Below are positions 1 through 64,000 of a DNA stretch of 64,000 nucleotides, one piece after another. Position 1 is the first letter of the stretch. Each line of letters begins with the position of its first letter. The position numbers were made by a program, and so were the translations under genes. The notes beneath the pieces were generated by a model. It searched no databases and was not told the DNA's origin. It saw only the letters and a program-made list of their open reading frames with translations. Source of the DNA: Leeuwenhoekiella polynyae (GTDB lineage: Bacteria > Bacteroidota > Bacteroidia > Flavobacteriales > Flavobacteriaceae); assembly GCF_004104075.1 (NCBI RefSeq), contig NZ_QOVK01000004.1:124001-188000 (forward strand), in the 5' to 3' direction.

Positions 1-449
1 GGACGCTTTTTTTGATGAAATGTAAAAAAGCGCTTGTTCAGATTTTGACATTCTTTTTCTAATACACCTACCAACACCTCGCAGCCTGCATCAAGCAATT
101 TCTTAATTCCTCTTCCTGCAACTTCAGCAAAGGGATCAACCGTTCCTATGACCACTTTTTTTATTCCTTTGGCTATAATGAGATCACTGCACGGTGGAGT
201 TTTACCAAAATGACTACAAGGCTCCAGACTTACATAAATCGTAGATTTCTCAAGTAGTTCTGTTTTTTTTACGCTATTTACCGCATTCACTTCGGCATGT
301 GGTTGCCCGGCTTTCTGGTGCCAGCCTTCTCCTATAATTATGCCATCGCAAACGATAACACTACCTACCATTGGGTTGGGGTAAGTGTTTCCCAGTCCGT
401 TTTTAGCCAGTTGTAAACAGCGAGCCATGTATTTTTCGTGTATCTTCAC
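1..449 (-). CDS. ribD: Riboflavin biosynthesis deaminase/reductase RibD (partial, N-terminal part)
   Basis: Only the N-terminal deaminase domain lies in the window; the C-terminal reductase domain runs off the left edge. The reverse-strand translation shows the cytidine-deaminase-type zinc site: a PHAE motif followed by [13 protein letters not shown]. In the family this domain deaminates the pyrimidine intermediate of riboflavin synthesis. A GTG at 449 gives the start [18 protein letters not shown], which matches the usual RibD N-terminus; no ATG lies in frame upstream. It is divergent from the acetyltransferase at 485, with only about 35 bases between them. Confidence 0.88.
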
Positions 450-484
450 AAACTCAAAAGTACCATTAAAAAGTAAGAAAATCG

Positions 485-967
485 ATGCTACAAATTAGAC
501 CAGTAGAACATGCTGATAATGTGAATTTAGCAACTGTTCTAAGAGCTATTTTAGTTGAAATGGGCGTACCTAAAGTAGGTACTGCATACGAGGACAAGGC
601 TTTAGATTGCATGTATGAAACTTATGCTGAAACAAATGCGCAGTATTTTGTGGTAGAACAAGATGGTGCAATTTTAGGAGGTGCAGGTATTGCAGCATTA
701 GCCAATTATGATGGACCTGTTTGCGAGCTGCAGAAAATGTATGTTTCTTCAGAGTTGAGGGGGCGGGGTGTAGGGAAACAGCTCATGAATACGTGTCTCG
801 AATTTGCATTAAAATCAGGTTTTGAACAAGTTTATATAGAGACGATGCCGTATATGGAAGCCGCCCAGAAACTCTATAAGAAAACCGGTTTTTATTACAT
901 CGACGGACCAATGGGATGCACGGGTCATAATGCTTGCCCCGTTCATATGCTTAAAGATTTAAAGTAG
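485..967 (+). CDS. GNAT family N-acetyltransferase
   Basis: A single-domain Gcn5-related acetyltransferase of 160 residues. The acetyl-CoA pyrophosphate loop is visible as RGRGVG at residues 92-97, following the beta4 strand (ELQKMYV), and the C-terminal half has the usual 'A.KLYKKTGF' signature of the fold. The substrate cannot be told from sequence. The C-terminal end is Cys- and His-rich ([13 protein letters not shown]), which is not usual in the fold. Its stop codon abuts the ATG of prmC, so the two genes, LOG and perhaps ligA are likely co-transcribed. Confidence 0.85.
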
Positions 968-1815
968 ATGATATTAGGCGAATACCGAACTTATTTTTAT
1001 AAGCAATTAGCTGATTTATATCCTCTGGAGGAGTGTGTGACTTTTTTTAAGTCTTTCGCCGAAAAGTTTCTCGGGATGCAACCTGTTCAGATTCCTATAA
1101 GTTTGAATAAGGAATTGACGGAAGCAGAATTAGAACTATTCAATGAAGCGCTTTTAAAACTGAAAAAGCACGAACCTTTACAGTACATAATCGGTGAGAC
1201 TGAATTTTATGGTTTTCCTATTAAAGTTGCTTCAGGAGTGCTTATTCCCAGACCGGAAACTGAAGAATTAGTAGACTGGGTTTATCAGGATTTTAAAAAG
1301 AATAATGCTTCTATTTCAATTCTAGATATTGGTACCGGCAGTGGAGCAATTGCTGTGAGCCTGGCTAAATTAATAACTCAGGCATCGGTTAGCGCGATTG
1401 ATTTTTCGACTAAAGCCTTAGCGATAGCAAAGGATAATGCAGCGCTCAACTCAGTTAAAATTAATTGGATAGAGCAAGATATACTTTCAACAGGTGGTCT
1501 AGAGCAAAGCTATGATGTTATTGTTTCAAATCCGCCATATGTGAGAAATCTGGAAAAGGTAGAAATACAATCTAATGTGCTTAATTATGAGCCTCACGAG
1601 GCTCTTTTTGTCGCAGATGACAATGCGTTAATTTTCTATAAAAAAATAGCAACTCTGGCATTTCAGAGCTTAAAACAAAACGGAATTTTGTATTTTGAAA
1701 TCAATGAGTATTTAGGAGATGAAACGCTAGAGCTAGTTAAAAATAGTGGGTTTAAAAACGTAGAATTACGAAATGATTTTGCGGGAAAACCCAGAATGCT
1801 AAAAGCAAAACGTAC

Positions 1816-1819
<4 letters not shown>
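968..1819 (+). CDS. prmC: Peptide chain release factor N5-glutamine methyltransferase PrmC/HemK
   Basis: PrmC methylates the glutamine of the GGQ motif in release factors RF1 and RF2, using SAM. The 283-residue protein has the family's N-terminal helical domain, the PRPETEELV segment (residues 95-103), the SAM-binding loop DIGTGSG (120-126) and the catalytic NPPY motif at 188-191. Its length is normal. The ATG directly follows the preceding stop, and the 3' end overlaps the LOG gene by four bases (ATGA), indicating translational coupling. Confidence 0.95.
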
Positions 1820-4447
<2,628 letters not shown>

Positions 4448-4514
4448 GTCGAAAATCAAAATAAAATATTTAATACTTGTAAAAACCTTTGCAAGGTGTT
4501 TGAAATCACGTTAA

Positions 4515-4528
4515 TCAACTATAGTTGA
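4515..4528. promoter_or_regulatory. Perfect 14-bp palindrome upstream of the membrane-protein pair
   Basis: TCAACTATAGTTGA reads the same on both strands. It lies between ligA and the gene at 4641, about 110 bases before that start, in an AT-rich stretch. It has the size and symmetry of a dimeric repressor site, but no regulator is known and a chance palindrome cannot be excluded. The rest of 4448-4640 shows nothing else I can name. Confidence 0.3.
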
Positions 4529-4640
4529 GTATTTTATTTTGCAGTTTGATTTTAAATAAATCATCTTAAATAATAATTCTTTTAAATTACAAGAACCTCT
4601 ATTCAATCAAATTATTTAGATTAGAATAAGCCCCGATTAT

Positions 4641-5330
4641 ATGAAGTTTAAATACTTAGTGTACTTATATATATTTGCTGGAGTTATTGAAATCCTATTA
4701 ATAGGTTTTCATTTTAATCTTTCAATATATTTAAGACCTGTTTGTGTTTTTTTAATCTATAGTTTTTATGTTGCCAATGTAAAAAAGCATAATTACTTCT
4801 TGCTTTTTTACCTGACTTGTGAGTTGATTAATGAGGTGTTTTTCTTAATTGATTTCAGCAAATATTTTTTTTTGATCTTAACTTGTTATTGTTTGGCTAC
4901 ATTTTCTATGCTTTATCATATTTGGCCACTTGTTAAGCGAACAAATTTTAAAACTGATTGGAGTGATTTGATAAGGCCATTTCTTGGTTTATTAGGAATA
5001 CTTTTTATTTTTTGGGAATTGATTTTAATGGTGTTTAAGAATTTGCCAAATTATTATATTTTTTTTCCGGCTTTAGTGGCATTGTTAGTTTGGATTTTCT
5101 TTTGCTCAATTATGCCAGCTAAAGACAAGCATCCAGATAATTTTGCTTTGTATTTTATAGGAGGTTCTATGGCTGTGATGGCTCCTACAATGTTTATATA
5201 TGAGTTTTTATGGTCAAACTCTATAATTCTATATCTTTCTCTGATCTCAATGTTTTTGCTAAAGATTTTTTTAGTTTGGTATTTGATTAACCTTGATAAA
5301 ATATTATGTTCTAAAGAGGAATACTTCTGA
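4641..5330 (+). CDS. Hypothetical multi-pass membrane protein (paralogue of the next gene)
   Basis: A 229-residue protein that is almost wholly hydrophobic, with about seven predicted membrane segments and short polar connectors. I do not recognise the family. It shares with the following protein a VKKHNYFLL-type segment after the second helix, a KYF.I/L....CF motif in the middle, and HPDNFALYFIGG before the last two helices (HPSNVYLYLIGG in the next gene). The pair is therefore an ancient tandem duplication. Base composition is very AT-rich, as expected for membrane helices. No catalytic motif is evident. Confidence 0.75.
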   Translation: MKFKYLVYLYIFAGVIEILLIGFHFNLSIYLRPVCVFLIYSFYVANVKKHNYFLLFYLTCELINEVFFLIDFSKYFFLILTCYCLATFSMLYHIWPLVKRTNFKTDWSDLIRPFLGLLGILFIFWELILMVFKNLPNYYIFFPALVALLVWIFFCSIMPAKDKHPDNFALYFIGGSMAVMAPTMFIYEFLWSNSIILYLSLISMFLLKIFLVWYLINLDKILCSKEEYF

Positions 5331-5443
5331 AAGAAAAGACGTGTTAACTCAACACTTTAACATAAGTAATATTATTAATTGTTAATTTTTTTTAGTTATT
5401 TACGACCTTATTTATTAGTGTCCTTGAGCATAGTTAAAAATAG

Positions 5444-6166
5444 ATGAGAGAAATAAATACTGATTTTTATACACCCGGACCTTCACAAATTTTGTATCTG
5501 GGTATTTTTTGCTGTATAGTATTTATTTTCACTTCTTCAATCAATCAGACTTTAGGATATATTTTACAGCCTTCTTTCTATTTAATTTATTATTGGTTTT
5601 ATTGTAAGTCTTTAAAAAAACATAACCTCGTATTAGCTGCTTTTTTGGCTTCAGCTTATGTAGGGGAGGTATGCTTACTTACCGATGTACATAAGTATTT
5701 TACAATAATACTTGTGACGTTTTTTATTGCTGCGGCTGCTATGTTATATACATTCATACCTATTCTTAGAATAAGACCGCGAAAAATCACTAAAGAAATG
5801 GTGTTGCAGCCGATAATAGAAGTTATATTCTGCACTTATACAGTAATATATTTGATGAGTATGTATTATAATAGTGTTCCAAATAAATTCTTATTTGTTT
5901 TTGGCGCCATATTTCTACTAATATTTACGCTGATCTGCTTTTTGATTCCGTTGAGAAACAGCCACCCAAGTAATGTTTATTTGTATCTAATAGGAGGAGG
6001 CTTACTTCTTGAAGCTATTTTGGCTTTTGTGTATACCTATAGTATGCCCATAACAATCATTGCCACCGGTGTCAAAATTGCAATATGTGTACACAAGACT
6101 TGTGTAGTAATCTATTATGTACGAATTGAAAAAATACGTACAGATATAGGTTATGATGATTATTAG
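5444..6166 (+). CDS. Hypothetical multi-pass membrane protein (paralogue of the previous gene)
   Basis: A 240-residue membrane protein with about seven hydrophobic segments and the same landmarks as its neighbour: SLKKHNLVLAAF near residue 60, DVHKYFTIILVTFF near 85, and RNSHPSNVYLYLIGGG near 180. Function unknown. Its 3' end overlaps the convergent metallophosphatase gene by four bases. The 113-base gap before it contains an inverted repeat GTGTT/AACAC but no clear T-run, so co-transcription with the first copy is possible. Confidence 0.75.
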   Translation: MREINTDFYTPGPSQILYLGIFCCIVFIFTSSINQTLGYILQPSFYLIYYWFYCKSLKKHNLVLAAFLASAYVGEVCLLTDVHKYFTIILVTFFIAAAAMLYTFIPILRIRPRKITKEMVLQPIIEVIFCTYTVIYLMSMYYNSVPNKFLFVFGAIFLLIFTLICFLIPLRNSHPSNVYLYLIGGGLLLEAILAFVYTYSMPITIIATGVKIAICVHKTCVVIYYVRIEKIRTDIGYDDY

Positions 6167-7071
6167 ATAGTAATTGTTTTTGAAGTTGCAGTTGCTTTAC
6201 CATTAAGATCGAACTCAAAGTCTATTCTTCCCAGATTGACTCCGGCCCAACCTACTTGATTCACTATGACATCAACGTCTGCGGCGTTTTTGACTATTGT
6301 AGGTTTTTCTAAAAATGTGTGCGTGTGGCCCCCTATGATCAGATCGATGTTTTTAGTTTTTTTTGCGAGTGTGACGTCTGATATTTTATCATATTTATAG
6401 CTGTACCCTAAGTGAGAGAGACAAATGACTAAATCACAATTTTGTTCTTCTTTTAAAATGCGGGTCATATCCTGAGAAATTTCAGTGGGGTCTAGATATT
6501 GAGTTTCTTTAGATAGTGCAGGAGTTACTAAGCCTTCTAATTGTATTCCTATTCCAAACACGCCTATTTTAATTCCATCTTTTATAAAGATCTCATACGG
6601 TTTTGTTAAACCGTCCATAGCAGTGTTTGTAAAATCATAATTTGAACTCAGCATTTTAAAGCTGGCATTTGGCATTTGTGCAGCTAAGCCATTCACACCA
6701 TTATCAAAATCGTGATTACCTATTGTTGCAGCATCATACTGCATCATACTCATTAATTTAAATTCAAGTTCGCCGCCATAAAAATTAAAATAAGGTGTGC
6801 CTTGAAAGATATCTCCCGCATCCAATAATAAGGTATTGGGATTTTCTTTGCGTATTGCTTCGATTAGGGTTAAGCGTCTTGCAACACCACCTTTATTGGG
6901 AAAAGATGCATCTTCGGGAGAAAACGGATCAATATGACTGTGTACATCATTTGTGTGGAGAATCGTGATTTTCTTTGACTTTTTCGTCTCAGCAAAAAGA
7001 TTAAAACTAGGTGTGCCGGCAACAACTGCAGTTGCGATACTGGTTTGCTTTATAAACTTTCTTCTTTCCAT
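6163..7071 (-). CDS. Metallophosphatase, 5'-nucleotidase N-terminal-type, exported
   Basis: A 302-residue calcineurin-like phosphoesterase of the 5'-nucleotidase/UshA type. Metal-binding motifs are clear: LHTNDVHSH (37-45), LLDAGDIFQG, GNHDFDNG and GGHTHTF. The N-terminus MERRKFIKQTSIATAVVAG is a signal sequence with a Tat-like RRKFIK box, so export through the Tat pathway is likely. It lacks the usual C-terminal substrate-binding domain, which is encoded by the gene immediately upstream (7074-7823, two bases apart). Together they make up one split 5'-nucleotidase. Confidence 0.9.
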   Translation of the reverse strand: MERRKFIKQTSIATAVVAGTPSFNLFAETKKSKKITILHTNDVHSHIDPFSPEDASFPNKGGVARRLTLIEAIRKENPNTLLLDAGDIFQGTPYFNFYGGELEFKLMSMMQYDAATIGNHDFDNGVNGLAAQMPNASFKMLSSNYDFTNTAMDGLTKPYEIFIKDGIKIGVFGIGIQLEGLVTPALSKETQYLDPTEISQDMTRILKEEQNCDLVICLSHLGYSYKYDKISDVTLAKKTKNIDLIIGGHTHTFLEKPTIVKNAADVDVIVNQVGWAGVNLGRIDFEFDLNGKATATSKTITI

Positions 7072-7073
7072 AT

Positions 7074-7823
7074 CTATTCTTTTATAAAACGATTGTCTCT
7101 TACAGGTGCTATTGTGTCTTGCTCCTTAAAGTAATCAACTAAAATGCTACGTATTTTATAATCTAAAACCTCCATACTTAAAGGTTCACTTAAAAATGTC
7201 ATGTGGTCGCCTCCTTGTTGCAGATAATCGTTAGTCGCTATAAAATAGGTTTTGCTATTTTCGACTGAGTTTCCATTTATAGTGGCGGTTTTAATCTCAT
7301 TTTTTTCATCGAGTACAAGTTGCATATTAGAAATAGGGTGAGCGGTGCCTGATTTTAAATAATCAAACATCTCATTCACCTGGTCGCTTGTAAGTTCTAC
7401 AACCACAACGCTGTTTTCAAAAGGCATAATATCAAAAGCTGATCGCATGGTCACATCACCGGCATTTAAAGTAGATCTGATTCCTCCATGATTAAGAAGA
7501 ACCGCATCAATATTTTTTCCTGTTCTTTTTTTAAACACCGGGTTGCTCAATTTAAAAACAGCATCTGCCATCATATTACCTATTGCAGTGTTGTATGGAC
7601 CTTCCTTTTTTGAAAGGCTTTGTGGAGCGTATGCAAGCACAGCACTCATTTCTTCATCTATGCGTTTTCGGTAAGGAGCAATATAATCCAGGACATCCTG
7701 ATTTGCTTGAATACTGTCTGTGACAGGAAGTTGATGGCTTTCAATGTGTGTTAAGGTGGCTTGAGAATCTTTGCAGCCCAGCAGGCTAATAGTGAGAACT
7801 AGAGATAGAAAAATCCGAATCAT
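7074..7823 (-). CDS. 5'-nucleotidase C-terminal domain lipoprotein
   Basis: A 249-residue lipoprotein (MIRIFLSLVLTISLLGC, lipobox Cys at residue 17) consisting of the 5'-nucleotidase C-terminal domain. Family marks are the NHGGIR segment (about 110-115), TMRSAFDIMPFEN, and the C-terminal YFIATNDYLQQGGD stretch that binds the nucleobase and ribose in UshA-like enzymes. It precedes the metallophosphatase gene in the same transcript. The two products probably pair in the periplasm to cleave nucleotides, by inference from the domain split. Confidence 0.88.
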   Translation of the reverse strand: MIRIFLSLVLTISLLGCKDSQATLTHIESHQLPVTDSIQANQDVLDYIAPYRKRIDEEMSAVLAYAPQSLSKKEGPYNTAIGNMMADAVFKLSNPVFKKRTGKNIDAVLLNHGGIRSTLNAGDVTMRSAFDIMPFENSVVVVELTSDQVNEMFDYLKSGTAHPISNMQLVLDEKNEIKTATINGNSVENSKTYFIATNDYLQQGGDHMTFLSEPLSMEVLDYKIRSILVDYFKEQDTIAPVRDNRFIKE

Positions 7824-7843
7824 TGACTGATTAAATAAAAGAG

Positions 7844-7872
7844 TTGCTTTGCGCGATAATTAATTACATTTG
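7844..7872 (+). promoter_or_regulatory. Bacteroidota promoter for the DUF6913-like/dapA operon
   Basis: A -33 TTG at 7844-7846 and a perfect -7 box TACATTTG at 7865-7872, 18 bases apart, match the Bacteroidota sigma-A consensus TTG-N17-20-TAnnTTTG. The predicted start of transcription falls about ten bases before the ATG at 7889. Confidence 0.65.
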
Positions 7873-7888
7873 CGCAAAACAAATTTAG

Positions 7889-8407
7889 ATGTTTTTAGAT
7901 GGATGGAAACAGAATTTGCTTAAATCTAAGGTTAAGAATATTCACAAGAATTCTAAGCAAAGTTTTAAAAATTCAGTAGGAGTAGGTGCAGGATTACTCG
8001 TTGATTTGCGTGAGGTTCAAAATCTGAAAAGATTAAACGAGTTGCTTTTACTTGTAACAGAATCAGACGATAATATGCTGGTTGTTTTTACAGATGATAA
8101 AACCCATACCCAAAAAGAGTCTTGCCTGGGTTTGAGTAAAAGTGATTTTTCAATCTCCGGAAGTTTAAGAAATTCCAAAATACAGCAATTTATAGATAAA
8201 CCTTTTAAGGTGTTAATAAGTTATTACCGTACAGAAAATGTATTTTTGGATTTCGTTTCGGCGCAATCTAAAGCTTTATTTAAAGTTGGTATTTCTTCGG
8301 ACTCAGTAGATTTTAATGATTTAACCATTAATTCTAGGGCTGAAGAGGTACAAGCGTTTGAAACCGAACTGTTGAAATATTTGAAATTATTAAATCGCAT
8401 AGATTAA
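7889..8407 (+). CDS. Conserved flavobacterial protein (DUF6913-like)
   Basis: A 172-residue soluble protein without signal or membrane segments. It resembles the family now called DUF6913, found next to dapA in many Flavobacteriaceae; I give that by memory of context and length, not by a search. The N-terminus is basic ([19 protein letters not shown]), followed by a mixed alpha/beta body. One base separates its stop from the dapA start codon, so the two are co-translated. Function unknown. Confidence 0.75.
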
Positions 8408-8408
8408 G

Positions 8409-9290
8409 ATGCAAGAATTGAAAGGGACTGGTGTTGCACTGGCAACTCCATTTAATGAAGACTTAAGTTTAGACCTAAACGGTTTAGGTGAGCTAGTTGA
8501 ATATAACATATCTGGTGGTGTAGATTACCTCGTGGTAATGGGGACTACAGCAGAAAATGCTACGCTCACATCTGCAGAGAAAGACAAGGTTATCGCTAAG
8601 GTTATTGAGGTCAATGCTGGCAGATTACCACTAGTTCTAGGAGTGGGAGGGAATAATACCACAGCTCTTATAGAAGAACTTAAAACCAGAGATTTTACCG
8701 ATTTTAAAGCGATTTTATCGGTTTCACCTTATTATAACAGACCTACACAAGCCGGTATCTATGCACATTATTTAGCGATAGCAAAGGCTTCACCGCTTCC
8801 TATAATTTTGTATAATGTTCCTGGTCGTACCGGTAGCAATGTTTTGCCAGAAACGGTAATTAAACTCGCCAATAATTCAGAAAATATTATTGGAGTTAAA
8901 GAAGCTGCAGGTGATCTCGCTCAAATGATGCGCCTTATAAAAGACCGTCCAGATGGGTTCTTAGTACTTTCTGGAGATGATCTACTGGCTTTACCCACAG
9001 TTTCTGCTGGTGGTGATGGTGTGATTTCGGTACTTGCGCAAGGTTTACCCGGTGTTTTTTCAGAAATGATGAAGCAAGGCTTACAAAGTAATTTTAACGA
9101 AGCATATAAGAAGCATTATACGTTAATGCCTGCCGTAGATCTTATTTTTGCTGAAGGTAATCCTGCCGGTATTAAAGCTTTACTGGCAAGTAAGAAGATT
9201 TGTAACGACAGTGTCAGACTGCCTTTAGTTCCGGCAACAGAAACTTTAAAACAAAATATTGCAACATACTTGAGCGAGACTGGTCTTTAA
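8409..9290 (+). CDS. dapA: 4-hydroxy-tetrahydrodipicolinate synthase DapA
   Basis: Catalyses condensation of pyruvate with aspartate semialdehyde, the first committed step to lysine and meso-diaminopimelate. The 293-residue TIM-barrel protein shows the Schiff-base lysine in IGVKEA (K164), the catalytic tyrosine in YNVPGRT (Y135) and the pyruvate-binding GTTAEN (45-50; GTTGE in most homologues). Length is normal. It follows the DUF6913-like gene by one base. Confidence 0.95.
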
Positions 9291-9293
9291 GTT

Positions 9294-9322
9294 TTGTAAT
9301 CCCTAGAAAAACCTTATTTTTG
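9294..9322 (+). promoter_or_regulatory. Bacteroidota promoter for bamD
   Basis: TTG at 9294-9296 and TATTTTTG at 9315-9322 with 18 bases between them fit the TTG-N18-TAnnTTTG consensus. The predicted transcription start is near 9329, which falls after the ATG at 9327 and therefore favours the ATG at 9342 as the true bamD start. Confidence 0.6.
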
Positions 9323-9341
9323 CCCGATGTTTTTAAGCTTA

Positions 9342-10133
9342 ATGAAGAAAACAATTGTAGTTGTATTAGCCGTAATAACTTTGGCGTCTTGTAGTGAATA
9401 TCAAAAAGCTCTCAAATCTGAAGATACAGGAGTGAAATATTCTATGGCAGACTCGCTTTACGATGCCGGTAAATACCGTAAATCCTTAAAGTTGTGGGAG
9501 CAGATCGTTCCTGCATATAGAGGTAAACCTCAAGCAGAGCGTATCATGTTTTTATATGCAGATGCTCAGTATCAAGAAGAAAATTACTATTTAGCAGGTT
9601 ATCAGTTTGATCGTTTTGTTTCGGCATATCCTGATTCTGATAAGGCAGAGGAGGCAGAATATAAAGCTGCAGTGAGTTATGCAGAGCTTTCTCCTAATTA
9701 TCAGCTAGATCAGTCTGAAACTGAAAAAGGTTTAACTCAATTACAGCAATTCATCACGTCTTATCCAGAATCACCTTATGCTGAAGATGCTAATGAGCGA
9801 ATTAAAGAGCTTAGCATTAAAATGCAGAAGAAATCTTTTGAAATAGCAAAGGGATGGCATAAGATTATGCAGTATCCGGCTGCGATTTCTTCTTTAGATG
9901 ATTTTTTATCAGATTACCCTGGTTCACCATTTCGTGAAGCTGCATTTTTCTATAAATTAGATTCGCAGTATCAATACGGTTCAAAAAGTATTAACATATT
10001 GGTCAAACCACGATTAGAAGAAGCAATAGAAATGTATGAGACGTTAATCAATTATTTCCCTGAGGGAGATTATCGTGCTCAGGCTGATGAGATAAAAGCA
10101 GATATAGACTCAATATTGGAAAATTATTCCTAA
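9342..10133 (+). CDS. bamD: Outer membrane protein assembly factor BamD
   Basis: BamD is an outer-membrane lipoprotein of the BAM complex that folds beta-barrel proteins. From the ATG at 9342 the protein starts MKKTIVVVLAVITLASC, a lipoprotein signal with the lipid-bearing Cys at residue 17. TPR-like helices follow, with the pattern 'Y..AGY.F..F...YP.S..AEEA.Y'. An ATG at 9327 would add five residues but lies at or before the predicted transcription start. It heads a conserved cluster with rpoZ, coaBC, DUF4835 and recN. Confidence 0.93.
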   Translation: MKKTIVVVLAVITLASCSEYQKALKSEDTGVKYSMADSLYDAGKYRKSLKLWEQIVPAYRGKPQAERIMFLYADAQYQEENYYLAGYQFDRFVSAYPDSDKAEEAEYKAAVSYAELSPNYQLDQSETEKGLTQLQQFITSYPESPYAEDANERIKELSIKMQKKSFEIAKGWHKIMQYPAAISSLDDFLSDYPGSPFREAAFFYKLDSQYQYGSKSINILVKPRLEEAIEMYETLINYFPEGDYRAQADEIKADIDSILENYS

Positions 10134-10152
10134 TTAAATTAATGCGAATATT

Positions 10153-10476
10153 ATGGATGTGAAAAATTTAGATGCACCAGTAAATACAGTTACTCATAAC
10201 AGAAGCGAGATTGATGCTCCTACGGGGAACATCTATGAAGCGATCTCAATTATCGCTAAGCGTGCTACTCAAATAAACACAGAAATCAAGAGAGAATTAC
10301 TTGAGAAGTTAGATGAGTTTGCTACGTATAGTGACAGTTTAGAAGAGATTTTTGAGAACAAAGAGCAGATTGAAGTTTCTAAGTTTTACGAGCGTTTGCC
10401 TAAGCCACATGCTATGGCTGTTCAAGAATGGTTAGAAGATAAAATATACTTCCGCGATACGACTGCAACAGAGTAG
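10153..10476 (+). CDS. rpoZ: DNA-directed RNA polymerase omega subunit
   Basis: A 107-residue omega-type subunit that stabilises the beta' subunit of RNA polymerase. The conserved core is NIYEAISIIAKRATQIN (about 27-43), the Bacteroidota version of the omega helix. Its place between bamD and coaBC is the usual one in this phylum and supports the call. Two bases separate it from coaBC. Confidence 0.88.
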   Translation: MDVKNLDAPVNTVTHNRSEIDAPTGNIYEAISIIAKRATQINTEIKRELLEKLDEFATYSDSLEEIFENKEQIEVSKFYERLPKPHAMAVQEWLEDKIYFRDTTATE

Positions 10477-10478
10477 TC

Positions 10479-11690
10479 ATGTCTGTTTTACGCGGTAAAA
10501 AGGTCTTACTTGGAGTAACCGCCGGGATAGCTGCTTATAAAGCGGCTCTTTTGGTTAGAGGTTTTGTCAAAGCTGGTGCAGAAGTACGGGTTGTTATGAC
10601 TCCTGATGCCAAAGAGTTTGTTACTCCGTTGACCCTTTCTACGCTATCTAAAAACGAAGTGCTTTCTACATTTACTAATGAAGAAAGTGAAAATGCATTG
10701 TGGAATAACCACGTGGAACTCGGTCTTTGGGCCGATTTCCTGGTTATAGCCCCGGCAACAGCAAATACCTTGTCTAAAATGGCAAATGGGACATCAGATA
10801 ATTTGTTACTGGCAACTTATCTTTCGGCTAAATGTCCGGTTTATTTTGCTCCTGCTATGGACTTGGATATGTATATGCACCCCAGTACTGCAAATTCGTT
10901 TGAGCAACTTATTAGTTACGGTAATGTAATGATACCGGCTACTAGTGGTGAACTTGCGAGTGGTTTAGAAGGTAAAGGCCGTATGGCGGAGCCCGAAGAT
11001 ATTATCACTTTTATTGAGGCAGATATACTAAAAAGGCTTCCGTTAAAAGGGAGCAAGATTCTCATAACTGCTGGTCCTACTTATGAAGCTATAGATCCTG
11101 TGCGATTTATAGGGAATCACAGTAGTGGTAAAATGGGTTATGCGATTGCCGCTGAAGCTGCAAATCTTGGAGCAGAAGTTGTTCTGGTTTCGGGGCCTAC
11201 GCATTTAAAACTGAAACACAATTTAGTTAATCTTATTCACGTTACATCTGCAGCGGAAATGTTTAAAGTTGTACAGCAATACTATAGTTCTGCTGATGTA
11301 GTAATCGCTGCTGCTGCTGTAGCAGATTACAGACCAGCTGAAGTTGCAACTCAAAAAATTAAAAAGAAAGTTGATGCATTAACTATTCAGTTAGAGCCAA
11401 CTCAGGATATTTTAGCACATTTAGGAAAACATAAGAAGAATCAGTATTTAGTTGGTTTTGCATTAGAAACTGAAAATGAACTTGAAAATGCAAAAGGAAA
11501 AATCACTCGAAAGAATCTGGACTTAATCGTCTTAAATTCTTTAAATGATAAAGGTGCTGGTTTTAAAACCGATACTAATAAAGTAACTTTCATCACTAGG
11601 GATGGAGCTGTTTTTCCGCAGGAATTGAAAGAAAAAGAACTCGTTGCTCAAGATTTATTAGAATTTATTCAAAAGGCGTTAGATGTATAA
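10479..11690 (+). CDS. coaBC: Bifunctional phosphopantothenoylcysteine decarboxylase / phosphopantothenate-cysteine ligase
   Basis: Performs steps two and three of coenzyme A synthesis. The N-terminal flavoprotein CoaC domain (about 1-180) has the catalytic histidine in NNHVELG (H78), PATANTLSKMANG, and PAMDLDMY. The C-terminal CoaB domain (about 185-403) has ITAGPTYEAIDPVRFI, the SSGKMG motif and AAAVADYRP. Length 403 is typical. It overlaps the next gene by eight bases. Confidence 0.95.
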   Translation: MSVLRGKKVLLGVTAGIAAYKAALLVRGFVKAGAEVRVVMTPDAKEFVTPLTLSTLSKNEVLSTFTNEESENALWNNHVELGLWADFLVIAPATANTLSKMANGTSDNLLLATYLSAKCPVYFAPAMDLDMYMHPSTANSFEQLISYGNVMIPATSGELASGLEGKGRMAEPEDIITFIEADILKRLPLKGSKILITAGPTYEAIDPVRFIGNHSSGKMGYAIAAEAANLGAEVVLVSGPTHLKLKHNLVNLIHVTSAAEMFKVVQQYYSSADVVIAAAAVADYRPAEVATQKIKKKVDALTIQLEPTQDILAHLGKHKKNQYLVGFALETENELENAKGKITRKNLDLIVLNSLNDKGAGFKTDTNKVTFITRDGAVFPQELKEKELVAQDLLEFIQKALDV

Positions 11691-12567
11691 ACTTGTACTT
11701 GTTTTGTTTTTTGTGTGTTTTGGACTTCAGGCGCAGGAGCTCAATTGCTCTTTGACAATAAATACAGAACAAACCGGGTTGAGTAATCTTCAGGTTTTTA
11801 GAACGTTGAAAACAGAACTTACCGAGTTTATGAATAAAACAACTTGGACAGATCTTAATGTCAAGCAACAGGAGCGTATAGATTGTAGTTTTGTTATTAT
11901 AATTTCGAATATAGATTCTGATTATTTTACAGCTTCTATACAGGTTCAATCTTCAAGACCTGTATATAACAGCACGTACAACTCAACACTTTTAAACTTT
12001 AACGACAAGCAATTCAATTTTAGATATACAGAATTCCAGCCTTTAAATTATAACCCTAATAGTTTTGACTCTAATCTAATTTCAGTATTGGCTTTCTATG
12101 CATATACGATAATTGGCCTTGATGCAGATTCGTATGAATTGAATGGTGGCCAACCCTATTTTGAAGAAGCTAAACGTATTGTAAATACAGCGCAACAACA
12201 AGTAACAGATGGCTGGTCTCCTCAAAGTGGGACGCAAACGCGTTTTAGATTGAATCAAGATTTATTGTCTCCTAATTTCAGGGAATTTCATGATGTGATG
12301 TATGCTTATCATCGAAATGGCTTAGATTATATGGCAGATAACCCAAAAGAAGGAAAGCAGTCTATTGCTGTGACATTAGAGTTGTTTAACCAAATGTATA
12401 CCAGCCGACCGAACAATTTTTTAACACGCGTATTTTTTGATACAAAAGCTGAGGAAGTTAAAAATATGTTCTCAGAAGGGCCGCAGGTTTCTATAAGTAA
12501 TCTTGTAGATATGCTTAATAAAGTGGCTCCTACCAAGTCTGCTTACTGGCAACAGATCAAATTGTAA
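11683..12567 (+). CDS. DUF4835 family protein (PorD-type, type IX secretion associated)
   Basis: A 294-residue secreted protein with an N-terminal signal peptide (MYKLVLVLFFVCFGLQAQ). The body matches the DUF4835 family found in this exact position in Flavobacteriia: ELNC near the mature N-terminus, QVFRTLKTELTEFMN, QSSRPVYNSTY, LAFYAYTIIGLDADSY, and a helical end. Members are annotated as PorD of the type IX secretion system; I rely on memory for that link, and the molecular role is unclear. Overlaps coaBC by eight bases. Confidence 0.8.
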   Translation: MYKLVLVLFFVCFGLQAQELNCSLTINTEQTGLSNLQVFRTLKTELTEFMNKTTWTDLNVKQQERIDCSFVIIISNIDSDYFTASIQVQSSRPVYNSTYNSTLLNFNDKQFNFRYTEFQPLNYNPNSFDSNLISVLAFYAYTIIGLDADSYELNGGQPYFEEAKRIVNTAQQQVTDGWSPQSGTQTRFRLNQDLLSPNFREFHDVMYAYHRNGLDYMADNPKEGKQSIAVTLELFNQMYTSRPNNFLTRVFFDTKAEEVKNMFSEGPQVSISNLVDMLNKVAPTKSAYWQQIKL

Positions 12568-12584
12568 GAGACTGTCTGTTTTCT

Positions 12585-12615
12585 TTGAGTGTAGCAAATT
12601 TCTCTAGTATATTTA
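12585..12615 (+). promoter_or_regulatory. Probable promoter before the 55-residue protein and recN
   Basis: TTG at 12585-12587 and TATATTTA at 12608-12615, 20 bases apart, resemble the Bacteroidota consensus with one mismatch (final A for G). It would place the transcript start near 12622, before the ATG at 12651. Confidence 0.45.
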
Positions 12616-12650
12616 CGGGAGCAAAACGACATCATTTTTTGCTTATAAAT

Positions 12651-12818
12651 ATGATGATTATGAATAAAGTCCTCATTCTGGGTCTATTAATTCTTGTTTT
12701 TAGAATATTAACATTAATTGTATTTTCTGGAGATTTGATGGGTTCTATAGTCGGAATAGTTTGTGGAGCCGGATTAGTATTTGTCATTACCGGTAAAATT
12801 TCATTTTTAAGAACTTAA
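12651..12818 (+). CDS. Small hypothetical membrane protein
   Basis: A 55-residue protein, MMIMNKVLILGLLILVFRIL onward, with two hydrophobic segments (about 6-24 and 29-48) and a short basic C-terminus. A longer frame begins at a TTG at 12585, but that codon lies in the predicted -33 box, so the ATG cluster at 12651-12662 is preferred. It sits just upstream of recN, with 13 bases between. Function unknown. Confidence 0.6.
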   Translation: MMIMNKVLILGLLILVFRILTLIVFSGDLMGSIVGIVCGAGLVFVITGKISFLRT

Positions 12819-12831
12819 ACCAAAATTTTAA

Positions 12832-14484
12832 TTGCTCAGTTCACTACACATAAAAAATTACGCATTAATAGAAGAGGTCAACCTTCAGTTTAATGAAGGG
12901 TTTACTGTGATTACCGGTGAGACCGGTGCAGGTAAATCTATTCTTCTGGGTGCTTTAGGGCTTATTTTAGGGAAGCGCGCAGATATTAGCAGTATAGGTA
13001 ATCCTGATGAGAAATGTGTTATTGAAGCACATTTTAATGTTTCGGCCTATGATTTAAAAGTTCTATTTGAGGAAGAAGATTTGGATTACGAGTCGCAAAC
13101 AATTATTAGGCGTGAGATTCTTTCTAGTGGAAAAAGCCGTGCTTTTGTTAATGATACTCCGGTTACGCTTAGTCAACTTTCAGCATTGGGAGCACGACTG
13201 GTAGATATTCACAGTCAGCATCAAACACTTGAGGTAACCGATGTAGATTTTCAGTTTCAGGTTTTGGATGCTTTTGCAGAAAATGAATCGATTCTGGCTA
13301 ACTATCAGGAGCTTTATCAAGAATTCAGATCTAAACAAAGTCAGCTTAAAAAGAAGCGATCTCAAAAAGAGGAAGCTCAAAAGGAAGAAGAATATAAAAC
13401 CTTTTTGCTGGAAGAATTGCTTGCTGCAAATTTAAAAGAGGGGGAACAAGAAAGTATTGAAGCATCACATGATGCATTAAATAATGTGGAGCAAATTACT
13501 GAAGGCCTTGCTGAAGCCTACCAAATTCTGAGTAGGGAAGAGGTGGGAGTTAATGAGATGTTGCTTACCGCAAAAGTTCGCTTAGCTAAACTTTCTAGCT
13601 TTAGTCCTCAATTGAAAGAATTGAGTGATCGGCTTGAGGCGGTAACTATTGAGCTTGATGATATTTCAGAAAGTATAAATGATCTTGCCGCAGATACAGA
13701 GAGTGATCCAACCGAGTTGGCACGTTTAGAAAGTAGGTTAAAAATGTTTTTTGATCTTCAGAAAAAGCATCAGGTTGACAGCGTTGAAGGGCTTATTGAA
13801 ATTAGAGATACGTTAGATGACGAAGTACAATCTTTAAACAATCTGGATTCTGAAATAAATAACTTGGAGCGAGAAATTGCTCAGGCAAAAATTGAACTTG
13901 AAAAACAAGCTGTATCGCTTACTAAAAGACGTACAAAAACTATAAAACCTTTAACTGAAAAACTTCAGCAGATTCTTTCAAATCTTGGGATGCCTAATGC
14001 GCGGTTTGAAGTCAGTTTAACAGATAGCACTACTTTTTTAGAAAATGGAAAAGATCAACTTCATTTTCTGTTTACAGCTAATAAAGGAATGCGAGCACAA
14101 GAATTAAAAAAAGCAGCTTCTGGTGGTGAATTGTCTCGTATTATGCTGGCTATAAAATCTATATTAAGTGATTATGCAAAATTACCTACACTTATTTTTG
14201 ATGAAATTGACACGGGTGTGAGTGGTGAGGTTGCTTTAAAAATGGGGCATATTATGAAAGATATGGGATCCCGTATGCAGCTTATAAGTATTACACATTT
14301 ACCGCAAATCGCTGGTCAGGGAGCAAGTCATTTAAAAGTTTACAAAGAAGATTTAGCTAAAAAAACCACTACAGGAATCCGCGTTTTAAGCACCGATGAG
14401 CGTGTAGCAGAACTCGCAGAAATGTTAGGAGGTAAAGCGTCTTCTGATGCAGCTTTTGACCACGCAAGACAGCTTCTCAACTAA
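12832..14484 (+). CDS. recN: DNA repair protein RecN
   Basis: An SMC-like ATPase for double-strand break repair. The 550 residues have Walker A GETGAGKS at 29-36, a long coiled-coil middle (about 155-370), the ABC signature ASGGELSRIMLA, Walker B LIFDEIDTGVSG and the H-loop ITHLPQIAG. The start is TTG at 12832, giving MLSSLHIKNYALIEEV, the standard RecN N-terminus; there is no ATG nearby in frame. Confidence 0.95.
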   Translation: MLSSLHIKNYALIEEVNLQFNEGFTVITGETGAGKSILLGALGLILGKRADISSIGNPDEKCVIEAHFNVSAYDLKVLFEEEDLDYESQTIIRREILSSGKSRAFVNDTPVTLSQLSALGARLVDIHSQHQTLEVTDVDFQFQVLDAFAENESILANYQELYQEFRSKQSQLKKKRSQKEEAQKEEEYKTFLLEELLAANLKEGEQESIEASHDALNNVEQITEGLAEAYQILSREEVGVNEMLLTAKVRLAKLSSFSPQLKELSDRLEAVTIELDDISESINDLAADTESDPTELARLESRLKMFFDLQKKHQVDSVEGLIEIRDTLDDEVQSLNNLDSEINNLEREIAQAKIELEKQAVSLTKRRTKTIKPLTEKLQQILSNLGMPNARFEVSLTDSTTFLENGKDQLHFLFTANKGMRAQELKKAASGGELSRIMLAIKSILSDYAKLPTLIFDEIDTGVSGEVALKMGHIMKDMGSRMQLISITHLPQIAGQGASHLKVYKEDLAKKTTTGIRVLSTDERVAELAEMLGGKASSDAAFDHARQLLN

Positions 14485-14492
14485 TAAAATAC

Positions 14493-14500
14493 TATATTTG
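14493..14500 (+). promoter_or_regulatory. -7 box of the fabI promoter
   Basis: TATATTTG matches TAnnTTTG exactly and lies 24 bases before the fabI ATG, in the short gap after recN. The -33 element is not clear. Confidence 0.5.
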
Positions 14501-14523
14501 ACCACTTAAATTAAACAACTATT

Positions 14524-15348
14524 ATGTCCTATAATTTATTAAAAGGAAAACGAGGTATAATCTTTGGCGCGCTTGACGAAAATTCTATCGCGTGGAAAAC
14601 CGCAGAGCGTGTTCACGAAGAAGGTGGAACCTTTGTATTGACAAATGCTCCTATTGCAATGCGTATGGGAAGCATCAATAAACTTGCAGAGAAAACAGGA
14701 TCAAAAATTATTCCTGCTGATGCAACTTCAGTTGAAGATTTAGAGGCTCTTGTTGCAGGCGCAGTTGAAGAATTAGGTGGTAAAATAGACTTTGTTCTTC
14801 ATAGTATTGGGATGTCTATTAATGTGCGTAAAGGGCGTCACTATACTGATCAAAAATACGATTGGACTCAGAAGGGAACAGACGTTAGTGCGATGTCTTT
14901 TCACAAGACGATGCAGGTGCTTTATAAGCAAGATGCAATGAATGAGTGGGGAAGCATTGTTGCTTTGACATATATGGCTGCACAGCGTGTTTTTCCTGAT
15001 TATAATGATATGGCAGATAATAAAGCCTATTTAGAAAGTATTGCGCGTAGTTTTGGTTATTTCTTCGGAAGAGATAAAAAAGTACGAGTGAATACAATTT
15101 CTCAATCTCCAACACCTACTACAGCTGGTCAAGGAGTAAAAGGATTTGATGGATTTATCGCTTATGCAGATAAAATGAGTCCGTTAGGAAACGCTACTGC
15201 TCAGGATTGTGCAGACTACACCGTTTCTCTATTTTCAGATTTAACGAAAAAAGTAACGCTTCAGAATTTGTTCCACGACGGTGGCTTCAGTAATATGGGA
15301 GTTAGCGATGCAGTGATGGAAGCTTTTGTAGAAGCAGAAGAAAAATAA
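14524..15348 (+). CDS. fabI: Enoyl-[acyl-carrier-protein] reductase FabI (NADH)
   Basis: Last reductive step of each fatty-acid elongation cycle. A 274-residue atypical short-chain dehydrogenase, with the nucleotide-binding segment GIIFGALDENSIAWKTA near the N-terminus, HSIGMS in place of the usual NNAG, and the catalytic Tyr/Lys region TYMAAQRVFPDYNDMADNKA (Tyr-x6-Lys-like arrangement of FabI). The C-terminus is the substrate-binding cap. It stands alone between its own promoter and a strong terminator. Confidence 0.92.
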   Translation: MSYNLLKGKRGIIFGALDENSIAWKTAERVHEEGGTFVLTNAPIAMRMGSINKLAEKTGSKIIPADATSVEDLEALVAGAVEELGGKIDFVLHSIGMSINVRKGRHYTDQKYDWTQKGTDVSAMSFHKTMQVLYKQDAMNEWGSIVALTYMAAQRVFPDYNDMADNKAYLESIARSFGYFFGRDKKVRVNTISQSPTPTTAGQGVKGFDGFIAYADKMSPLGNATAQDCADYTVSLFSDLTKKVTLQNLFHDGGFSNMGVSDAVMEAFVEAEEK

Positions 15349-15367
15349 GCTTAGGCTAAAATTTTAA

Positions 15368-15402
15368 AGTGCCCGAAGTCGGTGACTATCGGGCATTTTT
15401 TA
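15368..15402 (+). terminator. Rho-independent terminator after fabI
   Basis: Stem TGCCCGA/TCGGGCA (15370-15376 with 15389-15395) with an inner AGTC/GACT stem, followed by a run of T. Well formed and correctly placed 20 bases after the fabI stop. Confidence 0.85.
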
Positions 15403-15514
15403 TGATATAACTTGTCGTTGAATAATAAATAAGCTTCTGTTTAAGTTTAAAAACTAACTAACCTCAATTATAGTATAAAGCGTAATTTAGCCAAAAGAAT
15501 ACTACGTGTATAAT

Positions 15515-16513
15515 ATGTCGATAAAACTTTCCATTATAATCCCTGTTTATAACAGGCCTCAAGAGGTGCAAGAACTGTTAGAAAGTTTTAAGAAACAGAT
15601 TTATGCTCAACCTTATGAGATTGTTATTGTAGAAGATGGTTCTACTAAAAGTTCAGAAGAAGTTTGTAAGGCTTTTAAGGATTTAAATATTACTTATTTG
15701 TTTAAAGATAATTCTGGACCCGGTGCATCCCGCAATTATGGAATGCAACGCGCACAAGGCAATTATTTTATCATTCTGGATAGTGATTGTGTGTTACCAG
15801 AAAATTATTTGAAGCTTGTTTCAGACTCTCTAAATCACGAGTATATAGATTTTTTTGGTGGACCTGATGCTGCTCATGAAGATTTCACATCGTTACAAAA
15901 GTCAATTAATTACGCGATGACTTCGTTGTTTTCCACAGGAGGAATACGGGGAAGAAAAGAGGGGAAAAGCAAATTTGAGCCGCGTAGTTTTAATATGGGA
16001 ATTTCAAAAGAAGCATTTGAAGCTTCAGGAGGATTTGGTAAAATTCATCCCGGCGAAGATCCAGATTTAAGTATAAGACTTTGGGGTCTAGGCTTTGACT
16101 CCAAGTTGATTCCAGAAGCGTTTGTATATCATAAACGCCGAATTTCATGGTCTAAATTTTATGTTCAGGTTAAAAAATTTGGTACGGTTAGGCCTATTCT
16201 TACCAGCTGGCATCCACAAACTGCAAAACTCACGTATTGGTTTCCTACATTCTTTACACTTGGTTTGATTGTGGCATTTATTCTTGCAATGCTTGAGATT
16301 TATTTACCGGTATTGTTGGTTTTAGGTTATCTTATTTTAATTGCTTTAGATTCCACATTAAAAAATAAAAGTCTGAGTATAGGTTTACTTTCTGTATGGG
16401 CGGTATTGGTTCAGTTCGTAGGTTATGGCTTTGCTTTTTTAGAATCCAAAATCAAAATAATATTACTCAAAAAGGATCCTTTAAAAGAATACCCTCACTT
16501 ATTTTTTAAGTAA
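15515..16513 (+). CDS. Glycosyltransferase family 2, membrane-anchored
   Basis: A GT-A fold transferase (332 residues from the ATG at 15515). Seen: LSIIIPVYNRPQEV at the N-terminus, the EDGS motif, the metal-binding DSDC (DxD type), a GGFGKIHPGEDPDLSIRLW acceptor-side segment (ED motif), and two to three hydrophobic segments near residues 240-310 that would anchor it in the inner membrane. The GTG nine bases upstream is less likely as start. Acceptor and donor sugars cannot be told. It lies upstream of the YbbR-like gene. Confidence 0.85.
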   Translation: MSIKLSIIIPVYNRPQEVQELLESFKKQIYAQPYEIVIVEDGSTKSSEEVCKAFKDLNITYLFKDNSGPGASRNYGMQRAQGNYFIILDSDCVLPENYLKLVSDSLNHEYIDFFGGPDAAHEDFTSLQKSINYAMTSLFSTGGIRGRKEGKSKFEPRSFNMGISKEAFEASGGFGKIHPGEDPDLSIRLWGLGFDSKLIPEAFVYHKRRISWSKFYVQVKKFGTVRPILTSWHPQTAKLTYWFPTFFTLGLIVAFILAMLEIYLPVLLVLGYLILIALDSTLKNKSLSIGLLSVWAVLVQFVGYGFAFLESKIKIILLKKDPLKEYPHLFFK

Positions 16514-16536
16514 TTTTAATTGAATGAAATTTGAAT

Positions 16537-17481
16537 ATGGCAGATCGAAAAAAACGTAGTAAAAATGCAAACCTTCGGGTTTTTATGACCATTCTGGTGG
16601 TTGTGGCTACAATATCTGTTATGATCAAGTTGAATCGAAATTTCAGCTTTACAGTTAAAGTTCCGTTGAAGTTTCAAAATTTATCTGAAGATCAGATTTT
16701 AAAATCTGCATCTACAAATACGGTTGAAGTTACAGGTAAGGCGAGTGGTTACGATTATTTTAAATACAGATTCTTTTCGCAGGATTTTCCAATAGATTTA
16801 TCTCAGCTTTCCAGAAATAAAGATCGGTCATATTATGTTTTTAATGACGAGAATGACGCATTAAAAGGAAGTTTAAGTGGTAGTGAAATAGCTTCTTTCA
16901 AACCAGACACTGTATTTTTTGATCTGGATAGAAATTTTGATAAGAAGATACCTATCGTGCCTAAGTATAGCATTACGTTTGCACCGGGTTATGGTAGTTT
17001 AGAAGGGTTTAAAATTCAGCCTGATTCAATTACCATACGTGGTCCGCAGACTGAAGTTGATACCATAACACAAATTTTCACTGAAGAATTAAAATTTCAG
17101 GACGTACGGAATTCTAAAGCAGATAGTCTCAACCTTACTTTTGGAAAAGATATTCCTTTAGTGAAATTAGCTCCCGGTCGCGTCGCTTATGCCTTAGCTG
17201 TAGATAAGTTTACCGAAGGCAACGTGTCAGTCCCGCTTCAGCTTATTAATGTGCCATCTAATGTTACGGCTAAGGTATTCCCAAAGCGGGTTAATGTTAT
17301 ATTTAATGTGAATCTAAGCAACTACGAGCAAGTAAAATCTTCAGACTTTAAAGTGGTTGTTGATTTTAATGAAATAGACAGTCTTTCTACATCTTTAACG
17401 CCTCAGGTTCTAGAAGCTCCAGAATATGTGCGTGACATTCGTTTAAGCGAAAGCACTGTACAATATTTATTAGTAAAATGA
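16537..17481 (+). CDS. YbbR-like domain protein
   Basis: A 314-residue protein with a basic N-terminus, one membrane segment (about residues 12-30 from the ATG at 16537), then extracytoplasmic YbbR-like repeats (recognisable as VPVKPKY-like segments followed by GP.TEVD.I/.I.T: here 'IVPKYSITFAPGYG ... SITIRGPQTEVDTI'). In Firmicutes YbbR (CdaR) modulates a diadenylate cyclase; in Bacteroidota the role is open. A TTG six bases upstream is rejected as start. Its stop overlaps the coaE ATG by four bases. Confidence 0.82.
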   Translation: MADRKKRSKNANLRVFMTILVVVATISVMIKLNRNFSFTVKVPLKFQNLSEDQILKSASTNTVEVTGKASGYDYFKYRFFSQDFPIDLSQLSRNKDRSYYVFNDENDALKGSLSGSEIASFKPDTVFFDLDRNFDKKIPIVPKYSITFAPGYGSLEGFKIQPDSITIRGPQTEVDTITQIFTEELKFQDVRNSKADSLNLTFGKDIPLVKLAPGRVAYALAVDKFTEGNVSVPLQLINVPSNVTAKVFPKRVNVIFNVNLSNYEQVKSSDFKVVVDFNEIDSLSTSLTPQVLEAPEYVRDIRLSESTVQYLLVK

Positions 17482-18071
17482 TCACAGTAGGTATAACCGG
17501 AGGAATAGGTAGTGGTAAAACTACAATTGCTAAGTATTTTTCTTCAGAATTTGGTATCCCGGTTTACTATGCAGATATTGAAGCTAAAGCTTTGATGAAT
17601 ACAGAAGCGTTGCGAAAGCCAATTATAAGACTTCTGGGAAAAGCTTCTTATAGAGGAGGTGAATTAGATCGTAAATATGTTGCAGATAAAGTTTTTAAGG
17701 ATAAGGATTTATTAGAAAAACTCAATCAAATTGTTCATCCGGCAGTAGGTAAACATTTTAAAAACTGGTGTGCTCAACAAGATGCTCCATATGTTTTAAA
17801 GGAAGCTGCAATACTTTTTGAGAACGGTACAGCTTCGGGACTAGATTATACGATTCTCATTACAGCACCAAAAAAAATGCGAATTCATCGTGTTTTAGAA
17901 CGTGATGATTCTACGGTTGAAGACATAGAAAACCGAATGAATAAGCAATGGAATGATGCAAAAAAGATTCCGTTAGCAGACTTTATAATCGAGAACATTG
18001 AATTGGATAACAGCAAACTACAGGCTAAAAATATTCATCGTCAAATCTTGCGAGACCGCGTAAATACATAG
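17478..18071 (+). CDS. coaE: Dephospho-CoA kinase
   Basis: Final step of coenzyme A synthesis, phosphorylating the 3'-OH of dephospho-CoA. 197 residues with P-loop GGIGSGKTTI (8-17), the YYADIEAKAL substrate segment, HP in 'IVHPAVGKHF', and the LID region with the RV.ERD motif (HRVLERDDST). Normal length. Overlaps the YbbR-like gene by four bases. Confidence 0.93.
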   Translation: MITVGITGGIGSGKTTIAKYFSSEFGIPVYYADIEAKALMNTEALRKPIIRLLGKASYRGGELDRKYVADKVFKDKDLLEKLNQIVHPAVGKHFKNWCAQQDAPYVLKEAAILFENGTASGLDYTILITAPKKMRIHRVLERDDSTVEDIENRMNKQWNDAKKIPLADFIIENIELDNSKLQAKNIHRQILRDRVNT

Positions 18072-18080
18072 CTCATTCTT

Positions 18081-18132
18081 GTTAACATTTGGTTAAACCA
18101 CCAAAGCGCTAAATGTTAAAATCATACATTTG
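18081..18132 (+). promoter_or_regulatory. Putative OmpR-type operator and -7 box before the sensor kinase
   Basis: Three GTTAA(A/C) sites occur at 18081, 18092 and 18115. The first two are exactly 11 bases apart, the usual tandem spacing for OmpR/PhoB-family regulators. The same stretch contains a nine-base inverted repeat TTAACATTT/AAATGTTAA (18082-18090 with 18111-18119). A perfect -7 box TACATTTG follows at 18125-18132, five bases before the ATG. Autoregulation by the regulator of this operon is inferred. Confidence 0.45.
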
Positions 18133-18136
18133 AGCT

Positions 18137-19708
18137 ATGAATAAAAATCTATTTGTACTCCTTGTCGTGCTGATGAGCCTATCTCTCATAGGCATCATTT
18201 TTGTGCAAGGCTATTGGATATCAAATAGTATTGAAGCGAAGCGTGGTCAATTTGCATTTAACGCCAAACAGGTCTTAAAAGAAGTCTCTCGTGATATTCA
18301 AATGAAAGAGGTAAATGACTGGTACAACCCTGTTTTGCGTATGCGAGACAGTCTTGGAGTTCCTGATGATGTTAGCCTCTATGATTTGATTTACAAGCAA
18401 GATGATTCATTGACTAATGAATCTTTCATTTTTAGAAATAGTATTGTAGAGCAAGATTATAAGTTAAGTGCGCCAATTCTGGATTATGAAGTTGACAGCA
18501 TAAAATTTAAAAGATACTTACAGCGACAATACACTCAAATAATAGACAAAAATGATATTGACAATTCTAGAGTAGACCGTACTAAAGTTTTGACGAGAAT
18601 GTCTGATCTAAGCGAGATAGAGCGTTATAATATTGAGCAGGCTGTGATGTACATAACACGTAAAATACCTATTCATAAGCGTGTTGACGAAGAAGAGTTG
18701 GAGCGTTTACTAACGATGGAGTTAGCAGAGCGTGATATGGATACCAATTTTGAGTATGCTATATATAGTAACAATTTGGTTACTAACGTGCGTTCAGAAG
18801 ATTTTGATTTACAGTCTCCAGATCAGAACTTCAGTGTTCCTCTATTTACTGATAACGAGGGCAACAATGATTATGAGTTAGTAGCTAATTTTCCGGGGGA
18901 GAAGAAGTTTGTTGTTTCATCGGTGATAGGAATGGGAGGATTGAGTATTTTGTTTACCCTTATCATTGTTATTGCTTACAGCAGTGCTTTACAGCAGTTG
19001 GTTAAGCAACGCCAGATTTCAGAAATAAAAACGGATTTTATAAATAATATGACGCATGAGTTTAAGACGCCTATAGCGACTATAAACTTAGCCTTAGATG
19101 CGATTAAGAATCCAAAAATAAATGGCAACCCTGAAGCGCTTACGCGTTATATGGGAATGATACGGGAAGAAAATAAACGCATGCATGCTCAGGTTGAGAA
19201 TGTATTGCGTATTTCTAAACTTGAAAAGAATGAACTTGATATCCGTAAAGAACGATTAAAACTTCACGATATCATTGAAGATGCGATCTCTCATATAGAG
19301 CTTATTGTAGAAGATAAGCAAGGGTATGTAAATACACATTTTGGAGCAGTAAAGAGTTCGGTTTTAGCCAATGAGTCACATTTTACTAATGTATTGGTTA
19401 ATATTCTAGACAATGCTGTGAAGTATTCTACAGATGTACCTAAGATTGATATCTATACAGAAAATCTCAAGAATTTCATATTGGTAAAAATTAAAGACCA
19501 AGGTGATGGAATGACTAAACAGGTTCAGAAAAAAATATTTGATAAATTTTATCGCGAGCATACCGGCGATATACATAACGTAAAAGGACATGGCCTTGGC
19601 TTAGCTTATGCAAAGCGTATGGTAGAAGATCACGCAGGTGAGATCTGGGTACAAAGTGAGAAGGGCAAAGGCAGCACGTTCATAATTAAATTACCACTAA
19701 TATCTTAA
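18137..19708 (+). CDS. Membrane sensor histidine kinase (RprX-like)
   Basis: A 523-residue kinase with one membrane segment at about 6-28, a roughly 230-residue periplasmic sensor region, a second membrane segment at about 260-284, a HisKA domain with phospho-acceptor H307 in NMTHEFKTP, and an ATPase domain with N box (NILDNAVKYS), G1 (DQGDGM) and G2 (GHGLGLAYAK). Its arrangement with the OmpR-type regulator five bases downstream resembles RprXY of Bacteroides. The signal is unknown. Confidence 0.92.
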   Translation: MNKNLFVLLVVLMSLSLIGIIFVQGYWISNSIEAKRGQFAFNAKQVLKEVSRDIQMKEVNDWYNPVLRMRDSLGVPDDVSLYDLIYKQDDSLTNESFIFRNSIVEQDYKLSAPILDYEVDSIKFKRYLQRQYTQIIDKNDIDNSRVDRTKVLTRMSDLSEIERYNIEQAVMYITRKIPIHKRVDEEELERLLTMELAERDMDTNFEYAIYSNNLVTNVRSEDFDLQSPDQNFSVPLFTDNEGNNDYELVANFPGEKKFVVSSVIGMGGLSILFTLIIVIAYSSALQQLVKQRQISEIKTDFINNMTHEFKTPIATINLALDAIKNPKINGNPEALTRYMGMIREENKRMHAQVENVLRISKLEKNELDIRKERLKLHDIIEDAISHIELIVEDKQGYVNTHFGAVKSSVLANESHFTNVLVNILDNAVKYSTDVPKIDIYTENLKNFILVKIKDQGDGMTKQVQKKIFDKFYREHTGDIHNVKGHGLGLAYAKRMVEDHAGEIWVQSEKGKGSTFIIKLPLIS

Positions 19709-19713
19709 ACATA

Positions 19714-20433
19714 ATGGAAACAGAAAACAAAAAAATCTTACTCGTAGAGGACGATCCAAATTTCGGAACGGTTCTTAAAGATTACCTTTCAATGAACGAC
19801 TATGACGTTACCCACGCCAAAAATGGTATGGAAGGCTTTGAGAAATTTAAAAAAGACGACTTTGATCTGTGTATCTTAGATGTGATGATGCCTTATAAAG
19901 ATGGTTTTACATTGGCAAAAGAAATACGCGAGAAAAACGAAGATGTGCCTATTATTTTCTTAACCGCTAAAGCGATGAAAGAAGATGTATTGAAAGGATA
20001 CAAAGTAGGGGCAGACGATTACCTGAACAAGCCTTTTGATAGCGAAGTATTGCTTATGAAGATCAAAGCAATTATGATGCGTAAGGCTACAGATTCTGTT
20101 GCAGATAGTAAGCAATTTGAATTCAATATAGGTAACTTCTTCTTAAATTCTAAGCTGCGTTTCTTAACGTATAAAGACGAAGAGCCTAACAAACTTTCTC
20201 CTAAAGAAAACGAATTATTACGTCTGTTAGCTTTGCATGAAAATGATTTAATGCCTCGCGAACTGGCTCTTACAAAGATATGGAGAGACGATAACTACTT
20301 TACATCTCGTAGTATGGATGTATATATCGCAAAATTACGTAAGTACTTAAAGCGTGATGATACAGTAGAAATACTCAATATTCACGGTGAAGGTTTCCGC
20401 CTTGTAGTTAAGAGTGAAGAAGAAAAAAAATAG
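19714..20433 (+). CDS. OmpR-family response regulator (RprY-like)
   Basis: A 239-residue transcription factor. The receiver domain (1-120) has acidic residues VEDD (11-14), phospho-acceptor D56 in LDVMMP, and the conserved Lys in DDYLNKPF. The C-terminal winged-helix domain (about 135-232) carries KLSPKENELLRLLALHEN and the recognition-helix end SRSMDVYIAKLRKYL. Partner of the kinase just upstream; together they probably bind the 11-bp-spaced sites before the operon. Confidence 0.93.
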   Translation: METENKKILLVEDDPNFGTVLKDYLSMNDYDVTHAKNGMEGFEKFKKDDFDLCILDVMMPYKDGFTLAKEIREKNEDVPIIFLTAKAMKEDVLKGYKVGADDYLNKPFDSEVLLMKIKAIMMRKATDSVADSKQFEFNIGNFFLNSKLRFLTYKDEEPNKLSPKENELLRLLALHENDLMPRELALTKIWRDDNYFTSRSMDVYIAKLRKYLKRDDTVEILNIHGEGFRLVVKSEEEKK

Positions 20434-20443
20434 TGGTATAGCT

Positions 20444-20472
20444 AAGAGTGTCTTTTTTAAAAAGACACTCTT
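20444..20472. terminator. Bidirectional terminator between the regulator gene and miaA
   Basis: A perfect 14-base inverted repeat, AAGAGTGTCTTTTT and its complement, separated by a single base. It carries T-runs on both strands and lies across the convergent 3' ends, including the miaA stop codon. Confidence 0.85.
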
Positions 20473-21365
20473 TCTTTTATCGTTGTTATAATTTCTTGGG
20501 AAGGAATCCCATGATCAAACCAGATAATTGACTCATCTTTACGATACCAAGTTAATTGGCGTTTTGCAAAGCGTCTTGTATTTTTCTTAATTTCTTCAAT
20601 AGCAGTTTTTAAGTCATAAACGCCATCAAAATAACTAAACAGTTCCCGGTAGCCTACCGTTTGTAGTGCATTGAGGTGTTTTTTATGTAATAACGAGCGT
20701 GCTTCCTCCAGAAGTCCGTTTTGGATCATAAGGTCTACACGAAAATTAATTCGGTCATAAATAAGCTGCCGTTCTGCAGTAAGGCCTACTTTAATAAAAT
20801 TAAAATTTCTCTTTACCGTATTTTTTGCTAAATAGGAAGAATAAGGTTTTCCAGTACCTATGCAGATTTCCAGAGCTCTAATTACACGTTGTTTATTATC
20901 CAAGTCTATTTTAGCATAGTGAATAGGATCAAGAACTTTTAAGAGGTTCTGTAAACTTTCAATACCTTCATTTTCTAACTGTAGAACTAAGTCTTCACGT
21001 ATTTGAGAATCCACATCTGGAAAACGATCTAATCCGTTGAGCACAGCATCTACATATAAACCAGAGCCACCTACCATAATAACAACATTGTGAACCTTAA
21101 AAAGTTCGTTGAGTTTTGAAATAGCTTCTTGTTCAAACAGTCCTACATTATACTCTTTTTCGATAGATATATGCTGAATGAAATGATGTTTGGCTACAGC
21201 CAATTCGTCATCGTCTGGCACGGCAGTTCCTATTTTCATTTCTTTAAAAAACTGTCTGGAATCTGCAGAAATGATTTCGGTATTAAACTGCTTGGCAAGT
21301 TTTATTCCCAGAGCTGTTTTACCTATGGCTGTGGGACCTACAACAGCTATTAAAGTTTTATTCAT
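20457..21365 (-). CDS. miaA: tRNA dimethylallyltransferase MiaA
   Basis: Adds the isopentenyl group to A37 of tRNAs that read codons starting with U. 302 residues with P-loop GPTAIGKT (10-17), the DSRQFF substrate motif, GGSGLYVDA, and the C-terminal QLTWYRKD segment. Normal length. It is the last gene of a five-gene minus-strand run (YggS, exonuclease fusion, small lipoprotein, channel, miaA) and its start overlaps the channel gene by eight bases. Confidence 0.95.
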   Translation of the reverse strand: MNKTLIAVVGPTAIGKTALGIKLAKQFNTEIISADSRQFFKEMKIGTAVPDDDELAVAKHHFIQHISIEKEYNVGLFEQEAISKLNELFKVHNVVIMVGGSGLYVDAVLNGLDRFPDVDSQIREDLVLQLENEGIESLQNLLKVLDPIHYAKIDLDNKQRVIRALEICIGTGKPYSSYLAKNTVKRNFNFIKVGLTAERQLIYDRINFRVDLMIQNGLLEEARSLLHKKHLNALQTVGYRELFSYFDGVYDLKTAIEEIKKNTRRFAKRQLTWYRKDESIIWFDHGIPSQEIITTIKERVSF

Positions 21366-22203
21366 AATGAAGACTGTATCCGCATTGGTGACAATATTTG
21401 GCAGAATCCTGATGCTTTTTAGAACCGCAATTGTGGCAAACTTGTGTGTTTAAATGTAGTTTTTGAGGATCAGGTTGTGGTTTATTACCTTTAGCCATTT
21501 CTGCACTTACAATACCTGTGGGTACAGCGATAATTCCGTAACCCATGATCATGATCACGGTGGCTATAAACTGACCTAATGCTGTAACTGGGGCGATATC
21601 ACCAAAACCTACAGTGGTCAATGTAACAATGCACCAGTAAACACTTACGGGAATACTTTTAAATCCATGTTCTGGACCTTCTACAATATACATTAAGGTA
21701 CCAGCGATGACCGAGAGAATCATTACGGCAAATAAGAAAACCAAAATTTTGGGTCTGCTATCTTTTAAAGCTTTTGCCAGTTTGTTTCCCTCGCCAATAT
21801 ACCGAGTCACTTTTAAAATTCTGAAAACACGCAAAAGCCTCAAAGCTCTTATCGTTAGTAGCGCGTTGGTACCCACAATAAAAAAAGATAGATACAACGG
21901 AATGGTAGATATGAAATCAATTAAGCCATAAAAGCTAAAAATATATGCCGAAGGCTTTCTGATTGAAATTACTCTCAAAATATATTCTATAGTGAAAAAT
22001 ATGGTTATAAACCATTCCCCTATATAAAAATACTTACCGTATTCATCTTGAAAGGATGAAACACTTTCAAGCATCACCAATACCACACTCAGAAAAATTA
22101 AAATAAGTAGTACAACGTCAAAAGCTTTTCCAGCAGGAGTATCTGCTTCATAAATTATTTCATGAAGTTTTGTTTTCCAAGTGTGTTTTTGTTGTTGTGT
22201 CAA
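21358..22203 (-). CDS. Voltage-gated-type potassium channel with C-terminal zinc ribbon
   Basis: A 281-residue six-helix ion channel. The S4 helix carries regularly spaced arginines (IRALRLLRVFRILKVTRY, about 118-135), the selectivity filter is TVGFGD (197-202), and S6 ends in GYGIIAVPTGIVSAEM. After S6 comes a tail with two CxxC pairs (C256, C259, C271, C274), a zinc-ribbon pattern. The channel body fits the Kv/KvAP-like bacterial family; the zinc ribbon is an unusual addition and may serve assembly or gating. Overlaps miaA by eight bases. Confidence 0.88.
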   Translation of the reverse strand: MTQQQKHTWKTKLHEIIYEADTPAGKAFDVVLLILIFLSVVLVMLESVSSFQDEYGKYFYIGEWFITIFFTIEYILRVISIRKPSAYIFSFYGLIDFISTIPLYLSFFIVGTNALLTIRALRLLRVFRILKVTRYIGEGNKLAKALKDSRPKILVFLFAVMILSVIAGTLMYIVEGPEHGFKSIPVSVYWCIVTLTTVGFGDIAPVTALGQFIATVIMIMGYGIIAVPTGIVSAEMAKGNKPQPDPQKLHLNTQVCHNCGSKKHQDSAKYCHQCGYSLHYE

Positions 22204-22213
22204 ATTTTTACTG

Positions 22214-22333
22214 CTAATTTTTCATTTTTTTTGTCAACACTACTTTATGAAATTCTAATTCATTTTCGAGTTCTTGCACAGAACAACTGCAACAGAAAGC
22301 AAGCAAGAGAATAATAAGTAGCTTTTTGATCAT
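22214..22333 (-). CDS. Very small lipoprotein (39 residues)
   Basis: The frame encodes MIKKLLIILLLAFCCSCSVQ and a further 19 charged residues. The basic start, hydrophobic core and Cys-rich lipobox (candidate lipid Cys at 14, 15 or 17) form a lipoprotein signal. It begins three bases after the stop of the exonuclease fusion and ends ten bases before the channel ATG, so it fits neatly inside the operon. No homologue recognised; the mature part is only about 22 residues. Confidence 0.6.
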   Translation of the reverse strand: MIKKLLIILLLAFCCSCSVQELENELEFHKVVLTKKMKN

Positions 22334-22336
22334 AGT

Positions 22337-23713
22337 TTAGTTTTCTAATTCGGTTAGCTCCATTATTTTGATCACTTTACGAGAGCGCAGGTAGCTTTGA
22401 ATAATATGCCTGGCATCGCGATTATCTTCCATTGGTGTGATGATGCGTTCTAAAATATCCAAATTATTCAACTGATGATTCAGGTTATAATAACCAAAAC
22501 CTTTAAAAATTCCATCTTCAATTAAAATAGCACTGCGTTGTTCTTTAGTTGGACCGCGATCTATGATAATGAAGTTCTTATTTTCAAACGTATGTTTTTT
22601 AATGAAAGCTTCAACACGTTTATTATAAGTCTCAGGTATTTCCTCTCCAATACAAGCTCCGTCACAGGTTTTTATGGTGTAGTTAAAACAATTGCCCTCA
22701 GTCTGATGTAAACCGGTTTTACTTTGACACAAATTATACTCTTCAAGCATTTTAGCTAAATAGACCTTTCCTGAAGGAATTGTTGCAAAAGTAATGATGC
22801 TGGGCTTAGTGCTGTCTGCTTTTTCTACCCTTAGGTTTAAATACCCCTTGTCATCAATAAAACTCACCAGCTGAGCTTTAAACTTAACCCGTCTCAACGC
22901 CCGGTTGTGTTTAGGCCTGATTTTTTTTATTTCTTCATTCTCTTTAAGAAGTGCAACGAGTTCGCTTCCGGTCTCGTCATAGCTTACCGCTTCAACTTCT
23001 TCTTGTATTTGTTTTGATTTTCTATTATCGCTTGTAAAATGCTGATTGAGCCTTTTTTTTATATTTCGGCTTTTTCCAATATAAATAACGCTTCCGTTAG
23101 CATTATGCATATAGTAAACTCCCGTTACACTAGGTGTTTCGGTAATGAGATCACGTAGTTTAGTATCTATTTGTTTTTTGGGATTGAGCTTTATAGACTC
23201 TTGTATGATACTTTTTTTTGTGTCTTTCGTCAGTAATAATTTAAAGAGTTTTACTGTGGCTAAAGCATCACCATTGGCTCTGTGTCGGTCTGTAATAGGA
23301 ATTCCTAAGTTCCTTACCAACTTACCTAGACTGTAGCTGTTTTGACCGGGAAGTAACTCCTGAGCAAGTTCTACGGTACACAGGCTTTTACGCTGATAAT
23401 CATAACCAAGTCTGTCAAATTCTAATTGTAAAATACGATAATCAAACTGGGCGTTATGTGCAACAATAATACAGTCTGTTGTGATCTCAATAATACGTTT
23501 AGCAACCTCGTAAAACTTAGGCGCATTGCGCAACATCTCGTTATTTATACCGGTAAGACCCACCACAAAAGCTTGTATGGGACGCTCGGGATTAACAAGA
23601 CTTATAAATTGATCTACAATTTGATGTCCGTCGTATTTGTAGATAGCAACCTCGGTAACTCCCTCTTCATTGTATTTTCCTCCTGTAGTTTCTAGATCGA
23701 GTATTGCGTACAT
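22337..23713 (-). CDS. DnaQ-type 3'-5' exonuclease fused to a GIY-YIG nuclease domain
   Basis: A 458-residue fusion. The N-terminal DEDDh exonuclease domain (1-165) has D6/E8 in LDLETTG, D91 in HNAQFDYR, and H144/D149 in HRANGD. A UvrC/Cho-like GIY-YIG domain follows (about 195-275; GVYYMHNANGSVIYIGKS with YIG at 211-213). The C-terminal region includes Cys residues (C331-like CQSK ... GNCFNYTIKTCDGAC), recalling the UvrC Cys-rich segment. The fusion is known in several phyla and is thought to act in repair; the substrate is not established. Confidence 0.9.
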   Translation of the reverse strand: MYAILDLETTGGKYNEEGVTEVAIYKYDGHQIVDQFISLVNPERPIQAFVVGLTGINNEMLRNAPKFYEVAKRIIEITTDCIIVAHNAQFDYRILQLEFDRLGYDYQRKSLCTVELAQELLPGQNSYSLGKLVRNLGIPITDRHRANGDALATVKLFKLLLTKDTKKSIIQESIKLNPKKQIDTKLRDLITETPSVTGVYYMHNANGSVIYIGKSRNIKKRLNQHFTSDNRKSKQIQEEVEAVSYDETGSELVALLKENEEIKKIRPKHNRALRRVKFKAQLVSFIDDKGYLNLRVEKADSTKPSIITFATIPSGKVYLAKMLEEYNLCQSKTGLHQTEGNCFNYTIKTCDGACIGEEIPETYNKRVEAFIKKHTFENKNFIIIDRGPTKEQRSAILIEDGIFKGFGYYNLNHQLNNLDILERIITPMEDNRDARHIIQSYLRSRKVIKIMELTELEN

Positions 23714-23759
23714 AAAATGTTTTAAAATCTTATATTCTATAGATTAGTTTAGTGAGCGT

Positions 23760-24422
23760 CTAATTGTCGTAATTACGAGCACCAAAAATAGCACTTCCCA
23801 CGCGAACCATTGTGCTACCGTGTTTCAAAGCAATAGGATAATCGCCGCTCATCCCCATAGAAAGCACTTTAAAACCATACGTATCTTTAAAGGTATTGTA
23901 AATTTTTTCAAGTTGAGAAAACTCGCGGCTAATTCGTGTCTCATCATCTACAAATGAAGCCATCCCCATCAAGCCTACTACGCGAACATTAGGATAATTA
24001 TTCGCAGCATTATGTTCTAAAAACTCTTTAGCGTTTTCTGGAGACATACCAAATTTACTATCCTCTTCAGCAATTTTAACCTGAAGCAGTACATCTATAA
24101 TTCGATCATTTTTTTTAGCCTCTTTATTGATTTCTTTAAAAAGCTTTAAGCGGTCTGCACTGTGTATTAAACTTACATACGGAGCCATATACTTAACCTT
24201 ATTTGTTTGTACATGACCTATCATATGCCACTGAATGTCTTTAGGAAGGGCTTCCGATTTATCGGTCATTTCCTGAATTTTGTTTTCACCAAAAACGCGT
24301 TGACCAGCAGCATAAGCTTCTTCAATATCCTCGTTAGGTTTTGTTTTTGAGACAGCTACAAGTGTTACCTTCTCAGAGAGAGATGCTTTAAACTGACTTA
24401 TATTTTGAGTTATTTCAGACAT
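23760..24422 (-). CDS. YggS/PROSC-family pyridoxal-phosphate homeostasis protein
   Basis: A 220-residue single-domain PLP-binding TIM-barrel protein without known catalysis, involved in PLP balance. Seen: PLP lysine in LVAVSKTKP (K26), FGENKIQEM, WHMIGHVQTNK, and the C-terminal phosphate-binding LSMGMSGDYPIAL and GSTMVRVGSAIFG. Normal length. First gene of the minus-strand operon leading to miaA. Confidence 0.93.
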   Translation of the reverse strand: MSEITQNISQFKASLSEKVTLVAVSKTKPNEDIEEAYAAGQRVFGENKIQEMTDKSEALPKDIQWHMIGHVQTNKVKYMAPYVSLIHSADRLKLFKEINKEAKKNDRIIDVLLQVKIAEEDSKFGMSPENAKEFLEHNAANNYPNVRVVGLMGMASFVDDETRISREFSQLEKIYNTFKDTYGFKVLSMGMSGDYPIALKHGSTMVRVGSAIFGARNYDN

Positions 24423-24558
24423 AAATAGTATTAATCAATAATCGAAAAATGATCGTGCTTTGTAATGATAAACTCCAATTATAACTTAGCAACCTTATGC
24501 TTGGTTATTGGGTATCGCTTTTTTGTAAAGTTAAGTATTTGTAATGGGCTACAATAAT

Positions 24559-25791
24559 TTATAGAAACTCGTAAATGGTAACACCACTGCGCAATTTGGG
24601 CTGAATGAATGTCGACTTTGGTGGCATCGTTAAGCCTTCATCAGATATATCTTTGATTTGCTGTGATGTAGCCGGAAACAAGCTAAAGGCAACAGCAAAC
24701 TTTTGCTGATCTACTTTTTCTTTTACGCTCAACATATCGTTTTTACCCTTCCCATAAGCCAGACGCTTATCCTCTCGGGGATCTTCAATGCTTAGTAAGG
24801 GTTTTAAAACCAATTCATAAAGAATCTGAGCATCTAAAGTTTCTAAAGCATTGTTGAAGTTCTGATGGTGTTTGCGTAATTCAAGAGTATAAAAATTTCC
24901 GGCGAGATACATACTAAAGTTATGCAAAGCTACAGGTTGAATAAACTCTTCTCCGCGATTTTCGATTTTAAATATCGAATCTAATTTGATTAAAAATTCG
25001 TCTCTGTCCATACCGCAAAGGTCTGTAATCATTCTGCTGAAAGCATGAATACGCAAATGAGATTCTGGTATGATATAACTCATAAAATAATTATGAGCAG
25101 TGCTTTCGATATTCTGTTCATTTAAATCATTAGCAAGAAGTGCAGACGAACTAGAACGATGATGTCCATCAGCAATGTATAGCTCAGGCATTTCAGCGTA
25201 TAAATGTTGAATTCTTTCTACAACTTTAGAATCAGACACCGGCCATAAATAATGTGTATCGCGATAGGTCGTGGTAAACTCATATTCAGAGCGCTTCTGC
25301 ATAACTTGTTTACAAATTTCACGCAATTCATCAGAATCAGGATGTGTGAGTAAAACCGGTTCAGCATTAAATCCGGTTGTTTTTAGATATTCTTTAAAAA
25401 CCTCTTCACGTTTTTTGATGGTATTCTCATGGCGCTTGATGTGATTGTTTTGATAGTCGGCGACACTTGCTGCGCCTATAATACCTACAAATTCTTCAGC
25501 ATCTCGGTTTACGATTTTATACACATAAAACGAAGCCTGGTTTTCTTCAATAAAAATACCTTCTTCTTTAAATTCCAGATAGCGGTTGCATACCATTTTG
25601 AACTTCTCTTCGCCACTAATTACTTTATGGTATTTATAACCGGGATTCACAATGTGTAAAAACGAATACGGGTTATTTTCTAATCGTGCTTTACGTTCAG
25701 ATTTAGTATAAGTATCGTACGAACGCGACGCGATAAGACTTACTATGTCTCTAGTAGGACGTATGGCTTTAAATGGAATTATTTTTGGCAT
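24559..25791 (-). CDS. DUF1015 family protein
   Basis: A 410-residue soluble protein of the DUF1015 family, recognised by IPFKAIRPTRDIVSLIASRSYD at the start, NPYSFLHI, the YIADGHHRSSSSALLA segment in the middle, and the HPDSDELREI stretch. In many genomes it sits with serine-biosynthesis genes, but here those are absent. A 3-hydroxyacyl-CoA dehydrogenase gene lies upstream, about 155 bases away. Biochemical function unknown; related archaeal/bacterial members have been linked to serine kinase (SbnI-like) activity. Confidence 0.88.
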   Translation of the reverse strand: MPKIIPFKAIRPTRDIVSLIASRSYDTYTKSERKARLENNPYSFLHIVNPGYKYHKVISGEEKFKMVCNRYLEFKEEGIFIEENQASFYVYKIVNRDAEEFVGIIGAASVADYQNNHIKRHENTIKKREEVFKEYLKTTGFNAEPVLLTHPDSDELREICKQVMQKRSEYEFTTTYRDTHYLWPVSDSKVVERIQHLYAEMPELYIADGHHRSSSSALLANDLNEQNIESTAHNYFMSYIIPESHLRIHAFSRMITDLCGMDRDEFLIKLDSIFKIENRGEEFIQPVALHNFSMYLAGNFYTLELRKHHQNFNNALETLDAQILYELVLKPLLSIEDPREDKRLAYGKGKNDMLSVKEKVDQQKFAVAFSLFPATSQQIKDISDEGLTMPPKSTFIQPKLRSGVTIYEFL

Positions 25792-25947
25792 TTAACCTTC
25801 ATTAGTTCAACAGTAATCAAATGGGAACATTCTGTTAGGATATAACTAAGTTCGTTTATGAATTTATAATTTTCTTTCCTTGAATAAAGAAGCTTAATCC
25901 AAATGAGGGTTAAGCTAAGTAAACTTAAATTTAAGTTAGAACTGTTT

Positions 25948-26838
25948 TTACGAACTAAATTGATTAGCAACAGTTTCTGCTTTTCTGCTTTCGCTATAAT
26001 CGTAAAAACCTTCTCCTGATTTCACACCCATTTTACCCGCGCGTACCATATTGACAAGTAAAGGGCAAGGTGCATATTTAGGATTTTTAAAACCTTCATA
26101 CATCACTTCTAAAATTGCAAGACATACATCTAGGCCAATAAAATCTGCAAGTTGTAAAGGTCCCATTGGGTGTGCCATACCTAGTTTCATAACGGTGTCT
26201 ATCTCAGCAACGCCGGCAACACCATTGTATAAAGTTTCAACAGCTTCATTGATCATAGGCATCAGAATACGGTTAGCAACAAACCCAGGGTAATCATTTA
26301 CCGGAACAGGAGCTTTTCCTAATTGTTCAGCAAGTTTTGTGATGGTTTCTAAAGTTGCTTTTGACGTGCTATACCCGCTAATAATCTCAACCAATTTCAT
26401 AACCGGCACCGGATTCATAAAATGCATCCCTATAACTTTGTCTGCGCGTTTTGTAGTTGAAGCAATTTGTGTAATGGAAATAGAAGAAGTATTACTTGCT
26501 AATATAGTATTAGGCTGGCAAAATTCTTCAAGATTTTTGAAGATATCCAGTTTAATTTTAAGGTTTTCACTTGCGGCTTCAACAACAAGATCGGCTTGAG
26601 AAACGCCTTCTCTTAAATCGGTTAATAACTTTATGTTTAGAAGTGCGTTGTTTTTCTGGGTTTCAGTTAGAACTTCTTTTGCTACCTGACGATCTAAATT
26701 TTTGGTGATTGTAGCAATCCCTTTTTTCAAAGAAGCTTCACTTATATCTATAAGATTAACATTAAATCCATTTTGAGCAAAGGTATGTGCGATACCATTA
26801 CCCATTGTTCCTGCACCTATTATAGCTATATTTTTCAT
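25948..26838 (-). CDS. 3-hydroxybutyryl-CoA (3-hydroxyacyl-CoA) dehydrogenase
   Basis: NAD-dependent oxidoreductase of 296 residues interconverting 3-hydroxyacyl-CoA and 3-oxoacyl-CoA. The Rossmann motif IGAGTMGNGIA (7-17) starts the protein. Catalytic region IGMHFMNPVPVMKLVEII contains the active-site His, paired with the later Asn in VANRILMP. The C-terminal domain has GPLQLADFIGLD and GKMGVKSGEGFYDY. Likely serves fatty-acid, butyrate or phenylacetate-type breakdown; no neighbours decide which. Confidence 0.92.
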   Translation of the reverse strand: MKNIAIIGAGTMGNGIAHTFAQNGFNVNLIDISEASLKKGIATITKNLDRQVAKEVLTETQKNNALLNIKLLTDLREGVSQADLVVEAASENLKIKLDIFKNLEEFCQPNTILASNTSSISITQIASTTKRADKVIGMHFMNPVPVMKLVEIISGYSTSKATLETITKLAEQLGKAPVPVNDYPGFVANRILMPMINEAVETLYNGVAGVAEIDTVMKLGMAHPMGPLQLADFIGLDVCLAILEVMYEGFKNPKYAPCPLLVNMVRAGKMGVKSGEGFYDYSESRKAETVANQFSS

Positions 26839-26931
26839 AAAAGAAGTTATAAGTGAATATTGAGTAGAATTTACAATATTCTGTATTTTATAATGTTTTA
26901 ATTGAATTTCCTCTTGAAAACAGAAAGAGGA

Positions 26932-27228
26932 TTAGTGTAAAGTTACGAATTTTTCAACGCTCCAAGCTTCGGGTTTTGCGTTAAAAAGAACTTTGGTCTT
27001 CGCCCAAGTGGTCTTAAATAAGGTGCTGTTCCGGTAGGTTTCTAAAGCTTGAGTATCTTTCCAATAACTGTGTGTAAAGAAAGTTCCAGTATCTTTTTCG
27101 CCCTGCAACAATTCTAAAAATTCGCAACCTTCAAAATTCCGAATTTCTTCTTTTACCTGATCGAAAAGATCTAGAAAATGAGTTATTTTTTCAGGTTTAA
27201 ATTCCATTTTAACCAGACGTACAATCAT
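26932..27228 (-). CDS. Antibiotic-biosynthesis-monooxygenase (ABM) fold protein
   Basis: A 98-residue dimeric alpha/beta-barrel-type protein: MIVRLVKMEFKPEKI, then EIRNFEGCEFLELLQG and FFTHSYWKDTQALETYRNS, a pattern common to ABM/YgiN-like proteins. Such proteins include quinol monooxygenases and heme-degrading enzymes, but most are uncharacterised. No heme-coordinating signature can be claimed here. It follows the DUF62 gene on the same strand across a repeat-like spacer. Confidence 0.8.
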   Translation of the reverse strand: MIVRLVKMEFKPEKITHFLDLFDQVKEEIRNFEGCEFLELLQGEKDTGTFFTHSYWKDTQALETYRNSTLFKTTWAKTKVLFNAKPEAWSVEKFVTLH

Positions 27229-27263
27229 AATTTTAAGCTTTTTATTGGCACCGCTAAAGGGTT

Positions 27264-27340
27264 TAATACCCCGAGTCTTGCCTCGAAATTGAAAAATCGT
27301 TTCTAACGAATGTCTTGTGGGGTTGCCCCCGAGTTAGTTA
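27264..27340. repeat. Degenerate two-hairpin intergenic element, copy A
   Basis: The spacer just downstream of the DUF62 stop holds two small inverted repeats: CGAG-tcttgc-CTCG (27272-27285) and GGGG-ttg-CCCC (27319-27329). The same order of motifs recurs at 47101-47175, also directly after a minus-strand stop codon, with a nearly equal distance between the landmarks (60 and 57 bases). A GGGT/ACCC pair flanks the first hairpin. Confidence 0.4.
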
Positions 27341-27341
27341 C

Positions 27342-28172
27342 TTATTCAAAAGTAATACTTACGGAATCGCGATAGTCTAGACCAAATAGGGTAGATGCGC
27401 TGCCTACTGTACTTGGGTTACTTTTATAAATAGCAAGTTCCAGATAACCTGAGGAGTTGAAAAGGGCTATTTTTTTACCGTCTTCTTCCCGCTTTGCTTT
27501 TTCAATATTAAAATTGATCGCATCGCTATACCGCTCATGAATTTTTTTAAAATGTGCACGTCTTGCCTGTATGATAAAATTGCGGCCTTTTCCCACATCA
27601 TCAAAAAGACGCCGCGTGATGTTTGTGATCACATTTCCGTAGTTATCAACATAGATCACGTTACCTATAATTTGCTTTTGATCGCTGTTAATAACTGGCA
27701 TAATCCCCGTAATCGCCTTGATTTCTTTAATAGGTTTGCCAATAACACCTAAAGTCCCGCCACGAGCGATATGACAGGCAACCTGTACAAAAACATCAAG
27801 TTCTGTAAAATTGGTTTTAATCCGGTCGTGAATATTGATTTCAACAAGTTCTTCAGGAACAATAGTGCGGGTGATCATAGACATAATCCCATTGTTGGCA
27901 CAAACAAAATAATGCCCTTCAACTTTGACTGCAATATGTTTATTTTCAGCATTTTGTTCAGAGTCTATACCAATAATATGTATGGTTCCTTTGGGGAAAT
28001 TACGATAGGCATTCTGTATTATATATGCGGCTTCAGTAATGTGAAATGGAGATACATTGTGCGAGATATCAACAATTTTGGCATCAGCCATTTCGCTGTA
28101 AATAGCGCCTTTAACCGCACCGGCAAAATGGTCTTTTAAGCCGAAATCAGTGGTTAATGTTATAATGGGCAT
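27342..28172 (-). CDS. DUF62 SAM hydrolase / SAM hydroxide adenosyltransferase
   Basis: A 276-residue member of the DUF62 family, whose studied members split S-adenosylmethionine into adenosine and methionine using water, and which are related to fluorinase. Seen: ITLTTDFGLKDHFAGAVKG (start, SAM ribose-binding Asp), ISHNVSPFHITEAAYI, FVCANNGIMSMI, and the C-terminal domain YVDNYGNVITNIT. All family landmarks are present. Divergent from phoH, with a promoter box between them. Confidence 0.92.
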   Translation of the reverse strand: MPIITLTTDFGLKDHFAGAVKGAIYSEMADAKIVDISHNVSPFHITEAAYIIQNAYRNFPKGTIHIIGIDSEQNAENKHIAVKVEGHYFVCANNGIMSMITRTIVPEELVEINIHDRIKTNFTELDVFVQVACHIARGGTLGVIGKPIKEIKAITGIMPVINSDQKQIIGNVIYVDNYGNVITNITRRLFDDVGKGRNFIIQARRAHFKKIHERYSDAINFNIEKAKREEDGKKIALFNSSGYLELAIYKSNPSTVGSASTLFGLDYRDSVSITFE

Positions 28173-28219
28173 AGGCGGTTTTGTTGATATTTTTAAGGGA
28201 GATAGTTCGTAAATTTAGT

Positions 28220-28227
28220 TACATTTG
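28220..28227 (+). promoter_or_regulatory. -7 box of the phoH promoter
   Basis: TACATTTG matches TAnnTTTG exactly, in the divergent spacer between the DUF62 gene and phoH. The transcript would carry about 48 bases of leader. No convincing -33 TTG is seen. Confidence 0.45.
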
Positions 28228-28281
28228 TTAAGCACAAAACTAAAGATAATTAACTAGTTTTTTTATAAAATTCTTCCGCTT

Positions 28282-29235
28282 TTGAACGAACTTATCATCG
28301 AACTTTCAGAGATCACGCCAAGGGAATTCTTTGGTCAAAACAATAGTAATATTGAACTTCTTAAGAAGTATTTTCCCAAGTTAAAACTGGTTGCCCGGGG
28401 CAATCATATAAAAGCCTACGGGGATGAGGATCTTTTGGAAGAGTTTGATAAACGCATCACGATGCTGCTTGAACATTTTGCAAAGTATAATAAGCTTGAT
28501 GAGAATATGATCGAGCGTGTTTTAACGAGCGAAAGCAGAGCAGATTATGAGACTTCTCCCGAAAGTGGGGAAATCTTAGTGCATGGAGTGGGCGGTAAGC
28601 TTATTAAAGCTCAAACGGCAAACCAGCGTAAGATGGTAGATCTTGCTCGTAAAAATGATATGGTCTTTGCTATTGGGCCTGCGGGTACGGGTAAAACCTA
28701 TACAGGCGTTGCACTAGCGGTTAAAGCTTTAAAAGAAAAACAAGTTAAACGTATTATTCTTACCAGACCGGCAGTAGAAGCAGGGGAGAATCTAGGTTTT
28801 TTACCGGGAGATTTAAAAGAAAAGCTAGATCCTTATATGCAGCCGTTGTACGATGCATTGCGTGATATGATTCCGCATGAAAAGCTAGAAAGTTTTATAG
28901 AAAAAGGAGTGATACAAATTGCACCTATGGCTTTTATGCGCGGTCGTACCTTAGATAATGCCTTTGTGATTCTTGATGAAGCGCAGAATACTACTCACGC
29001 CCAGATGAAGATGTTTTTAACTCGTATGGGTAAACATGCAAAATTCTTGATTACCGGCGATCCTGGGCAGATAGATTTGCCTCGCCGCGTGATAAGTGGC
29101 CTTAAAGAAGCACTACTGGTTCTAAAAGATGTAAAAGGTGTGGGGATGATTTATCTTGATGATAAAGATGTTATACGTCACAAACTGGTTAAAGAAGTTA
29201 TCGCTGCCTATAAAGCGATAGAAAACAGAGATTAA
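28282..29235 (+). CDS. phoH: PhoH-like ATPase
   Basis: A 317-residue PhoH-family P-loop ATPase, thought to be RNA-related in function (often linked with YbeY). It has an N-terminal KH-like stretch (to about 75), Walker A GPAGTGKT (132-139), Walker B ILDEAQN, and GDPGQIDLP. The start is TTG at 28282 (MNELIIELSEITPREFFG), the family's usual N-terminus; no ATG fits. Fourteen bases separate it from purC. Confidence 0.9.
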   Translation: MNELIIELSEITPREFFGQNNSNIELLKKYFPKLKLVARGNHIKAYGDEDLLEEFDKRITMLLEHFAKYNKLDENMIERVLTSESRADYETSPESGEILVHGVGGKLIKAQTANQRKMVDLARKNDMVFAIGPAGTGKTYTGVALAVKALKEKQVKRIILTRPAVEAGENLGFLPGDLKEKLDPYMQPLYDALRDMIPHEKLESFIEKGVIQIAPMAFMRGRTLDNAFVILDEAQNTTHAQMKMFLTRMGKHAKFLITGDPGQIDLPRRVISGLKEALLVLKDVKGVGMIYLDDKDVIRHKLVKEVIAAYKAIENRD

Positions 29236-29249
29236 ATATTAGAATATAG

Positions 29250-30203
29250 ATGTCAAATAAAACCATCACAGATACGAACTACAACTTTCCGGGGCAGACT
29301 CATGTTTACAAAGGAAAAGTACGTGAAGTTTATAGTCTTCAAAATGATTTACTGGTGATGATTGCAACAGATCGCTTAAGCGCGTTTGATGTTGTGATGC
29401 CCAAAGGAATTCCTTACAAAGGTCAAATATTAAATCAGATCGCGACAAAAATGATGCGGGATACCGAAGACTTGGTGCCTAACTGGCTTGAAGCTACTCC
29501 AGATCCTAATGTTGCGGTGGGTAAAAAATGCGAACCTTTTAAAGTTGAAATGGTTATTCGCGGTTATATGAGTGGGCATGCTGCCCGGGAATATAAAGCC
29601 GGAAAGCGCATGCTTTGTGGTGTGGCTATGCCCGAAGGAATGCAGGAAAATGATAAGTTTCCAACACCTATTATTACTCCGGCAACTAAAGCTGAAATGG
29701 GTGATCACGATGAAGATATTTCTAAAGAAGATATTCTGAAAAAAGGAATCGTTTCTGCTGAAGATTATGCTATTTTAGAAGATTACACCTATAAATTATT
29801 TCAGCGCGGAACCGAGATTGCTGCAGAGCGCGGACTCATTTTAGTGGATACTAAATATGAATTTGGAAAAACTGCAGATGGTAAGATCGTATTGATTGAT
29901 GAGATTCATACGCCGGATTCTTCTCGCTATTTTTATGCGGATGGGTATGAAGAACGTCAACAAAAAGGCGAAGCACAGAAGCAGCTTTCTAAAGAGTTTG
30001 TGCGACAATGGTTGATCAGCAATGGATTTCAAGGATTAGAAGGACAGCAGCTACCAGAAATGACAGATGATTATATCGAGACGGTTTCTGAACGCTACAT
30101 TGAGTTATATGAGAACATCACCGGGGAGCAGTTTGTAAAAGCAGGTCTTGATGCAATTGATAAACGAATAGAAGATAATGTTCTAAACTACCTAAACAAA
30201 TAA
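29250..30203 (+). CDS. purC: Phosphoribosylaminoimidazole-succinocarboxamide synthase
   Basis: Purine biosynthesis step joining CAIR and aspartate (SAICAR synthase). 317 residues, the long form usual in Bacteroidota. Seen: [11 protein letters not shown] (ATP-binding), [27 protein letters not shown], and [14 protein letters not shown]. The gene ends in a clear terminator at 30232-30270. Confidence 0.95.
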
Positions 30204-30231
30204 GTTTCAGGATAGAATCAAAATTTCACTT

Positions 30232-30270
30232 AACCGAAAAGTTCACTAGTTATCTTTTCGGTTTTTTTAT
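30232..30270 (+). terminator. Rho-independent terminator after purC
   Basis: Ten-base stem AACCGAAAAG/CTTTTCGGTT (30232-30241 with 30254-30263) followed by seven T. Confidence 0.85.
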
Positions 30271-30279
30271 TTTTAATAT

Positions 30280-31650
30280 ATGGAACGCTTAAATCATTGG
30301 ATTGCAGAGGCTGCTTCGTTTGTTTGGGGACTACCACTTTTAGTATTGCTTATTGGTGGCGGCTTGTATCTTCTGGTTTATTCTCGATTTCTTCCTTTTA
30401 AATATTTTGGCCATGCTATAGACGTGCTTCGGGGTAAATATGATAATCCCGATGATCCAGGCGAAATCAGCCATTTCCAAGCATTAATGACTGCCTTATC
30501 GTCTACTGTGGGTATGGGGAACATTGCTGGTGTTGCAGTGGCTATTGCTGTGGGCGGTCCCGGTGCAGTTTTCTGGATGTGGGTGAGTGCTATCGTAGGG
30601 ATGAGTACTAAATTTTTTACCTGTACGCTGGCTATTTTGTATCGAGGTAAAGATGATTCTGGTGCAATACAAGGTGGCCCTATGTATTTTATTACAGAAG
30701 GTCTCGGAAAAACATGGAAACCACTTGCTGCTTTTTTTAGTATTGCCGGTCTTGTTGGAGCTTTACCGGTTTTTAATGTAAATCAACTCACGCAAGCTAT
30801 AAATGATATTCTGCTAATTCCTAATGGAATTGCAAAAGGTTTTTCTACAGATTTGACCATAGGTATTGTGCTCGCTGTGATAACAGGAATTGTAATTCTT
30901 GGTGGTCTCAATCGCATCAGTAAGACGGCTTCTAAGATCGTTCCGGGGATGGTTGTACTGTATTTTTTAGCAGTGCTTGTTATTTTGTTTATCAATGCTT
31001 CTGAAGTACCCAGATATTTCAAACTAATTTTTACAGATGCTTTTGCAGCAAATAATTATACCGGTGATCCAATGTTGGGAGGCATTTTAGGAGCTTTAAT
31101 TATTTTAGGTATTCGCAGAGGAGCTTTCTCTAACGAAGCCGGAATAGGTACGGCGCCTATGGCACACGGTGCAGCAAAAACCGAAGAACCTATTCGAGAA
31201 GGATTAGTAGCAATGTTGGGCCCCTTTATAGATACTATTATTGTATGTACGCTAACGGCTTTGAGCATTCTGGTTACCGGAGTTTGGCAAAGCAGTGATG
31301 CAAATGGTGTAAGTCTTACCGCAAAAGCTTTCTCAGATGCTATGCCGGGCTTTGGTTCTTATGTATTATTAATTTGTATTGCGGTATTCAGCATTAGCTC
31401 TTTATTTTCATATTCATACTATGGTACAAAGTGTTTATCGTTTTTAGTAGGAACACGCTACAAACACCTCTACAATTACTTTTATATAAGCAGTATTCTA
31501 ATTGGAGCAACTACTTCTCTAAGTTTAATGATCAATCTTATTGACACTTTTTTTGCACTTATGGCGATCCCTACAATGCTTGCAACCCTTATTCTCGCTC
31601 CTAAAGTAATGACAAAGGCAAGAGTGTATTTTAAGATGATTAAAAGTTAA
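30280..31650 (+). CDS. Alanine/glycine:sodium symporter (AGCS family)
   Basis: A 456-residue transporter with about ten to eleven membrane helices. Family signatures: FQALMTALSSTVGMGNIAGVA (ion and substrate site), AVFWMWVSAIVGMSTKF, IQGGPMYFI, and RRGAFSNEAGIGTAPMAHGAA. It imports alanine or glycine with Na+. It starts about ten bases after the purC terminator. The downstream spacer carries the direct repeats of the next operon. Confidence 0.92.
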   Translation: MERLNHWIAEAASFVWGLPLLVLLIGGGLYLLVYSRFLPFKYFGHAIDVLRGKYDNPDDPGEISHFQALMTALSSTVGMGNIAGVAVAIAVGGPGAVFWMWVSAIVGMSTKFFTCTLAILYRGKDDSGAIQGGPMYFITEGLGKTWKPLAAFFSIAGLVGALPVFNVNQLTQAINDILLIPNGIAKGFSTDLTIGIVLAVITGIVILGGLNRISKTASKIVPGMVVLYFLAVLVILFINASEVPRYFKLIFTDAFAANNYTGDPMLGGILGALIILGIRRGAFSNEAGIGTAPMAHGAAKTEEPIREGLVAMLGPFIDTIIVCTLTALSILVTGVWQSSDANGVSLTAKAFSDAMPGFGSYVLLICIAVFSISSLFSYSYYGTKCLSFLVGTRYKHLYNYFYISSILIGATTSLSLMINLIDTFFALMAIPTMLATLILAPKVMTKARVYFKMIKS

Positions 31651-31660
31651 TAAAAACCAT

Positions 31661-31695
31661 TCGTCTACACTTAACTGCAACTCGTCTACACTTAA
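31661..31695 (+). promoter_or_regulatory. Two identical 14-bp direct repeats, 21-bp period (putative LytTR operator)
   Basis: TCGTCTACACTTAA occurs at 31661-31674 and again, without change, at 31682-31695. The period of 21 bases (two helical turns) is what LytTR-type regulators such as AgrA use. It lies about 100 bases before the first gene of the operon that encodes a LytTR regulator, and a two-mismatch copy lies at 38362 after that operon. Self-regulation is an inference. Confidence 0.6.
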
Positions 31696-31795
31696 TGCCG
31701 TTTTCAACGTCTTTTGAAAGTATTGGATTCACTTTTATTGAAATTTGTACACTAACCCAACTTAAATCTCGACTATCGAGTAAAAACCCTATAAA

Positions 31796-32212
31796 ATGCG
31801 CAAACGAGTATTATCTATTTTGCTTATTGAAGATGACCGTATTGAGGTTATGAAACTCAAACGTGTACTTTCTAAAAATCAATTGAAACACCAGTTGAAC
31901 GAAGCTAAGAATGGTGAAGAAGCCTTAGATGTATTGCGTGACAAAAGCAAATTGCCAGACATCATTCTTCTGGATCTCAATATGCCTAAGATTAACGGAA
32001 TAGAATTTTTAAAAATTTTAAAAAACGATCCTGTACTAAAATATATTCCTACGGTAATTCTAACAACTTCTAATAATCATAATGATGTAAAGCAGTGTTA
32101 TGAGATAGGTATTGCAGGATACATATTAAAACCTTTAAAATATGAAGATTACGTAGATAAAATAAATGGTTTGTTGGAGTATTGGAGTCTTAATGAGTTA
32201 ATTCATTTTTAA
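31796..32212 (+). CDS. Single-domain response regulator (CheY-like)
   Basis: A 138-residue receiver domain with no output domain. Acidic pocket IEDD (11-14), phospho-acceptor D60 in ILLDLNMP, Thr in LTTSNN and Lys in ILKPLKY. The 'DPVLKYIPTVILTTSN' style is that of Rcp1-like regulators that serve soluble PAS/GAF kinases. First gene of the H-NOX/FIST operon; its TAA shares a base with the ATG of the H-NOX gene. It could be a phosphate sink or an additional target of the two kinases or of the Hpt protein. Confidence 0.92.
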   Translation: MRKRVLSILLIEDDRIEVMKLKRVLSKNQLKHQLNEAKNGEEALDVLRDKSKLPDIILLDLNMPKINGIEFLKILKNDPVLKYIPTVILTTSNNHNDVKQCYEIGIAGYILKPLKYEDYVDKINGLLEYWSLNELIHF

Positions 32213-32778
32213 TGAAGGGAATTGTATTTACAGAATTTTTGGAGTTAGTAGAAGAGAAGTTTGGGTTAGAGATGGTAGACGATATCATCACTGCTTCTGA
32301 GTTAGAATCAGGCGGAGCATATACTGCTGTGGGTACTTATAAATTTTCAGAAATGGTACAGCTGCTTACCCATTTAAGTGAGCGCACCCAGTTGTCTGTA
32401 GATGATTTATTGTATACCTATGCATTGCATTTTTTTAAGGTTATTCAGCGCAGCTACCCGGGATTGTTAAATACCTACTCAGATCCTTTAGAATTGATTG
32501 CTTCTATAGAGAATCATATACACGTTGAAGTGCGTAAAATTTACCCTGATGCGCAGCTTCCTGTTTTTAAAATTGTAAAAAGGTCAGAAAATACATTAAT
32601 TTTAGATTATCTTTCTAGCAGAGCGATGTATAGTTTTGGATTAGGATTGATGCACGAGTCGTTCAATTATTTTAATAAGAATTTTAAAATAGATTTTGAA
32701 AAGATAAAAGAAGATGGGACTTATGTACGATTTTTTATAGTCAACACAGATGAAAACAGCAAATCCGGATCTATATAA
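32212..32778 (+). CDS. H-NOX (heme nitric oxide/oxygen binding) sensor protein
   Basis: A 188-residue stand-alone H-NOX domain. Diagnostic residues are present: the N-terminal MKGIVFTEFLELVEEKFG, YTAVGTYKFSEM, the proximal heme ligand H104 in IHVEVRKIYP, and the heme-propionate motif YxSxR as YLSSR (133-137). The position matching the O2-stabilising distal tyrosine of the Thermoanaerobacter protein (its Y140) is F142 here, suggesting selectivity for NO over O2. In studied bacteria H-NOX controls a partner kinase; the kinase gene here overlaps it by 29 bases. Confidence 0.93.
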   Translation: MKGIVFTEFLELVEEKFGLEMVDDIITASELESGGAYTAVGTYKFSEMVQLLTHLSERTQLSVDDLLYTYALHFFKVIQRSYPGLLNTYSDPLELIASIENHIHVEVRKIYPDAQLPVFKIVKRSENTLILDYLSSRAMYSFGLGLMHESFNYFNKNFKIDFEKIKEDGTYVRFFIVNTDENSKSGSI

Positions 32779-35125
32779 AAGAATTATTGAAAGAGAGCGT
32801 AAAGCCCGTAAAATCGCAGAATCTATTCTTGAAGAAAAATCTTCTGAACTTTACACGTTATCAAACAAATTAAAAAAATCTAACGAGCGACTTCAATCTT
32901 TAATCTATCAGAAAAATTCTGAGTTAGAAGGCTTATTTGAAAATCTTGCTGATGCTTATGTTGTTATTGATCTAGAGGGACACGTTCTTAAAATGAATGA
33001 TGCCGCAGTTTCTTTAATGGGCTATGATTCTAGTAAAGAGTTAGTTTTTTTACCTAAAATGGTCGCTAAAGGCGAGCAAGAACATGTTTCTGAGGCATTT
33101 GCAAGTTTACTTAAGACCAGTAGCATTACTAATTTTAAAGTAAATATTATTACAAAAAGTGGAGAAACCCGCTTGGTTCACATAAATGCAAGCACCATTC
33201 TTGACGAAAATAACCTTGCTGTTGCAGCACAAGGCATTGTAAGAGATATTACTTCTGAAGAAAAAAAGGCAAAGATTATTGAAGAGCAAAAGCGACAACT
33301 TGAGTTTATCGTTAATAGTTCACCACTAGGAATTGCGCTTACTACAAATGGCCTCATAGAAAAATGTAATGATAGTTTTACACGAATTCTGGGATATCCT
33401 GAATCGGAAATTCTAGGTAAAAATCTAAAGTCTATTACTATTGCTGCTGAAGAATCTGATTATGAATTTCAACGAGAAGCCTTACATAATGGTAAATTAG
33501 ATTCATTTGTAGCTACCCAAAAATACATAACAAATAGCGGTCAGATCATAAGAACAAAAATCAACGTAAGTGCTATTCGACATAGTGATTCTGTAATGCA
33601 TCAACAGGAGGTGATCACTATTGAAGATGTAACTAATGAACTGTTGGCAAAAGAAAAGTTGGTTGAGTCAGAAAACAGACTTTCAGCTTTGATTTTAAAA
33701 CTACAAAGCGGTGTTTTATTAGAAGATGAAAACCGAAAAGTAGTGCTTACAAATCCTATGTTTTGCGACATATTTGGTATTCCGGCTTCACCTGAAGATA
33801 TGGTTGGAGCAGATTGTGATGCGGCTGCAGAACAAAGTAAAATCCTCTTTAAAAAACCCGAAGAATTTATAAAACGAATTTCAGAAATACTGGATAAGAG
33901 AGAAATCGTTACAGCAGAAGAACTGGAGCTTGTCGACGGAAGGGTGTTTGAACGTGATTTTATTCCTATTTATTCTAACAGGAACTACACTGGGCATCTT
34001 TGGAGTTATACCGATGTAACACTTAAAAGGCGTTATAAAAACAACCTGCAGCAGCAAAAAGAGAAGTATAGCAACATCATAGCTAATATGAATCTGGGTT
34101 TACTAGAAGTAGATACAGAAGATCATATTCTAATGGTAAATCAAAGTTTTTGTGATCTGAGCGGATATTCAGAAACTGAACTGGTAGGACAAAAAGCAGC
34201 AGAATTATTTATGCCTCCTAAGAGTAAAAAAATAATTCTAGATAAATTCAAATCTAGAAAACAAGGTGTTTCTGATTCTTATGAAGTTGAGGTATATCGC
34301 AAAAATGGAGTAAAAAGGAACTGGCTCATAAGCGGTGCTCCCAATTTTGATATCAATGGAAAATTAGTTGGAAGTATAGGGATTCACCTTGATATTACAG
34401 AATTAAAAAATCTAGAAGCTCAAAAGGAAAAACTACTCAAAACTTTAGAAAAGAGTAATATAGAATTGCAAGAATACGCACATGTAGTATCTCATGATTT
34501 AAAGAGTCCGTTGAGAAGCATCAATGCTTTAGCTAGTTGGATCAAAGAAGATAATGCAGAAACACTTGATGAACAAAGTCTTGAAAATTTTAGCATTTTA
34601 GAAACAACACTGGAGAAGATGGAAAGTTTAATTTCAGGCATTCTCAATTACAGTAGTATTCAGCTTGAAAGCATACACGACGAGGCTACAGACGTTAACG
34701 AGGTTTTAAGCGATATTAAAGATCTTATTTTTATACCAGAACATATAGAACTTATAACCGCAAACGAGCTGCCGGTTATTCAAGTAGATAAAACTCGTTT
34801 GCAACAAGTTTTACAGAATCTAATAGGTAATGCTATTCGCTATTGCGATAAAGAAAAAGGCTACGTCAAAATACATTATACCGAAGAAAAGGAGCGTCAT
34901 ATTTTTGCTGTTGAAGATAATGGGATTGGGATAGAGAAGGCATATCATCATAAGATATTCAATATTTTTCAGTCACTTACAGATCATAAAGAATCTACCG
35001 GTATCGGACTATCAATCGTAAAGAAAATCGTGAACCTGTATGAAGGTGATATCTGGTTAGAAAGTACTCCGGGATTGGGTAGTACATTTTATTTTAGTCT
35101 AAAAAAAGAGCATAATGAAGATTAG
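32750..35125 (+). CDS. Soluble multi-PAS hybrid-less histidine kinase (H-NOX partner)
   Basis: A 791-residue cytoplasmic kinase with no membrane segment. Order: N-terminal coiled coil rich in charge (ERERKARKIAESILEEKS, 14-31), four PAS domains (about 60-172, 180-300, 305-428, 435-555; each begins with an 'LFENLADAYVVID'-type motif), HisKA with H582 in YAHVVSHDLKSP, and an ATPase domain with LQNLIGNAIRY, EDNGIGI and TGIGLSIVKK. No receiver domain is attached. The overlap with the H-NOX frame and the operon order make it the likely H-NOX effector. Overlaps the FIST gene by eleven bases. Confidence 0.92.
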   Translation: MKTANPDLYKRIIERERKARKIAESILEEKSSELYTLSNKLKKSNERLQSLIYQKNSELEGLFENLADAYVVIDLEGHVLKMNDAAVSLMGYDSSKELVFLPKMVAKGEQEHVSEAFASLLKTSSITNFKVNIITKSGETRLVHINASTILDENNLAVAAQGIVRDITSEEKKAKIIEEQKRQLEFIVNSSPLGIALTTNGLIEKCNDSFTRILGYPESEILGKNLKSITIAAEESDYEFQREALHNGKLDSFVATQKYITNSGQIIRTKINVSAIRHSDSVMHQQEVITIEDVTNELLAKEKLVESENRLSALILKLQSGVLLEDENRKVVLTNPMFCDIFGIPASPEDMVGADCDAAAEQSKILFKKPEEFIKRISEILDKREIVTAEELELVDGRVFERDFIPIYSNRNYTGHLWSYTDVTLKRRYKNNLQQQKEKYSNIIANMNLGLLEVDTEDHILMVNQSFCDLSGYSETELVGQKAAELFMPPKSKKIILDKFKSRKQGVSDSYEVEVYRKNGVKRNWLISGAPNFDINGKLVGSIGIHLDITELKNLEAQKEKLLKTLEKSNIELQEYAHVVSHDLKSPLRSINALASWIKEDNAETLDEQSLENFSILETTLEKMESLISGILNYSSIQLESIHDEATDVNEVLSDIKDLIFIPEHIELITANELPVIQVDKTRLQQVLQNLIGNAIRYCDKEKGYVKIHYTEEKERHIFAVEDNGIGIEKAYHHKIFNIFQSLTDHKESTGIGLSIVKKIVNLYEGDIWLESTPGLGSTFYFSLKKEHNED

Positions 35126-36248
35126 ACAAGGGAGTCTCAATAAAGCCAGAATATGGAAACATCTCAACGAAGATGTAAAACTTGACGCACCTCTTGTTCT
35201 CATTTTTGCGAACAGATACCTGCTGGAAGAAGATTATATTTTTAGCACAATGCGGCATCTGTTTCCTAATGGGCATCTAGTTTATGCATCTACATCAGGA
35301 GAAATTTTGGGCGATCAGGTAAGTGATGGTGGGCTCGCTTACACGGCCATAGAATTTGAGAATTCTGTGTTTAAAATAGTTTCTGAAAATATTTTGAATC
35401 ACGAGAAAAACAGTATAGAAACAGGTAATATTCTTGCTCAAAAAATAGAAAAAAAAAACCTTAAACACCTTTTTGTAATTGCAGAGGGTAGTTATATAAA
35501 TGGCAATGATCTCATAAAAGGTTTGGAGTCTGTGTTGCCTGATGAGGTTGCCGTGACCGGAGGACTATGTGGAGATGATGCACGGTTTGAAAAAACCTTG
35601 TGTGGATATAATACTAAAGCAAAAGCGGGGGAGGTGATTGCTATTGCATTGTATGGAGAATCGCTTGAAATTAGTTTTTCTAACTACGGCGGTTGGTTTG
35701 CTTTTGGCCCCGAGCGTACAATTACAAAATCTACAGGTAACATTCTTTATGAGTTAGATGATAAACCGGCTTTAGACTTATACAAAACCTACCTAGGGGA
35801 TAAAGCAGCAGAGTTACCGCAAGCTGCTCTGTTTTATCCCTTGAGTGTGCATTCTGCGGAAAAAGAACATCCGGTTGTACGCACTATTTTAAATATTGAT
35901 GAGACCGACAATGCGATGATTTTAGCAGGGGATGTTCCCGAAGGTTCGCGGGTTAAACTGATGATGGCTACAGTAGACGGTATTGTAGATGGTGCGCTTG
36001 AAGCGGCAAAAGCCGCAGTTGCAAAACGAGAAAGTGCAGCCCAACTTGCCATTTTAGTGAGTTGTGTGGGTAGAAAACTGGTAATGGATCAACGGTCTGA
36101 AGAAGAAGTAGAAGAAGTTATAGAAATCGTGGGTAGTCAGGCAGCAATTACCGGCTTTTACAGTTATGGTGAGTTGTCCCCTTTTGCCAATGAGCGCAGC
36201 TGCGAACTGCATAATCAGACTATGACATTGACCTTAATAAGCGAGTAA
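35115..36248 (+). CDS. FIST-domain protein, NosP-like candidate second NO sensor
   Basis: A 377-residue cytoplasmic protein with FIST_N (about 25-215; VYASTSGEILGDQ, TGGLCGDDARF) and FIST_C (about 220-365; LYKTYLGDKA, FYPLSV, ILAGDVPEGSRVKLM, LVSCVGRKLVM). FIST proteins of the NosP group bind heme and sense NO, controlling an adjacent kinase. I can see the domain but not prove heme binding; candidate His residues include those in MRHLFPNGH and VHSAEKEH. It lies between the two kinases, abutting the start of the second. Confidence 0.88.
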   Translation: MKIRQGSLNKARIWKHLNEDVKLDAPLVLIFANRYLLEEDYIFSTMRHLFPNGHLVYASTSGEILGDQVSDGGLAYTAIEFENSVFKIVSENILNHEKNSIETGNILAQKIEKKNLKHLFVIAEGSYINGNDLIKGLESVLPDEVAVTGGLCGDDARFEKTLCGYNTKAKAGEVIAIALYGESLEISFSNYGGWFAFGPERTITKSTGNILYELDDKPALDLYKTYLGDKAAELPQAALFYPLSVHSAEKEHPVVRTILNIDETDNAMILAGDVPEGSRVKLMMATVDGIVDGALEAAKAAVAKRESAAQLAILVSCVGRKLVMDQRSEEEVEEVIEIVGSQAAITGFYSYGELSPFANERSCELHNQTMTLTLISE

Positions 36249-37319
36249 ATGAACCCACTTTTAAAAAGACAAATACGCAAGCACCTTCAGGAAGAAGGTA
36301 TCGTAATAGATGAGAAGTTTTCGGTCTTTTTGAATGCAGTGAGTAGTTCATATGCTAATTATGAAGAGCAGTTGTTAATGGTGCAACGTGCAATGTCTTT
36401 AAGTTCTGACGAGTTAGTCGAGGCTAATAAGAATTTAAAGAAAGAAAGTACACAGCAGCGTGAGATCATAGACAGTCTCACCCAGACTATCGCTAAACTT
36501 CAGAAATACGGAAATGCAGAAGAACTTCCTAAAGTCACCGAAAATAAAAAGCTAGACGGGCTAGAGCTTGCGCGAGTTATAGAAAGTCAAACTAGAGAAA
36601 TTATCAACTCTAATCAACAGCGTCAGGCTTTATTAGAAAAATTAGAAAAACAGAATAAGGAGCTTAATGATTATGCTCACGTTGTTTCACACGATTTAAA
36701 ATCTCCTTTAAACAATATCAATGCGCTAACTAATTTTATTCTAGAAGACGGAAATATCGATGAAGATGCTTCGCAAAATCTCAATTTGATTTTAGAGCAC
36801 GTAGAGCATATGCATAGTCTTATTGAAGGAATTCTGGAGTATTCTGCCGTAGATAAAGCTGATGGTGACAGTTACACCTTAGATCTGGATATTCTGGTCA
36901 AAAATCTTTTAGCTACGATGCACATCCCTGAAAATTTTGAAGTAGAAATTCAAAAAGAACTACCACTCGTTGAGGGTAACTCTTTTAGATTTCAGCAGTT
37001 ATTTCAAAATTTAATACAAAATGCTATTCAGTATAATGACAAGGAGCTGGGGCATATAGCAATAGGATTTGAAGATGGCGTAAATCATTTTAAATTCAGC
37101 ATAAAAGATAATGGTAAGGGGATAGAAAAACAGTATCATGATAAGATTTTTCAGGTATTTCAAACGCTTGAAGATGTTTCCAAATCGAAGGGAATAGGGC
37201 TTTCTATCGTCTCTAAAATCATCAAATTTTATGGCGGAAAAATCTGGCTTGAATCTCAAATCGGAGAGGGAACTACTTTCTATTTCAAAATTCCAAAATA
37301 CAGCAATGGACAAGCCTAA
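36249..37319 (+). CDS. Soluble histidine kinase (NahK-like, FIST partner)
   Basis: A 356-residue cytoplasmic kinase. The N-terminal region MNPLLKRQIRKHL ... FLNAVSSSYANYEEQLLMVQRAMSLSSDEL is the type of leader found in kinases encoded beside FIST/NosP genes. A coiled coil (about 60-140) leads to HisKA with H148 in YAHVVSHDLKSP, then an ATPase domain (LFQNLIQNAIQYND, KDNGKGI, GIGLSIVSKI). The catalytic half is very like that of the first kinase, so both may serve the same downstream partner. The ATG follows the FIST stop with no gap. Confidence 0.9.
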   Translation: MNPLLKRQIRKHLQEEGIVIDEKFSVFLNAVSSSYANYEEQLLMVQRAMSLSSDELVEANKNLKKESTQQREIIDSLTQTIAKLQKYGNAEELPKVTENKKLDGLELARVIESQTREIINSNQQRQALLEKLEKQNKELNDYAHVVSHDLKSPLNNINALTNFILEDGNIDEDASQNLNLILEHVEHMHSLIEGILEYSAVDKADGDSYTLDLDILVKNLLATMHIPENFEVEIQKELPLVEGNSFRFQQLFQNLIQNAIQYNDKELGHIAIGFEDGVNHFKFSIKDNGKGIEKQYHDKIFQVFQTLEDVSKSKGIGLSIVSKIIKFYGGKIWLESQIGEGTTFYFKIPKYSNGQA

Positions 37320-37623
37320 TCTTGATAAAATAAAAGAAATAGCGAGTGATCAGCTTGAATTTCAGAAAGAAATGATAGCGATCATAAAAGAAGAGTTACC
37401 TGTTGAGGTTGAAATTTACCGCAAAAACCTGAATGCAAAGTATTTTCTTAGATCTGCAGAAGATGTTCATAAATTAAAACATAAAATAAGTATCTTGAAC
37501 ATGGCAAATAGCTACGAGCTTGCCACAAACTATGAGAATGAACTACGAGCCGATAACCCTAAACTGGCCGGGCAATTTGAAGACACACTTCAAAATATGC
37601 TTGATTTTGTAGCAAAATTGTAA
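37306..37623 (+). CDS. Histidine phosphotransfer (Hpt) protein
   Basis: A 105-residue all-helical protein starting MDKPNLDKIKEIASDQ at the ATG at 37306. The segment AEDVHKLKHKISILNM has the form of an Hpt phospho-site (consensus H-x-L-K-G), with H55 the likely acceptor and H59 an alternative; the usual Gly after Lys is His here. A longer frame from 37231 is the kinase gene in another frame and is not used. It overlaps the kinase by 14 bases and precedes the LytTR gene by seven, as expected for a relay between them. Confidence 0.82.
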   Translation: MDKPNLDKIKEIASDQLEFQKEMIAIIKEELPVEVEIYRKNLNAKYFLRSAEDVHKLKHKISILNMANSYELATNYENELRADNPKLAGQFEDTLQNMLDFVAKL

Positions 37624-37630
37624 CCTACTT

Positions 37631-38344
37631 ATGAATTGTATTATTATTGATGATGAGACTTTGGCACGCGCTATAATTCGTAATCATTGTGCAAAAGCTG
37701 ATAATTTAGTTGTTTTAGAAGAATATTCAAATGCTATAGCTGCTATAAAATATTTAAATCAGCACACAGTAGATCTCATTTTTCTGGATATACATATGCC
37801 AGATTTTACAGGTTTTGATTTTATTCAGACATTAAAGAATCCGCCAAAAATTATTTTAACAACTTCAGACCGTAATTTTGCAATTGAAGCTTTTGAGTAT
37901 GATTGTATTGTAGATTATTTAGTAAAACCAGTTGAGTTACCCCGGTTTCTCAAGGCAGTTCAAAAGGCAGAACAATTTAAACCGGTCACAGAAAAAACGG
38001 TTGAGAATGTAACAAAAAAGAATGATTCAGAAGGTAATGATCTCTATGTGAATATTGACCGCAGGTTAATCAAAATCAACTTTGATAGTATTTTAATTAT
38101 TGAAGCAAAGGGTGATTACATTCTTATTAAGACGGAAGGTAAAAATTATACGGTACATTCTACTCTAAAAAAGATAGAAGACAAACTACCGGAAAGTAAA
38201 TTCTTAAAAATTCACCGGTCTTATGTGATTAATTTCCATAAGATTATCGATATAGAAGACAACAGTGTGTTGATAGCAAAAGATGTTATACCCATAAGTC
38301 GCTCTAACAGACCTATTTTAATGAAAAGACTCAATTTGCTTTAA
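37631..38344 (+). CDS. LytTR-family response regulator (output of the NO relay)
   Basis: A 237-residue DNA-binding regulator. The receiver domain (1-120) has IIDDE (5-9), phospho-acceptor D53 in FLDIHMP and Lys in VDYLVKPVE. The C-terminal LytTR domain (about 132-236) shows LYVNIDRRLIKINFDSILII, GDYILIKTEGKNYTVHSTLK, FLKIHRSYVIN and DVIPISRSNRP. It is the only DNA-binding protein of the operon. The direct repeats upstream of the operon and the half-site after this gene are candidate targets. Confidence 0.92.
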   Translation: MNCIIIDDETLARAIIRNHCAKADNLVVLEEYSNAIAAIKYLNQHTVDLIFLDIHMPDFTGFDFIQTLKNPPKIILTTSDRNFAIEAFEYDCIVDYLVKPVELPRFLKAVQKAEQFKPVTEKTVENVTKKNDSEGNDLYVNIDRRLIKINFDSILIIEAKGDYILIKTEGKNYTVHSTLKKIEDKLPESKFLKIHRSYVINFHKIIDIEDNSVLIAKDVIPISRSNRPILMKRLNLL

Positions 38345-38361
38345 AGGCTTTTACTTACCGC

Positions 38362-38375
38362 TCATCTACACCTAA
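38362..38375 (+). promoter_or_regulatory. Near-copy of the 14-bp operator repeat
   Basis: TCATCTACACCTAA differs from the upstream repeat TCGTCTACACTTAA at two positions. It lies 17 bases after the LytTR stop and about 70 bases before the small ORF at 38444. A second copy one 21-base period away is not clear, so this may be a half-site. Confidence 0.4.
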
Positions 38376-38443
38376 TTACCAACTAACGATTAATTAATAA
38401 ATCTTTATAAGGCTCTTCTAATTTTAAATTCAAATTCAAGATT

Positions 38444-38611
38444 ATGAGACGATTCCTGTTACTAAGTCTATTATTTATTACAGGTATTAGTATTACTCGA
38501 AATTTTCATTTTTTAGGGGATTACTCTTTTAATAGTACTTCGCTTTATTGTGAAGAAGAAATTATGTGGTTACAACATATTTTGGAAATACTTATAAGGG
38601 GAAATTTGTGA
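38444..38611 (+). CDS. Putative small secreted peptide (55 residues)
   Basis: ATG frame MRRFLLLSLLFITGISITRN and a further 35 residues, with a basic start and a 13-residue hydrophobic core typical of a signal peptide; the mature part contains one Cys and an acidic patch (YCEEEIMW). No homologue recognised. It lies between the operator half-site and a terminator, so the transcript unit ends right after it. It may be the last gene of the NO relay operon or a target of the LytTR regulator; it could also be a chance frame. Confidence 0.45.
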   Translation: MRRFLLLSLLFITGISITRNFHFLGDYSFNSTSLYCEEEIMWLQHILEILIRGNL

Positions 38612-38646
38612 TAAATTAGTTAGTTGTTTGTTTTTTGTTAGTTAGA

Positions 38647-38678
38647 AGGTGGCGCTTGGCAGGGCGCTGCCTTTTTTT
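38647..38678 (+). terminator. Rho-independent terminator after the small ORF
   Basis: Nine-pair stem AGGTGGCGC/GCGCTGCCT (two G-U pairs; 38647-38655 with 38664-38672) followed by seven T. It closes the transcription unit begun at the H-NOX operon or at the small ORF. Confidence 0.8.
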
Positions 38679-38808
38679 GTATCAACTGATAAAATTTTAG
38701 TAAATTCCTTTTTTATTAGGTTTCAATAATCAGTTTAAATTTTAAGTTCATCAAGTTATAAGAAACCTTTTTAAGTAAACCCCAAACTATCATAATCTCG
38801 ATTTTCTA

Positions 38809-39534
38809 TTGAATAAACATGTTTTACGAATCATATGTGTTGCGGGCTTATTGAGCCTCTACTGTTGTAAATCATTTTATGATAAACAAACAATAATGCC
38901 TTCAGAAATAATCTCTTTTACTGAGAATTTTGATTCTCAAATTGGTTTTAAAACACATTGGAAGGATGACTCATCCAACAGTCCCAAATCCTATTCTGTT
39001 GAAAATAATCAGTTAAAAATTACAACGCGTGCGAAGAGCAAAGACCGAGTCAAAACGCATACACGCCGTAAAGATTTTGGTATAGGTACTTATAACTGGC
39101 GCATATTCATTCCTGTTTTTGAAGAAAATGCTCGATGCAGTATAGGAGCTTTTTTATACCATAGTGGTAATACAGCGTTCGAGTTTGATTTTGAAATAGG
39201 CTCCGGAAAGCCTCAGATACGTGAAAAGTTGATGGTTCAAAAAGATGAAGCTGTTGTGTATTGTACTTCACAAAGTCATCCGTTTTCATCTGAAGAATTT
39301 ATCGTGGAAATGAATTCATGGTCAGATTTTAAAATAAGTTTAACCGATGTAGGAGGCAGGTATTTGATCAAGTGGTACCTAAACAATCAACTTGTAAAAA
39401 CCTTACAAACTGAAGTAAAAATCAAAGTGAAATTTTCTGCTTATTGTAGTTTGGAGAATCTTTCTTTTATGGGATCAAAATGGCCCACTCAGGAACATTA
39501 TGTTTTGTTTGATAAATTTACTTTTCAGCAGTAA
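38809..39534 (+). CDS. Lipoprotein with concanavalin/GH16-like fold
   Basis: A 241-residue lipoprotein from a TTG start (MNKHVLRIICVAGLLSLYCC, lipobox Cys at 19 or 20). The body looks like an all-beta LamG/GH16-type jelly roll: FTENFDS at the front, FGIGTYNWRIFIPVF, YHSGNTAFEFDFEIGSGKP and a late VLFDKFTFQQ. In GH16 enzymes the EIDIE-like motif carries the catalytic acids; here it reads FEFDFEIG, so activity is uncertain. No ATG precedes it in frame; the next one, at 38896, would remove the signal. It may bind carbohydrate. Confidence 0.7.
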   Translation: MNKHVLRIICVAGLLSLYCCKSFYDKQTIMPSEIISFTENFDSQIGFKTHWKDDSSNSPKSYSVENNQLKITTRAKSKDRVKTHTRRKDFGIGTYNWRIFIPVFEENARCSIGAFLYHSGNTAFEFDFEIGSGKPQIREKLMVQKDEAVVYCTSQSHPFSSEEFIVEMNSWSDFKISLTDVGGRYLIKWYLNNQLVKTLQTEVKIKVKFSAYCSLENLSFMGSKWPTQEHYVLFDKFTFQQ

Positions 39535-39536
39535 TA

Positions 39537-39902
39537 TCAAAGCTTTCTCAAGATTTTATCTATTTTTTTGCCTTTAGCTAACTCATCTATAAGTTTGTCT
39601 AAATACCGTACTTTTTGAGTCAATGGATTTTCTAATTCCTCTACGCGATATCCACAAATCACTCCTTTGATCAACTGAGCATTTGAGTTTATAATCGCTT
39701 TGCTGAAGAATTCTTCAAAGTTTATTTTTTGCTCAATTAGAGTTTGAAGCTCGGCTTCATCAAAACCGGTGAGCCACTTTATAACTTGATGTAATTCTTC
39801 TTGTGTTCTGCCTTTTTTCTCCACTTTATTTACATAATGAAGATACACAGAAGAAAAAGTCATAATAGCAATACGTTTATTATGCTCTGGAGTAGTTTTC
39901 AC
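39537..39902 (-). CDS. DUF2200 family protein
   Basis: A 121-residue soluble protein of the DUF2200 family, recognised by [39 protein letters not shown], and [20 protein letters not shown] followed by [11 protein letters not shown]. Members occur in many bacteria as single genes and no function is known. Convergent with the lipoprotein upstream and separated from the next minus-strand gene by a terminator. Confidence 0.88.
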
Positions 39903-39973
39903 TTTACGTGTTTTTTTTCTCAGATAATTCTAAAATTAATCTTTTTCTTAGAATGTGTTTTTTTATTTAAAAT

Positions 39974-40002
39974 GAAAAACCCTTTAGAACATAGCAAAAG
40001 GG
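39974..40002 (-). terminator. Terminator after the serine hydrolase gene (minus strand)
   Basis: CCCTTT/AAAGGG stem (39980-39985 with 39997-40002); on the minus strand it is followed by GTTTTTC. It lies just beyond the stop of the gene at 40029. Confidence 0.5.
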
Positions 40003-40028
40003 CTTAATAGGTTATCAAAAATGGTGAA

Positions 40029-41324
40029 CTATTGGCCGGTGGTACCAGTCATTTTACTTTCTACAACTTCTTCTTGTATAGCTTTATCTATTCTTCCGGC
40101 AAGATACATATGGTCTGTGGCTGAATTTTTACGGAGTACGTTAGTCATCAAACACACAATATATTTAGGACCGCCATTAGGATGCTCTACAATTATAACC
40201 GAGTTCATATAATTAAACACATTACCGGCATAGTCCCCGCAAGCACCTTTGCTTTTATCACATTTATAAAAACTTCCGCTTTTAAAGTATACGGCAGCAG
40301 AGTCTAAATCATGTGAATATGCGTAGCGAATACGACGCTCGGTCTGATACATAATACGCTTCATCTCTAAGCTAGAAAGTGAATCAACCGCCTTACCTTG
40401 CTCCAGATTAATTAAGAATTTCATCAAACCTTTTGGCGAACCGATACTGCCCCCCATTCTGCCTACATAACGCTCTCCACCGTTAGTAAAAAATCCACCC
40501 AGTCGCCACTCGTCTTCGGTAATACCCATTTCGCGCAGGGGTTCGTTAACCACTTCATTAGCCAGACGGGTTACTTCGATACGGTCTGTATCTTTAAACC
40601 ATTGCATAGCCTCTTCATCCGTTAGGTCAAAGTACTTTTCACCAAAAACTTTAAGTAACAGAGCTTCTCTGTAAACCACACTCGCTGCTCCATTATTACT
40701 CACAGCAACCATATGATCAATCCACTCAAATAGGCTAAAAACATCAGATTGCTGGGCTTGTCTTTTAGTCAACTTATCATTCTCAATATCGTAAATAGGG
40801 ATGGTGTGATGGTCGTAAACTGCAAATGGTCCACCTTTTACGCGTTTGTATTTTAATAAATTGATTCGAGCACCCCAATCATCAGGGCATAATTTTTCAA
40901 GTTGGTCAAACATCGCGATTAGAATGGCAAGTTTACCTACACTACCGGGTTGATAACCACGTGTTTCATTACGAGCTGCATATTTCAGATTGGTAGAGTC
41001 GGTCATATCTAGTACCGAAATGGAATAACTCTGGTCCAGACCATAAAATAAGCTGCCTATCTTCTTTTGAAAGTCGGGATCCTCTTTCATATAAGCAATA
41101 GCGCTATCGGCTTTATTAGTCAAGTTCAGTTTAATATCATCAATAGATAAATACGCTCCGGCAGGAATACGTGTGTATTTGATACTGTCTCTTACGATCT
41201 TTTGAAGATAAGCAAGGCGATCTATTCCGGTTCGTTCATAACCGTCAATAGGGTAGTAGCTGTTAGGTACCGAAAATGCAAGTGTAATCAAGATTAACGG
41301 GACAAAGAGTAGGATTTTTTTCAT
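40029..41324 (-). CDS. Exported serine hydrolase, class-A beta-lactamase-like
   Basis: A 431-residue protein with a signal peptide (MKKILLFVPLILITLAFSVP). The penicillin-binding-type active site is present: SxxK as S128-V-G-K131 in QPGSVGKLAIL, an SxN-like VSNNGAA, and a late KSG in VYFKSGSFY. It is longer than true beta-lactamases (about 290), with an N-terminal extension of about 90 residues, so a peptidoglycan or other serine-peptidase role is as likely as antibiotic breakdown. The dikinase gene lies 64 bases upstream on the same strand. Confidence 0.82.
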   Translation of the reverse strand: MKKILLFVPLILITLAFSVPNSYYPIDGYERTGIDRLAYLQKIVRDSIKYTRIPAGAYLSIDDIKLNLTNKADSAIAYMKEDPDFQKKIGSLFYGLDQSYSISVLDMTDSTNLKYAARNETRGYQPGSVGKLAILIAMFDQLEKLCPDDWGARINLLKYKRVKGGPFAVYDHHTIPIYDIENDKLTKRQAQQSDVFSLFEWIDHMVAVSNNGAASVVYREALLLKVFGEKYFDLTDEEAMQWFKDTDRIEVTRLANEVVNEPLREMGITEDEWRLGGFFTNGGERYVGRMGGSIGSPKGLMKFLINLEQGKAVDSLSSLEMKRIMYQTERRIRYAYSHDLDSAAVYFKSGSFYKCDKSKGACGDYAGNVFNYMNSVIIVEHPNGGPKYIVCLMTNVLRKNSATDHMYLAGRIDKAIQEEVVESKMTGTTGQ

Positions 41325-41388
41325 AGTTTTTCTTTAAATAGTTGTATTCTGAAATATGCTGTGATGTTAAATTAAAGTAGAAAACCTG

Positions 41389-44295
41389 TTAGAGTTTTGT
41401 ATCCATTTCAATGTATTCATCTGGGTTACTTTTGGGAGAAATCGAATCCAAATACCCGTTACTCAGTGCATTTTTATTTTCAACAAAAGGTCTGATCTGA
41501 AACAACCAGACTTTATCATCCTGAAAGCCTAATTCTACATCATAAGCACCTTCAGGATTGGTGTTAGTTTCTTCTGGTATTTTGGTACGAATTTCTTGAG
41601 CTACTTCACGCAGACTCGCAATATTTTGCTCACTTAAAATGTTAGACTCAAAAGTGGTGCTGTATCCCTGTGTACCACCAGTTCCCGGAAGTCTGATATA
41701 ATCTGGTTGACGGGCTGGAGCAAGCAACCTGTTTCCGCTTGCGGTGATTAATCTGGTTTCTGCTGCTTGACCATCTACGGCACCACCGGCACCACGACTA
41801 AAGGCAACAGTAAGATCTTCATCAGTACCTTCATTGATACCTTTTGTAATCATCACACCGCTGTATTCTACATCTACACTAGGAATCACTAAAATTGATG
41901 GAAAAACATTTTCCGGATTTGATAAATATACCTGACGCCATTTAAAACTGCGTTCGGTGTATGGTGATGCCCATACTTTTTTAATTCCGTCTAATATTTT
42001 CTGTTCTTCAACTACATTGAACAAAGTAAGATTTAAACCGGCACCGGTAAATTCTTTCAGATCTTCCATATTGGTGTCACTTCGTAAGAATACAGGAGCT
42101 TGCCCCATAGGCTTACCAAAAATAGAAGTGAACGAACTGCGTAACTCGTTGATGAATTGTGGTTTTAATTGCATCGCATTGATTGCATCGCGCAATGTTG
42201 CTAGTTTTTTAAGCTGAAAATCTTCTACTTGTGTCTCGGCTGTACCATTTGCACGCATTTTTTCTGCTGAAGCAAACATTTCGGTTAAAAATTCCCAATA
42301 ACTTTTATTTTGTCCCGGCATAGGCAAATTCAAGTGATCTCTAAAAATACCAAAAGGAATCACTAGACCCTCAACAACGTGCTCTGGAAACATTTTCTTC
42401 AGTTGTCCTAAATTGGCTGCTTTGGGACCTGCCAGAATGCCACTTGCTGAAGCATCGATATCGCGCATATTGAGAATACTTTTTTTGTCTAGTCTTATTT
42501 TTTCAATAGGAACTGCAATTTTTTCGCGATTGCGTTCTGCTACAGAGAATAAATCTTTTTCTTCAGCAGACATTTTATCTGCAGGTTTGATAATCACTGT
42601 TCCCTTATTAGAAACCGCATAAAACACGGTTTTGCCATTATAAGCCTCTAGATCTTCAAGATTAGAATCTATAAGTGCAGCATTGGGAATCCCTAAGTTT
42701 CTGGCTAGTAATTGCACGTGAGAAACTAGATTACCCTCATCAACCGTTGCAATACCGGCAACAGGTTTTAGATCAGAAGGCGGGCGCTTAAATATGTAAA
42801 TTTTATTGCTCGAAACTTCTATTCCATCAGGATTGCCTGGAACAACAACCAATTCGCCCATCGCATAACCGGGATTTAATCCGTGAATGGCGCTCTGGTC
42901 TGCTATATCCATTACGTGGTTTTCAAGATTTGATTTATTGTTTATAAAATCACCCAATTCACTAACTGTTTTTCCTAAAGGAAGCGCTACAGAAGATCGT
43001 ACACGATCGTCTATAAATCCTGCTGCAAGCGGCTCAAAAGCGGTATATTTTTCTACTATGTTATCGTAATTAGCTTTTGCCATAGCAGCACTCCATTGCA
43101 CTGCATTACGTGAAGTGTTGAGAATAGTATTGAGTTCAGCTAAAGAAACAGTTGTATAATTTATAGGTGCAATTATACCTTCAATTTCTTCCCATTCCCA
43201 AACTTCAAGAAGTCCGGTTCCTGCTGTAGCATAACTTAAATGATATACTTTATCTAAAAGTTCTTTAAGGGTTTCAGGCTCCCAATCTCCAGATTTTTTG
43301 AGAAGCATTTCTTCCAGTTTAAGCGAAACATCAAGTAGAGTTAAACGATCTTGAGCGCGTTGCACTTGAGTAATTTGTGTGCGAATATTACACAACATAT
43401 CGCTGATTTCCGGAATTACAGAGTATGCCGGCGTATTGTTGTCAAATTTTGTGGTGAACTCGAGAAGTTGATTTTTAACTTCAAGATTACTTTTTATTCC
43501 AGCAATCTGGCTATTCAACTTGGCTAAATTGATAGGAGCGTAGTACTCATTAAGTGTTTCTAGTAAGTTTTTGAATTCCATTTTCAATTCTGGAGAAAGT
43601 TCATCATTGTACTCTTCTCTAAAATTTTGAACTAAAGCCACATCACTTACATCAGGTTGACCGTGAATTTTTACACGCAAGTCCATAAATTTTGGAAACT
43701 CTTCTGCGATCACTTTAGATTCACTACGCATACGTTGCGCAATGTTATCATCACCTGCATGTGGAATATCTTTAAGCGCTTGTCTTATTAAGTAGTAATT
43801 AGCTTCTAGTCGCTTGTCGTCTTTCAGCAACCAATTGAAAAAATCAATACCCCAGGCTTCTTCATCTTCAGATTGTATTGCACCACGGTAGTACTGGGCT
43901 TTTTCTAAAATCCAACCGTTGTCAACACTTTTTAGATAATTACCCAATTGATATTGCTTCAATCTGCTATGATCATTAGCCGCATCCCAGAATTTTGTAT
44001 TATCTGCAGCAGCTAGGATCTCACCAAAATAAAGATGATTACGAGCAGCAAGATTTTCAGTTTCTTGTTTGTAACTTGCATGTTGAATCCCGTCAACACC
44101 TTCTGGACAAGGATCTTTAGGTTCACGCATAGTACCATCTTCACAAAACCAGCGAATGCGCAAATAAGGTCCGCGAGCATCATTCTTAAAATCAGTAATG
44201 ATTTTTTTAATATTCTGAGTAGTATATTCTTGGGCAGGTAAAGATGCTCCTGTAAGAAGCACAACAAGTAGGGTTAAGCGTAGTGTTGCTTGCAT
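41389..44295 (-). CDS. Secreted PEP/pyruvate-binding dikinase-like protein (GWD-like domain order)
   Basis: A 968-residue protein with a signal peptide (MQATLRLTLLVVLLTGASLPAQ). A large helical region (about 30-480) is followed by a swivelling phosphohistidine domain with H526 in NLVSHVQLLARNLGIP, then a C-terminal ATP-grasp domain (about 615-945; GPKAANLGQL, FLRSDTNMEDLKEFTGAGL, YDVELGFQDDKVWLFQIRPF). PEP synthase has the ATP-grasp first and a C-terminal TIM barrel; this order (His, then ATP-grasp at the end, no barrel) is that of plant-type glucan water dikinases, which also share the SHV...ARN motif. Substrate unknown. Confidence 0.8.
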   Translation of the reverse strand: MQATLRLTLLVVLLTGASLPAQEYTTQNIKKIITDFKNDARGPYLRIRWFCEDGTMREPKDPCPEGVDGIQHASYKQETENLAARNHLYFGEILAAADNTKFWDAANDHSRLKQYQLGNYLKSVDNGWILEKAQYYRGAIQSEDEEAWGIDFFNWLLKDDKRLEANYYLIRQALKDIPHAGDDNIAQRMRSESKVIAEEFPKFMDLRVKIHGQPDVSDVALVQNFREEYNDELSPELKMEFKNLLETLNEYYAPINLAKLNSQIAGIKSNLEVKNQLLEFTTKFDNNTPAYSVIPEISDMLCNIRTQITQVQRAQDRLTLLDVSLKLEEMLLKKSGDWEPETLKELLDKVYHLSYATAGTGLLEVWEWEEIEGIIAPINYTTVSLAELNTILNTSRNAVQWSAAMAKANYDNIVEKYTAFEPLAAGFIDDRVRSSVALPLGKTVSELGDFINNKSNLENHVMDIADQSAIHGLNPGYAMGELVVVPGNPDGIEVSSNKIYIFKRPPSDLKPVAGIATVDEGNLVSHVQLLARNLGIPNAALIDSNLEDLEAYNGKTVFYAVSNKGTVIIKPADKMSAEEKDLFSVAERNREKIAVPIEKIRLDKKSILNMRDIDASASGILAGPKAANLGQLKKMFPEHVVEGLVIPFGIFRDHLNLPMPGQNKSYWEFLTEMFASAEKMRANGTAETQVEDFQLKKLATLRDAINAMQLKPQFINELRSSFTSIFGKPMGQAPVFLRSDTNMEDLKEFTGAGLNLTLFNVVEEQKILDGIKKVWASPYTERSFKWRQVYLSNPENVFPSILVIPSVDVEYSGVMITKGINEGTDEDLTVAFSRGAGGAVDGQAAETRLITASGNRLLAPARQPDYIRLPGTGGTQGYSTTFESNILSEQNIASLREVAQEIRTKIPEETNTNPEGAYDVELGFQDDKVWLFQIRPFVENKNALSNGYLDSISPKSNPDEYIEMDTKL

Positions 44296-44409
44296 AAAAG
44301 GTTGTTTGTCACAAAAATAGGTGTAGAGCCTGTTAATAGACTTATAAAAAAGGCTATGATTTTCTTAAATATTAAGGTTTTTAATTAAAAGACATAATCT
44401 TTATAAACA

Positions 44410-44440
44410 AAAAAAGTCTGCTGTATCAGCAGACTTTTTT
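44410..44440. terminator. Bidirectional terminator after the sigma/membrane-protein pair
   Basis: Perfect 14-base stem AAAAAAGTCTGCTG with its complement and a three-base loop, with T-runs on both strands. It ends the minus-strand transcript of the genes at 44451-45593. Confidence 0.85.
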
Positions 44441-44450
44441 ATGTTTTAAG

Positions 44451-45092
44451 TTAATCTCTCAATTCGAGCTTATTGAGCTCTTTATAATTGCGCTTTAAAC
44501 GCTTTAATAAAATACCATAAAGCAGTTTATAGAATAGCCAAAGCATAAATACTAATAGTAGAAGACCTCCTATAAATAATGCAATAAAACCTAACGGAAT
44601 AGACTGAGAACCGTCATCTGCAGTAATCATTATTTTTTCAAATTCAGGATCAAAATAGAGCATTGCAAAAAAGACTATAAGCCCAACGACAAACATCAAT
44701 ATAAGGTTGTATGCTACATAAAAATTCACTGTTCTGCGTACCTTAAGAATACGATTCATAAGATGTCTGGTACTGTCTGTAGTTTGTACCTCTTTATAAT
44801 TTTTATAGAAGATAAATATAAAGAAACCTAAAACTATATACTGAAGCAGTACAGAAATGATTTCAAATTCAAACAAATGAATTTTACGAAGTGATTCCCA
44901 GGTTTTGTTATTTATTGTTAAAACATTAATGACAGTCCACAATATAAACTCAAATATAGATACATATAAAATCCACTTCATCAATGATGAAGAGCGTTTA
45001 TGTATCATTTTATAGATAGCATCACCGCTAACTTTAGGAAGATCTGCCTCCTGGCGCTTCCAGTCTTTTTTTAAAAATTCAAGTTCATCCAT
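44451..45092 (-). CDS. Membrane protein paired with ECF sigma factor (possible anti-sigma)
   Basis: A 213-residue protein with a soluble N-terminus (MDELEFLKKDWKRQEADLP, residues 1-35) and four hydrophobic segments (about 37-55, 73-95, 118-140 and 165-190). It starts six bases after the sigma-factor stop, the position usually held by anti-sigma factors, but its N-terminus has no zinc (HxxxCxxC) motif. The type is common beside sigma-70-like genes in Flavobacteriaceae. An anti-sigma role is inferred from context only. Confidence 0.75.
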   Translation of the reverse strand: MDELEFLKKDWKRQEADLPKVSGDAIYKMIHKRSSSLMKWILYVSIFEFILWTVINVLTINNKTWESLRKIHLFEFEIISVLLQYIVLGFFIFIFYKNYKEVQTTDSTRHLMNRILKVRRTVNFYVAYNLILMFVVGLIVFFAMLYFDPEFEKIMITADDGSQSIPLGFIALFIGGLLLLVFMLWLFYKLLYGILLKRLKRNYKELNKLELRD

Positions 45093-45098
45093 CTGCTG

Positions 45099-45593
45099 CT
45101 ACACATTTAATAAGTCTTTCAACTTTCCTTTTACCCGGTTCATTTTAACTCTGGCATTAACTTCTGTAATACCTAAAGTTTCTGATATCTCGCTATAGGG
45201 TTTGTCTTCGAGATATAAAAATACCAGTGCCTTATCAATATCATTGAGTTGTCTAATCGCCTTGTACATCAGTTTTAGTTGTTCTTCAACCGTATTATCA
45301 TATTCAGTACTTTCGATTTTAAACATCACACTCTCATAATCCTGCGTTTTTAGACTACGTTTAGATTTACGATAGAGTGTAATTGCCGTGTTGAGCGCTA
45401 CACGATACATCCAGGTTGTAAACTTAGAGTCTCCTCTAAATTTTGGATATGCTTTAAATAATTGAATGGTTATTTCTTGAAACAAATCATTGTGCGACTC
45501 CTGGTCATGAGTATACAACCGGCAGATCTTATGCACTATATTCTGGTTCGCTTCTAGCTGGGTTACAAATTGTTTTTCAAGTTGCGGATCCAA
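45099..45593 (-). CDS. ECF-type RNA polymerase sigma factor
   Basis: A 164-residue sigma-70 family protein with region 2 (about 20-90; DLFQEITIQLFKAYPKFRG, FTTWMYRVALNTAITLYRK) and region 4 (about 105-160; LNDIDKALVFLYLEDKPYSEISETLGITEVNARVKMNRV, a helix-turn-helix). There is no region 1.1 or 3. It leads the two-gene operon with the membrane protein and is divergent from the NDH-2 gene; an 18-base palindrome 19 bases upstream of its start may be a control site. Confidence 0.92.
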   Translation of the reverse strand: MDPQLEKQFVTQLEANQNIVHKICRLYTHDQESHNDLFQEITIQLFKAYPKFRGDSKFTTWMYRVALNTAITLYRKSKRSLKTQDYESVMFKIESTEYDNTVEEQLKLMYKAIRQLNDIDKALVFLYLEDKPYSEISETLGITEVNARVKMNRVKGKLKDLLNV

Positions 45594-45611
45594 ATAATTA
45601 ATTGTTAGTTG

Positions 45612-45629
45612 CCTATTTGTACATATAGG
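45612..45629. promoter_or_regulatory. Near-perfect 18-bp palindrome in the sigma factor / NDH-2 spacer
   Basis: CCTATTTGTACATATAGG pairs at eight of nine symmetric positions around the central TGTACA. It lies between divergent genes, 19 bases from the sigma-factor ATG and about 90 from the NDH-2 ATG. A smaller GTAA/TTAC inverted repeat follows at once. A dimeric regulator site is likely; which protein binds is not known. A -7 box TAACTTTG at 45694-45701 probably serves the NDH-2 gene. Confidence 0.4.
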
Positions 45630-45717
45630 AAGTAATATGTTACACCTAACGCTAAAATAATGATAAACATTAAGAGTTTTGCCGGCTGTACTTTAACTTT
45701 GTTGTAAATAATTAATC

Positions 45718-47013
45718 ATGAACATCCCTGATACTAAAGAACCCCGAATCATCATAATTGGTGGGGGTTTTGGCGGAATGAACCTCATTAAAAATCTTAA
45801 AAGAACAGGCTACCAGGTAGTGCTTATAGACAAGAGGAATTTTCACACGTTTCAACCTTTATTATATCAAGTTTCGACTTCAGGTCTGGAGCCAGAATCT
45901 ATAGCTTATCCGTTGCGGAAGATTATCAGGAAACAAAAAAATATGCATTTCCGCCTTGCGGAAGTAAACCGAATAGATACCAATCTTCAAAAAGTACGAA
46001 CTGATATTGGTGATTTACACTACGATCATTTGATTATTGCTACCGGAACCCGTACTAATTTTTTCGGAAACAAAACCATTGAAGAAAATGCGATTTGGAT
46101 GAAAAGCTTACCACAGGCGCTCAACATTCGCAGTTTGATGTTTGAGAACCTGGAAAAAGCTAACCGTACCGAAGATCCTGCACAACGTAAAGAGTTGCTA
46201 CGATTTGTAATTGCCGGTGCCGGCCCAACGGGGGTAGAACTCAGTGGAGCTTTAGCAGAGTTAAAATCTAATGTGTTGCAGGCAGACTATCCAGATATGG
46301 ATACTAGCGAGATAGAAATTCACCTGATTGAAGGAGCTGACCGGGTTTTACCCCCTTTTAGCAAACAGTCTTCTGAAAAAGCTCAGAAGTTCTTAGAAGA
46401 TATGGGGGTGACCATTCACCTAGAAACTTTTGTAGGGAATTATGAGAATAATTTAGTGACTACTAAAGGTGATCTGTCTTTCAATACCGCGACATTTATT
46501 TGGTCTGCCGGTGTTACGGGCGCTTCAATTGATGGGTTTGAAGCAACTTCTTTATTGCCAAAACTCAATCGCTATAAAGTAGATGTGTACAACCGTGTTG
46601 CCGGTTTTCAGAATATTTATGCGATAGGAGATATTGCATTGATGGAAAGTGAGGAATACCCTAAAGGACATCCGCAGTTAGCTCAACCCGCTATTCAGCA
46701 AGGAAAGAATTTAGCAAAGAATTTTAAAAAGATGTTACGTGGAGAAAAACTGAATCCGTTTAAATATTTTGACAAAGGTTCTATGGCAACTATAGGGAGA
46801 AATAAGGCTGTTGTAGATATGGGTAAGATTCATTTTGGTGGATTTTTTGCCTGGTTTATCTGGATGTTTATTCACCTTTGGTTTTTAGTTGGTTTTAGAA
46901 ACCGAATGGTTACTTTTTTCAACTGGACGTATAGCTACATCAATTATGATAAAGCAGCCAGACTGATTGTAAGACCATTTAAGCAGAACAAAATCATTGC
47001 TGAAGAAGATTAG
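45718..47013 (+). CDS. Type II NADH:quinone oxidoreductase (NDH-2 family)
   Basis: A 431-residue FAD flavoprotein oxidising NADH without pumping protons. The FAD motif IIIGGGFGGMNL (12-23), the quinone-side TFQPLLYQVSTSGLEPESIAYPLR, the NAD motif FVIAGAGPTGVELSGALAEL (about 158-177) and the FAD-binding IYAIGDIA are all present. A hydrophobic helix near 380-400 (FFAWFIWMFIHLWFLVGFRN) anchors it at the membrane. Monocistronic, with a terminator at 47032-47064. Confidence 0.93.
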   Translation: MNIPDTKEPRIIIIGGGFGGMNLIKNLKRTGYQVVLIDKRNFHTFQPLLYQVSTSGLEPESIAYPLRKIIRKQKNMHFRLAEVNRIDTNLQKVRTDIGDLHYDHLIIATGTRTNFFGNKTIEENAIWMKSLPQALNIRSLMFENLEKANRTEDPAQRKELLRFVIAGAGPTGVELSGALAELKSNVLQADYPDMDTSEIEIHLIEGADRVLPPFSKQSSEKAQKFLEDMGVTIHLETFVGNYENNLVTTKGDLSFNTATFIWSAGVTGASIDGFEATSLLPKLNRYKVDVYNRVAGFQNIYAIGDIALMESEEYPKGHPQLAQPAIQQGKNLAKNFKKMLRGEKLNPFKYFDKGSMATIGRNKAVVDMGKIHFGGFFAWFIWMFIHLWFLVGFRNRMVTFFNWTYSYINYDKAARLIVRPFKQNKIIAEED

Positions 47014-47030
47014 AAATTCAGAATTCTATA

Positions 47031-47064
47031 TAAAAAACCACTTCATTTTAGAAGCGGTTTTTTT
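47031..47064 (+). terminator. Rho-independent terminator after NDH-2
   Basis: Stem AACCACTTC/GAAGCGGTT (47036-47044 with 47051-47059, one A-C mismatch) followed by a run of T. Confidence 0.75.
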
Positions 47065-47100
47065 ATGTGATAACTTTAAAAATTATTACTCGATAATCAA

Positions 47101-47175
47101 GGTCTAAATGTTGAGGCTTGCGTCAAAGTAAAAAAACTAATACCTTTTAATAGTCTCGGGCTCGCCCCAGTTGAT
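47101..47175. repeat. Degenerate two-hairpin intergenic element, copy B
   Basis: GAGGCTTGCGTCAA (from 47113) and CTCGGGCTCGCCCCAG (from 47155) match in order and spacing the two hairpin regions of the element at 27264-27340, and like it abut a minus-strand stop codon. Each copy is decayed. See the finding on the pair. Confidence 0.35.
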
Positions 47176-48006
47176 TTACTGAACACCTTCTGTAAATTCT
47201 TGTATTTCTCCAAAGCGAGAACTCAATGGAGAGAAGAACTGCGAGACCATGGCTACGTGCTTTTTGTTCAAAATAATAAGTTTTGCTTCTGGTTGAAATT
47301 CCAGCAATTTTTGATGAAACAGATCATTATAGTAATATAAGGATGGAATGGTCTTAGTGCCTAAAAATGTGAGAATAGGTGGTGTGTTTTCGTCTAAAAA
47401 ATAATAAGGCGAAGCATTCTTCCATTCTTCAGGATTTGTGGTCCAGGTGACATCATAGTATTCATCACTGGTTGGTGGATTTTCTTGTAAATACGAATAT
47501 TGGTCTAAACCGGCGGCATCGTCCAGAATGATTCCCTTAATGTAATCGGGGTTGTTGAGGTAGTTAGGACTCATTGTAGCCAGTGCAACCAGATGCCCTC
47601 CGGCAGAATGGCCCATGAGAAAGATACGATTCGGTTTGCCACCGTATTGGGCGATATTTTCGTGCGTCCATTTTATGGCTTTAGCAATCTCTTGAGTCAT
47701 TTGGTCATAATTTGCAAACGGACTCAAAGTATAGCCTGGAATGACGGTTACATAATTTTTACCGGCAAAATTTCGACCCAAAATAGAATAGGTTTCTTTG
47801 TTTCCACTGTTCCAGTTACCGCCGTGAACAAAAATGAGAACATCGTGCTGCACTAAAGAATCTTTAGGTTGAAAAATGTTAAGTTGGGGTTCTTTGGCAG
47901 AAGCTGTATAATCGGCATCCAGATAGGTAATATCTTCTTTTTTAACTGAACCACAGCTTGCAAGAATACTTGCGATTAAGGCAAAAAGGAATAGGTGATT
48001 TCGCAT
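47176..48006 (-). CDS. Alpha/beta hydrolase lipoprotein (esterase/lipase type)
   Basis: A 276-residue lipoprotein (MRNHLFLFALIASILASC, lipid Cys at 18) with an HSL/carboxylesterase-like hydrolase domain: oxyanion-hole motif VHGGNWNSG, nucleophile elbow GHSAGGH, and a late histidine in NKKHVAMV. Asp of the triad is probably in the DENTPPILTFLGTKT area. Substrate unknown. Single gene. Confidence 0.88.
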   Translation of the reverse strand: MRNHLFLFALIASILASCGSVKKEDITYLDADYTASAKEPQLNIFQPKDSLVQHDVLIFVHGGNWNSGNKETYSILGRNFAGKNYVTVIPGYTLSPFANYDQMTQEIAKAIKWTHENIAQYGGKPNRIFLMGHSAGGHLVALATMSPNYLNNPDYIKGIILDDAAGLDQYSYLQENPPTSDEYYDVTWTTNPEEWKNASPYYFLDENTPPILTFLGTKTIPSLYYYNDLFHQKLLEFQPEAKLIILNKKHVAMVSQFFSPLSSRFGEIQEFTEGVQ

Positions 48007-48098
48007 AATTTAAGTTTCGTCTAATGAGCAGAAAGTCATATTGATATTTCTGACAATGTATTAAATGTTCAGTCTCAATCACTGGTTAACGCAGAGAA

Positions 48099-48524
48099 TT
48101 AAACTTTATTCTCATAATTCTCTCGCATATAATTTACAGATTCTATGATGAGCTTTTCTAAGATGTTTAAGTTTATGTCTTCCAGTTTATTAATGTATAA
48201 ACAGGACACGCCGGTTTTATATTTGCCAAGTTTATTGAGTAAATCAGAAAGTTGTTCAAACCCCGGAATAATATACACCGAAAGATTCTGTTTGCGAGGT
48301 GCAAAACCGGTCAAAAAGAAGTCACCTTCACGCCCGCTGTCGTATTTATAGTGATAGCTTCCGTAGCCTATCAAAGAATCGCCCCATAACACCGCAGGTT
48401 CAGGCATAATGCTGTTGAAAATGGCATAAAGCTTTAAAGCATCTGATTTGCGTTTTTGGTGTTCTACAGCATTGATATAATCTAATACCGAAACTGAAGT
48501 TGGTTGATTTTTATTTTCAGCCAT
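48099..48524 (-). CDS. DUF1801 domain protein
   Basis: A 141-residue soluble protein of the DUF1801 (YdhG-like) family, with SVLDYINAVEHQKRKSDALKL, PAVLWGDSLIGYGSYHYKY and GFAPRKQNLSVYIIPGF. Function unknown. It follows the YdeI-like gene (also of this fold) after two bases, so the two form an operon of related proteins. Confidence 0.85.
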   Translation of the reverse strand: MAENKNQPTSVSVLDYINAVEHQKRKSDALKLYAIFNSIMPEPAVLWGDSLIGYGSYHYKYDSGREGDFFLTGFAPRKQNLSVYIIPGFEQLSDLLNKLGKYKTGVSCLYINKLEDINLNILEKLIIESVNYMRENYENKV

Positions 48525-48526
48525 AG

Positions 48527-49125
48527 TTAGCAGTTTTTGTATTTATCGTGAAGACCTTTTCCTTCAAGAATCATGGGGGTAGCTTTTTCCAGACGGGATA
48601 TACGTGTTTTTTCTTGCTTGGCGCTGCCTATATGTTCAGCATATTCCTTTTGTCTTCCAGGGGTGAGTGCATTAAAAGCCTTTTGAAGCGCTGCATTTTT
48701 AGAAAAAACTGATTTTAATTCTACTGGAATTGAAACTTTTTTAACCGGTTTAGCTGCTTTGATCTCCAATCCTTTCTTTTGGTTAGTTATGGCTTCCTGT
48801 AAATAAGCCCTTAAAATTTGACTGTCAATCTCAGACTTCGACTCAAAGCGCATTTGCCTTAGGGCTTTGGTTTTACCTTCCTGCGCATTATGCAATCTAT
48901 TTTCAGCATCTTTCAAAAGGGCTCCGTTGAAAAACCAAACCCCAAAATGATTTTTAAATCGTGCAAGCCCTGTGACGTTTTTGCCGTTTAATGTATAGAC
49001 CGGACTGTTCCATTTAAAGGTTTCCACGAGTTCCGTTTCCTTAAAAACAGCTCTAAGCTTTAAAAGCGCCTCCTTAAAAGGATGCTCCTGCTCGAAATAG
49101 GCCTCTATTTTATTGGATTAGTCAT
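48527..49125 (-). pseudogene. YdeI/OmdA-like protein gene, frameshifted near its 5' end
   Basis: From a GTG at 49027 the frame is open for 166 residues (METFKWNSPVYTLNGKNV onward; FHFGVWFF-type core; C-terminal SRLEKATPMILEGKGLHDKY), which fits the YdeI family but lacks about 33 N-terminal residues. These are found upstream in the same frame (EAYFEQEHPFKEALLKLRAV), yet no start codon exists there before a stop. The natural ATG at 49125 (MTNP) reads in another frame and hits TAG after six codons. One missing base near 49108-49116 explains it. Either a mutation or a sequence error; a short product from the GTG is possible. Confidence 0.65.
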
Positions 49126-49255
49126 TTTTCAGTTTTTCTAAAAAGGTTGAAAAAACGTTTGAAAATTTAACTATAAAATTAACTAAAAGAGCTGTGTTAA
49201 TCTTTAAAACGGATTGTTTTTCGCAGTACATTAGTACTATTAATACGAGAATATA

Positions 49256-49351
49256 ATGGCACAAAACAAGTCTGCTAAAAAGGCTCCAGCAAAACAGGCA
49301 ACCAAGCCTGCAGCTGTGAAACCAGCGAAGACTGCTTCTAAAAAGAAGTAA
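49256..49351 (+). CDS. Tiny Lys/Ala/Pro-rich basic protein (histone H1-tail-like)
   Basis: A 31-residue frame, MAQNKSAKKAPAKQATKPAA and eleven more residues ending in three lysines. About one third is Lys, with none of the acidic residues. This is the style of eukaryotic H1-tail-like proteins found in several bacteria and would bind nucleic acid. A good terminator follows at 49401. Because it is so short and of simple composition, coding is probable but not proved. Confidence 0.55.
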   Translation: MAQNKSAKKAPAKQATKPAAVKPAKTASKKK

Positions 49352-49400
49352 TCTGAACGTATCTAAGGGCATCCAGGATGCAGCCGATATAAATTAAACG

Positions 49401-49427
49401 AAAGCCACTTAAAACGTGGCTTTTTTG
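49401..49427 (+). terminator. Rho-independent terminator after the small basic protein gene
   Basis: Stem AAAGCCAC/GTGGCTTT (49401-49408 with 49416-49423) followed by T. Its presence supports transcription of the 31-residue frame. A short perfect palindrome CCCGATAATCGGG follows at 49431. Confidence 0.7.
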
Positions 49428-49519
49428 TTTCCCGATAATCGGGATTAGAATAATCTTTGGACTGCCAAATGATCGGAAGTTGAGTAAGAAGAATGTATTC
49501 CGAATTTTGGAGAGAATAT

Positions 49520-50836
49520 TTACTCCACCTCGGGCAATGTAGCACTTTTAATCGCTCCTAAAATGCCCAGAACCGAAAGTATAGCGATTACGCCTTCAAC
49601 TGAAATAAGCGAAGCTAAAGCACTCAATCCTCCTGCGATAAGCAGTATAAAACCAATGAGCGTATTGCTCACCGCAACATAATCGGTACGGCGATTGCCT
49701 TCTGCCATATCTACGATATACGTTTTACGCCCAAGACGAACACCCTGATGCGCGATTCCTAAAACAAAAAAGGCGATAGGGTACAACCAGACCTTATCGT
49801 TAAGTGCCGGTAAAAACTGAATAATTCCAACCACAATTAACCCCAGACTGGCGGTGAGAATGGCAGAGTAGGTCATTACTTTTTTACTGGATTTATCGGC
49901 CATTTTGCCCCAAACCGGAGCACTGATAATCGAGGCGATTCCGTTGGCGATAATAAAAAGTCCGAGTAAATAAGCCTCTATCCCTACATAACGCTGTGCG
50001 AGCAGAACATAATAGGGCGCGGTTAATGCTGAGCATAGCAGCAGCGAACGGGTGATAACAAAATTGCGAAAGTGTTTGTCTTCCTTTAATAAAACCAGGC
50101 GTTCCCAGGCTTCTTTGAATCCGTTTTTGCCACCTTCGGTTTCTCCCGGATATTCCTGAATGTTCGCGTATATAAGAGCAGCAATAAGCCAGAGGCTGGC
50201 TGCAAAAAAGATGAGATAGCTGTAAAAATCAATGCCTACATCATCTTTAGATTTATATAGAATAAAAAGTCCGGCTGCCAGCACCAGCGCACCACTTACC
50301 GAAGCGGTATAGCCTTTTAATCTACCGCGTTTGGTCTTGGGTATGGTTTTGCCCAAAACGTCTTTAAAGGCAATGGAACACAGGCCACGTGAAAGGCTAA
50401 AAGCCACCAGACACAGGATTATAAGCCAGCCGGCCATACTTCCTTCAAAAGAAAGGGCTACAAAACCGATTCCTGCAATCGCCAAAAATTGTAAAACTGA
50501 ACCCAGCACCCAAACGTATTTACGTACGGGACGCTTCCTGATGTAATGCGCGATAAACAATTGCGGCAGCATAGATCCCGATTCGCGAATAGGAACGATA
50601 AAACTGATGAGCATCACCGGCGCATTTACATAACTCATCACCCAGGTGAGAACCGTTTTTGGGTTACTCAGGGTATCCCCAAGCGAAGTCAGCATATTGC
50701 TGATCAGAATTAAAAAGTAATTTTTAGGAGTCTCCCGGCAGGCTTCATCACCAATGGCTTTACAGGTGCGAGCATCTTCTTCATCGTTGAGGTAATCGTA
50801 GAGTTTTTCAAGTTCAGTAGGGTGGCGGGTACTCAT
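49520..50836 (-). CDS. MFS transporter
   Basis: A 438-residue major-facilitator protein with about twelve membrane helices after a soluble N-terminus of about 45 residues (ELEKLYDYLNDEEDARTCKA). Between helices 2 and 3 it has KRPVRKYVW, and in the second half MADKSSKKVMTY, the second loop motif of the fold. The substrate cannot be told. Its codon use is richer in G and C than the genes before 49 kb and after 55 kb. Confidence 0.85.
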   Translation of the reverse strand: MSTRHPTELEKLYDYLNDEEDARTCKAIGDEACRETPKNYFLILISNMLTSLGDTLSNPKTVLTWVMSYVNAPVMLISFIVPIRESGSMLPQLFIAHYIRKRPVRKYVWVLGSVLQFLAIAGIGFVALSFEGSMAGWLIILCLVAFSLSRGLCSIAFKDVLGKTIPKTKRGRLKGYTASVSGALVLAAGLFILYKSKDDVGIDFYSYLIFFAASLWLIAALIYANIQEYPGETEGGKNGFKEAWERLVLLKEDKHFRNFVITRSLLLCSALTAPYYVLLAQRYVGIEAYLLGLFIIANGIASIISAPVWGKMADKSSKKVMTYSAILTASLGLIVVGIIQFLPALNDKVWLYPIAFFVLGIAHQGVRLGRKTYIVDMAEGNRRTDYVAVSNTLIGFILLIAGGLSALASLISVEGVIAILSVLGILGAIKSATLPEVE

Positions 50837-50860
50837 GACAATTTCAGAAAATATAGGACT

Positions 50861-51583
50861 TTATTCGTTTAAAAGAGATTCTAAAATAGGCCATACGTTT
50901 TCAGCTACAAGTTTGTGTCCTTCGGCGGTAGGATGAATACCGTCGTTTTGGTTAAGACGCGCTACACCACCCACATTTTCCAGTAAAAAGGGGACGAGCG
51001 TAATATTGTTTTCTTCGGCCAAATCGGGAAATAATTCTTTAAAATCCCGGGTGTATTCGGTACCGAGGTTGGGCGGTAATTGCATACCAACCAACACGAT
51101 TTTGGCTTCTGGAGCTTCGATTTTTACTTGATCAATCATCCACTGTAGGTTCTCCCGCGTTTCAGCAACGTTTACTCCGCGTAAACCATCGTTAGCACCC
51201 AGTTCCAAAACAAAAATATCCACATCAGGCTCCAGCACCCATTCCAGTCGGTTTCTTCCGCCTGCAGTGGTTTCGCCGCTTAGACCGGCATTGATAACGG
51301 TATAATCCAGTCCCAGACTGTCTATACGATCCTGAATCAACCCCGGGAAGGCATCATCAGGGTCTTCAAGTCCGTAACCAGCGGTGAGGCTATCGCCAAA
51401 AAATAAAATGGTTTTTGAAGTGCTATCGGTTTCAGTAGAAGCGGTTTCCTCGGTTTGAGATTTTTCAGTTTCGCCGGAAGACGCGTTTGAGTTGTCTTTA
51501 CACGAATGCAGAGTCATTCCGCCTAAAAAACAACAAAAGATTAACAGGCTTAGCAGATGGAGTCTATTCTTTATCACAAGCAT
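50861..51583 (-). CDS. tesA: SGNH/GDSL arylesterase / lysophospholipase, TesA-like lipoprotein
   Basis: An SGNH hydrolase (240 residues from the ATG at 51583). The lipoprotein signal ends in GGMTLHSC. Blocks: FGDSLTAGYGL (nucleophile Ser), GANDGLRGVN (block III), and GIHPTAEGH (Asp/His). E. coli TesA has the same role and the same divergent position to ybbA-ybbP. A longer frame from a TTG at 51607 would overlap the ABC gene's upstream region and is not preferred. GC-rich like its neighbours. Confidence 0.9.
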   Translation of the reverse strand: MLVIKNRLHLLSLLIFCCFLGGMTLHSCKDNSNASSGETEKSQTEETASTETDSTSKTILFFGDSLTAGYGLEDPDDAFPGLIQDRIDSLGLDYTVINAGLSGETTAGGRNRLEWVLEPDVDIFVLELGANDGLRGVNVAETRENLQWMIDQVKIEAPEAKIVLVGMQLPPNLGTEYTRDFKELFPDLAEENNITLVPFLLENVGGVARLNQNDGIHPTAEGHKLVAENVWPILESLLNE

Positions 51584-51640
51584 TTGTTTATTTTGCTGAA
51601 AAGCCAAAACCTGCGGTTTGCGCTCAAAACCACGTACGCT

Positions 51641-52327
51641 ATGACTTCCATATTAGAAATTTCAAATTTAGAAAAAAGCTATACCAGTGGCTCTAAAAAG
51701 CTAAAGGTACTTGAAGATATTAACTTTAGTATAACAGAAAACGAAACATTTGCCATAGTAGGTCCGTCTGGAAGTGGGAAAACGACTTTACTCGGCTTGT
51801 GCGCGGGTCTCGATCGCCTGGATGCCGGTAGTGTTATCTTAAACGGAACTGAATTGAGCAGCCTCTCGGAAGATGAGCGTGCCGTGTTACGCAACCGCGA
51901 TGTGGGTTTTGTGTTTCAGGATTTTCAATTGCTGCCCACGCTTACCGCTTTGGAAAATGTCGCCGTTCCGCTGGAACTACAAGGTGACAGGCAAGCCACG
52001 AAAAAGGCAGAAGCCTTGCTTCAAAAAGTAGGTTTAGGTGATCGTGGCGATCATTATCCCACACAACTTTCTGGAGGGGAACAGCAACGGGTTGCTCTGG
52101 CAAGGGCATTTGCCAACGAACCCAAAATTTTATTTGCAGACGAACCCACCGGAAATCTGGATGCTGAAACCGGAGCCAAAGTCGTCGAATTGCTTTTTGA
52201 ACTCAATAAAGAGCTGGGCACAACACTGGTACTGGTTACCCACGATATGGAACTGGCACGTAAAACCCAAAATATACTGACCATCAGGGGCGGAAAGATC
52301 GCAAATCTCACAAGCGCAGCGGTATGA
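51641..52327 (+). CDS. ybbA: ABC transporter ATP-binding protein (YbbA/LolD type)
   Basis: A 228-residue ATPase from the ATG at 51641 (MTSILEISNLEKSY); a longer frame from a TTG at 51557 overlaps the tesA start and is rejected. Walker A GPSGSGKTTL, Q-loop VFQDFQLLP, signature LSGGEQQRVALARA, Walker B ILFADEPTGNLD and the H-loop VTHD are all present. It pairs with the permease gene, which overlaps it by four bases. In E. coli the YbbA-YbbP complex works with TesA on export or clearance of hydrophobic compounds. Confidence 0.92.
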   Translation: MTSILEISNLEKSYTSGSKKLKVLEDINFSITENETFAIVGPSGSGKTTLLGLCAGLDRLDAGSVILNGTELSSLSEDERAVLRNRDVGFVFQDFQLLPTLTALENVAVPLELQGDRQATKKAEALLQKVGLGDRGDHYPTQLSGGEQQRVALARAFANEPKILFADEPTGNLDAETGAKVVELLFELNKELGTTLVLVTHDMELARKTQNILTIRGGKIANLTSAAV

Positions 52328-54873
52328 GTAAAAATGGGAGAATGACAGCAGGTGCAGCCTGGCTCTTTAAGATGGCTTGGCGTGATTTTAAGGCCAGTGC
52401 AGGCAAACTGAGTTTGTTTATGGTTTCGATTATCTTGGGTGTCGCGGCTATTGTTTCGATTCAGTCGTTTGGAGAAACCTTAAAAGATAACATCGCATTG
52501 CAATCTAAAGCCCTTATGGGGGCCGATTTTAAAATTGACAGCGATAATGCCCTGACTGAAGAAGCTTTGGCAATTGTAGATTCGCTTGGAGGCGCAGATG
52601 CGGAAGAGATTTCGTTTGCCTCGATGGCTTTATTTCCTAAAAACGGGACAACCAAATTACTTCAGGTACGTGGTATTAGCGAAGGTTTTCCATTTTATGG
52701 TGAAATCGAAACGCAACCCGCAACTGCCGGAAGATACTTTGGAAAACTCAACGGAGCGCTGGTTGACGCTACAGTAATGCTTCAGTTGGGTATTGAAGTA
52801 GGGGACACGGTAAAACTGGGAGCGGTACGCCTTCCGGTGGTAGGTGAACTCAAAAATCTTCCCGGCAGCAATGCGGTGTTTAGTGCCATCGCGCCGCCGG
52901 TGGTAATTCCCTATTCTTATGTTGAACAAACAGGTTTGGTACAACTGGGCAGCCGTATCGATTATGAGTATTATTTCAAAGCCCCAGAAGCTGATATGCA
53001 GCTTCTTGAAGATGCAGTCGGGGAGCGGCTTGATGCCGCAGAAGCTGATCTGGATACCCATACTTCAACCAGCGACCGTCTGGGCAGGCGCTATGAAAAC
53101 TTTGGTAAATTTCTCAATCTTGTGGGCTTTGTAGCCCTTTTATTGGGATGTGTAGGCATAGCCAGTGCGACTACCATTTACATCAGGGAGAAATTGCGTT
53201 CAGTGGCAGTTTTGAAATGTCTGGGCGCTACGCGAAAGCAGGCCTTTTTAATTTATTTAATTCAGATTGCGGCCATTGGCTTACTGGGCGGAATTTTAGG
53301 TACGGTCGCAGGGCTTGCTTTGCAACAATTATTTCCGGTGTTGCTGGAAGGTTTACTGCCCGTAGCTGTCCAGATCACTTGGTCTTTACCGGTAATCATA
53401 CTGGGTATTTTTATCGGTATGTTTATGTCTGTGCTTTTTGCTCTGTATCCTTTGCTGAGCACGCTGTATGTTTCGCCTTTACAAACCCTTCGATTTACAG
53501 AAGACGCGGGAAGCCAGTCAAGGAGTACCGCCATTTTGGTTTCGGTAATCATTCTGTTATTTATCTTTTTATTTTCGCTGTGGTTACTGGGTGATTGGAG
53601 GTATGCGCTGGCTTTTCTCGGCGGCGTTGTGGTCACCTTCAGTATTCTGGCAGGTATTGCCCGTCTTTTTATGCGCCTGTTGCGACGCTATTTTCCCAGC
53701 TCGTGGAGTTTTACATCCCGGCAGAGTTTACGCAGTCTTTTTAGACCGTGTAATCAGACGGTGGTGCTGATACTGGCCATTGGCGTGGGTTCCTTTTTGA
53801 TAAGTACCCTGTATTTTACCAAAGATATGTTGCTGGCACAAGCCAATCTCGACAGCAGCGCGCAGCAGGCCAATATGATTTTGCTCGATGTGCAGCGCGA
53901 TCAGATGACCGATGTAGCCCAAACTTTAAAAACGAATGACCTGAAACCTCTTGATGCCGTTCCTATCGTGACTATGCGGGTACACAGTATTAACGGGCGC
54001 ACTGTTGCCGACCTGAAAACCGATACGACTTCCCAAATTAGCCGTTGGATTCTCAATCATGAATTTCGTACAACCTACCGCGATTCGCTGATCGGTTCCG
54101 AAAGTTTAAAGGAAGGAACTTTTACTCCGCGAATAGATGCAGGGACTGAACCCGTGCCCGTTTCGGTGAGTGCTAATTTTGCACAGGATGCCGTGGTGGC
54201 TATTGGCGACCGGGTAACCTTTAATGTGCAGGGACGGCTTTTAGAAACAACCATAGGCAGTATCCGTTTGGTGGACTGGAGCCGTCTGCAACTCAATTTT
54301 TCGGTGGTGTTTCCGGCCGGAGTGCTCGAGCAGGCGCCGCAATTTGGTGTGATTACGACTCAGGTGCCTAACTCTGAAGTTTCGGCATCGATTCAACGTA
54401 TTTTGGTTGAAGATTATCCCAATGTTTCCATTCTCGATTTACGGCAGGTGCTTAATGTGATTGAATATTTACTTACCAAAATCAGTTACATCATCAACTT
54501 TATGGCTTTTTTCAGCATTCTGATTGGGATTATCGTATTGCTTGGCGCGGTGCGAACCAGCAAATACCAACGCATTCGCGAAAGCGTTTTACTGCGTACT
54601 ATGGGTGCGAAAAGCAAACAGATTTTACGCATTCAAGGGCTTGAATACCTGTATCTTGGACTTTTGGGTAGTCTTTCCGGGATTTTGTTATCTCTTATAG
54701 GAAGTCTGCTGCTGGCCTATTTTGCATTTGACACGACTTTTATTCCAAGCTGGGTGCCATTTGGTGTTTTGCTGCCGGGCATTACACTGCTGGTGGTTAT
54801 CATTGGGCTCGCAAACAGCCGAAGTGTTATCAGGAGTTCGCCACTCGAGGTTTTACGCAAAGAGGCGCGTTGA
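52324..54873 (+). CDS. ybbP: FtsX/MacB-type ABC permease (YbbP-like)
   Basis: An 849-residue permease with the YbbP layout: a short cytoplasmic N-terminus, helix 1 at about 25-50, a periplasmic MacB-like domain (about 60-260), three helices at about 262-380, three more at about 405-500 including a middle pair, a second periplasmic domain (about 505-705), and a final set of three FtsX helices (about 715-840; LLTKISYIINFMAFFSILIG, LGAVRTSKYQRIRESVLLRTMGA). Typical of lipoprotein- or lipid-handling exporters. Overlaps ybbA by four bases; a terminator follows at 54881. Confidence 0.9.
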   Translation: MSKNGRMTAGAAWLFKMAWRDFKASAGKLSLFMVSIILGVAAIVSIQSFGETLKDNIALQSKALMGADFKIDSDNALTEEALAIVDSLGGADAEEISFASMALFPKNGTTKLLQVRGISEGFPFYGEIETQPATAGRYFGKLNGALVDATVMLQLGIEVGDTVKLGAVRLPVVGELKNLPGSNAVFSAIAPPVVIPYSYVEQTGLVQLGSRIDYEYYFKAPEADMQLLEDAVGERLDAAEADLDTHTSTSDRLGRRYENFGKFLNLVGFVALLLGCVGIASATTIYIREKLRSVAVLKCLGATRKQAFLIYLIQIAAIGLLGGILGTVAGLALQQLFPVLLEGLLPVAVQITWSLPVIILGIFIGMFMSVLFALYPLLSTLYVSPLQTLRFTEDAGSQSRSTAILVSVIILLFIFLFSLWLLGDWRYALAFLGGVVVTFSILAGIARLFMRLLRRYFPSSWSFTSRQSLRSLFRPCNQTVVLILAIGVGSFLISTLYFTKDMLLAQANLDSSAQQANMILLDVQRDQMTDVAQTLKTNDLKPLDAVPIVTMRVHSINGRTVADLKTDTTSQISRWILNHEFRTTYRDSLIGSESLKEGTFTPRIDAGTEPVPVSVSANFAQDAVVAIGDRVTFNVQGRLLETTIGSIRLVDWSRLQLNFSVVFPAGVLEQAPQFGVITTQVPNSEVSASIQRILVEDYPNVSILDLRQVLNVIEYLLTKISYIINFMAFFSILIGIIVLLGAVRTSKYQRIRESVLLRTMGAKSKQILRIQGLEYLYLGLLGSLSGILLSLIGSLLLAYFAFDTTFIPSWVPFGVLLPGITLLVVIIGLANSRSVIRSSPLEVLRKEAR

Positions 54874-54880
54874 TTTATGG

Positions 54881-54905
54881 ATAAGAATTGTTAGTTCTTA
54901 TTTAA
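54881..54905 (+). terminator. Terminator after ybbP
   Basis: ATAAGAA-ttgttag-TTCTTAT stem (54881-54887 with 54895-54901) followed by TTT and more T after a short gap. Composition drops to AT-rich again from here. Confidence 0.6.
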
Positions 54906-55024
54906 AATTATTTTTAGAATAAGGCGGAGGTTCAGTGTTTTAATTCAAAGATGAGAGAAGTACATAATAAAGTATCAAAACAGATTCTTTTAAGTTATTT
55001 ATAATATAAAAGTTCTACTGACTT

Positions 55025-55759
55025 TCAAACAATCTGACTTAAGTAATTAAATAATAATCCTGCTCCTATCGCGATACCAAAACTCAATAAAGTTCCTATT
55101 AAGACATATTCGGTAAGTTGGCGATTTTTTCCTTCGGTTAAATCTCCAAAACGAAATACAGATTTTGCCGCAATCAGAAATCCTATTGCAGACCAGGCAT
55201 TCAGTAGAATAAAAGCAAAGACAAATAGACGTTCTAGAATACCTATTATTTTTCCGGCTCCCGCCAAAGAGGTGCTTTTTTGCTTTTCTTTTTTAGTAGG
55301 TTCGATGGCATTTTGCCAAGGTTGTAAGATTACTTTTATTAAAATTCCGGAAACGAAAGTCACAAAAAGTAACAGAAACACTAATAATAAAAATTTAGGT
55401 TGAAAGAGCGTGTTGAGATTTAAAGAGTAAGGTTTATAGTAAAACAAAACCAGATTAAGCACCAGTAAATGCGCAACTTGATCTATCATAAAAAGCTTTC
55501 TACTATTCTTTTTTGTAGTGAATTTTATTTTTAGCGCATCAATAGCATAATGGGTAACAATAATAACTAAAACCCCTAATAAATAGTTGAGTTGAAATTG
55601 CAAAAGAATAAGTAATGCCAGTAGGTGAACACCTATATGAGCAAGTAAATATTTTGATTTCCAGCCGTGTTTAGTTTTATGCTTTACCCATTTTGTAGGT
55701 TGTAAGACAAAATCACCTAGAATGTGAGCAAGTAATAATTTTAATGCGAGAGCTATCAT
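55025..55759 (-). CDS. DUF3307 family membrane protein
   Basis: A 244-residue membrane protein of about six helices with the DUF3307 N-terminal core, LLLAHILGDFVLQPTKWVKHK (7-27), HIGVHLLAL and VTHYAIDALKIK. The C-terminal half (about 170-244; SLAGAGKIIGILERLFVFAF) has further helices. It overlaps satD by four bases, and this pair is common in bacteria, which suggests a functional link. Role unknown. Confidence 0.87.
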   Translation of the reverse strand: MIALALKLLLAHILGDFVLQPTKWVKHKTKHGWKSKYLLAHIGVHLLALLILLQFQLNYLLGVLVIIVTHYAIDALKIKFTTKKNSRKLFMIDQVAHLLVLNLVLFYYKPYSLNLNTLFQPKFLLLVFLLLFVTFVSGILIKVILQPWQNAIEPTKKEKQKSTSLAGAGKIIGILERLFVFAFILLNAWSAIGFLIAAKSVFRFGDLTEGKNRQLTEYVLIGTLLSFGIAIGAGLLFNYLSQIV

Positions 55760-56349
55760 AGCGTTTCGATTTGTTTTTTATAATACGTAAGCATCTTTGT
55801 AACCTCGTCATAACCGGCTCTGCTAAGCGCTTTACTGATTGCACTTTGTGCTTTATCCAGTTGCTTACTCAATTCGGTTTGATTAAGTTCTGGCGCTTCT
55901 AGACGAGCTTTTACGATAGCTGCGGTTACCGGTGGCCAGTTATCCATAGTTAGAGTAGCTAATGCCAGCATTATGTTGAACGTTTCGTCAAAATCTTTAT
56001 AATCAGACTGAAGGACTAAAGTATTATTCTTAATAGCATCAAATGCAGTCCCGGAATGGATAAAAGCACTCCCATTTGCCTGCGTTATTTGTGCGGCTGT
56101 ATAGGTTTTGTTTCCAATCCCGATAGCAATACGTACATCGAGTTCGGCACGCATTTTTACTACAGCTTTGATATGTATTGCCACTTTGAGGGCTTTCGCA
56201 GCATCAACTTCTAACTGAAAGCTGTCACCGCGGTAAATCTCCCAATCTTGTGGAGACGTCCCATACTGATCAAGAATTGCAACAAGCTCTTGTTGCCATC
56301 CTTCGTGTTCTCTTGAGTTTATGATATCTCCTGTTAATACAGCTCTCAT
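55756..56349 (-). CDS. SatD family protein with C-terminal helix-turn-helix
   Basis: A 197-residue cytoplasmic protein. The SatD body (1-140) begins AVLTGDIINSREHEGW and contains IYRGDSFQLEV and RIAIGIGNKTYTAAQI. The C-terminal part (about 140-197; LNQTELSKQLDKAQSAISKALSRAGYDEVTKM) is a winged helix-turn-helix. It is thus likely to bind DNA, and three 28-bp tandem repeats lie directly before its start. The domain is found near DUF3307 in many genomes; the ligand is unknown. Confidence 0.87.
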   Translation of the reverse strand: MRAVLTGDIINSREHEGWQQELVAILDQYGTSPQDWEIYRGDSFQLEVDAAKALKVAIHIKAVVKMRAELDVRIAIGIGNKTYTAAQITQANGSAFIHSGTAFDAIKNNTLVLQSDYKDFDETFNIMLALATLTMDNWPPVTAAIVKARLEAPELNQTELSKQLDKAQSAISKALSRAGYDEVTKMLTYYKKQIETL

Positions 56350-56374
56350 AGCATGACTTAAATTATACGCTAAA

Positions 56375-56458
56375 TAGATTATAAATTCAAATATACATTA
56401 AATAGGTTATAAATTAAAATATATTCTATATGGGTTATAATTTAGAATATAGCTTAAA
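56375..56458. repeat. Three tandem 28-bp repeats upstream of satD-DUF3307 (probable operator)
   Basis: Three contiguous units of exactly 28 bases (56375-56402, 56403-56430 and 56431-56458) share the core GGTTATAAATT with AATATA. Differences are few substitutions and no indels. A fourth, more diverged unit (about two thirds identity) can be aligned at 56347-56374, reaching the satD start codon. No spacers separate the units, so it is not a CRISPR. Likely a multi-site operator for the helix-turn-helix of SatD. Confidence 0.8.
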
Positions 56459-56482
56459 GAGGGCATAGTTGAAGTTTTTCTT

Positions 56483-58237
56483 TTAAAAACCAACAGCTGT
56501 ATCATCACCACGACGGTCTGCGCCACCTTCTAAAGTTCCGTCAGGTAAAACTAAAACCCCGTCAACTTTACCAAGAATCACGCTATTTTCCTGGCGAATT
56601 TCATAGCCTTTATTTTGCAAGCTATTCAGTATTTCTTCCCCAAAAGCATCTGGTTCAAAGATCACAACATCGGGTAACCATTGATGGTGAAAACGCGGTG
56701 CATCTACAGCTTCCTGCATTCCCATATTATAATCTGCAACATTTAGAATAGTCTGCAATACTGAAGTTATAATTGTAGAACCACCTGGCGTACCCACTGT
56801 CATCCAGAGTTTGCCGTCTTTCTCAACGATAGTAGGTGTCATCGAACTCAACATGCGTTTTTGAGGTTCAATTTTGTTTGCTGCAGCTCCTATAAGGCCA
56901 AACATATTAGGCTCACCCGGTTTTACGCTAAAATCATCCATCTCATTATTTAAGAAAAAGCCGAGTTCGTCTACATAAAGTTTTGAGCCGTAAGCACCGT
57001 TTAAAGTAGTTGTAAGTGCAACTGCATTACCATACTGGTCTATTATCGAAAAATGAGTAGTTTCCATAGATTCATAGCCGCTAATTACGCCATGATTGAT
57101 CTCTGCAGAAGGTGTCGCCTTATCAAAACTGAAGCTTTGCATACGACGGGAAGCATAGGCTTTACTAATAAGGCTGTCAATCGGAATATCATTAAAGTCG
57201 GGATCGCCCAAAAAGAAACTACGATCAGCATACGCTCGGCGTTCTGCTTCGGTGATCATCTGAATGCTTTTTACTGTGTTATGACCAAATTCTTGCATAT
57301 CATAAGGTTCAAGCATTTTAAAAATCTGAGCGAGACACACACCACCACTAGATGGAGGAGGCATCCCTATTACTTTAATATTTTTATACGTTGAAGTTAT
57401 AGGGTTACGCCATACTGCTTCATAATTCTTAAGATCTTCAAGCGTGATGATCCCACCGTGGGCTTCAATAAAATCAACTAATAGTTGAGCAGTTTCACCT
57501 TCATAAAATTCGCTTTTTCCATTATCTGCAATGCGCTGTAATGTTTCTGCTAAAACAGGGTTTTTAATGAAATTACCGGTTTCAATCTTTAGAGTGTCGC
57601 TTTCGCGAAAGCCAATAGAATACAGGACTTCTTTTCCATTCACCTGATCAAATACAGGAGCATATTTTTGAAATCTATTCAACTGATTTTCGGTTATAGC
57701 ATAACCGTTTTTAGCCAATTGAATAACCGGTTCTAAAATTTCTGACATAGGCATAGAACCTAGTTTTTCATTAATAGCAAACATCCCAGAAATGCTACCG
57801 GGAACACCTACAGCGAGTGGTCCTTGCCGGCTTAAAGAATCAATAGGATTTCCTTCTTTATCAAGATACATATCGTGTGTAGCTCCCATAGGAGCTTTTT
57901 CGCGATAATCTATACTGCCAATCTCGCCATTGGCTTTACGATATACCATAAAACCACCACCACCTAAACTTCCGGCAAAAGGATAGGCAACATTTAAAGC
58001 CATGTCTACAGCTATAAGCGCATCAAAAGCATTACCTCCATTTTTTAAAATTTCGGCACCTATACGAGAAGCTTCTTCTCGTGCAGAAACCACCATAATA
58101 CTGTCTGCAAGCTTCCCACGCTGAATCTCACGCGGAGCTTTTTGTTCAGTTTTACAAGAACTAACCAGTATTAAAAGTAATAAGAAAAGAAACCAGTGAT
58201 TAGTGATTTTAAAGGTGGTTAAAGTAATTTTAATCAT
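56483..58237 (-). CDS. ggt: Gamma-glutamyltransferase, lipoprotein
   Basis: A 584-residue gamma-glutamyl transpeptidase that breaks down glutathione outside the cytoplasm. The signal ends in a lipobox (LLLLLILVSSC). The protein is a proenzyme that cleaves itself before the nucleophile Thr in METTHFSI, followed by AVALTTTLNGAYGS. Further marks are GSLGGGGFMVYR, GGSTIITSVLQ and the C-terminal DDTAVGF. All parts of the family are present. Fifteen bases separate it from the ACP phosphodiesterase gene. Confidence 0.92.
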   Translation of the reverse strand: MIKITLTTFKITNHWFLFLLLLILVSSCKTEQKAPREIQRGKLADSIMVVSAREEASRIGAEILKNGGNAFDALIAVDMALNVAYPFAGSLGGGGFMVYRKANGEIGSIDYREKAPMGATHDMYLDKEGNPIDSLSRQGPLAVGVPGSISGMFAINEKLGSMPMSEILEPVIQLAKNGYAITENQLNRFQKYAPVFDQVNGKEVLYSIGFRESDTLKIETGNFIKNPVLAETLQRIADNGKSEFYEGETAQLLVDFIEAHGGIITLEDLKNYEAVWRNPITSTYKNIKVIGMPPPSSGGVCLAQIFKMLEPYDMQEFGHNTVKSIQMITEAERRAYADRSFFLGDPDFNDIPIDSLISKAYASRRMQSFSFDKATPSAEINHGVISGYESMETTHFSIIDQYGNAVALTTTLNGAYGSKLYVDELGFFLNNEMDDFSVKPGEPNMFGLIGAAANKIEPQKRMLSSMTPTIVEKDGKLWMTVGTPGGSTIITSVLQTILNVADYNMGMQEAVDAPRFHHQWLPDVVIFEPDAFGEEILNSLQNKGYEIRQENSVILGKVDGVLVLPDGTLEGGADRRGDDTAVGF

Positions 58238-58251
58238 ATTTAAGGATAGGT

Positions 58252-58854
58252 TTAAGTATGGAATTGATCTTCTAATTCTAAAAGCCTTTGTTCACAAAAC
58301 TGAAGTAATTCATCGAAGAATAAGGTGAATTCATTTTCAAAATCGTGATAGTGCAACTGAAGATCTTCAACAGCGCGATCCATACCACTAATATTCTTAG
58401 TTCTGCGGTTCATATTGTAGAGAACAGTTGCAATACCACTAATTTCGGCATAACTCAGTAACCAGTTATCTGCGATCATATGTGGTATCATTCTCTGAAT
58501 TCCCGGAGTAAGCAACTCAAAATACTCATCAAGATTGTCGTAAAAATTTTCGATATAACTAGACAAAGGAGTGGTAGCATAATTTTTCCAATTTTTTGCT
58601 AAAAAATGGTCATATAAAATATCTACAATCACACCGCTGTAATGACTATACTTGCTATGAAGACGTTTTGTACTTTGTTTTACAATGGGATGACTATCTG
58701 TAAAACTGTCTATGCTGCGGTGCAACAAAATACCTTTTTGAAGTTGTGGTAAATAGGTTTTGTATTGTTTTCCTTTTATGCCATCTGCCATAAAATTACC
58801 GATGGTAAGTAGCGGGTCATCGCCAGACAGGTATATATGCGCTAAATAATTCAC
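58252..58854 (-). CDS. Acyl-carrier-protein phosphodiesterase (AcpH, DUF479 family)
   Basis: A 200-residue metal-dependent hydrolase of the HD-like AcpH family that removes the 4'-phosphopantetheine arm from ACP. Seen: MNYLAHIYLSGDDPLLTIGNF (His in AHIYL), ADGIKGKQY, GILLHRSIDSFTDSHPI and YDHFLAKNW. Normal length. Same strand as ggt, which follows it. Confidence 0.88.
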   Translation of the reverse strand: MNYLAHIYLSGDDPLLTIGNFMADGIKGKQYKTYLPQLQKGILLHRSIDSFTDSHPIVKQSTKRLHSKYSHYSGVIVDILYDHFLAKNWKNYATTPLSSYIENFYDNLDEYFELLTPGIQRMIPHMIADNWLLSYAEISGIATVLYNMNRRTKNISGMDRAVEDLQLHYHDFENEFTLFFDELLQFCEQRLLELEDQFHT

Positions 58855-58909
58855 AGGCTTAAATTACAAATTATTGCTATAAGCCTGCATTAGCATTTGA
58901 GGTAATTGT

Positions 58910-59541
58910 TTACAATCTATAAGCAATACCAAGATTAACCTCTAGCGCGTCATCACCTTCATTAGGTTGTTTAATTTCTGCATTAGAAACATGTCTAAAA
59001 CCTATTCTACTATCTAAAAAAAACTTTTAAAAAACTGAAAGTTGATTCCTAATGCCAAATTATCAGAGAAACCAATACCCTTAGCCATACGCTCAGAATC
59101 TTCATCAAAATAACCGGGACCTATGCTTGTAAGACCGTATATATTAAGCTTTTCAGTTATAGATGTTCTGATGATCAGACCACAATTAAAAACATATTCA
59201 TTGATAAATTTATAACGCATCAAGCGCTCACGACGGGCACTATACTGGTCAGGATTCCCTGCAAACCAAGGGTTGAAAAGCTTATGCTGGGCTCTGTTGA
59301 TTTCGGGCTGAAAGATGAAATCATAATCTAAAACACCCTACTTTATGCGATATAAGATTTAGATTTTCTGAAGATACACTTCGTAGTAATAATCGTCATC
59401 TCTAAAAATAATATTATCAACAGAGGCATAGCTTACATTATAACCTATTTGATAAAAACGCCCCTGAAGATCATCTTGGGCATCTGCTTTTAAAGCAATA
59501 CATAAGAAAAAGAACACTACTAAAAATCGAATTTTAATTAC
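58910..59541 (-). pseudogene. Decayed PagL-like lipid A deacylase (acyloxyacyl hydrolase) gene
   Basis: Reading three frames in turn recovers one protein: a signal-like start (VIKIRFLVVFFLCIALKADA), then IGYNVSYASVDN, ISHKVGVLDYDFIFQPE, NPWFAGNPDQYSARRERLM, FINEYVFNCG, and a C-terminus RIGFRHVSNAEIKQPNEG ending GIAYRL. HVS(N) and the following Asn/Glu-rich loop are the PagL active site (His-x-Ser). Breaks: a missing base near 59373, an extra G at about 59336, and one T missing in the T-run at 59016-59023 (minus strand). No proper start codon remains. The gene has clearly lost function. Confidence 0.75.
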
Positions 59542-59617
59542 TTTGAAAAACAGATGTTTAGGGGGATGATTGACGAGGTATTGTAATATGAAGAATTTTA
59601 GGGAATAACTTTAATGC

Positions 59618-59625
59618 TATATTTG
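59618..59625 (+). promoter_or_regulatory. -7 box of the glmM promoter
   Basis: TATATTTG matches TAnnTTTG exactly, 47 bases before the glmM ATG, in the divergent spacer with the pseudogene. Confidence 0.5.
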
Positions 59626-59672
59626 CCAATAGCAATAGTTATTAAGCATTACTAAATACAAGAAACATACTT

Positions 59673-61061
59673 ATGACCCTAATAAAATCTATTTCAGGAA
59701 TACGCGGAACCATTGGTGGCAATCCCGGTGACAACCTAACACCTATTGATGCTGTGAAGTTTGCTTCGGCGTACGGAACTTTCATTAAAAAGCAGCGTAA
59801 TAAAGATGAATACCGTGTTGTGGTAGGGCGTGATGCTCGTATTAGTGGTGAGATGCTTCAACAGTTGGTTATGCAAACACTTGTTGGGATGGGGATTGAT
59901 GTTGTAGATCTTGATCTATCAACAACACCTACAGTTGAGCTTGCAGTTCAATTAGAGCACGCCGATGGCGGAATTATTCTGACTGCATCTCATAACCCAA
60001 AAAAGTGGAATGCATTGAAACTATTAGATAAAAACGGCGAGTTCTTAAATGCTGAAGCAGGCGCTGAAATACTAAAGATCGCTGAAGCTTCAGATTTTGC
60101 TTATGCCGAAGTAGACGATTTGGGCGATATACACAAAAATGACGCATATATTGATATTCATATAGACGAAGTTCTGGAACTAGAATTAGTTGATGAAGAT
60201 GCCATTAGAGCTGCCAAATTTAAAATTGTGGTTGATGGAGTGAATTCAACAGGAGGTATCGCAATTCCAATGCTTTTAGAACGTCTGGGCGTACAAGTTG
60301 AAAAACTATTTTGTAATCCTAACGGAGACTTTCCGCATAATCCTGAGCCTTTAAAAGAGCATTTAGGAGACATCTGTAAACTGGTTCCAGAAGAGCGCGC
60401 AGATCTAGGAATAGTAGTAGATCCTGATGTAGATCGTTTGGCTTTTATTGATGAAACAGGGGAGATGTTTGGTGAGGAATATACACTTGTTGCTTGTGCA
60501 GATTATGTATTGAGCGAGAATCCCGGTAATACGGTTTCTAATTTAAGTTCGTCTAGAGCACTTAGAGATGTTACTCAGAAACACGGCGGCACCTATTATG
60601 CGGCGGCTGTAGGAGAGGTAAATGTGGTTACCAAAATGAAAGAAGTAAACGCAGTTATAGGTGGTGAAGGTAATGGTGGAATTATCTACCCTAAATCACA
60701 TTATGGTCGCGATGCTTTAGTAGGCGTTGCTTTATTTCTAACGCATTTGGCTAAAAAACAGATGAAAGTAAGCGAGCTACGAACAAGTTATCCTGCTTAT
60801 TTTATGAGCAAGAAAAAAATAGAGCTAACTCCAACTCTAGATGTAGACGGTATATTGAAAAGTATAGCAGAGCGTTATAGCAACGAAGATGTAAATACGA
60901 TAGACGGAGTTAAAATTGATTTTGAAAACCACTGGGTTCACCTTAGAAAATCGAATACAGAACCTATAATTCGTATTTATACAGAAGCCTCCTCGCAAGT
61001 AGAAGCTAATAAAATAGCAGATGATATGATCTCAGAGATCAAAGAAATAGCAGGAATTTAA
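59673..61061 (+). CDS. glmM: Phosphoglucosamine mutase GlmM
   Basis: Converts glucosamine-6-P to glucosamine-1-P for peptidoglycan and lipopolysaccharide precursors. 462 residues: active-site phosphoserine S106 in TASHNPKKWNALK, metal-binding DPDVDRLAF, sugar-binding GGEGNGGIIYP, and phosphate-binding RKSNTEPIIRIYTEA at the end. The sequence could also be a phosphomannomutase; the GEGNGG form and length favour GlmM. A weak hairpin (CCTT/AAGG) lies between it and the convergent acyltransferase. Confidence 0.88.
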   Translation: MTLIKSISGIRGTIGGNPGDNLTPIDAVKFASAYGTFIKKQRNKDEYRVVVGRDARISGEMLQQLVMQTLVGMGIDVVDLDLSTTPTVELAVQLEHADGGIILTASHNPKKWNALKLLDKNGEFLNAEAGAEILKIAEASDFAYAEVDDLGDIHKNDAYIDIHIDEVLELELVDEDAIRAAKFKIVVDGVNSTGGIAIPMLLERLGVQVEKLFCNPNGDFPHNPEPLKEHLGDICKLVPEERADLGIVVDPDVDRLAFIDETGEMFGEEYTLVACADYVLSENPGNTVSNLSSSRALRDVTQKHGGTYYAAAVGEVNVVTKMKEVNAVIGGEGNGGIIYPKSHYGRDALVGVALFLTHLAKKQMKVSELRTSYPAYFMSKKKIELTPTLDVDGILKSIAERYSNEDVNTIDGVKIDFENHWVHLRKSNTEPIIRIYTEASSQVEANKIADDMISEIKEIAGI

Positions 61062-61124
61062 CTTCTTATTTAATCCAATAAAAAAAAACCTTTACCACTC
61101 TATTAAGGGCATTTTTTTATTGCA

Positions 61125-61994
61125 CTATTTAGCATGTTTAAAGCGTTTGTGCGTCCAGAGGTAATATTGTGGTGCTTTGTAGATTTGATTTTCCAGATGT
61201 TCGGCAAAAGCATCTGTAATATTATAATCAGGTACTGAGTTTGGCTCTTCGGTAATTACTTTAAAAGAAGCTTTGTAAAATCCTCGTTTTACTTTATCTA
61301 CTGCTAGATAAAGCACCGGCATATTTTCAGATTTTGCGAGTCTTTCTACACCTGTAAAAAACGGAACATTTTGACCTAGAAAATTGGTGCAATATTGATT
61401 GCGTCTAGTTTTAGGAGATTGATCAGCAATAAATGCATAGGTAGCCATTTTACCTGCGCGCTGCTGTTTTCTTATAATAAAAGTAGCTTCTTTGTTAGCG
61501 AGTAATTTTGAATTCCATTTTTCACGTATATCGTGAATGAGTTTATCAAAATACGGATTTTTTATGCGTTTGTATATTCCGTATCCGCTGTGATCAAAAT
61601 AAAACTGAAGCGCCGTTAACCATTCATAACTCGCATAATGTCCCATAACAATAAGCGAACTTCGTTGTTCTTTTGCTAGTTTTTCAATGATTGTCAAATC
61701 GTCAAATTGAAAACGCTTTTGCAACTCTTCAGCAGAGATAGATATCGATTTTATCATCTCGAGAAACATATCGCACATATGGCGATAAAACTGTTTTTCT
61801 ATCTTCATTATTTCAGATGCTTCTTTTTCGGGAAATGCCAGTTTCAGGTTTTTTGTAACTGTTTTTCGGCGGTAGCCTACAATGTGATAAGCCAGTACAA
61901 AAACAGCATCAGAAACCTTATAAAATAGCCAGAACGGAAGTTTTGAGATCAACCACAAAAGCGGGTAAACCAACCAAAAGATTAGCCATTGCAT
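61125..61994 (-). CDS. Lipid A biosynthesis lauroyl/myristoyl-type acyltransferase (LpxL/HtrB family)
   Basis: A 289-residue inner-membrane acyltransferase. N-terminal helix (MQWLIFWLVYPLLWLI), RRKTVTKNLKLAFPE, and the catalytic HX4E motif in MGHYASYEWLTAL, followed by KRIKNPYFDKLI and the late ADQSPK (LPS family motif). It adds a secondary acyl chain to lipid A. Opposite in direction to glmM; the decayed lipid A deacylase lies 1.6 kb away. Confidence 0.9.
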   Translation of the reverse strand: MQWLIFWLVYPLLWLISKLPFWLFYKVSDAVFVLAYHIVGYRRKTVTKNLKLAFPEKEASEIMKIEKQFYRHMCDMFLEMIKSISISAEELQKRFQFDDLTIIEKLAKEQRSSLIVMGHYASYEWLTALQFYFDHSGYGIYKRIKNPYFDKLIHDIREKWNSKLLANKEATFIIRKQQRAGKMATYAFIADQSPKTRRNQYCTNFLGQNVPFFTGVERLAKSENMPVLYLAVDKVKRGFYKASFKVITEEPNSVPDYNITDAFAEHLENQIYKAPQYYLWTHKRFKHAK

Positions 61995-62109
61995 AAAGCT
62001 TAATTTTTAAATTATTCGGCAAATAAGCATATAAAAAGTGAAATTTTGAAAACATTATTGCTCCTCAAAAGCCTTTACGTTTTAGATGCTCTTAGTGCGC
62101 AAATATAGG

Positions 62110-62117
62110 TATATTTG
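62110..62117 (+). promoter_or_regulatory. -7 box of the rhomboid promoter
   Basis: TATATTTG, an exact TAnnTTTG, 21 bases before the ATG at 62138; the transcript start would fall near 62124. Confidence 0.5.
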
Positions 62118-62137
62118 ACCCCAAAATTAGAGCTTTT

Positions 62138-62788
62138 ATGGGTGATTTAAATTTAATAACCGTTGTTGTTATTGGTATCAATGTATTGATCTCAATGAAG
62201 GGTTTTAATGATTATTCTTTTTTTGAAAAATATAAGTTTAATACAGGCGCAGTACGCAGGGGCGAACAAATACGTATTCTTTCTTCTGGTTTCTTACATG
62301 TGAGTACCTCTCACTTGTTTTTTAATATGTTAACCCTTTATTTTTTTGCTCCAATTGTTATTACTCTTTTAGGGAATTGGGAATTTGTAGTTATTTATTT
62401 AGGGAGTTTAATTCTGGGGAATTTACTTTCTTACTATTTTCATAAGGATGAATATCACTATACGGCGGTAGGAGCCAGTGGTGCAGTATCTGGAATCTTA
62501 TATTCAGCTATTTTACTTAATCCAGATATGAGCTTGTATATGTTCTTTATTCCTGTGCCAATTCCGGCATATATCTTTGGAATAGGATATTTATTGTATT
62601 CGATTTACGGAATGCGTGCTAATAATGACAATATAGGTCACGATGCACATTTTGGCGGGGCAGTAGGCGGTTATGTTATTACTTTGTTAATGGCTCCGGT
62701 GTTGCTTCAGATTAACACCTTGATGGTAGGTCTTTTAGCAATTCCTATCGTGATTTTATTTGTGCTCAGCAAAACCGGTAAGCTATAA
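62138..62788 (+). CDS. Rhomboid family intramembrane serine protease
   Basis: A 216-residue six-helix membrane protease. Catalytic pair: Ser114 in VGASGAVSG and His171 in HDAHFGGAVGG. Other family residues are ILSSGFLHVSTSHLFFNM (Arg and His/Asn of helix 2) and the following hydrophobic helices. It lacks any extra domain. Substrate unknown. It is followed at 43 bases by the SIMPL protein gene. Confidence 0.92.
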   Translation: MGDLNLITVVVIGINVLISMKGFNDYSFFEKYKFNTGAVRRGEQIRILSSGFLHVSTSHLFFNMLTLYFFAPIVITLLGNWEFVVIYLGSLILGNLLSYYFHKDEYHYTAVGASGAVSGILYSAILLNPDMSLYMFFIPVPIPAYIFGIGYLLYSIYGMRANNDNIGHDAHFGGAVGGYVITLLMAPVLLQINTLMVGLLAIPIVILFVLSKTGKL

Positions 62789-62831
62789 TGGCACGCCTCT
62801 TGCTTTTGTATTAGAAAATAAAACAACTATT

Positions 62832-63509
62832 ATGAAATCTATTTTAATTCTTGCAATTACCGCTATGTCAACTATGGCACATGCACAGCAAATTCAACCA
62901 ACAGTAAGTGTAACAGGAGAAGGTAAGGTTATTGCCGTGCCTGACGAAGTTACTATACGTATGGGTGTTCAAACCGAAGGAAAAGACGCTAAAACCGTAA
63001 AATCTGAAAATGATGCTAGTGTAGATAAAGTGCTTGATTATTTATTGAAAATGAATATTTCTCAGAATCAGGTACAAACAGAATATGTGAATCTGAATAA
63101 GAACTACGACTATAATACAAAAACTTATAACTATATAGCGAGTCAGACCATTTCAGTAAAACTGAAAGATTTGTCAAAATATGATAACATCATGTCTGGC
63201 CTTGTATCTTCTGGTATTAATACGATAAATGGTGTTGATTTTTCTTCTTCTAAAATGGAAGCATATGAGGCTGAAGCACGTAAGAAAGCAGTAGCAAATG
63301 CTAAAGAGAAAGCAAAAGAATATGCTGGCGTACTTGGCCAAAATATAGGCAAAGCTTTATTGATTGCAGAGCAGGGTACCAGTTCACCACAACCTCAGCC
63401 TATGTATAAAATGGCAATGGCAGAAATGGATTCAACTCAGCGAACATTAGCTCCGGGTGAATTAACAATCACTTCTAAAATTCAGGTAAGTTTTGAACTT
63501 TTAGACTAA
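62832..63509 (+). CDS. SIMPL domain protein (DUF541), exported
   Basis: A periplasmic protein of 225 residues from the ATG at 62832 (MKSILILAITAMSTMAHAQ signal peptide). The SIMPL domain has the repeated VTGEGKVIAVPDEVTIRMGVQ front, KTVKSENDASVDKVLDYL, ISQNQVQTEYVNL and ARKKAVANAKEKAKEYAGVLG. A longer frame from a TTG at 62760 would put the signal inside and is rejected. The family has no agreed activity. Confidence 0.88.
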   Translation: MKSILILAITAMSTMAHAQQIQPTVSVTGEGKVIAVPDEVTIRMGVQTEGKDAKTVKSENDASVDKVLDYLLKMNISQNQVQTEYVNLNKNYDYNTKTYNYIASQTISVKLKDLSKYDNIMSGLVSSGINTINGVDFSSSKMEAYEAEARKKAVANAKEKAKEYAGVLGQNIGKALLIAEQGTSSPQPQPMYKMAMAEMDSTQRTLAPGELTITSKIQVSFELLD

Positions 63510-63547
63510 TGAACATTTAACTTGGCGTTTGCCAAAAACTTGATAAA

Positions 63548-63580
63548 GGGCTTATAAATTACGTTTATAAGTCCTTCTTC
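63548..63580. terminator. Hairpin between the SIMPL gene and the convergent acetyltransferase
   Basis: GGGCTTATAAA-ttacg-TTTATAAGTCC (63548-63558 with 63564-63574) with one G-U pair, with T/C-rich sequence after it on the plus strand. It overlaps the stop of the gene at 63552. It may end both transcripts. Confidence 0.6.
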
Positions 63581-64000
63581 TTTTGTGTAAAACGTGATCA
63601 TATTTTTTCCAAAGCTGTTGTATAGCTTTGTTTTCTTCCAACTCAGGGTTTGTTTCAACTTGCGTAATTCCGTTAGCAGAAAATAAGTCTTGCATCGCTT
63701 GAAATATAACAGCTGTTACTCCTTTTCCTTGATATTCAGGATCAATACCTATCAGGTAAAAAGCTGCAGTATCATTTTGTTTACGGGCTTTTAAAAGATG
63801 TATAAAACCAAAAGGCCATAAACTTCCATTAGCTTTTTTAAGCGCTTTACTAAATGAAGGCATTGTGATTGCAAAGGCAATTAATTTTCCTTCAACATTC
63901 TCAATACATTTTATATAATGCGGATTGATATACTTAATGTATTTATCCTTATAGTGATCGATCTGGTATTGCTGAATAGGAACAAATGTACTGAGATCGT
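63552..64000 (-). CDS. GNAT-like acetyltransferase domain protein (partial, C-terminal part)
   Basis: At least 149 residues are open to the right edge; the N-terminus is outside the window. The visible part continues upstream of the Met at 63863 without a stop (DLSTFVPIQQYQIDHYKDK ... EGKLIAFAI), so that Met is not the start. The acetyl-CoA-binding form is IGIDPEYQGKGVTAVIFQAM, and the end is ALEENKAIQ-type helix (PELEENKAIQQLWKKYDH). Similar long proteins in Bacteroidota are uncharacterised; the substrate is unknown. Confidence 0.8.
   Translation of the reverse strand, partial: DLSTFVPIQQYQIDHYKDKYIKYINPHYIKCIENVEGKLIAFAITMPSFSKALKKANGSLWPFGFIHLLKARKQNDTAAFYLIGIDPEYQGKGVTAVIFQAMQDLFSANGITQVETNPELEENKAIQQLWKKYDHVLHKRRRTYKRNL

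Follow-up and report, generated by a model that had tools for sequence, protein, structure and literature searches.

The DNA between a sodium:alanine-symporter-like gene (stop at 31650) and a seven-gene operon (31796-38344) carries the 14-mer TCGTCTACACTTAA twice on the forward strand, at 31661-31674 and 31682-31695. The question raised by this locus is whether these copies are a regulatory site and, in that case, which protein binds them and which genes they control. As the earlier note had described it, two identical copies stand 21 bases apart, about 100 bases ahead of the first gene: they are free of mismatches, their starts are separated by 21 bp and the second ends 100 bp 5' of the ATG at 31796. 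Within the window, that is, the whole 64 kb stretch of DNA analysed here, they make up the sole exact 14-mer direct repeat with a start distance of 15-40 bp. When the window was shuffled 200 times with its dinucleotides preserved, 3 of the shuffles also had at least one exact pair of this kind, so that the window alone would not settle the question of chance. The half-site defined by conservation is longer than the 14-mer and comprises 18 bp, CCATTCGTC[T/G]ACACTTAA; in the window, the 14-mer is preceded by CCAT in the first copy and by CAAC in the second.

The operon, located on contig C4 of a 4.8 Mb genome, unites an H-NOX protein, histidine kinases, response regulators and a FIST protein according to Pfam, and its gene order is kept in relatives (Table 1). 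The best NCBIfam match of the FIST protein is NosP, a weak one (55 bits against a cut-off of 450). The HPt-like protein, recognized by eye, has no match in Pfam or NCBIfam and probably starts at an inner ATG. In agreement with the claim that the LytTR regulator is the only DNA-binding protein of the operon, Pfam detects no other DNA-binding domain in the seven proteins. Against solved structures, a phmmer search with the LytTR domain gave one weak match (3d6w), and a profile of the whole LytTR protein matched mostly receiver domains.

Table 1 Features of the locus and of an additional half-site (positions in the window unless a contig or locus is given)
Feature	Position	Strand	Basis or remark
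Half-site R1, CCATTCGTCTACACTTAA, distal strong copy	31657..31674	+	sequence, family consensus; contains the first 14-mer (31661-31674)
Half-site R2, CAACTCGTCTACACTTAA, proximal strong copy	31678..31695	+	sequence, family consensus; contains the second 14-mer (31682-31695)
Possible degenerate third half-site R3	31700..31717	+	family columns 42-49 T..(n)CGAA, 21-bp register
Probable -7 box GAAATTTG (family TAnnTTTG)	31740..31747	+	58 bp from the first T of R2; offset histogram
CheY-like response regulator, first operon gene	31796..32212	+	Pfam Response_reg
H-NOX haem NO-binding sensor	32212..32778	+	Pfam HNOB (PF07700), 129 bits
PAS-domain sensor histidine kinase	32750..35125	+	Pfam PAS, HisKA, HATPase_c
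FIST protein, NosP-like	35115..36248	+	Pfam FIST, FIST_C; NCBIfam
Second histidine kinase	36249..37319	+	Pfam HisKA, HATPase_c
HPt-like phosphotransfer protein (by eye)	37231..37623	+	position kept in relatives
LytTR response regulator, which would bind the repeats	37631..38344	+	Pfam LytTR (70.6 bits), Response_reg
Second site of the promoter type: half-site CCGCTCATCTACACCTAA followed at +21 by the weak half CCAACTAACGATTAATTA	38358..38396	+	sequence, profile
-7 box TAATTTTA of the second site	38419..38426	+	57 bp from the first T of the site
55-aa open frame, remnant of a T9SS-type secreted protein and former target of the second site	38443..38610	+	
Intrinsic-terminator-like hairpin 3' of the remnant	38644..38675	+	
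Half-site CCACTTACCGACACTTA	L171 T0 1434 (-); L172 T0 3613 (+); own genome C7:61380-61396		

A lack of conservation ahead of orthologous operons had been named beforehand as the finding that would speak against a regulatory site. Relatives were collected by scanning genome contigs with the H-NOX protein, and the best 80 of 266 were used (L031-L110). These loci are mostly flavobacterial by title, with one MAG titled Saprospiraceae, and the nearest named one is that of Leeuwenhoekiella aestuarii (L031), whose H-NOX is 98% identical. A LytTR regulator (63-93% identical) is present in 77 of these best 80 loci; L072 and L083 are without it, and the L043 locus is cut by its contig end. With spacings of 10-31 allowed, the best pair stands at exactly 21 bp in 74 of the 81 operon upstream regions, window included. 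The logo draws on those 71 regions whose spacing is 21 and whose score is at least 21 (L075, L096 and L109 were omitted from the 74). It consists of CCATTCGTC[GT]ACACTTAA twice, strongly conserved and flanked by columns of near-zero information, followed by T...CGAA at columns 42-49, 21 bp past the second copy, and by TAnnTTT at columns 78-84. Since the two copies of L. aestuarii are not identical to each other, it is the motif and its spacing, rather than the identity of the copies, that are conserved. A 39-column matrix built from the 71 logo regions (threshold: score >12) has a match ahead of the operon in 77 of the 80 loci and in 76 of the 77 with LytTR in the operon, counts that include the 71 regions which trained the matrix. 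The loci without such a match are L072 and L083, which both lack LytTR, and L110, which has it. The repeats are therefore a real and widely conserved site, not a product of chance. In L110, a Polaribacter MAG, one site lies directly 3' of LytTR (L110:4487) and none 5' of the operon, so self-control may have been lost there and target control kept. In some Kordia and Polaribacter loci (L093, L096, L103, L071, L097 and L099) the context of the half-site shifts to CATTTCGTCTACACTTA and ACACTTTT ends; the motif has drifted in a lineage-specific way.

The flavobacterial sigma-A -7 box is given as TAnnTTTG at -12 to -5 (PMC9723704). Its position relative to the half-sites was studied in 138 loci (L031-L110 and L142-L200, some of which overlap or share a genome) using an 18-column half-site matrix (units >12), in the construction of which the -7 box had no role. 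Counted from the first T of the half-site, the 355 units have nAnnTTTG at offsets 57 (43 times), 58 (60), 78 (54) and 79 (10); over the range 20-119, any other offset occurs at most 3 times. The pattern is similar when just the named loci are considered (279 units): 57 (38), 58 (32), 78 (52), 79 (10) and no more than 2 at other offsets. As 78/79 equal 57/58 plus 21, they correspond to an additional copy of the half-site upstream. The joint nAnnTTT occurs at 78/79 in just 28 of the 71 operon promoters, though its single columns are well conserved. These offsets suggest a promoter form made up of a strong half-site, 21 bp, a weak half-site and the -7 box. The putative R2-R3-(-7 box) arrangement is the one common to the other predicted target promoters, R1 is an additional copy at the promoter of the operon itself, and the original 14-mers are the two strong distal members of a predicted array of three half-sites. 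R3 is at +22 in the window (+21 in the family), is weak in Leeuwenhoekiella and has a poor half-site score (-8.7). The description of the site as a pair serving the NO relay operon was correct as to the pair and incomplete as to the third, weak half-site, the -7 box with its constant spacing, the weaker second site 3' of LytTR and the surface and polysaccharide targets discussed below. The repeats stand just 5' of the predicted core promoter, whose -7 box is 57/58 bp from the proximal strong half-site. The -33 region is not conspicuous; R3 ends near the expected position of this element and the midpoint between R2 and R3 falls at about -54, assuming that the -7 box begins at -12. A promoter profile built from 76 of 123 promoter units, none from the genus of the window, matches the R2 region in a search of the window (31682-31747, 20.2 bits, E 5e-5).

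The distribution of this profile (match at E <=1e-4) was compared with that of the LytTR ortholog (E <=1e-70) in 199 genomes of the family, among which 66 have a profile match, 83 a LytTR ortholog and 78 an H-NOX match. The ortholog is found in 64 of the 66 genomes with a site and in 19 of the 133 others. Seen from the regulator, the profile matches in 64 of the 83 genomes with LytTR and in 2 of the 116 without it (G049 and G158; Fisher p 3.5e-32, these p-values being too small since the genomes share ancestry and some of them, at least 12 G genomes plus same-species named loci, gave sequences to the profile). Neither the contrast itself nor the test on the window's genome, whose genus gave no sequence to the profile, depends on this bias. 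Among the 19 LytTR-bearing genomes without a profile match, the operon upstream region was fetched for 17: a half-site scoring >12 was present in 13, a weaker one with a -7 box in 2 and none in 2 (G011 and G086). Of the other two, G197 has none on the H-NOX side and 12.9 in the LytTR region, and G170, with a 3-kb contig, has none. A 17-mer search gave matches in 23 of 40 genomes with LytTR, in 4 of 60 without it and in 0 of 100 in the reversed control. The four matches without LytTR (G004, G013, G069 and G096) were discarded as background: none has a -7 box at the offsets that were checked, and three are clearly inside long open frames, the fourth being in small ones. We also considered that the sites might track H-NOX, an association that was rejected as weaker (57 of the 66 site genomes) than that with LytTR. 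Among the LytTR-bearing genomes without an H-NOX match, some of them incomplete, the site is present in 8 of 9, and in G005 (L224), G047 (L335) and G115 (L337) the visible operon has no H-NOX while the sites are kept. The operons of L224, L335 and L337 have a CheY-like regulator, a kinase and LytTR, and their relay may have swapped or lost the NO sensor. In G131, two tandem copies of the LytTR ortholog (C1:1376298-1378238) are 70 and 69% identical to that of the window.

The site is not limited to the operon promoter. Beyond it, the 39-column matrix has 72 further matches (>12) in 50 of the 80 loci, 70 of them on the strand of the operon, and mononucleotide shuffles and the reversed matrix gave zero matches. 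In the 14 loci viewed in detail, the extra sites mostly lie 60-320 bp 5' of the same few kinds of genes: one 3' of LytTR for a protein of about 860 aa that ends in a T9SS sorting tail, one for a CAP lipoprotein, short open frames immediately 5' of the operon, and one for a small STAS protein, which is divergent from the gene of a TPR/beta-barrel protein. The STAS cluster comprises a flippase (Polysacc_synt_3), a GT1 glycosyltransferase, a GH5-like enzyme, a large membrane protein, a TPR outer-membrane-like protein and a dpm-like GT2. Its distance to the operon is often no more than about 20 kb in relatives, whereas the window's genome has the two on different contigs (cluster on C7, operon on C4). 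A Pel, Pga or Bcs identity was considered for this cluster and rejected: because PgaA is a weak match to the TPR protein (56 bits, cut-off 366) and NCBIfam has no match for the flippase or the large membrane protein, we simply call it polysaccharide-export-like. The TPR protein occurs in 53 of the 199 genomes, all 53 with LytTR, and the large membrane protein in 54, of which 53 have LytTR; in the exception, G106, the operon contig ends just past H-NOX. The earlier proposal of self-regulation by the LytTR of the operon thus gains support from the 21-bp spacing (74/81) and from the co-occurrence (64/83 against 2/116), although control restricted to the operon does not fit these additional sites.

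In the window's own genome, the top match of the promoter profile is the promoter of the STAS-flippase genes (C7:61160-61229, E 1.2e-9), with a -7 box at 58 and a 17-mer match at C7:61213. It is followed by C12:112416 (E 0.006), dropped as it reads as coding by eye, by the window repeats (0.016 and 0.017) and by the site at 38362 (0.05). Another site, placed at about C7:58744 and with a 17-mer match at C7:58732, lies 80 bp 5' of GT1 and has its -7 box at 58. With 3 mismatches, the 17-mer had 36 matches in this genome and 30 in the reversed control; just C7:61213 and C7:58732 were kept, on the grounds of promoter lock, position and relatives, and the rest was regarded as background. A search for TCGTCTA-N14-TCGTCTA with 3 mismatches was useless, as it gave fewer matches (527) than its reversed control (1296). 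In other genomes, clusters that have been split keep sites at GT2 (L263, L266 and L271) or in the GT2/membrane-protein region (L262). The 20 regions fetched for this check were mostly profile matches far from LytTR, and several weaker matches among them, ahead of unrelated genes, may be background. Between the STAS and TPR genes, both Leeuwenhoekiella genomes have an extra half-site, CCACTTACCGACACTTA (score 17.6), with no -7 box at the usual distance. In L280 (T0 4178, minus strand), from the LytTR-bearing genome G082, a site with a -7 box is found 5' of a frame that by eye resembles a UDP-glucose/GDP-mannose dehydrogenase; a recombinase-like frame is adjacent.

The window has a second site of the promoter type behind LytTR (profile match 38362-38425, 17.0 bits; half-site score 16.7). 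The short open frame that follows it has an intact counterpart in L. aestuarii, an 811-aa T9SS/DUF4114 secreted protein (L031:16233-18668), whose codons 11-39 and 793-811 match back to back and in different frames at 38474-38560 and 38560-38616. The frame is what an internal deletion has left of such a protein, the promoter site being kept, and the weakness of the site suits a promoter that lost its gene. In Leeuwenhoekiella, the place of the 860-aa protein behind LytTR is occupied by this different T9SS protein, intact in L031 and deleted in the window's genome. The 860-aa protein of the relatives had no match in the window's own genome, a result that by itself shows nothing.

It is very probable that the repeats are tandem half-sites for the operon's own LytTR, with a predicted autoregulation and control of polysaccharide and T9SS surface genes by the NO relay. 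This reading is built on a site that is conserved, keeps its register and its lock to the promoter, co-occurs with the LytTR ortholog and recurs before the same genes. The predicted phosphorelay would respond to NO. The gas would be sensed by H-NOX, perhaps also by the FIST/NosP-like protein, and the kinases would alter the flow of phosphate that reaches LytTR by way of the CheY-like and HPt-like proteins. Dimers of phosphorylated LytTR would then bind the repeats from the same side of the DNA, the half-sites being two helical turns apart, and recruit RNA polymerase, which would raise the expression of their own operon (feedback). Through the same promoter form, the polysaccharide-export-like cluster and the T9SS-secreted surface proteins would be raised as well, with a possible role in biofilm formation or attachment.

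Several other scenarios may explain the repeats. A chance repeat, or a mobile or structural one without regulatory meaning, would find some support in the pairs seen in shuffled windows, yet the letters, the spacing and the distance to the promoter are conserved across tens of genera and the control matches are zero; conservation rules it out, and we give it practically no credence. Another possibility is that the repeats are bound by a different DNA-binding protein, for instance another LytTR regulator, with the operon as just one target among others. The profile matches of G049 and G158, which lack the LytTR ortholog, would be in line with such a binder. Nevertheless, within one family the sites go together with this very ortholog (64 of 66 site genomes), they flank lytTR even where H-NOX is gone, and the ortholog itself (E 1e-70 or better) is present in just 2 of 198 genomes of the class, both belonging to the window's family, all of which makes another binder very unlikely.

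Alternatively, the operon's LytTR could bind these sites as a repressor, phosphorylation relieving or setting the repression. There are precedents for both elements, since CoxC is a repressor that acts at three direct repeats (PMC11347149) and phosphorylation relieves the repression of the hno regulon by HnoC (PMC8738867); moreover, R3 ends near the would-be -33 element. Yet CoxC acts at an operator that overlaps the -35 box; here the strong half-sites are well upstream of that position, R2 being 57/58 bp from the -7 box, where activators of the AgrA type sit (PMC4227749). AgrA recognizes two direct repeats just 5' of its promoters, centered at about -60 (PMC4227749), close to the R2-R3 midpoint. 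This position would favor activation over repression, and a repressing LytTR appears unlikely. Activation by the operon's own LytTR is thus the reading retained here.

This reading bears on how NO signals are processed in the family. In the literature consulted, the outputs of H-NOX/NO signaling are c-di-GMP enzymes, quorum-sensing relays or HnoC (PMC8738867). A GGDEF domain had no match in the window's genome and was above the cut-off in 1 of 31 genomes of the family (the control was positive in 8 of 14 genomes), and its near absence makes a c-di-GMP output unlikely here. On balance, we lean towards the view that Flavobacteriaceae, mostly devoid of c-di-GMP synthases, connect NO sensing by H-NOX/NosP directly to transcription via LytTR and a promoter with three half-sites and an AlgR-like core. 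LytTR would thereby turn on its own relay along with a dedicated polysaccharide-export-like cluster and T9SS surface proteins, as one co-inherited NO-to-surface (biofilm or attachment) system which would stay connected even where genes have moved or H-NOX has been lost. The form of the site is known (LytTR type); what seems new is the predicted wiring, an H-NOX/FIST relay that ends in LytTR and combines autoregulation with a surface and polysaccharide regulon. A literature search on H-NOX, LytTR, Bacteroidetes/Flavobacterium, exopolysaccharide and biofilm, with most subscription journals outside its scope, returned no description of it. NO is an inter-species signal in marine and algal settings. 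The wiring would tie this signal to surface and polysaccharide genes and provide a candidate H-NOX/NO output for a large marine family mostly without the c-di-GMP route; as the DNA site is defined and the targets are few, the regulon could be read from genome sequences.

The comparison with known systems places the site among those of LytTR regulators. Published LytTR sites consist of two direct repeats of 9 bp separated by 10-13 bp (PMC11347149), and the earlier identification of direct, not inverted, repeats with a 21-22-base period as the LytTR form fits both these and the AgrA sites (PMC11347149, PMC4227749). As with AgrA and canonical LytTR regulators, repeats in direct orientation that recur every 21 bp or so stand 5' of a promoter (PMC4227749, PMC6769237, PMC11347149), and AgrA is a LytTR regulator that binds its repeats and controls its own operon, as is proposed here (PMC4227749, PMC6769237). 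The locus differs from the AgrA system in the letters of the half-site, the third half-site, the flavobacterial -7 box, the NO sensor that replaces the peptide input and the polysaccharide/T9SS targets. The Shewanella HnoC circuit, which has a transcriptional feedback loop, likewise gathers H-NOX, a kinase and response regulators in one operon (PMC8738867); in contrast to H-NOX circuits with HnoC or c-di-GMP enzymes, the predicted output is here a LytTR with its own promoter form. RcoM and CoxC respond to a diatomic gas and act at an operator of three direct repeats, as is predicted for this locus, but they are one-component CO sensors with repeats TTCNNGCA 12-13 bp apart, CoxC being a repressor (PMC11347149), whereas a multi-protein NO phosphorelay is predicted here. 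Finally, AlgR of Pseudomonas aeruginosa, a member of the LytTR family that controls alginate and biofilm (PMC4064291), has the core CCGTTCGTC, which equals 8 of the 9 letters of CCATTCGTC, a resemblance and a possible lead rather than a sign of membership. The AlgR sites described in that review are single and scattered up to hundreds of bp away, without the 21-bp tandem found here, and genes for extracellular polysaccharides are among the AlgR targets (PMC4064291) as well as among the predicted targets here.
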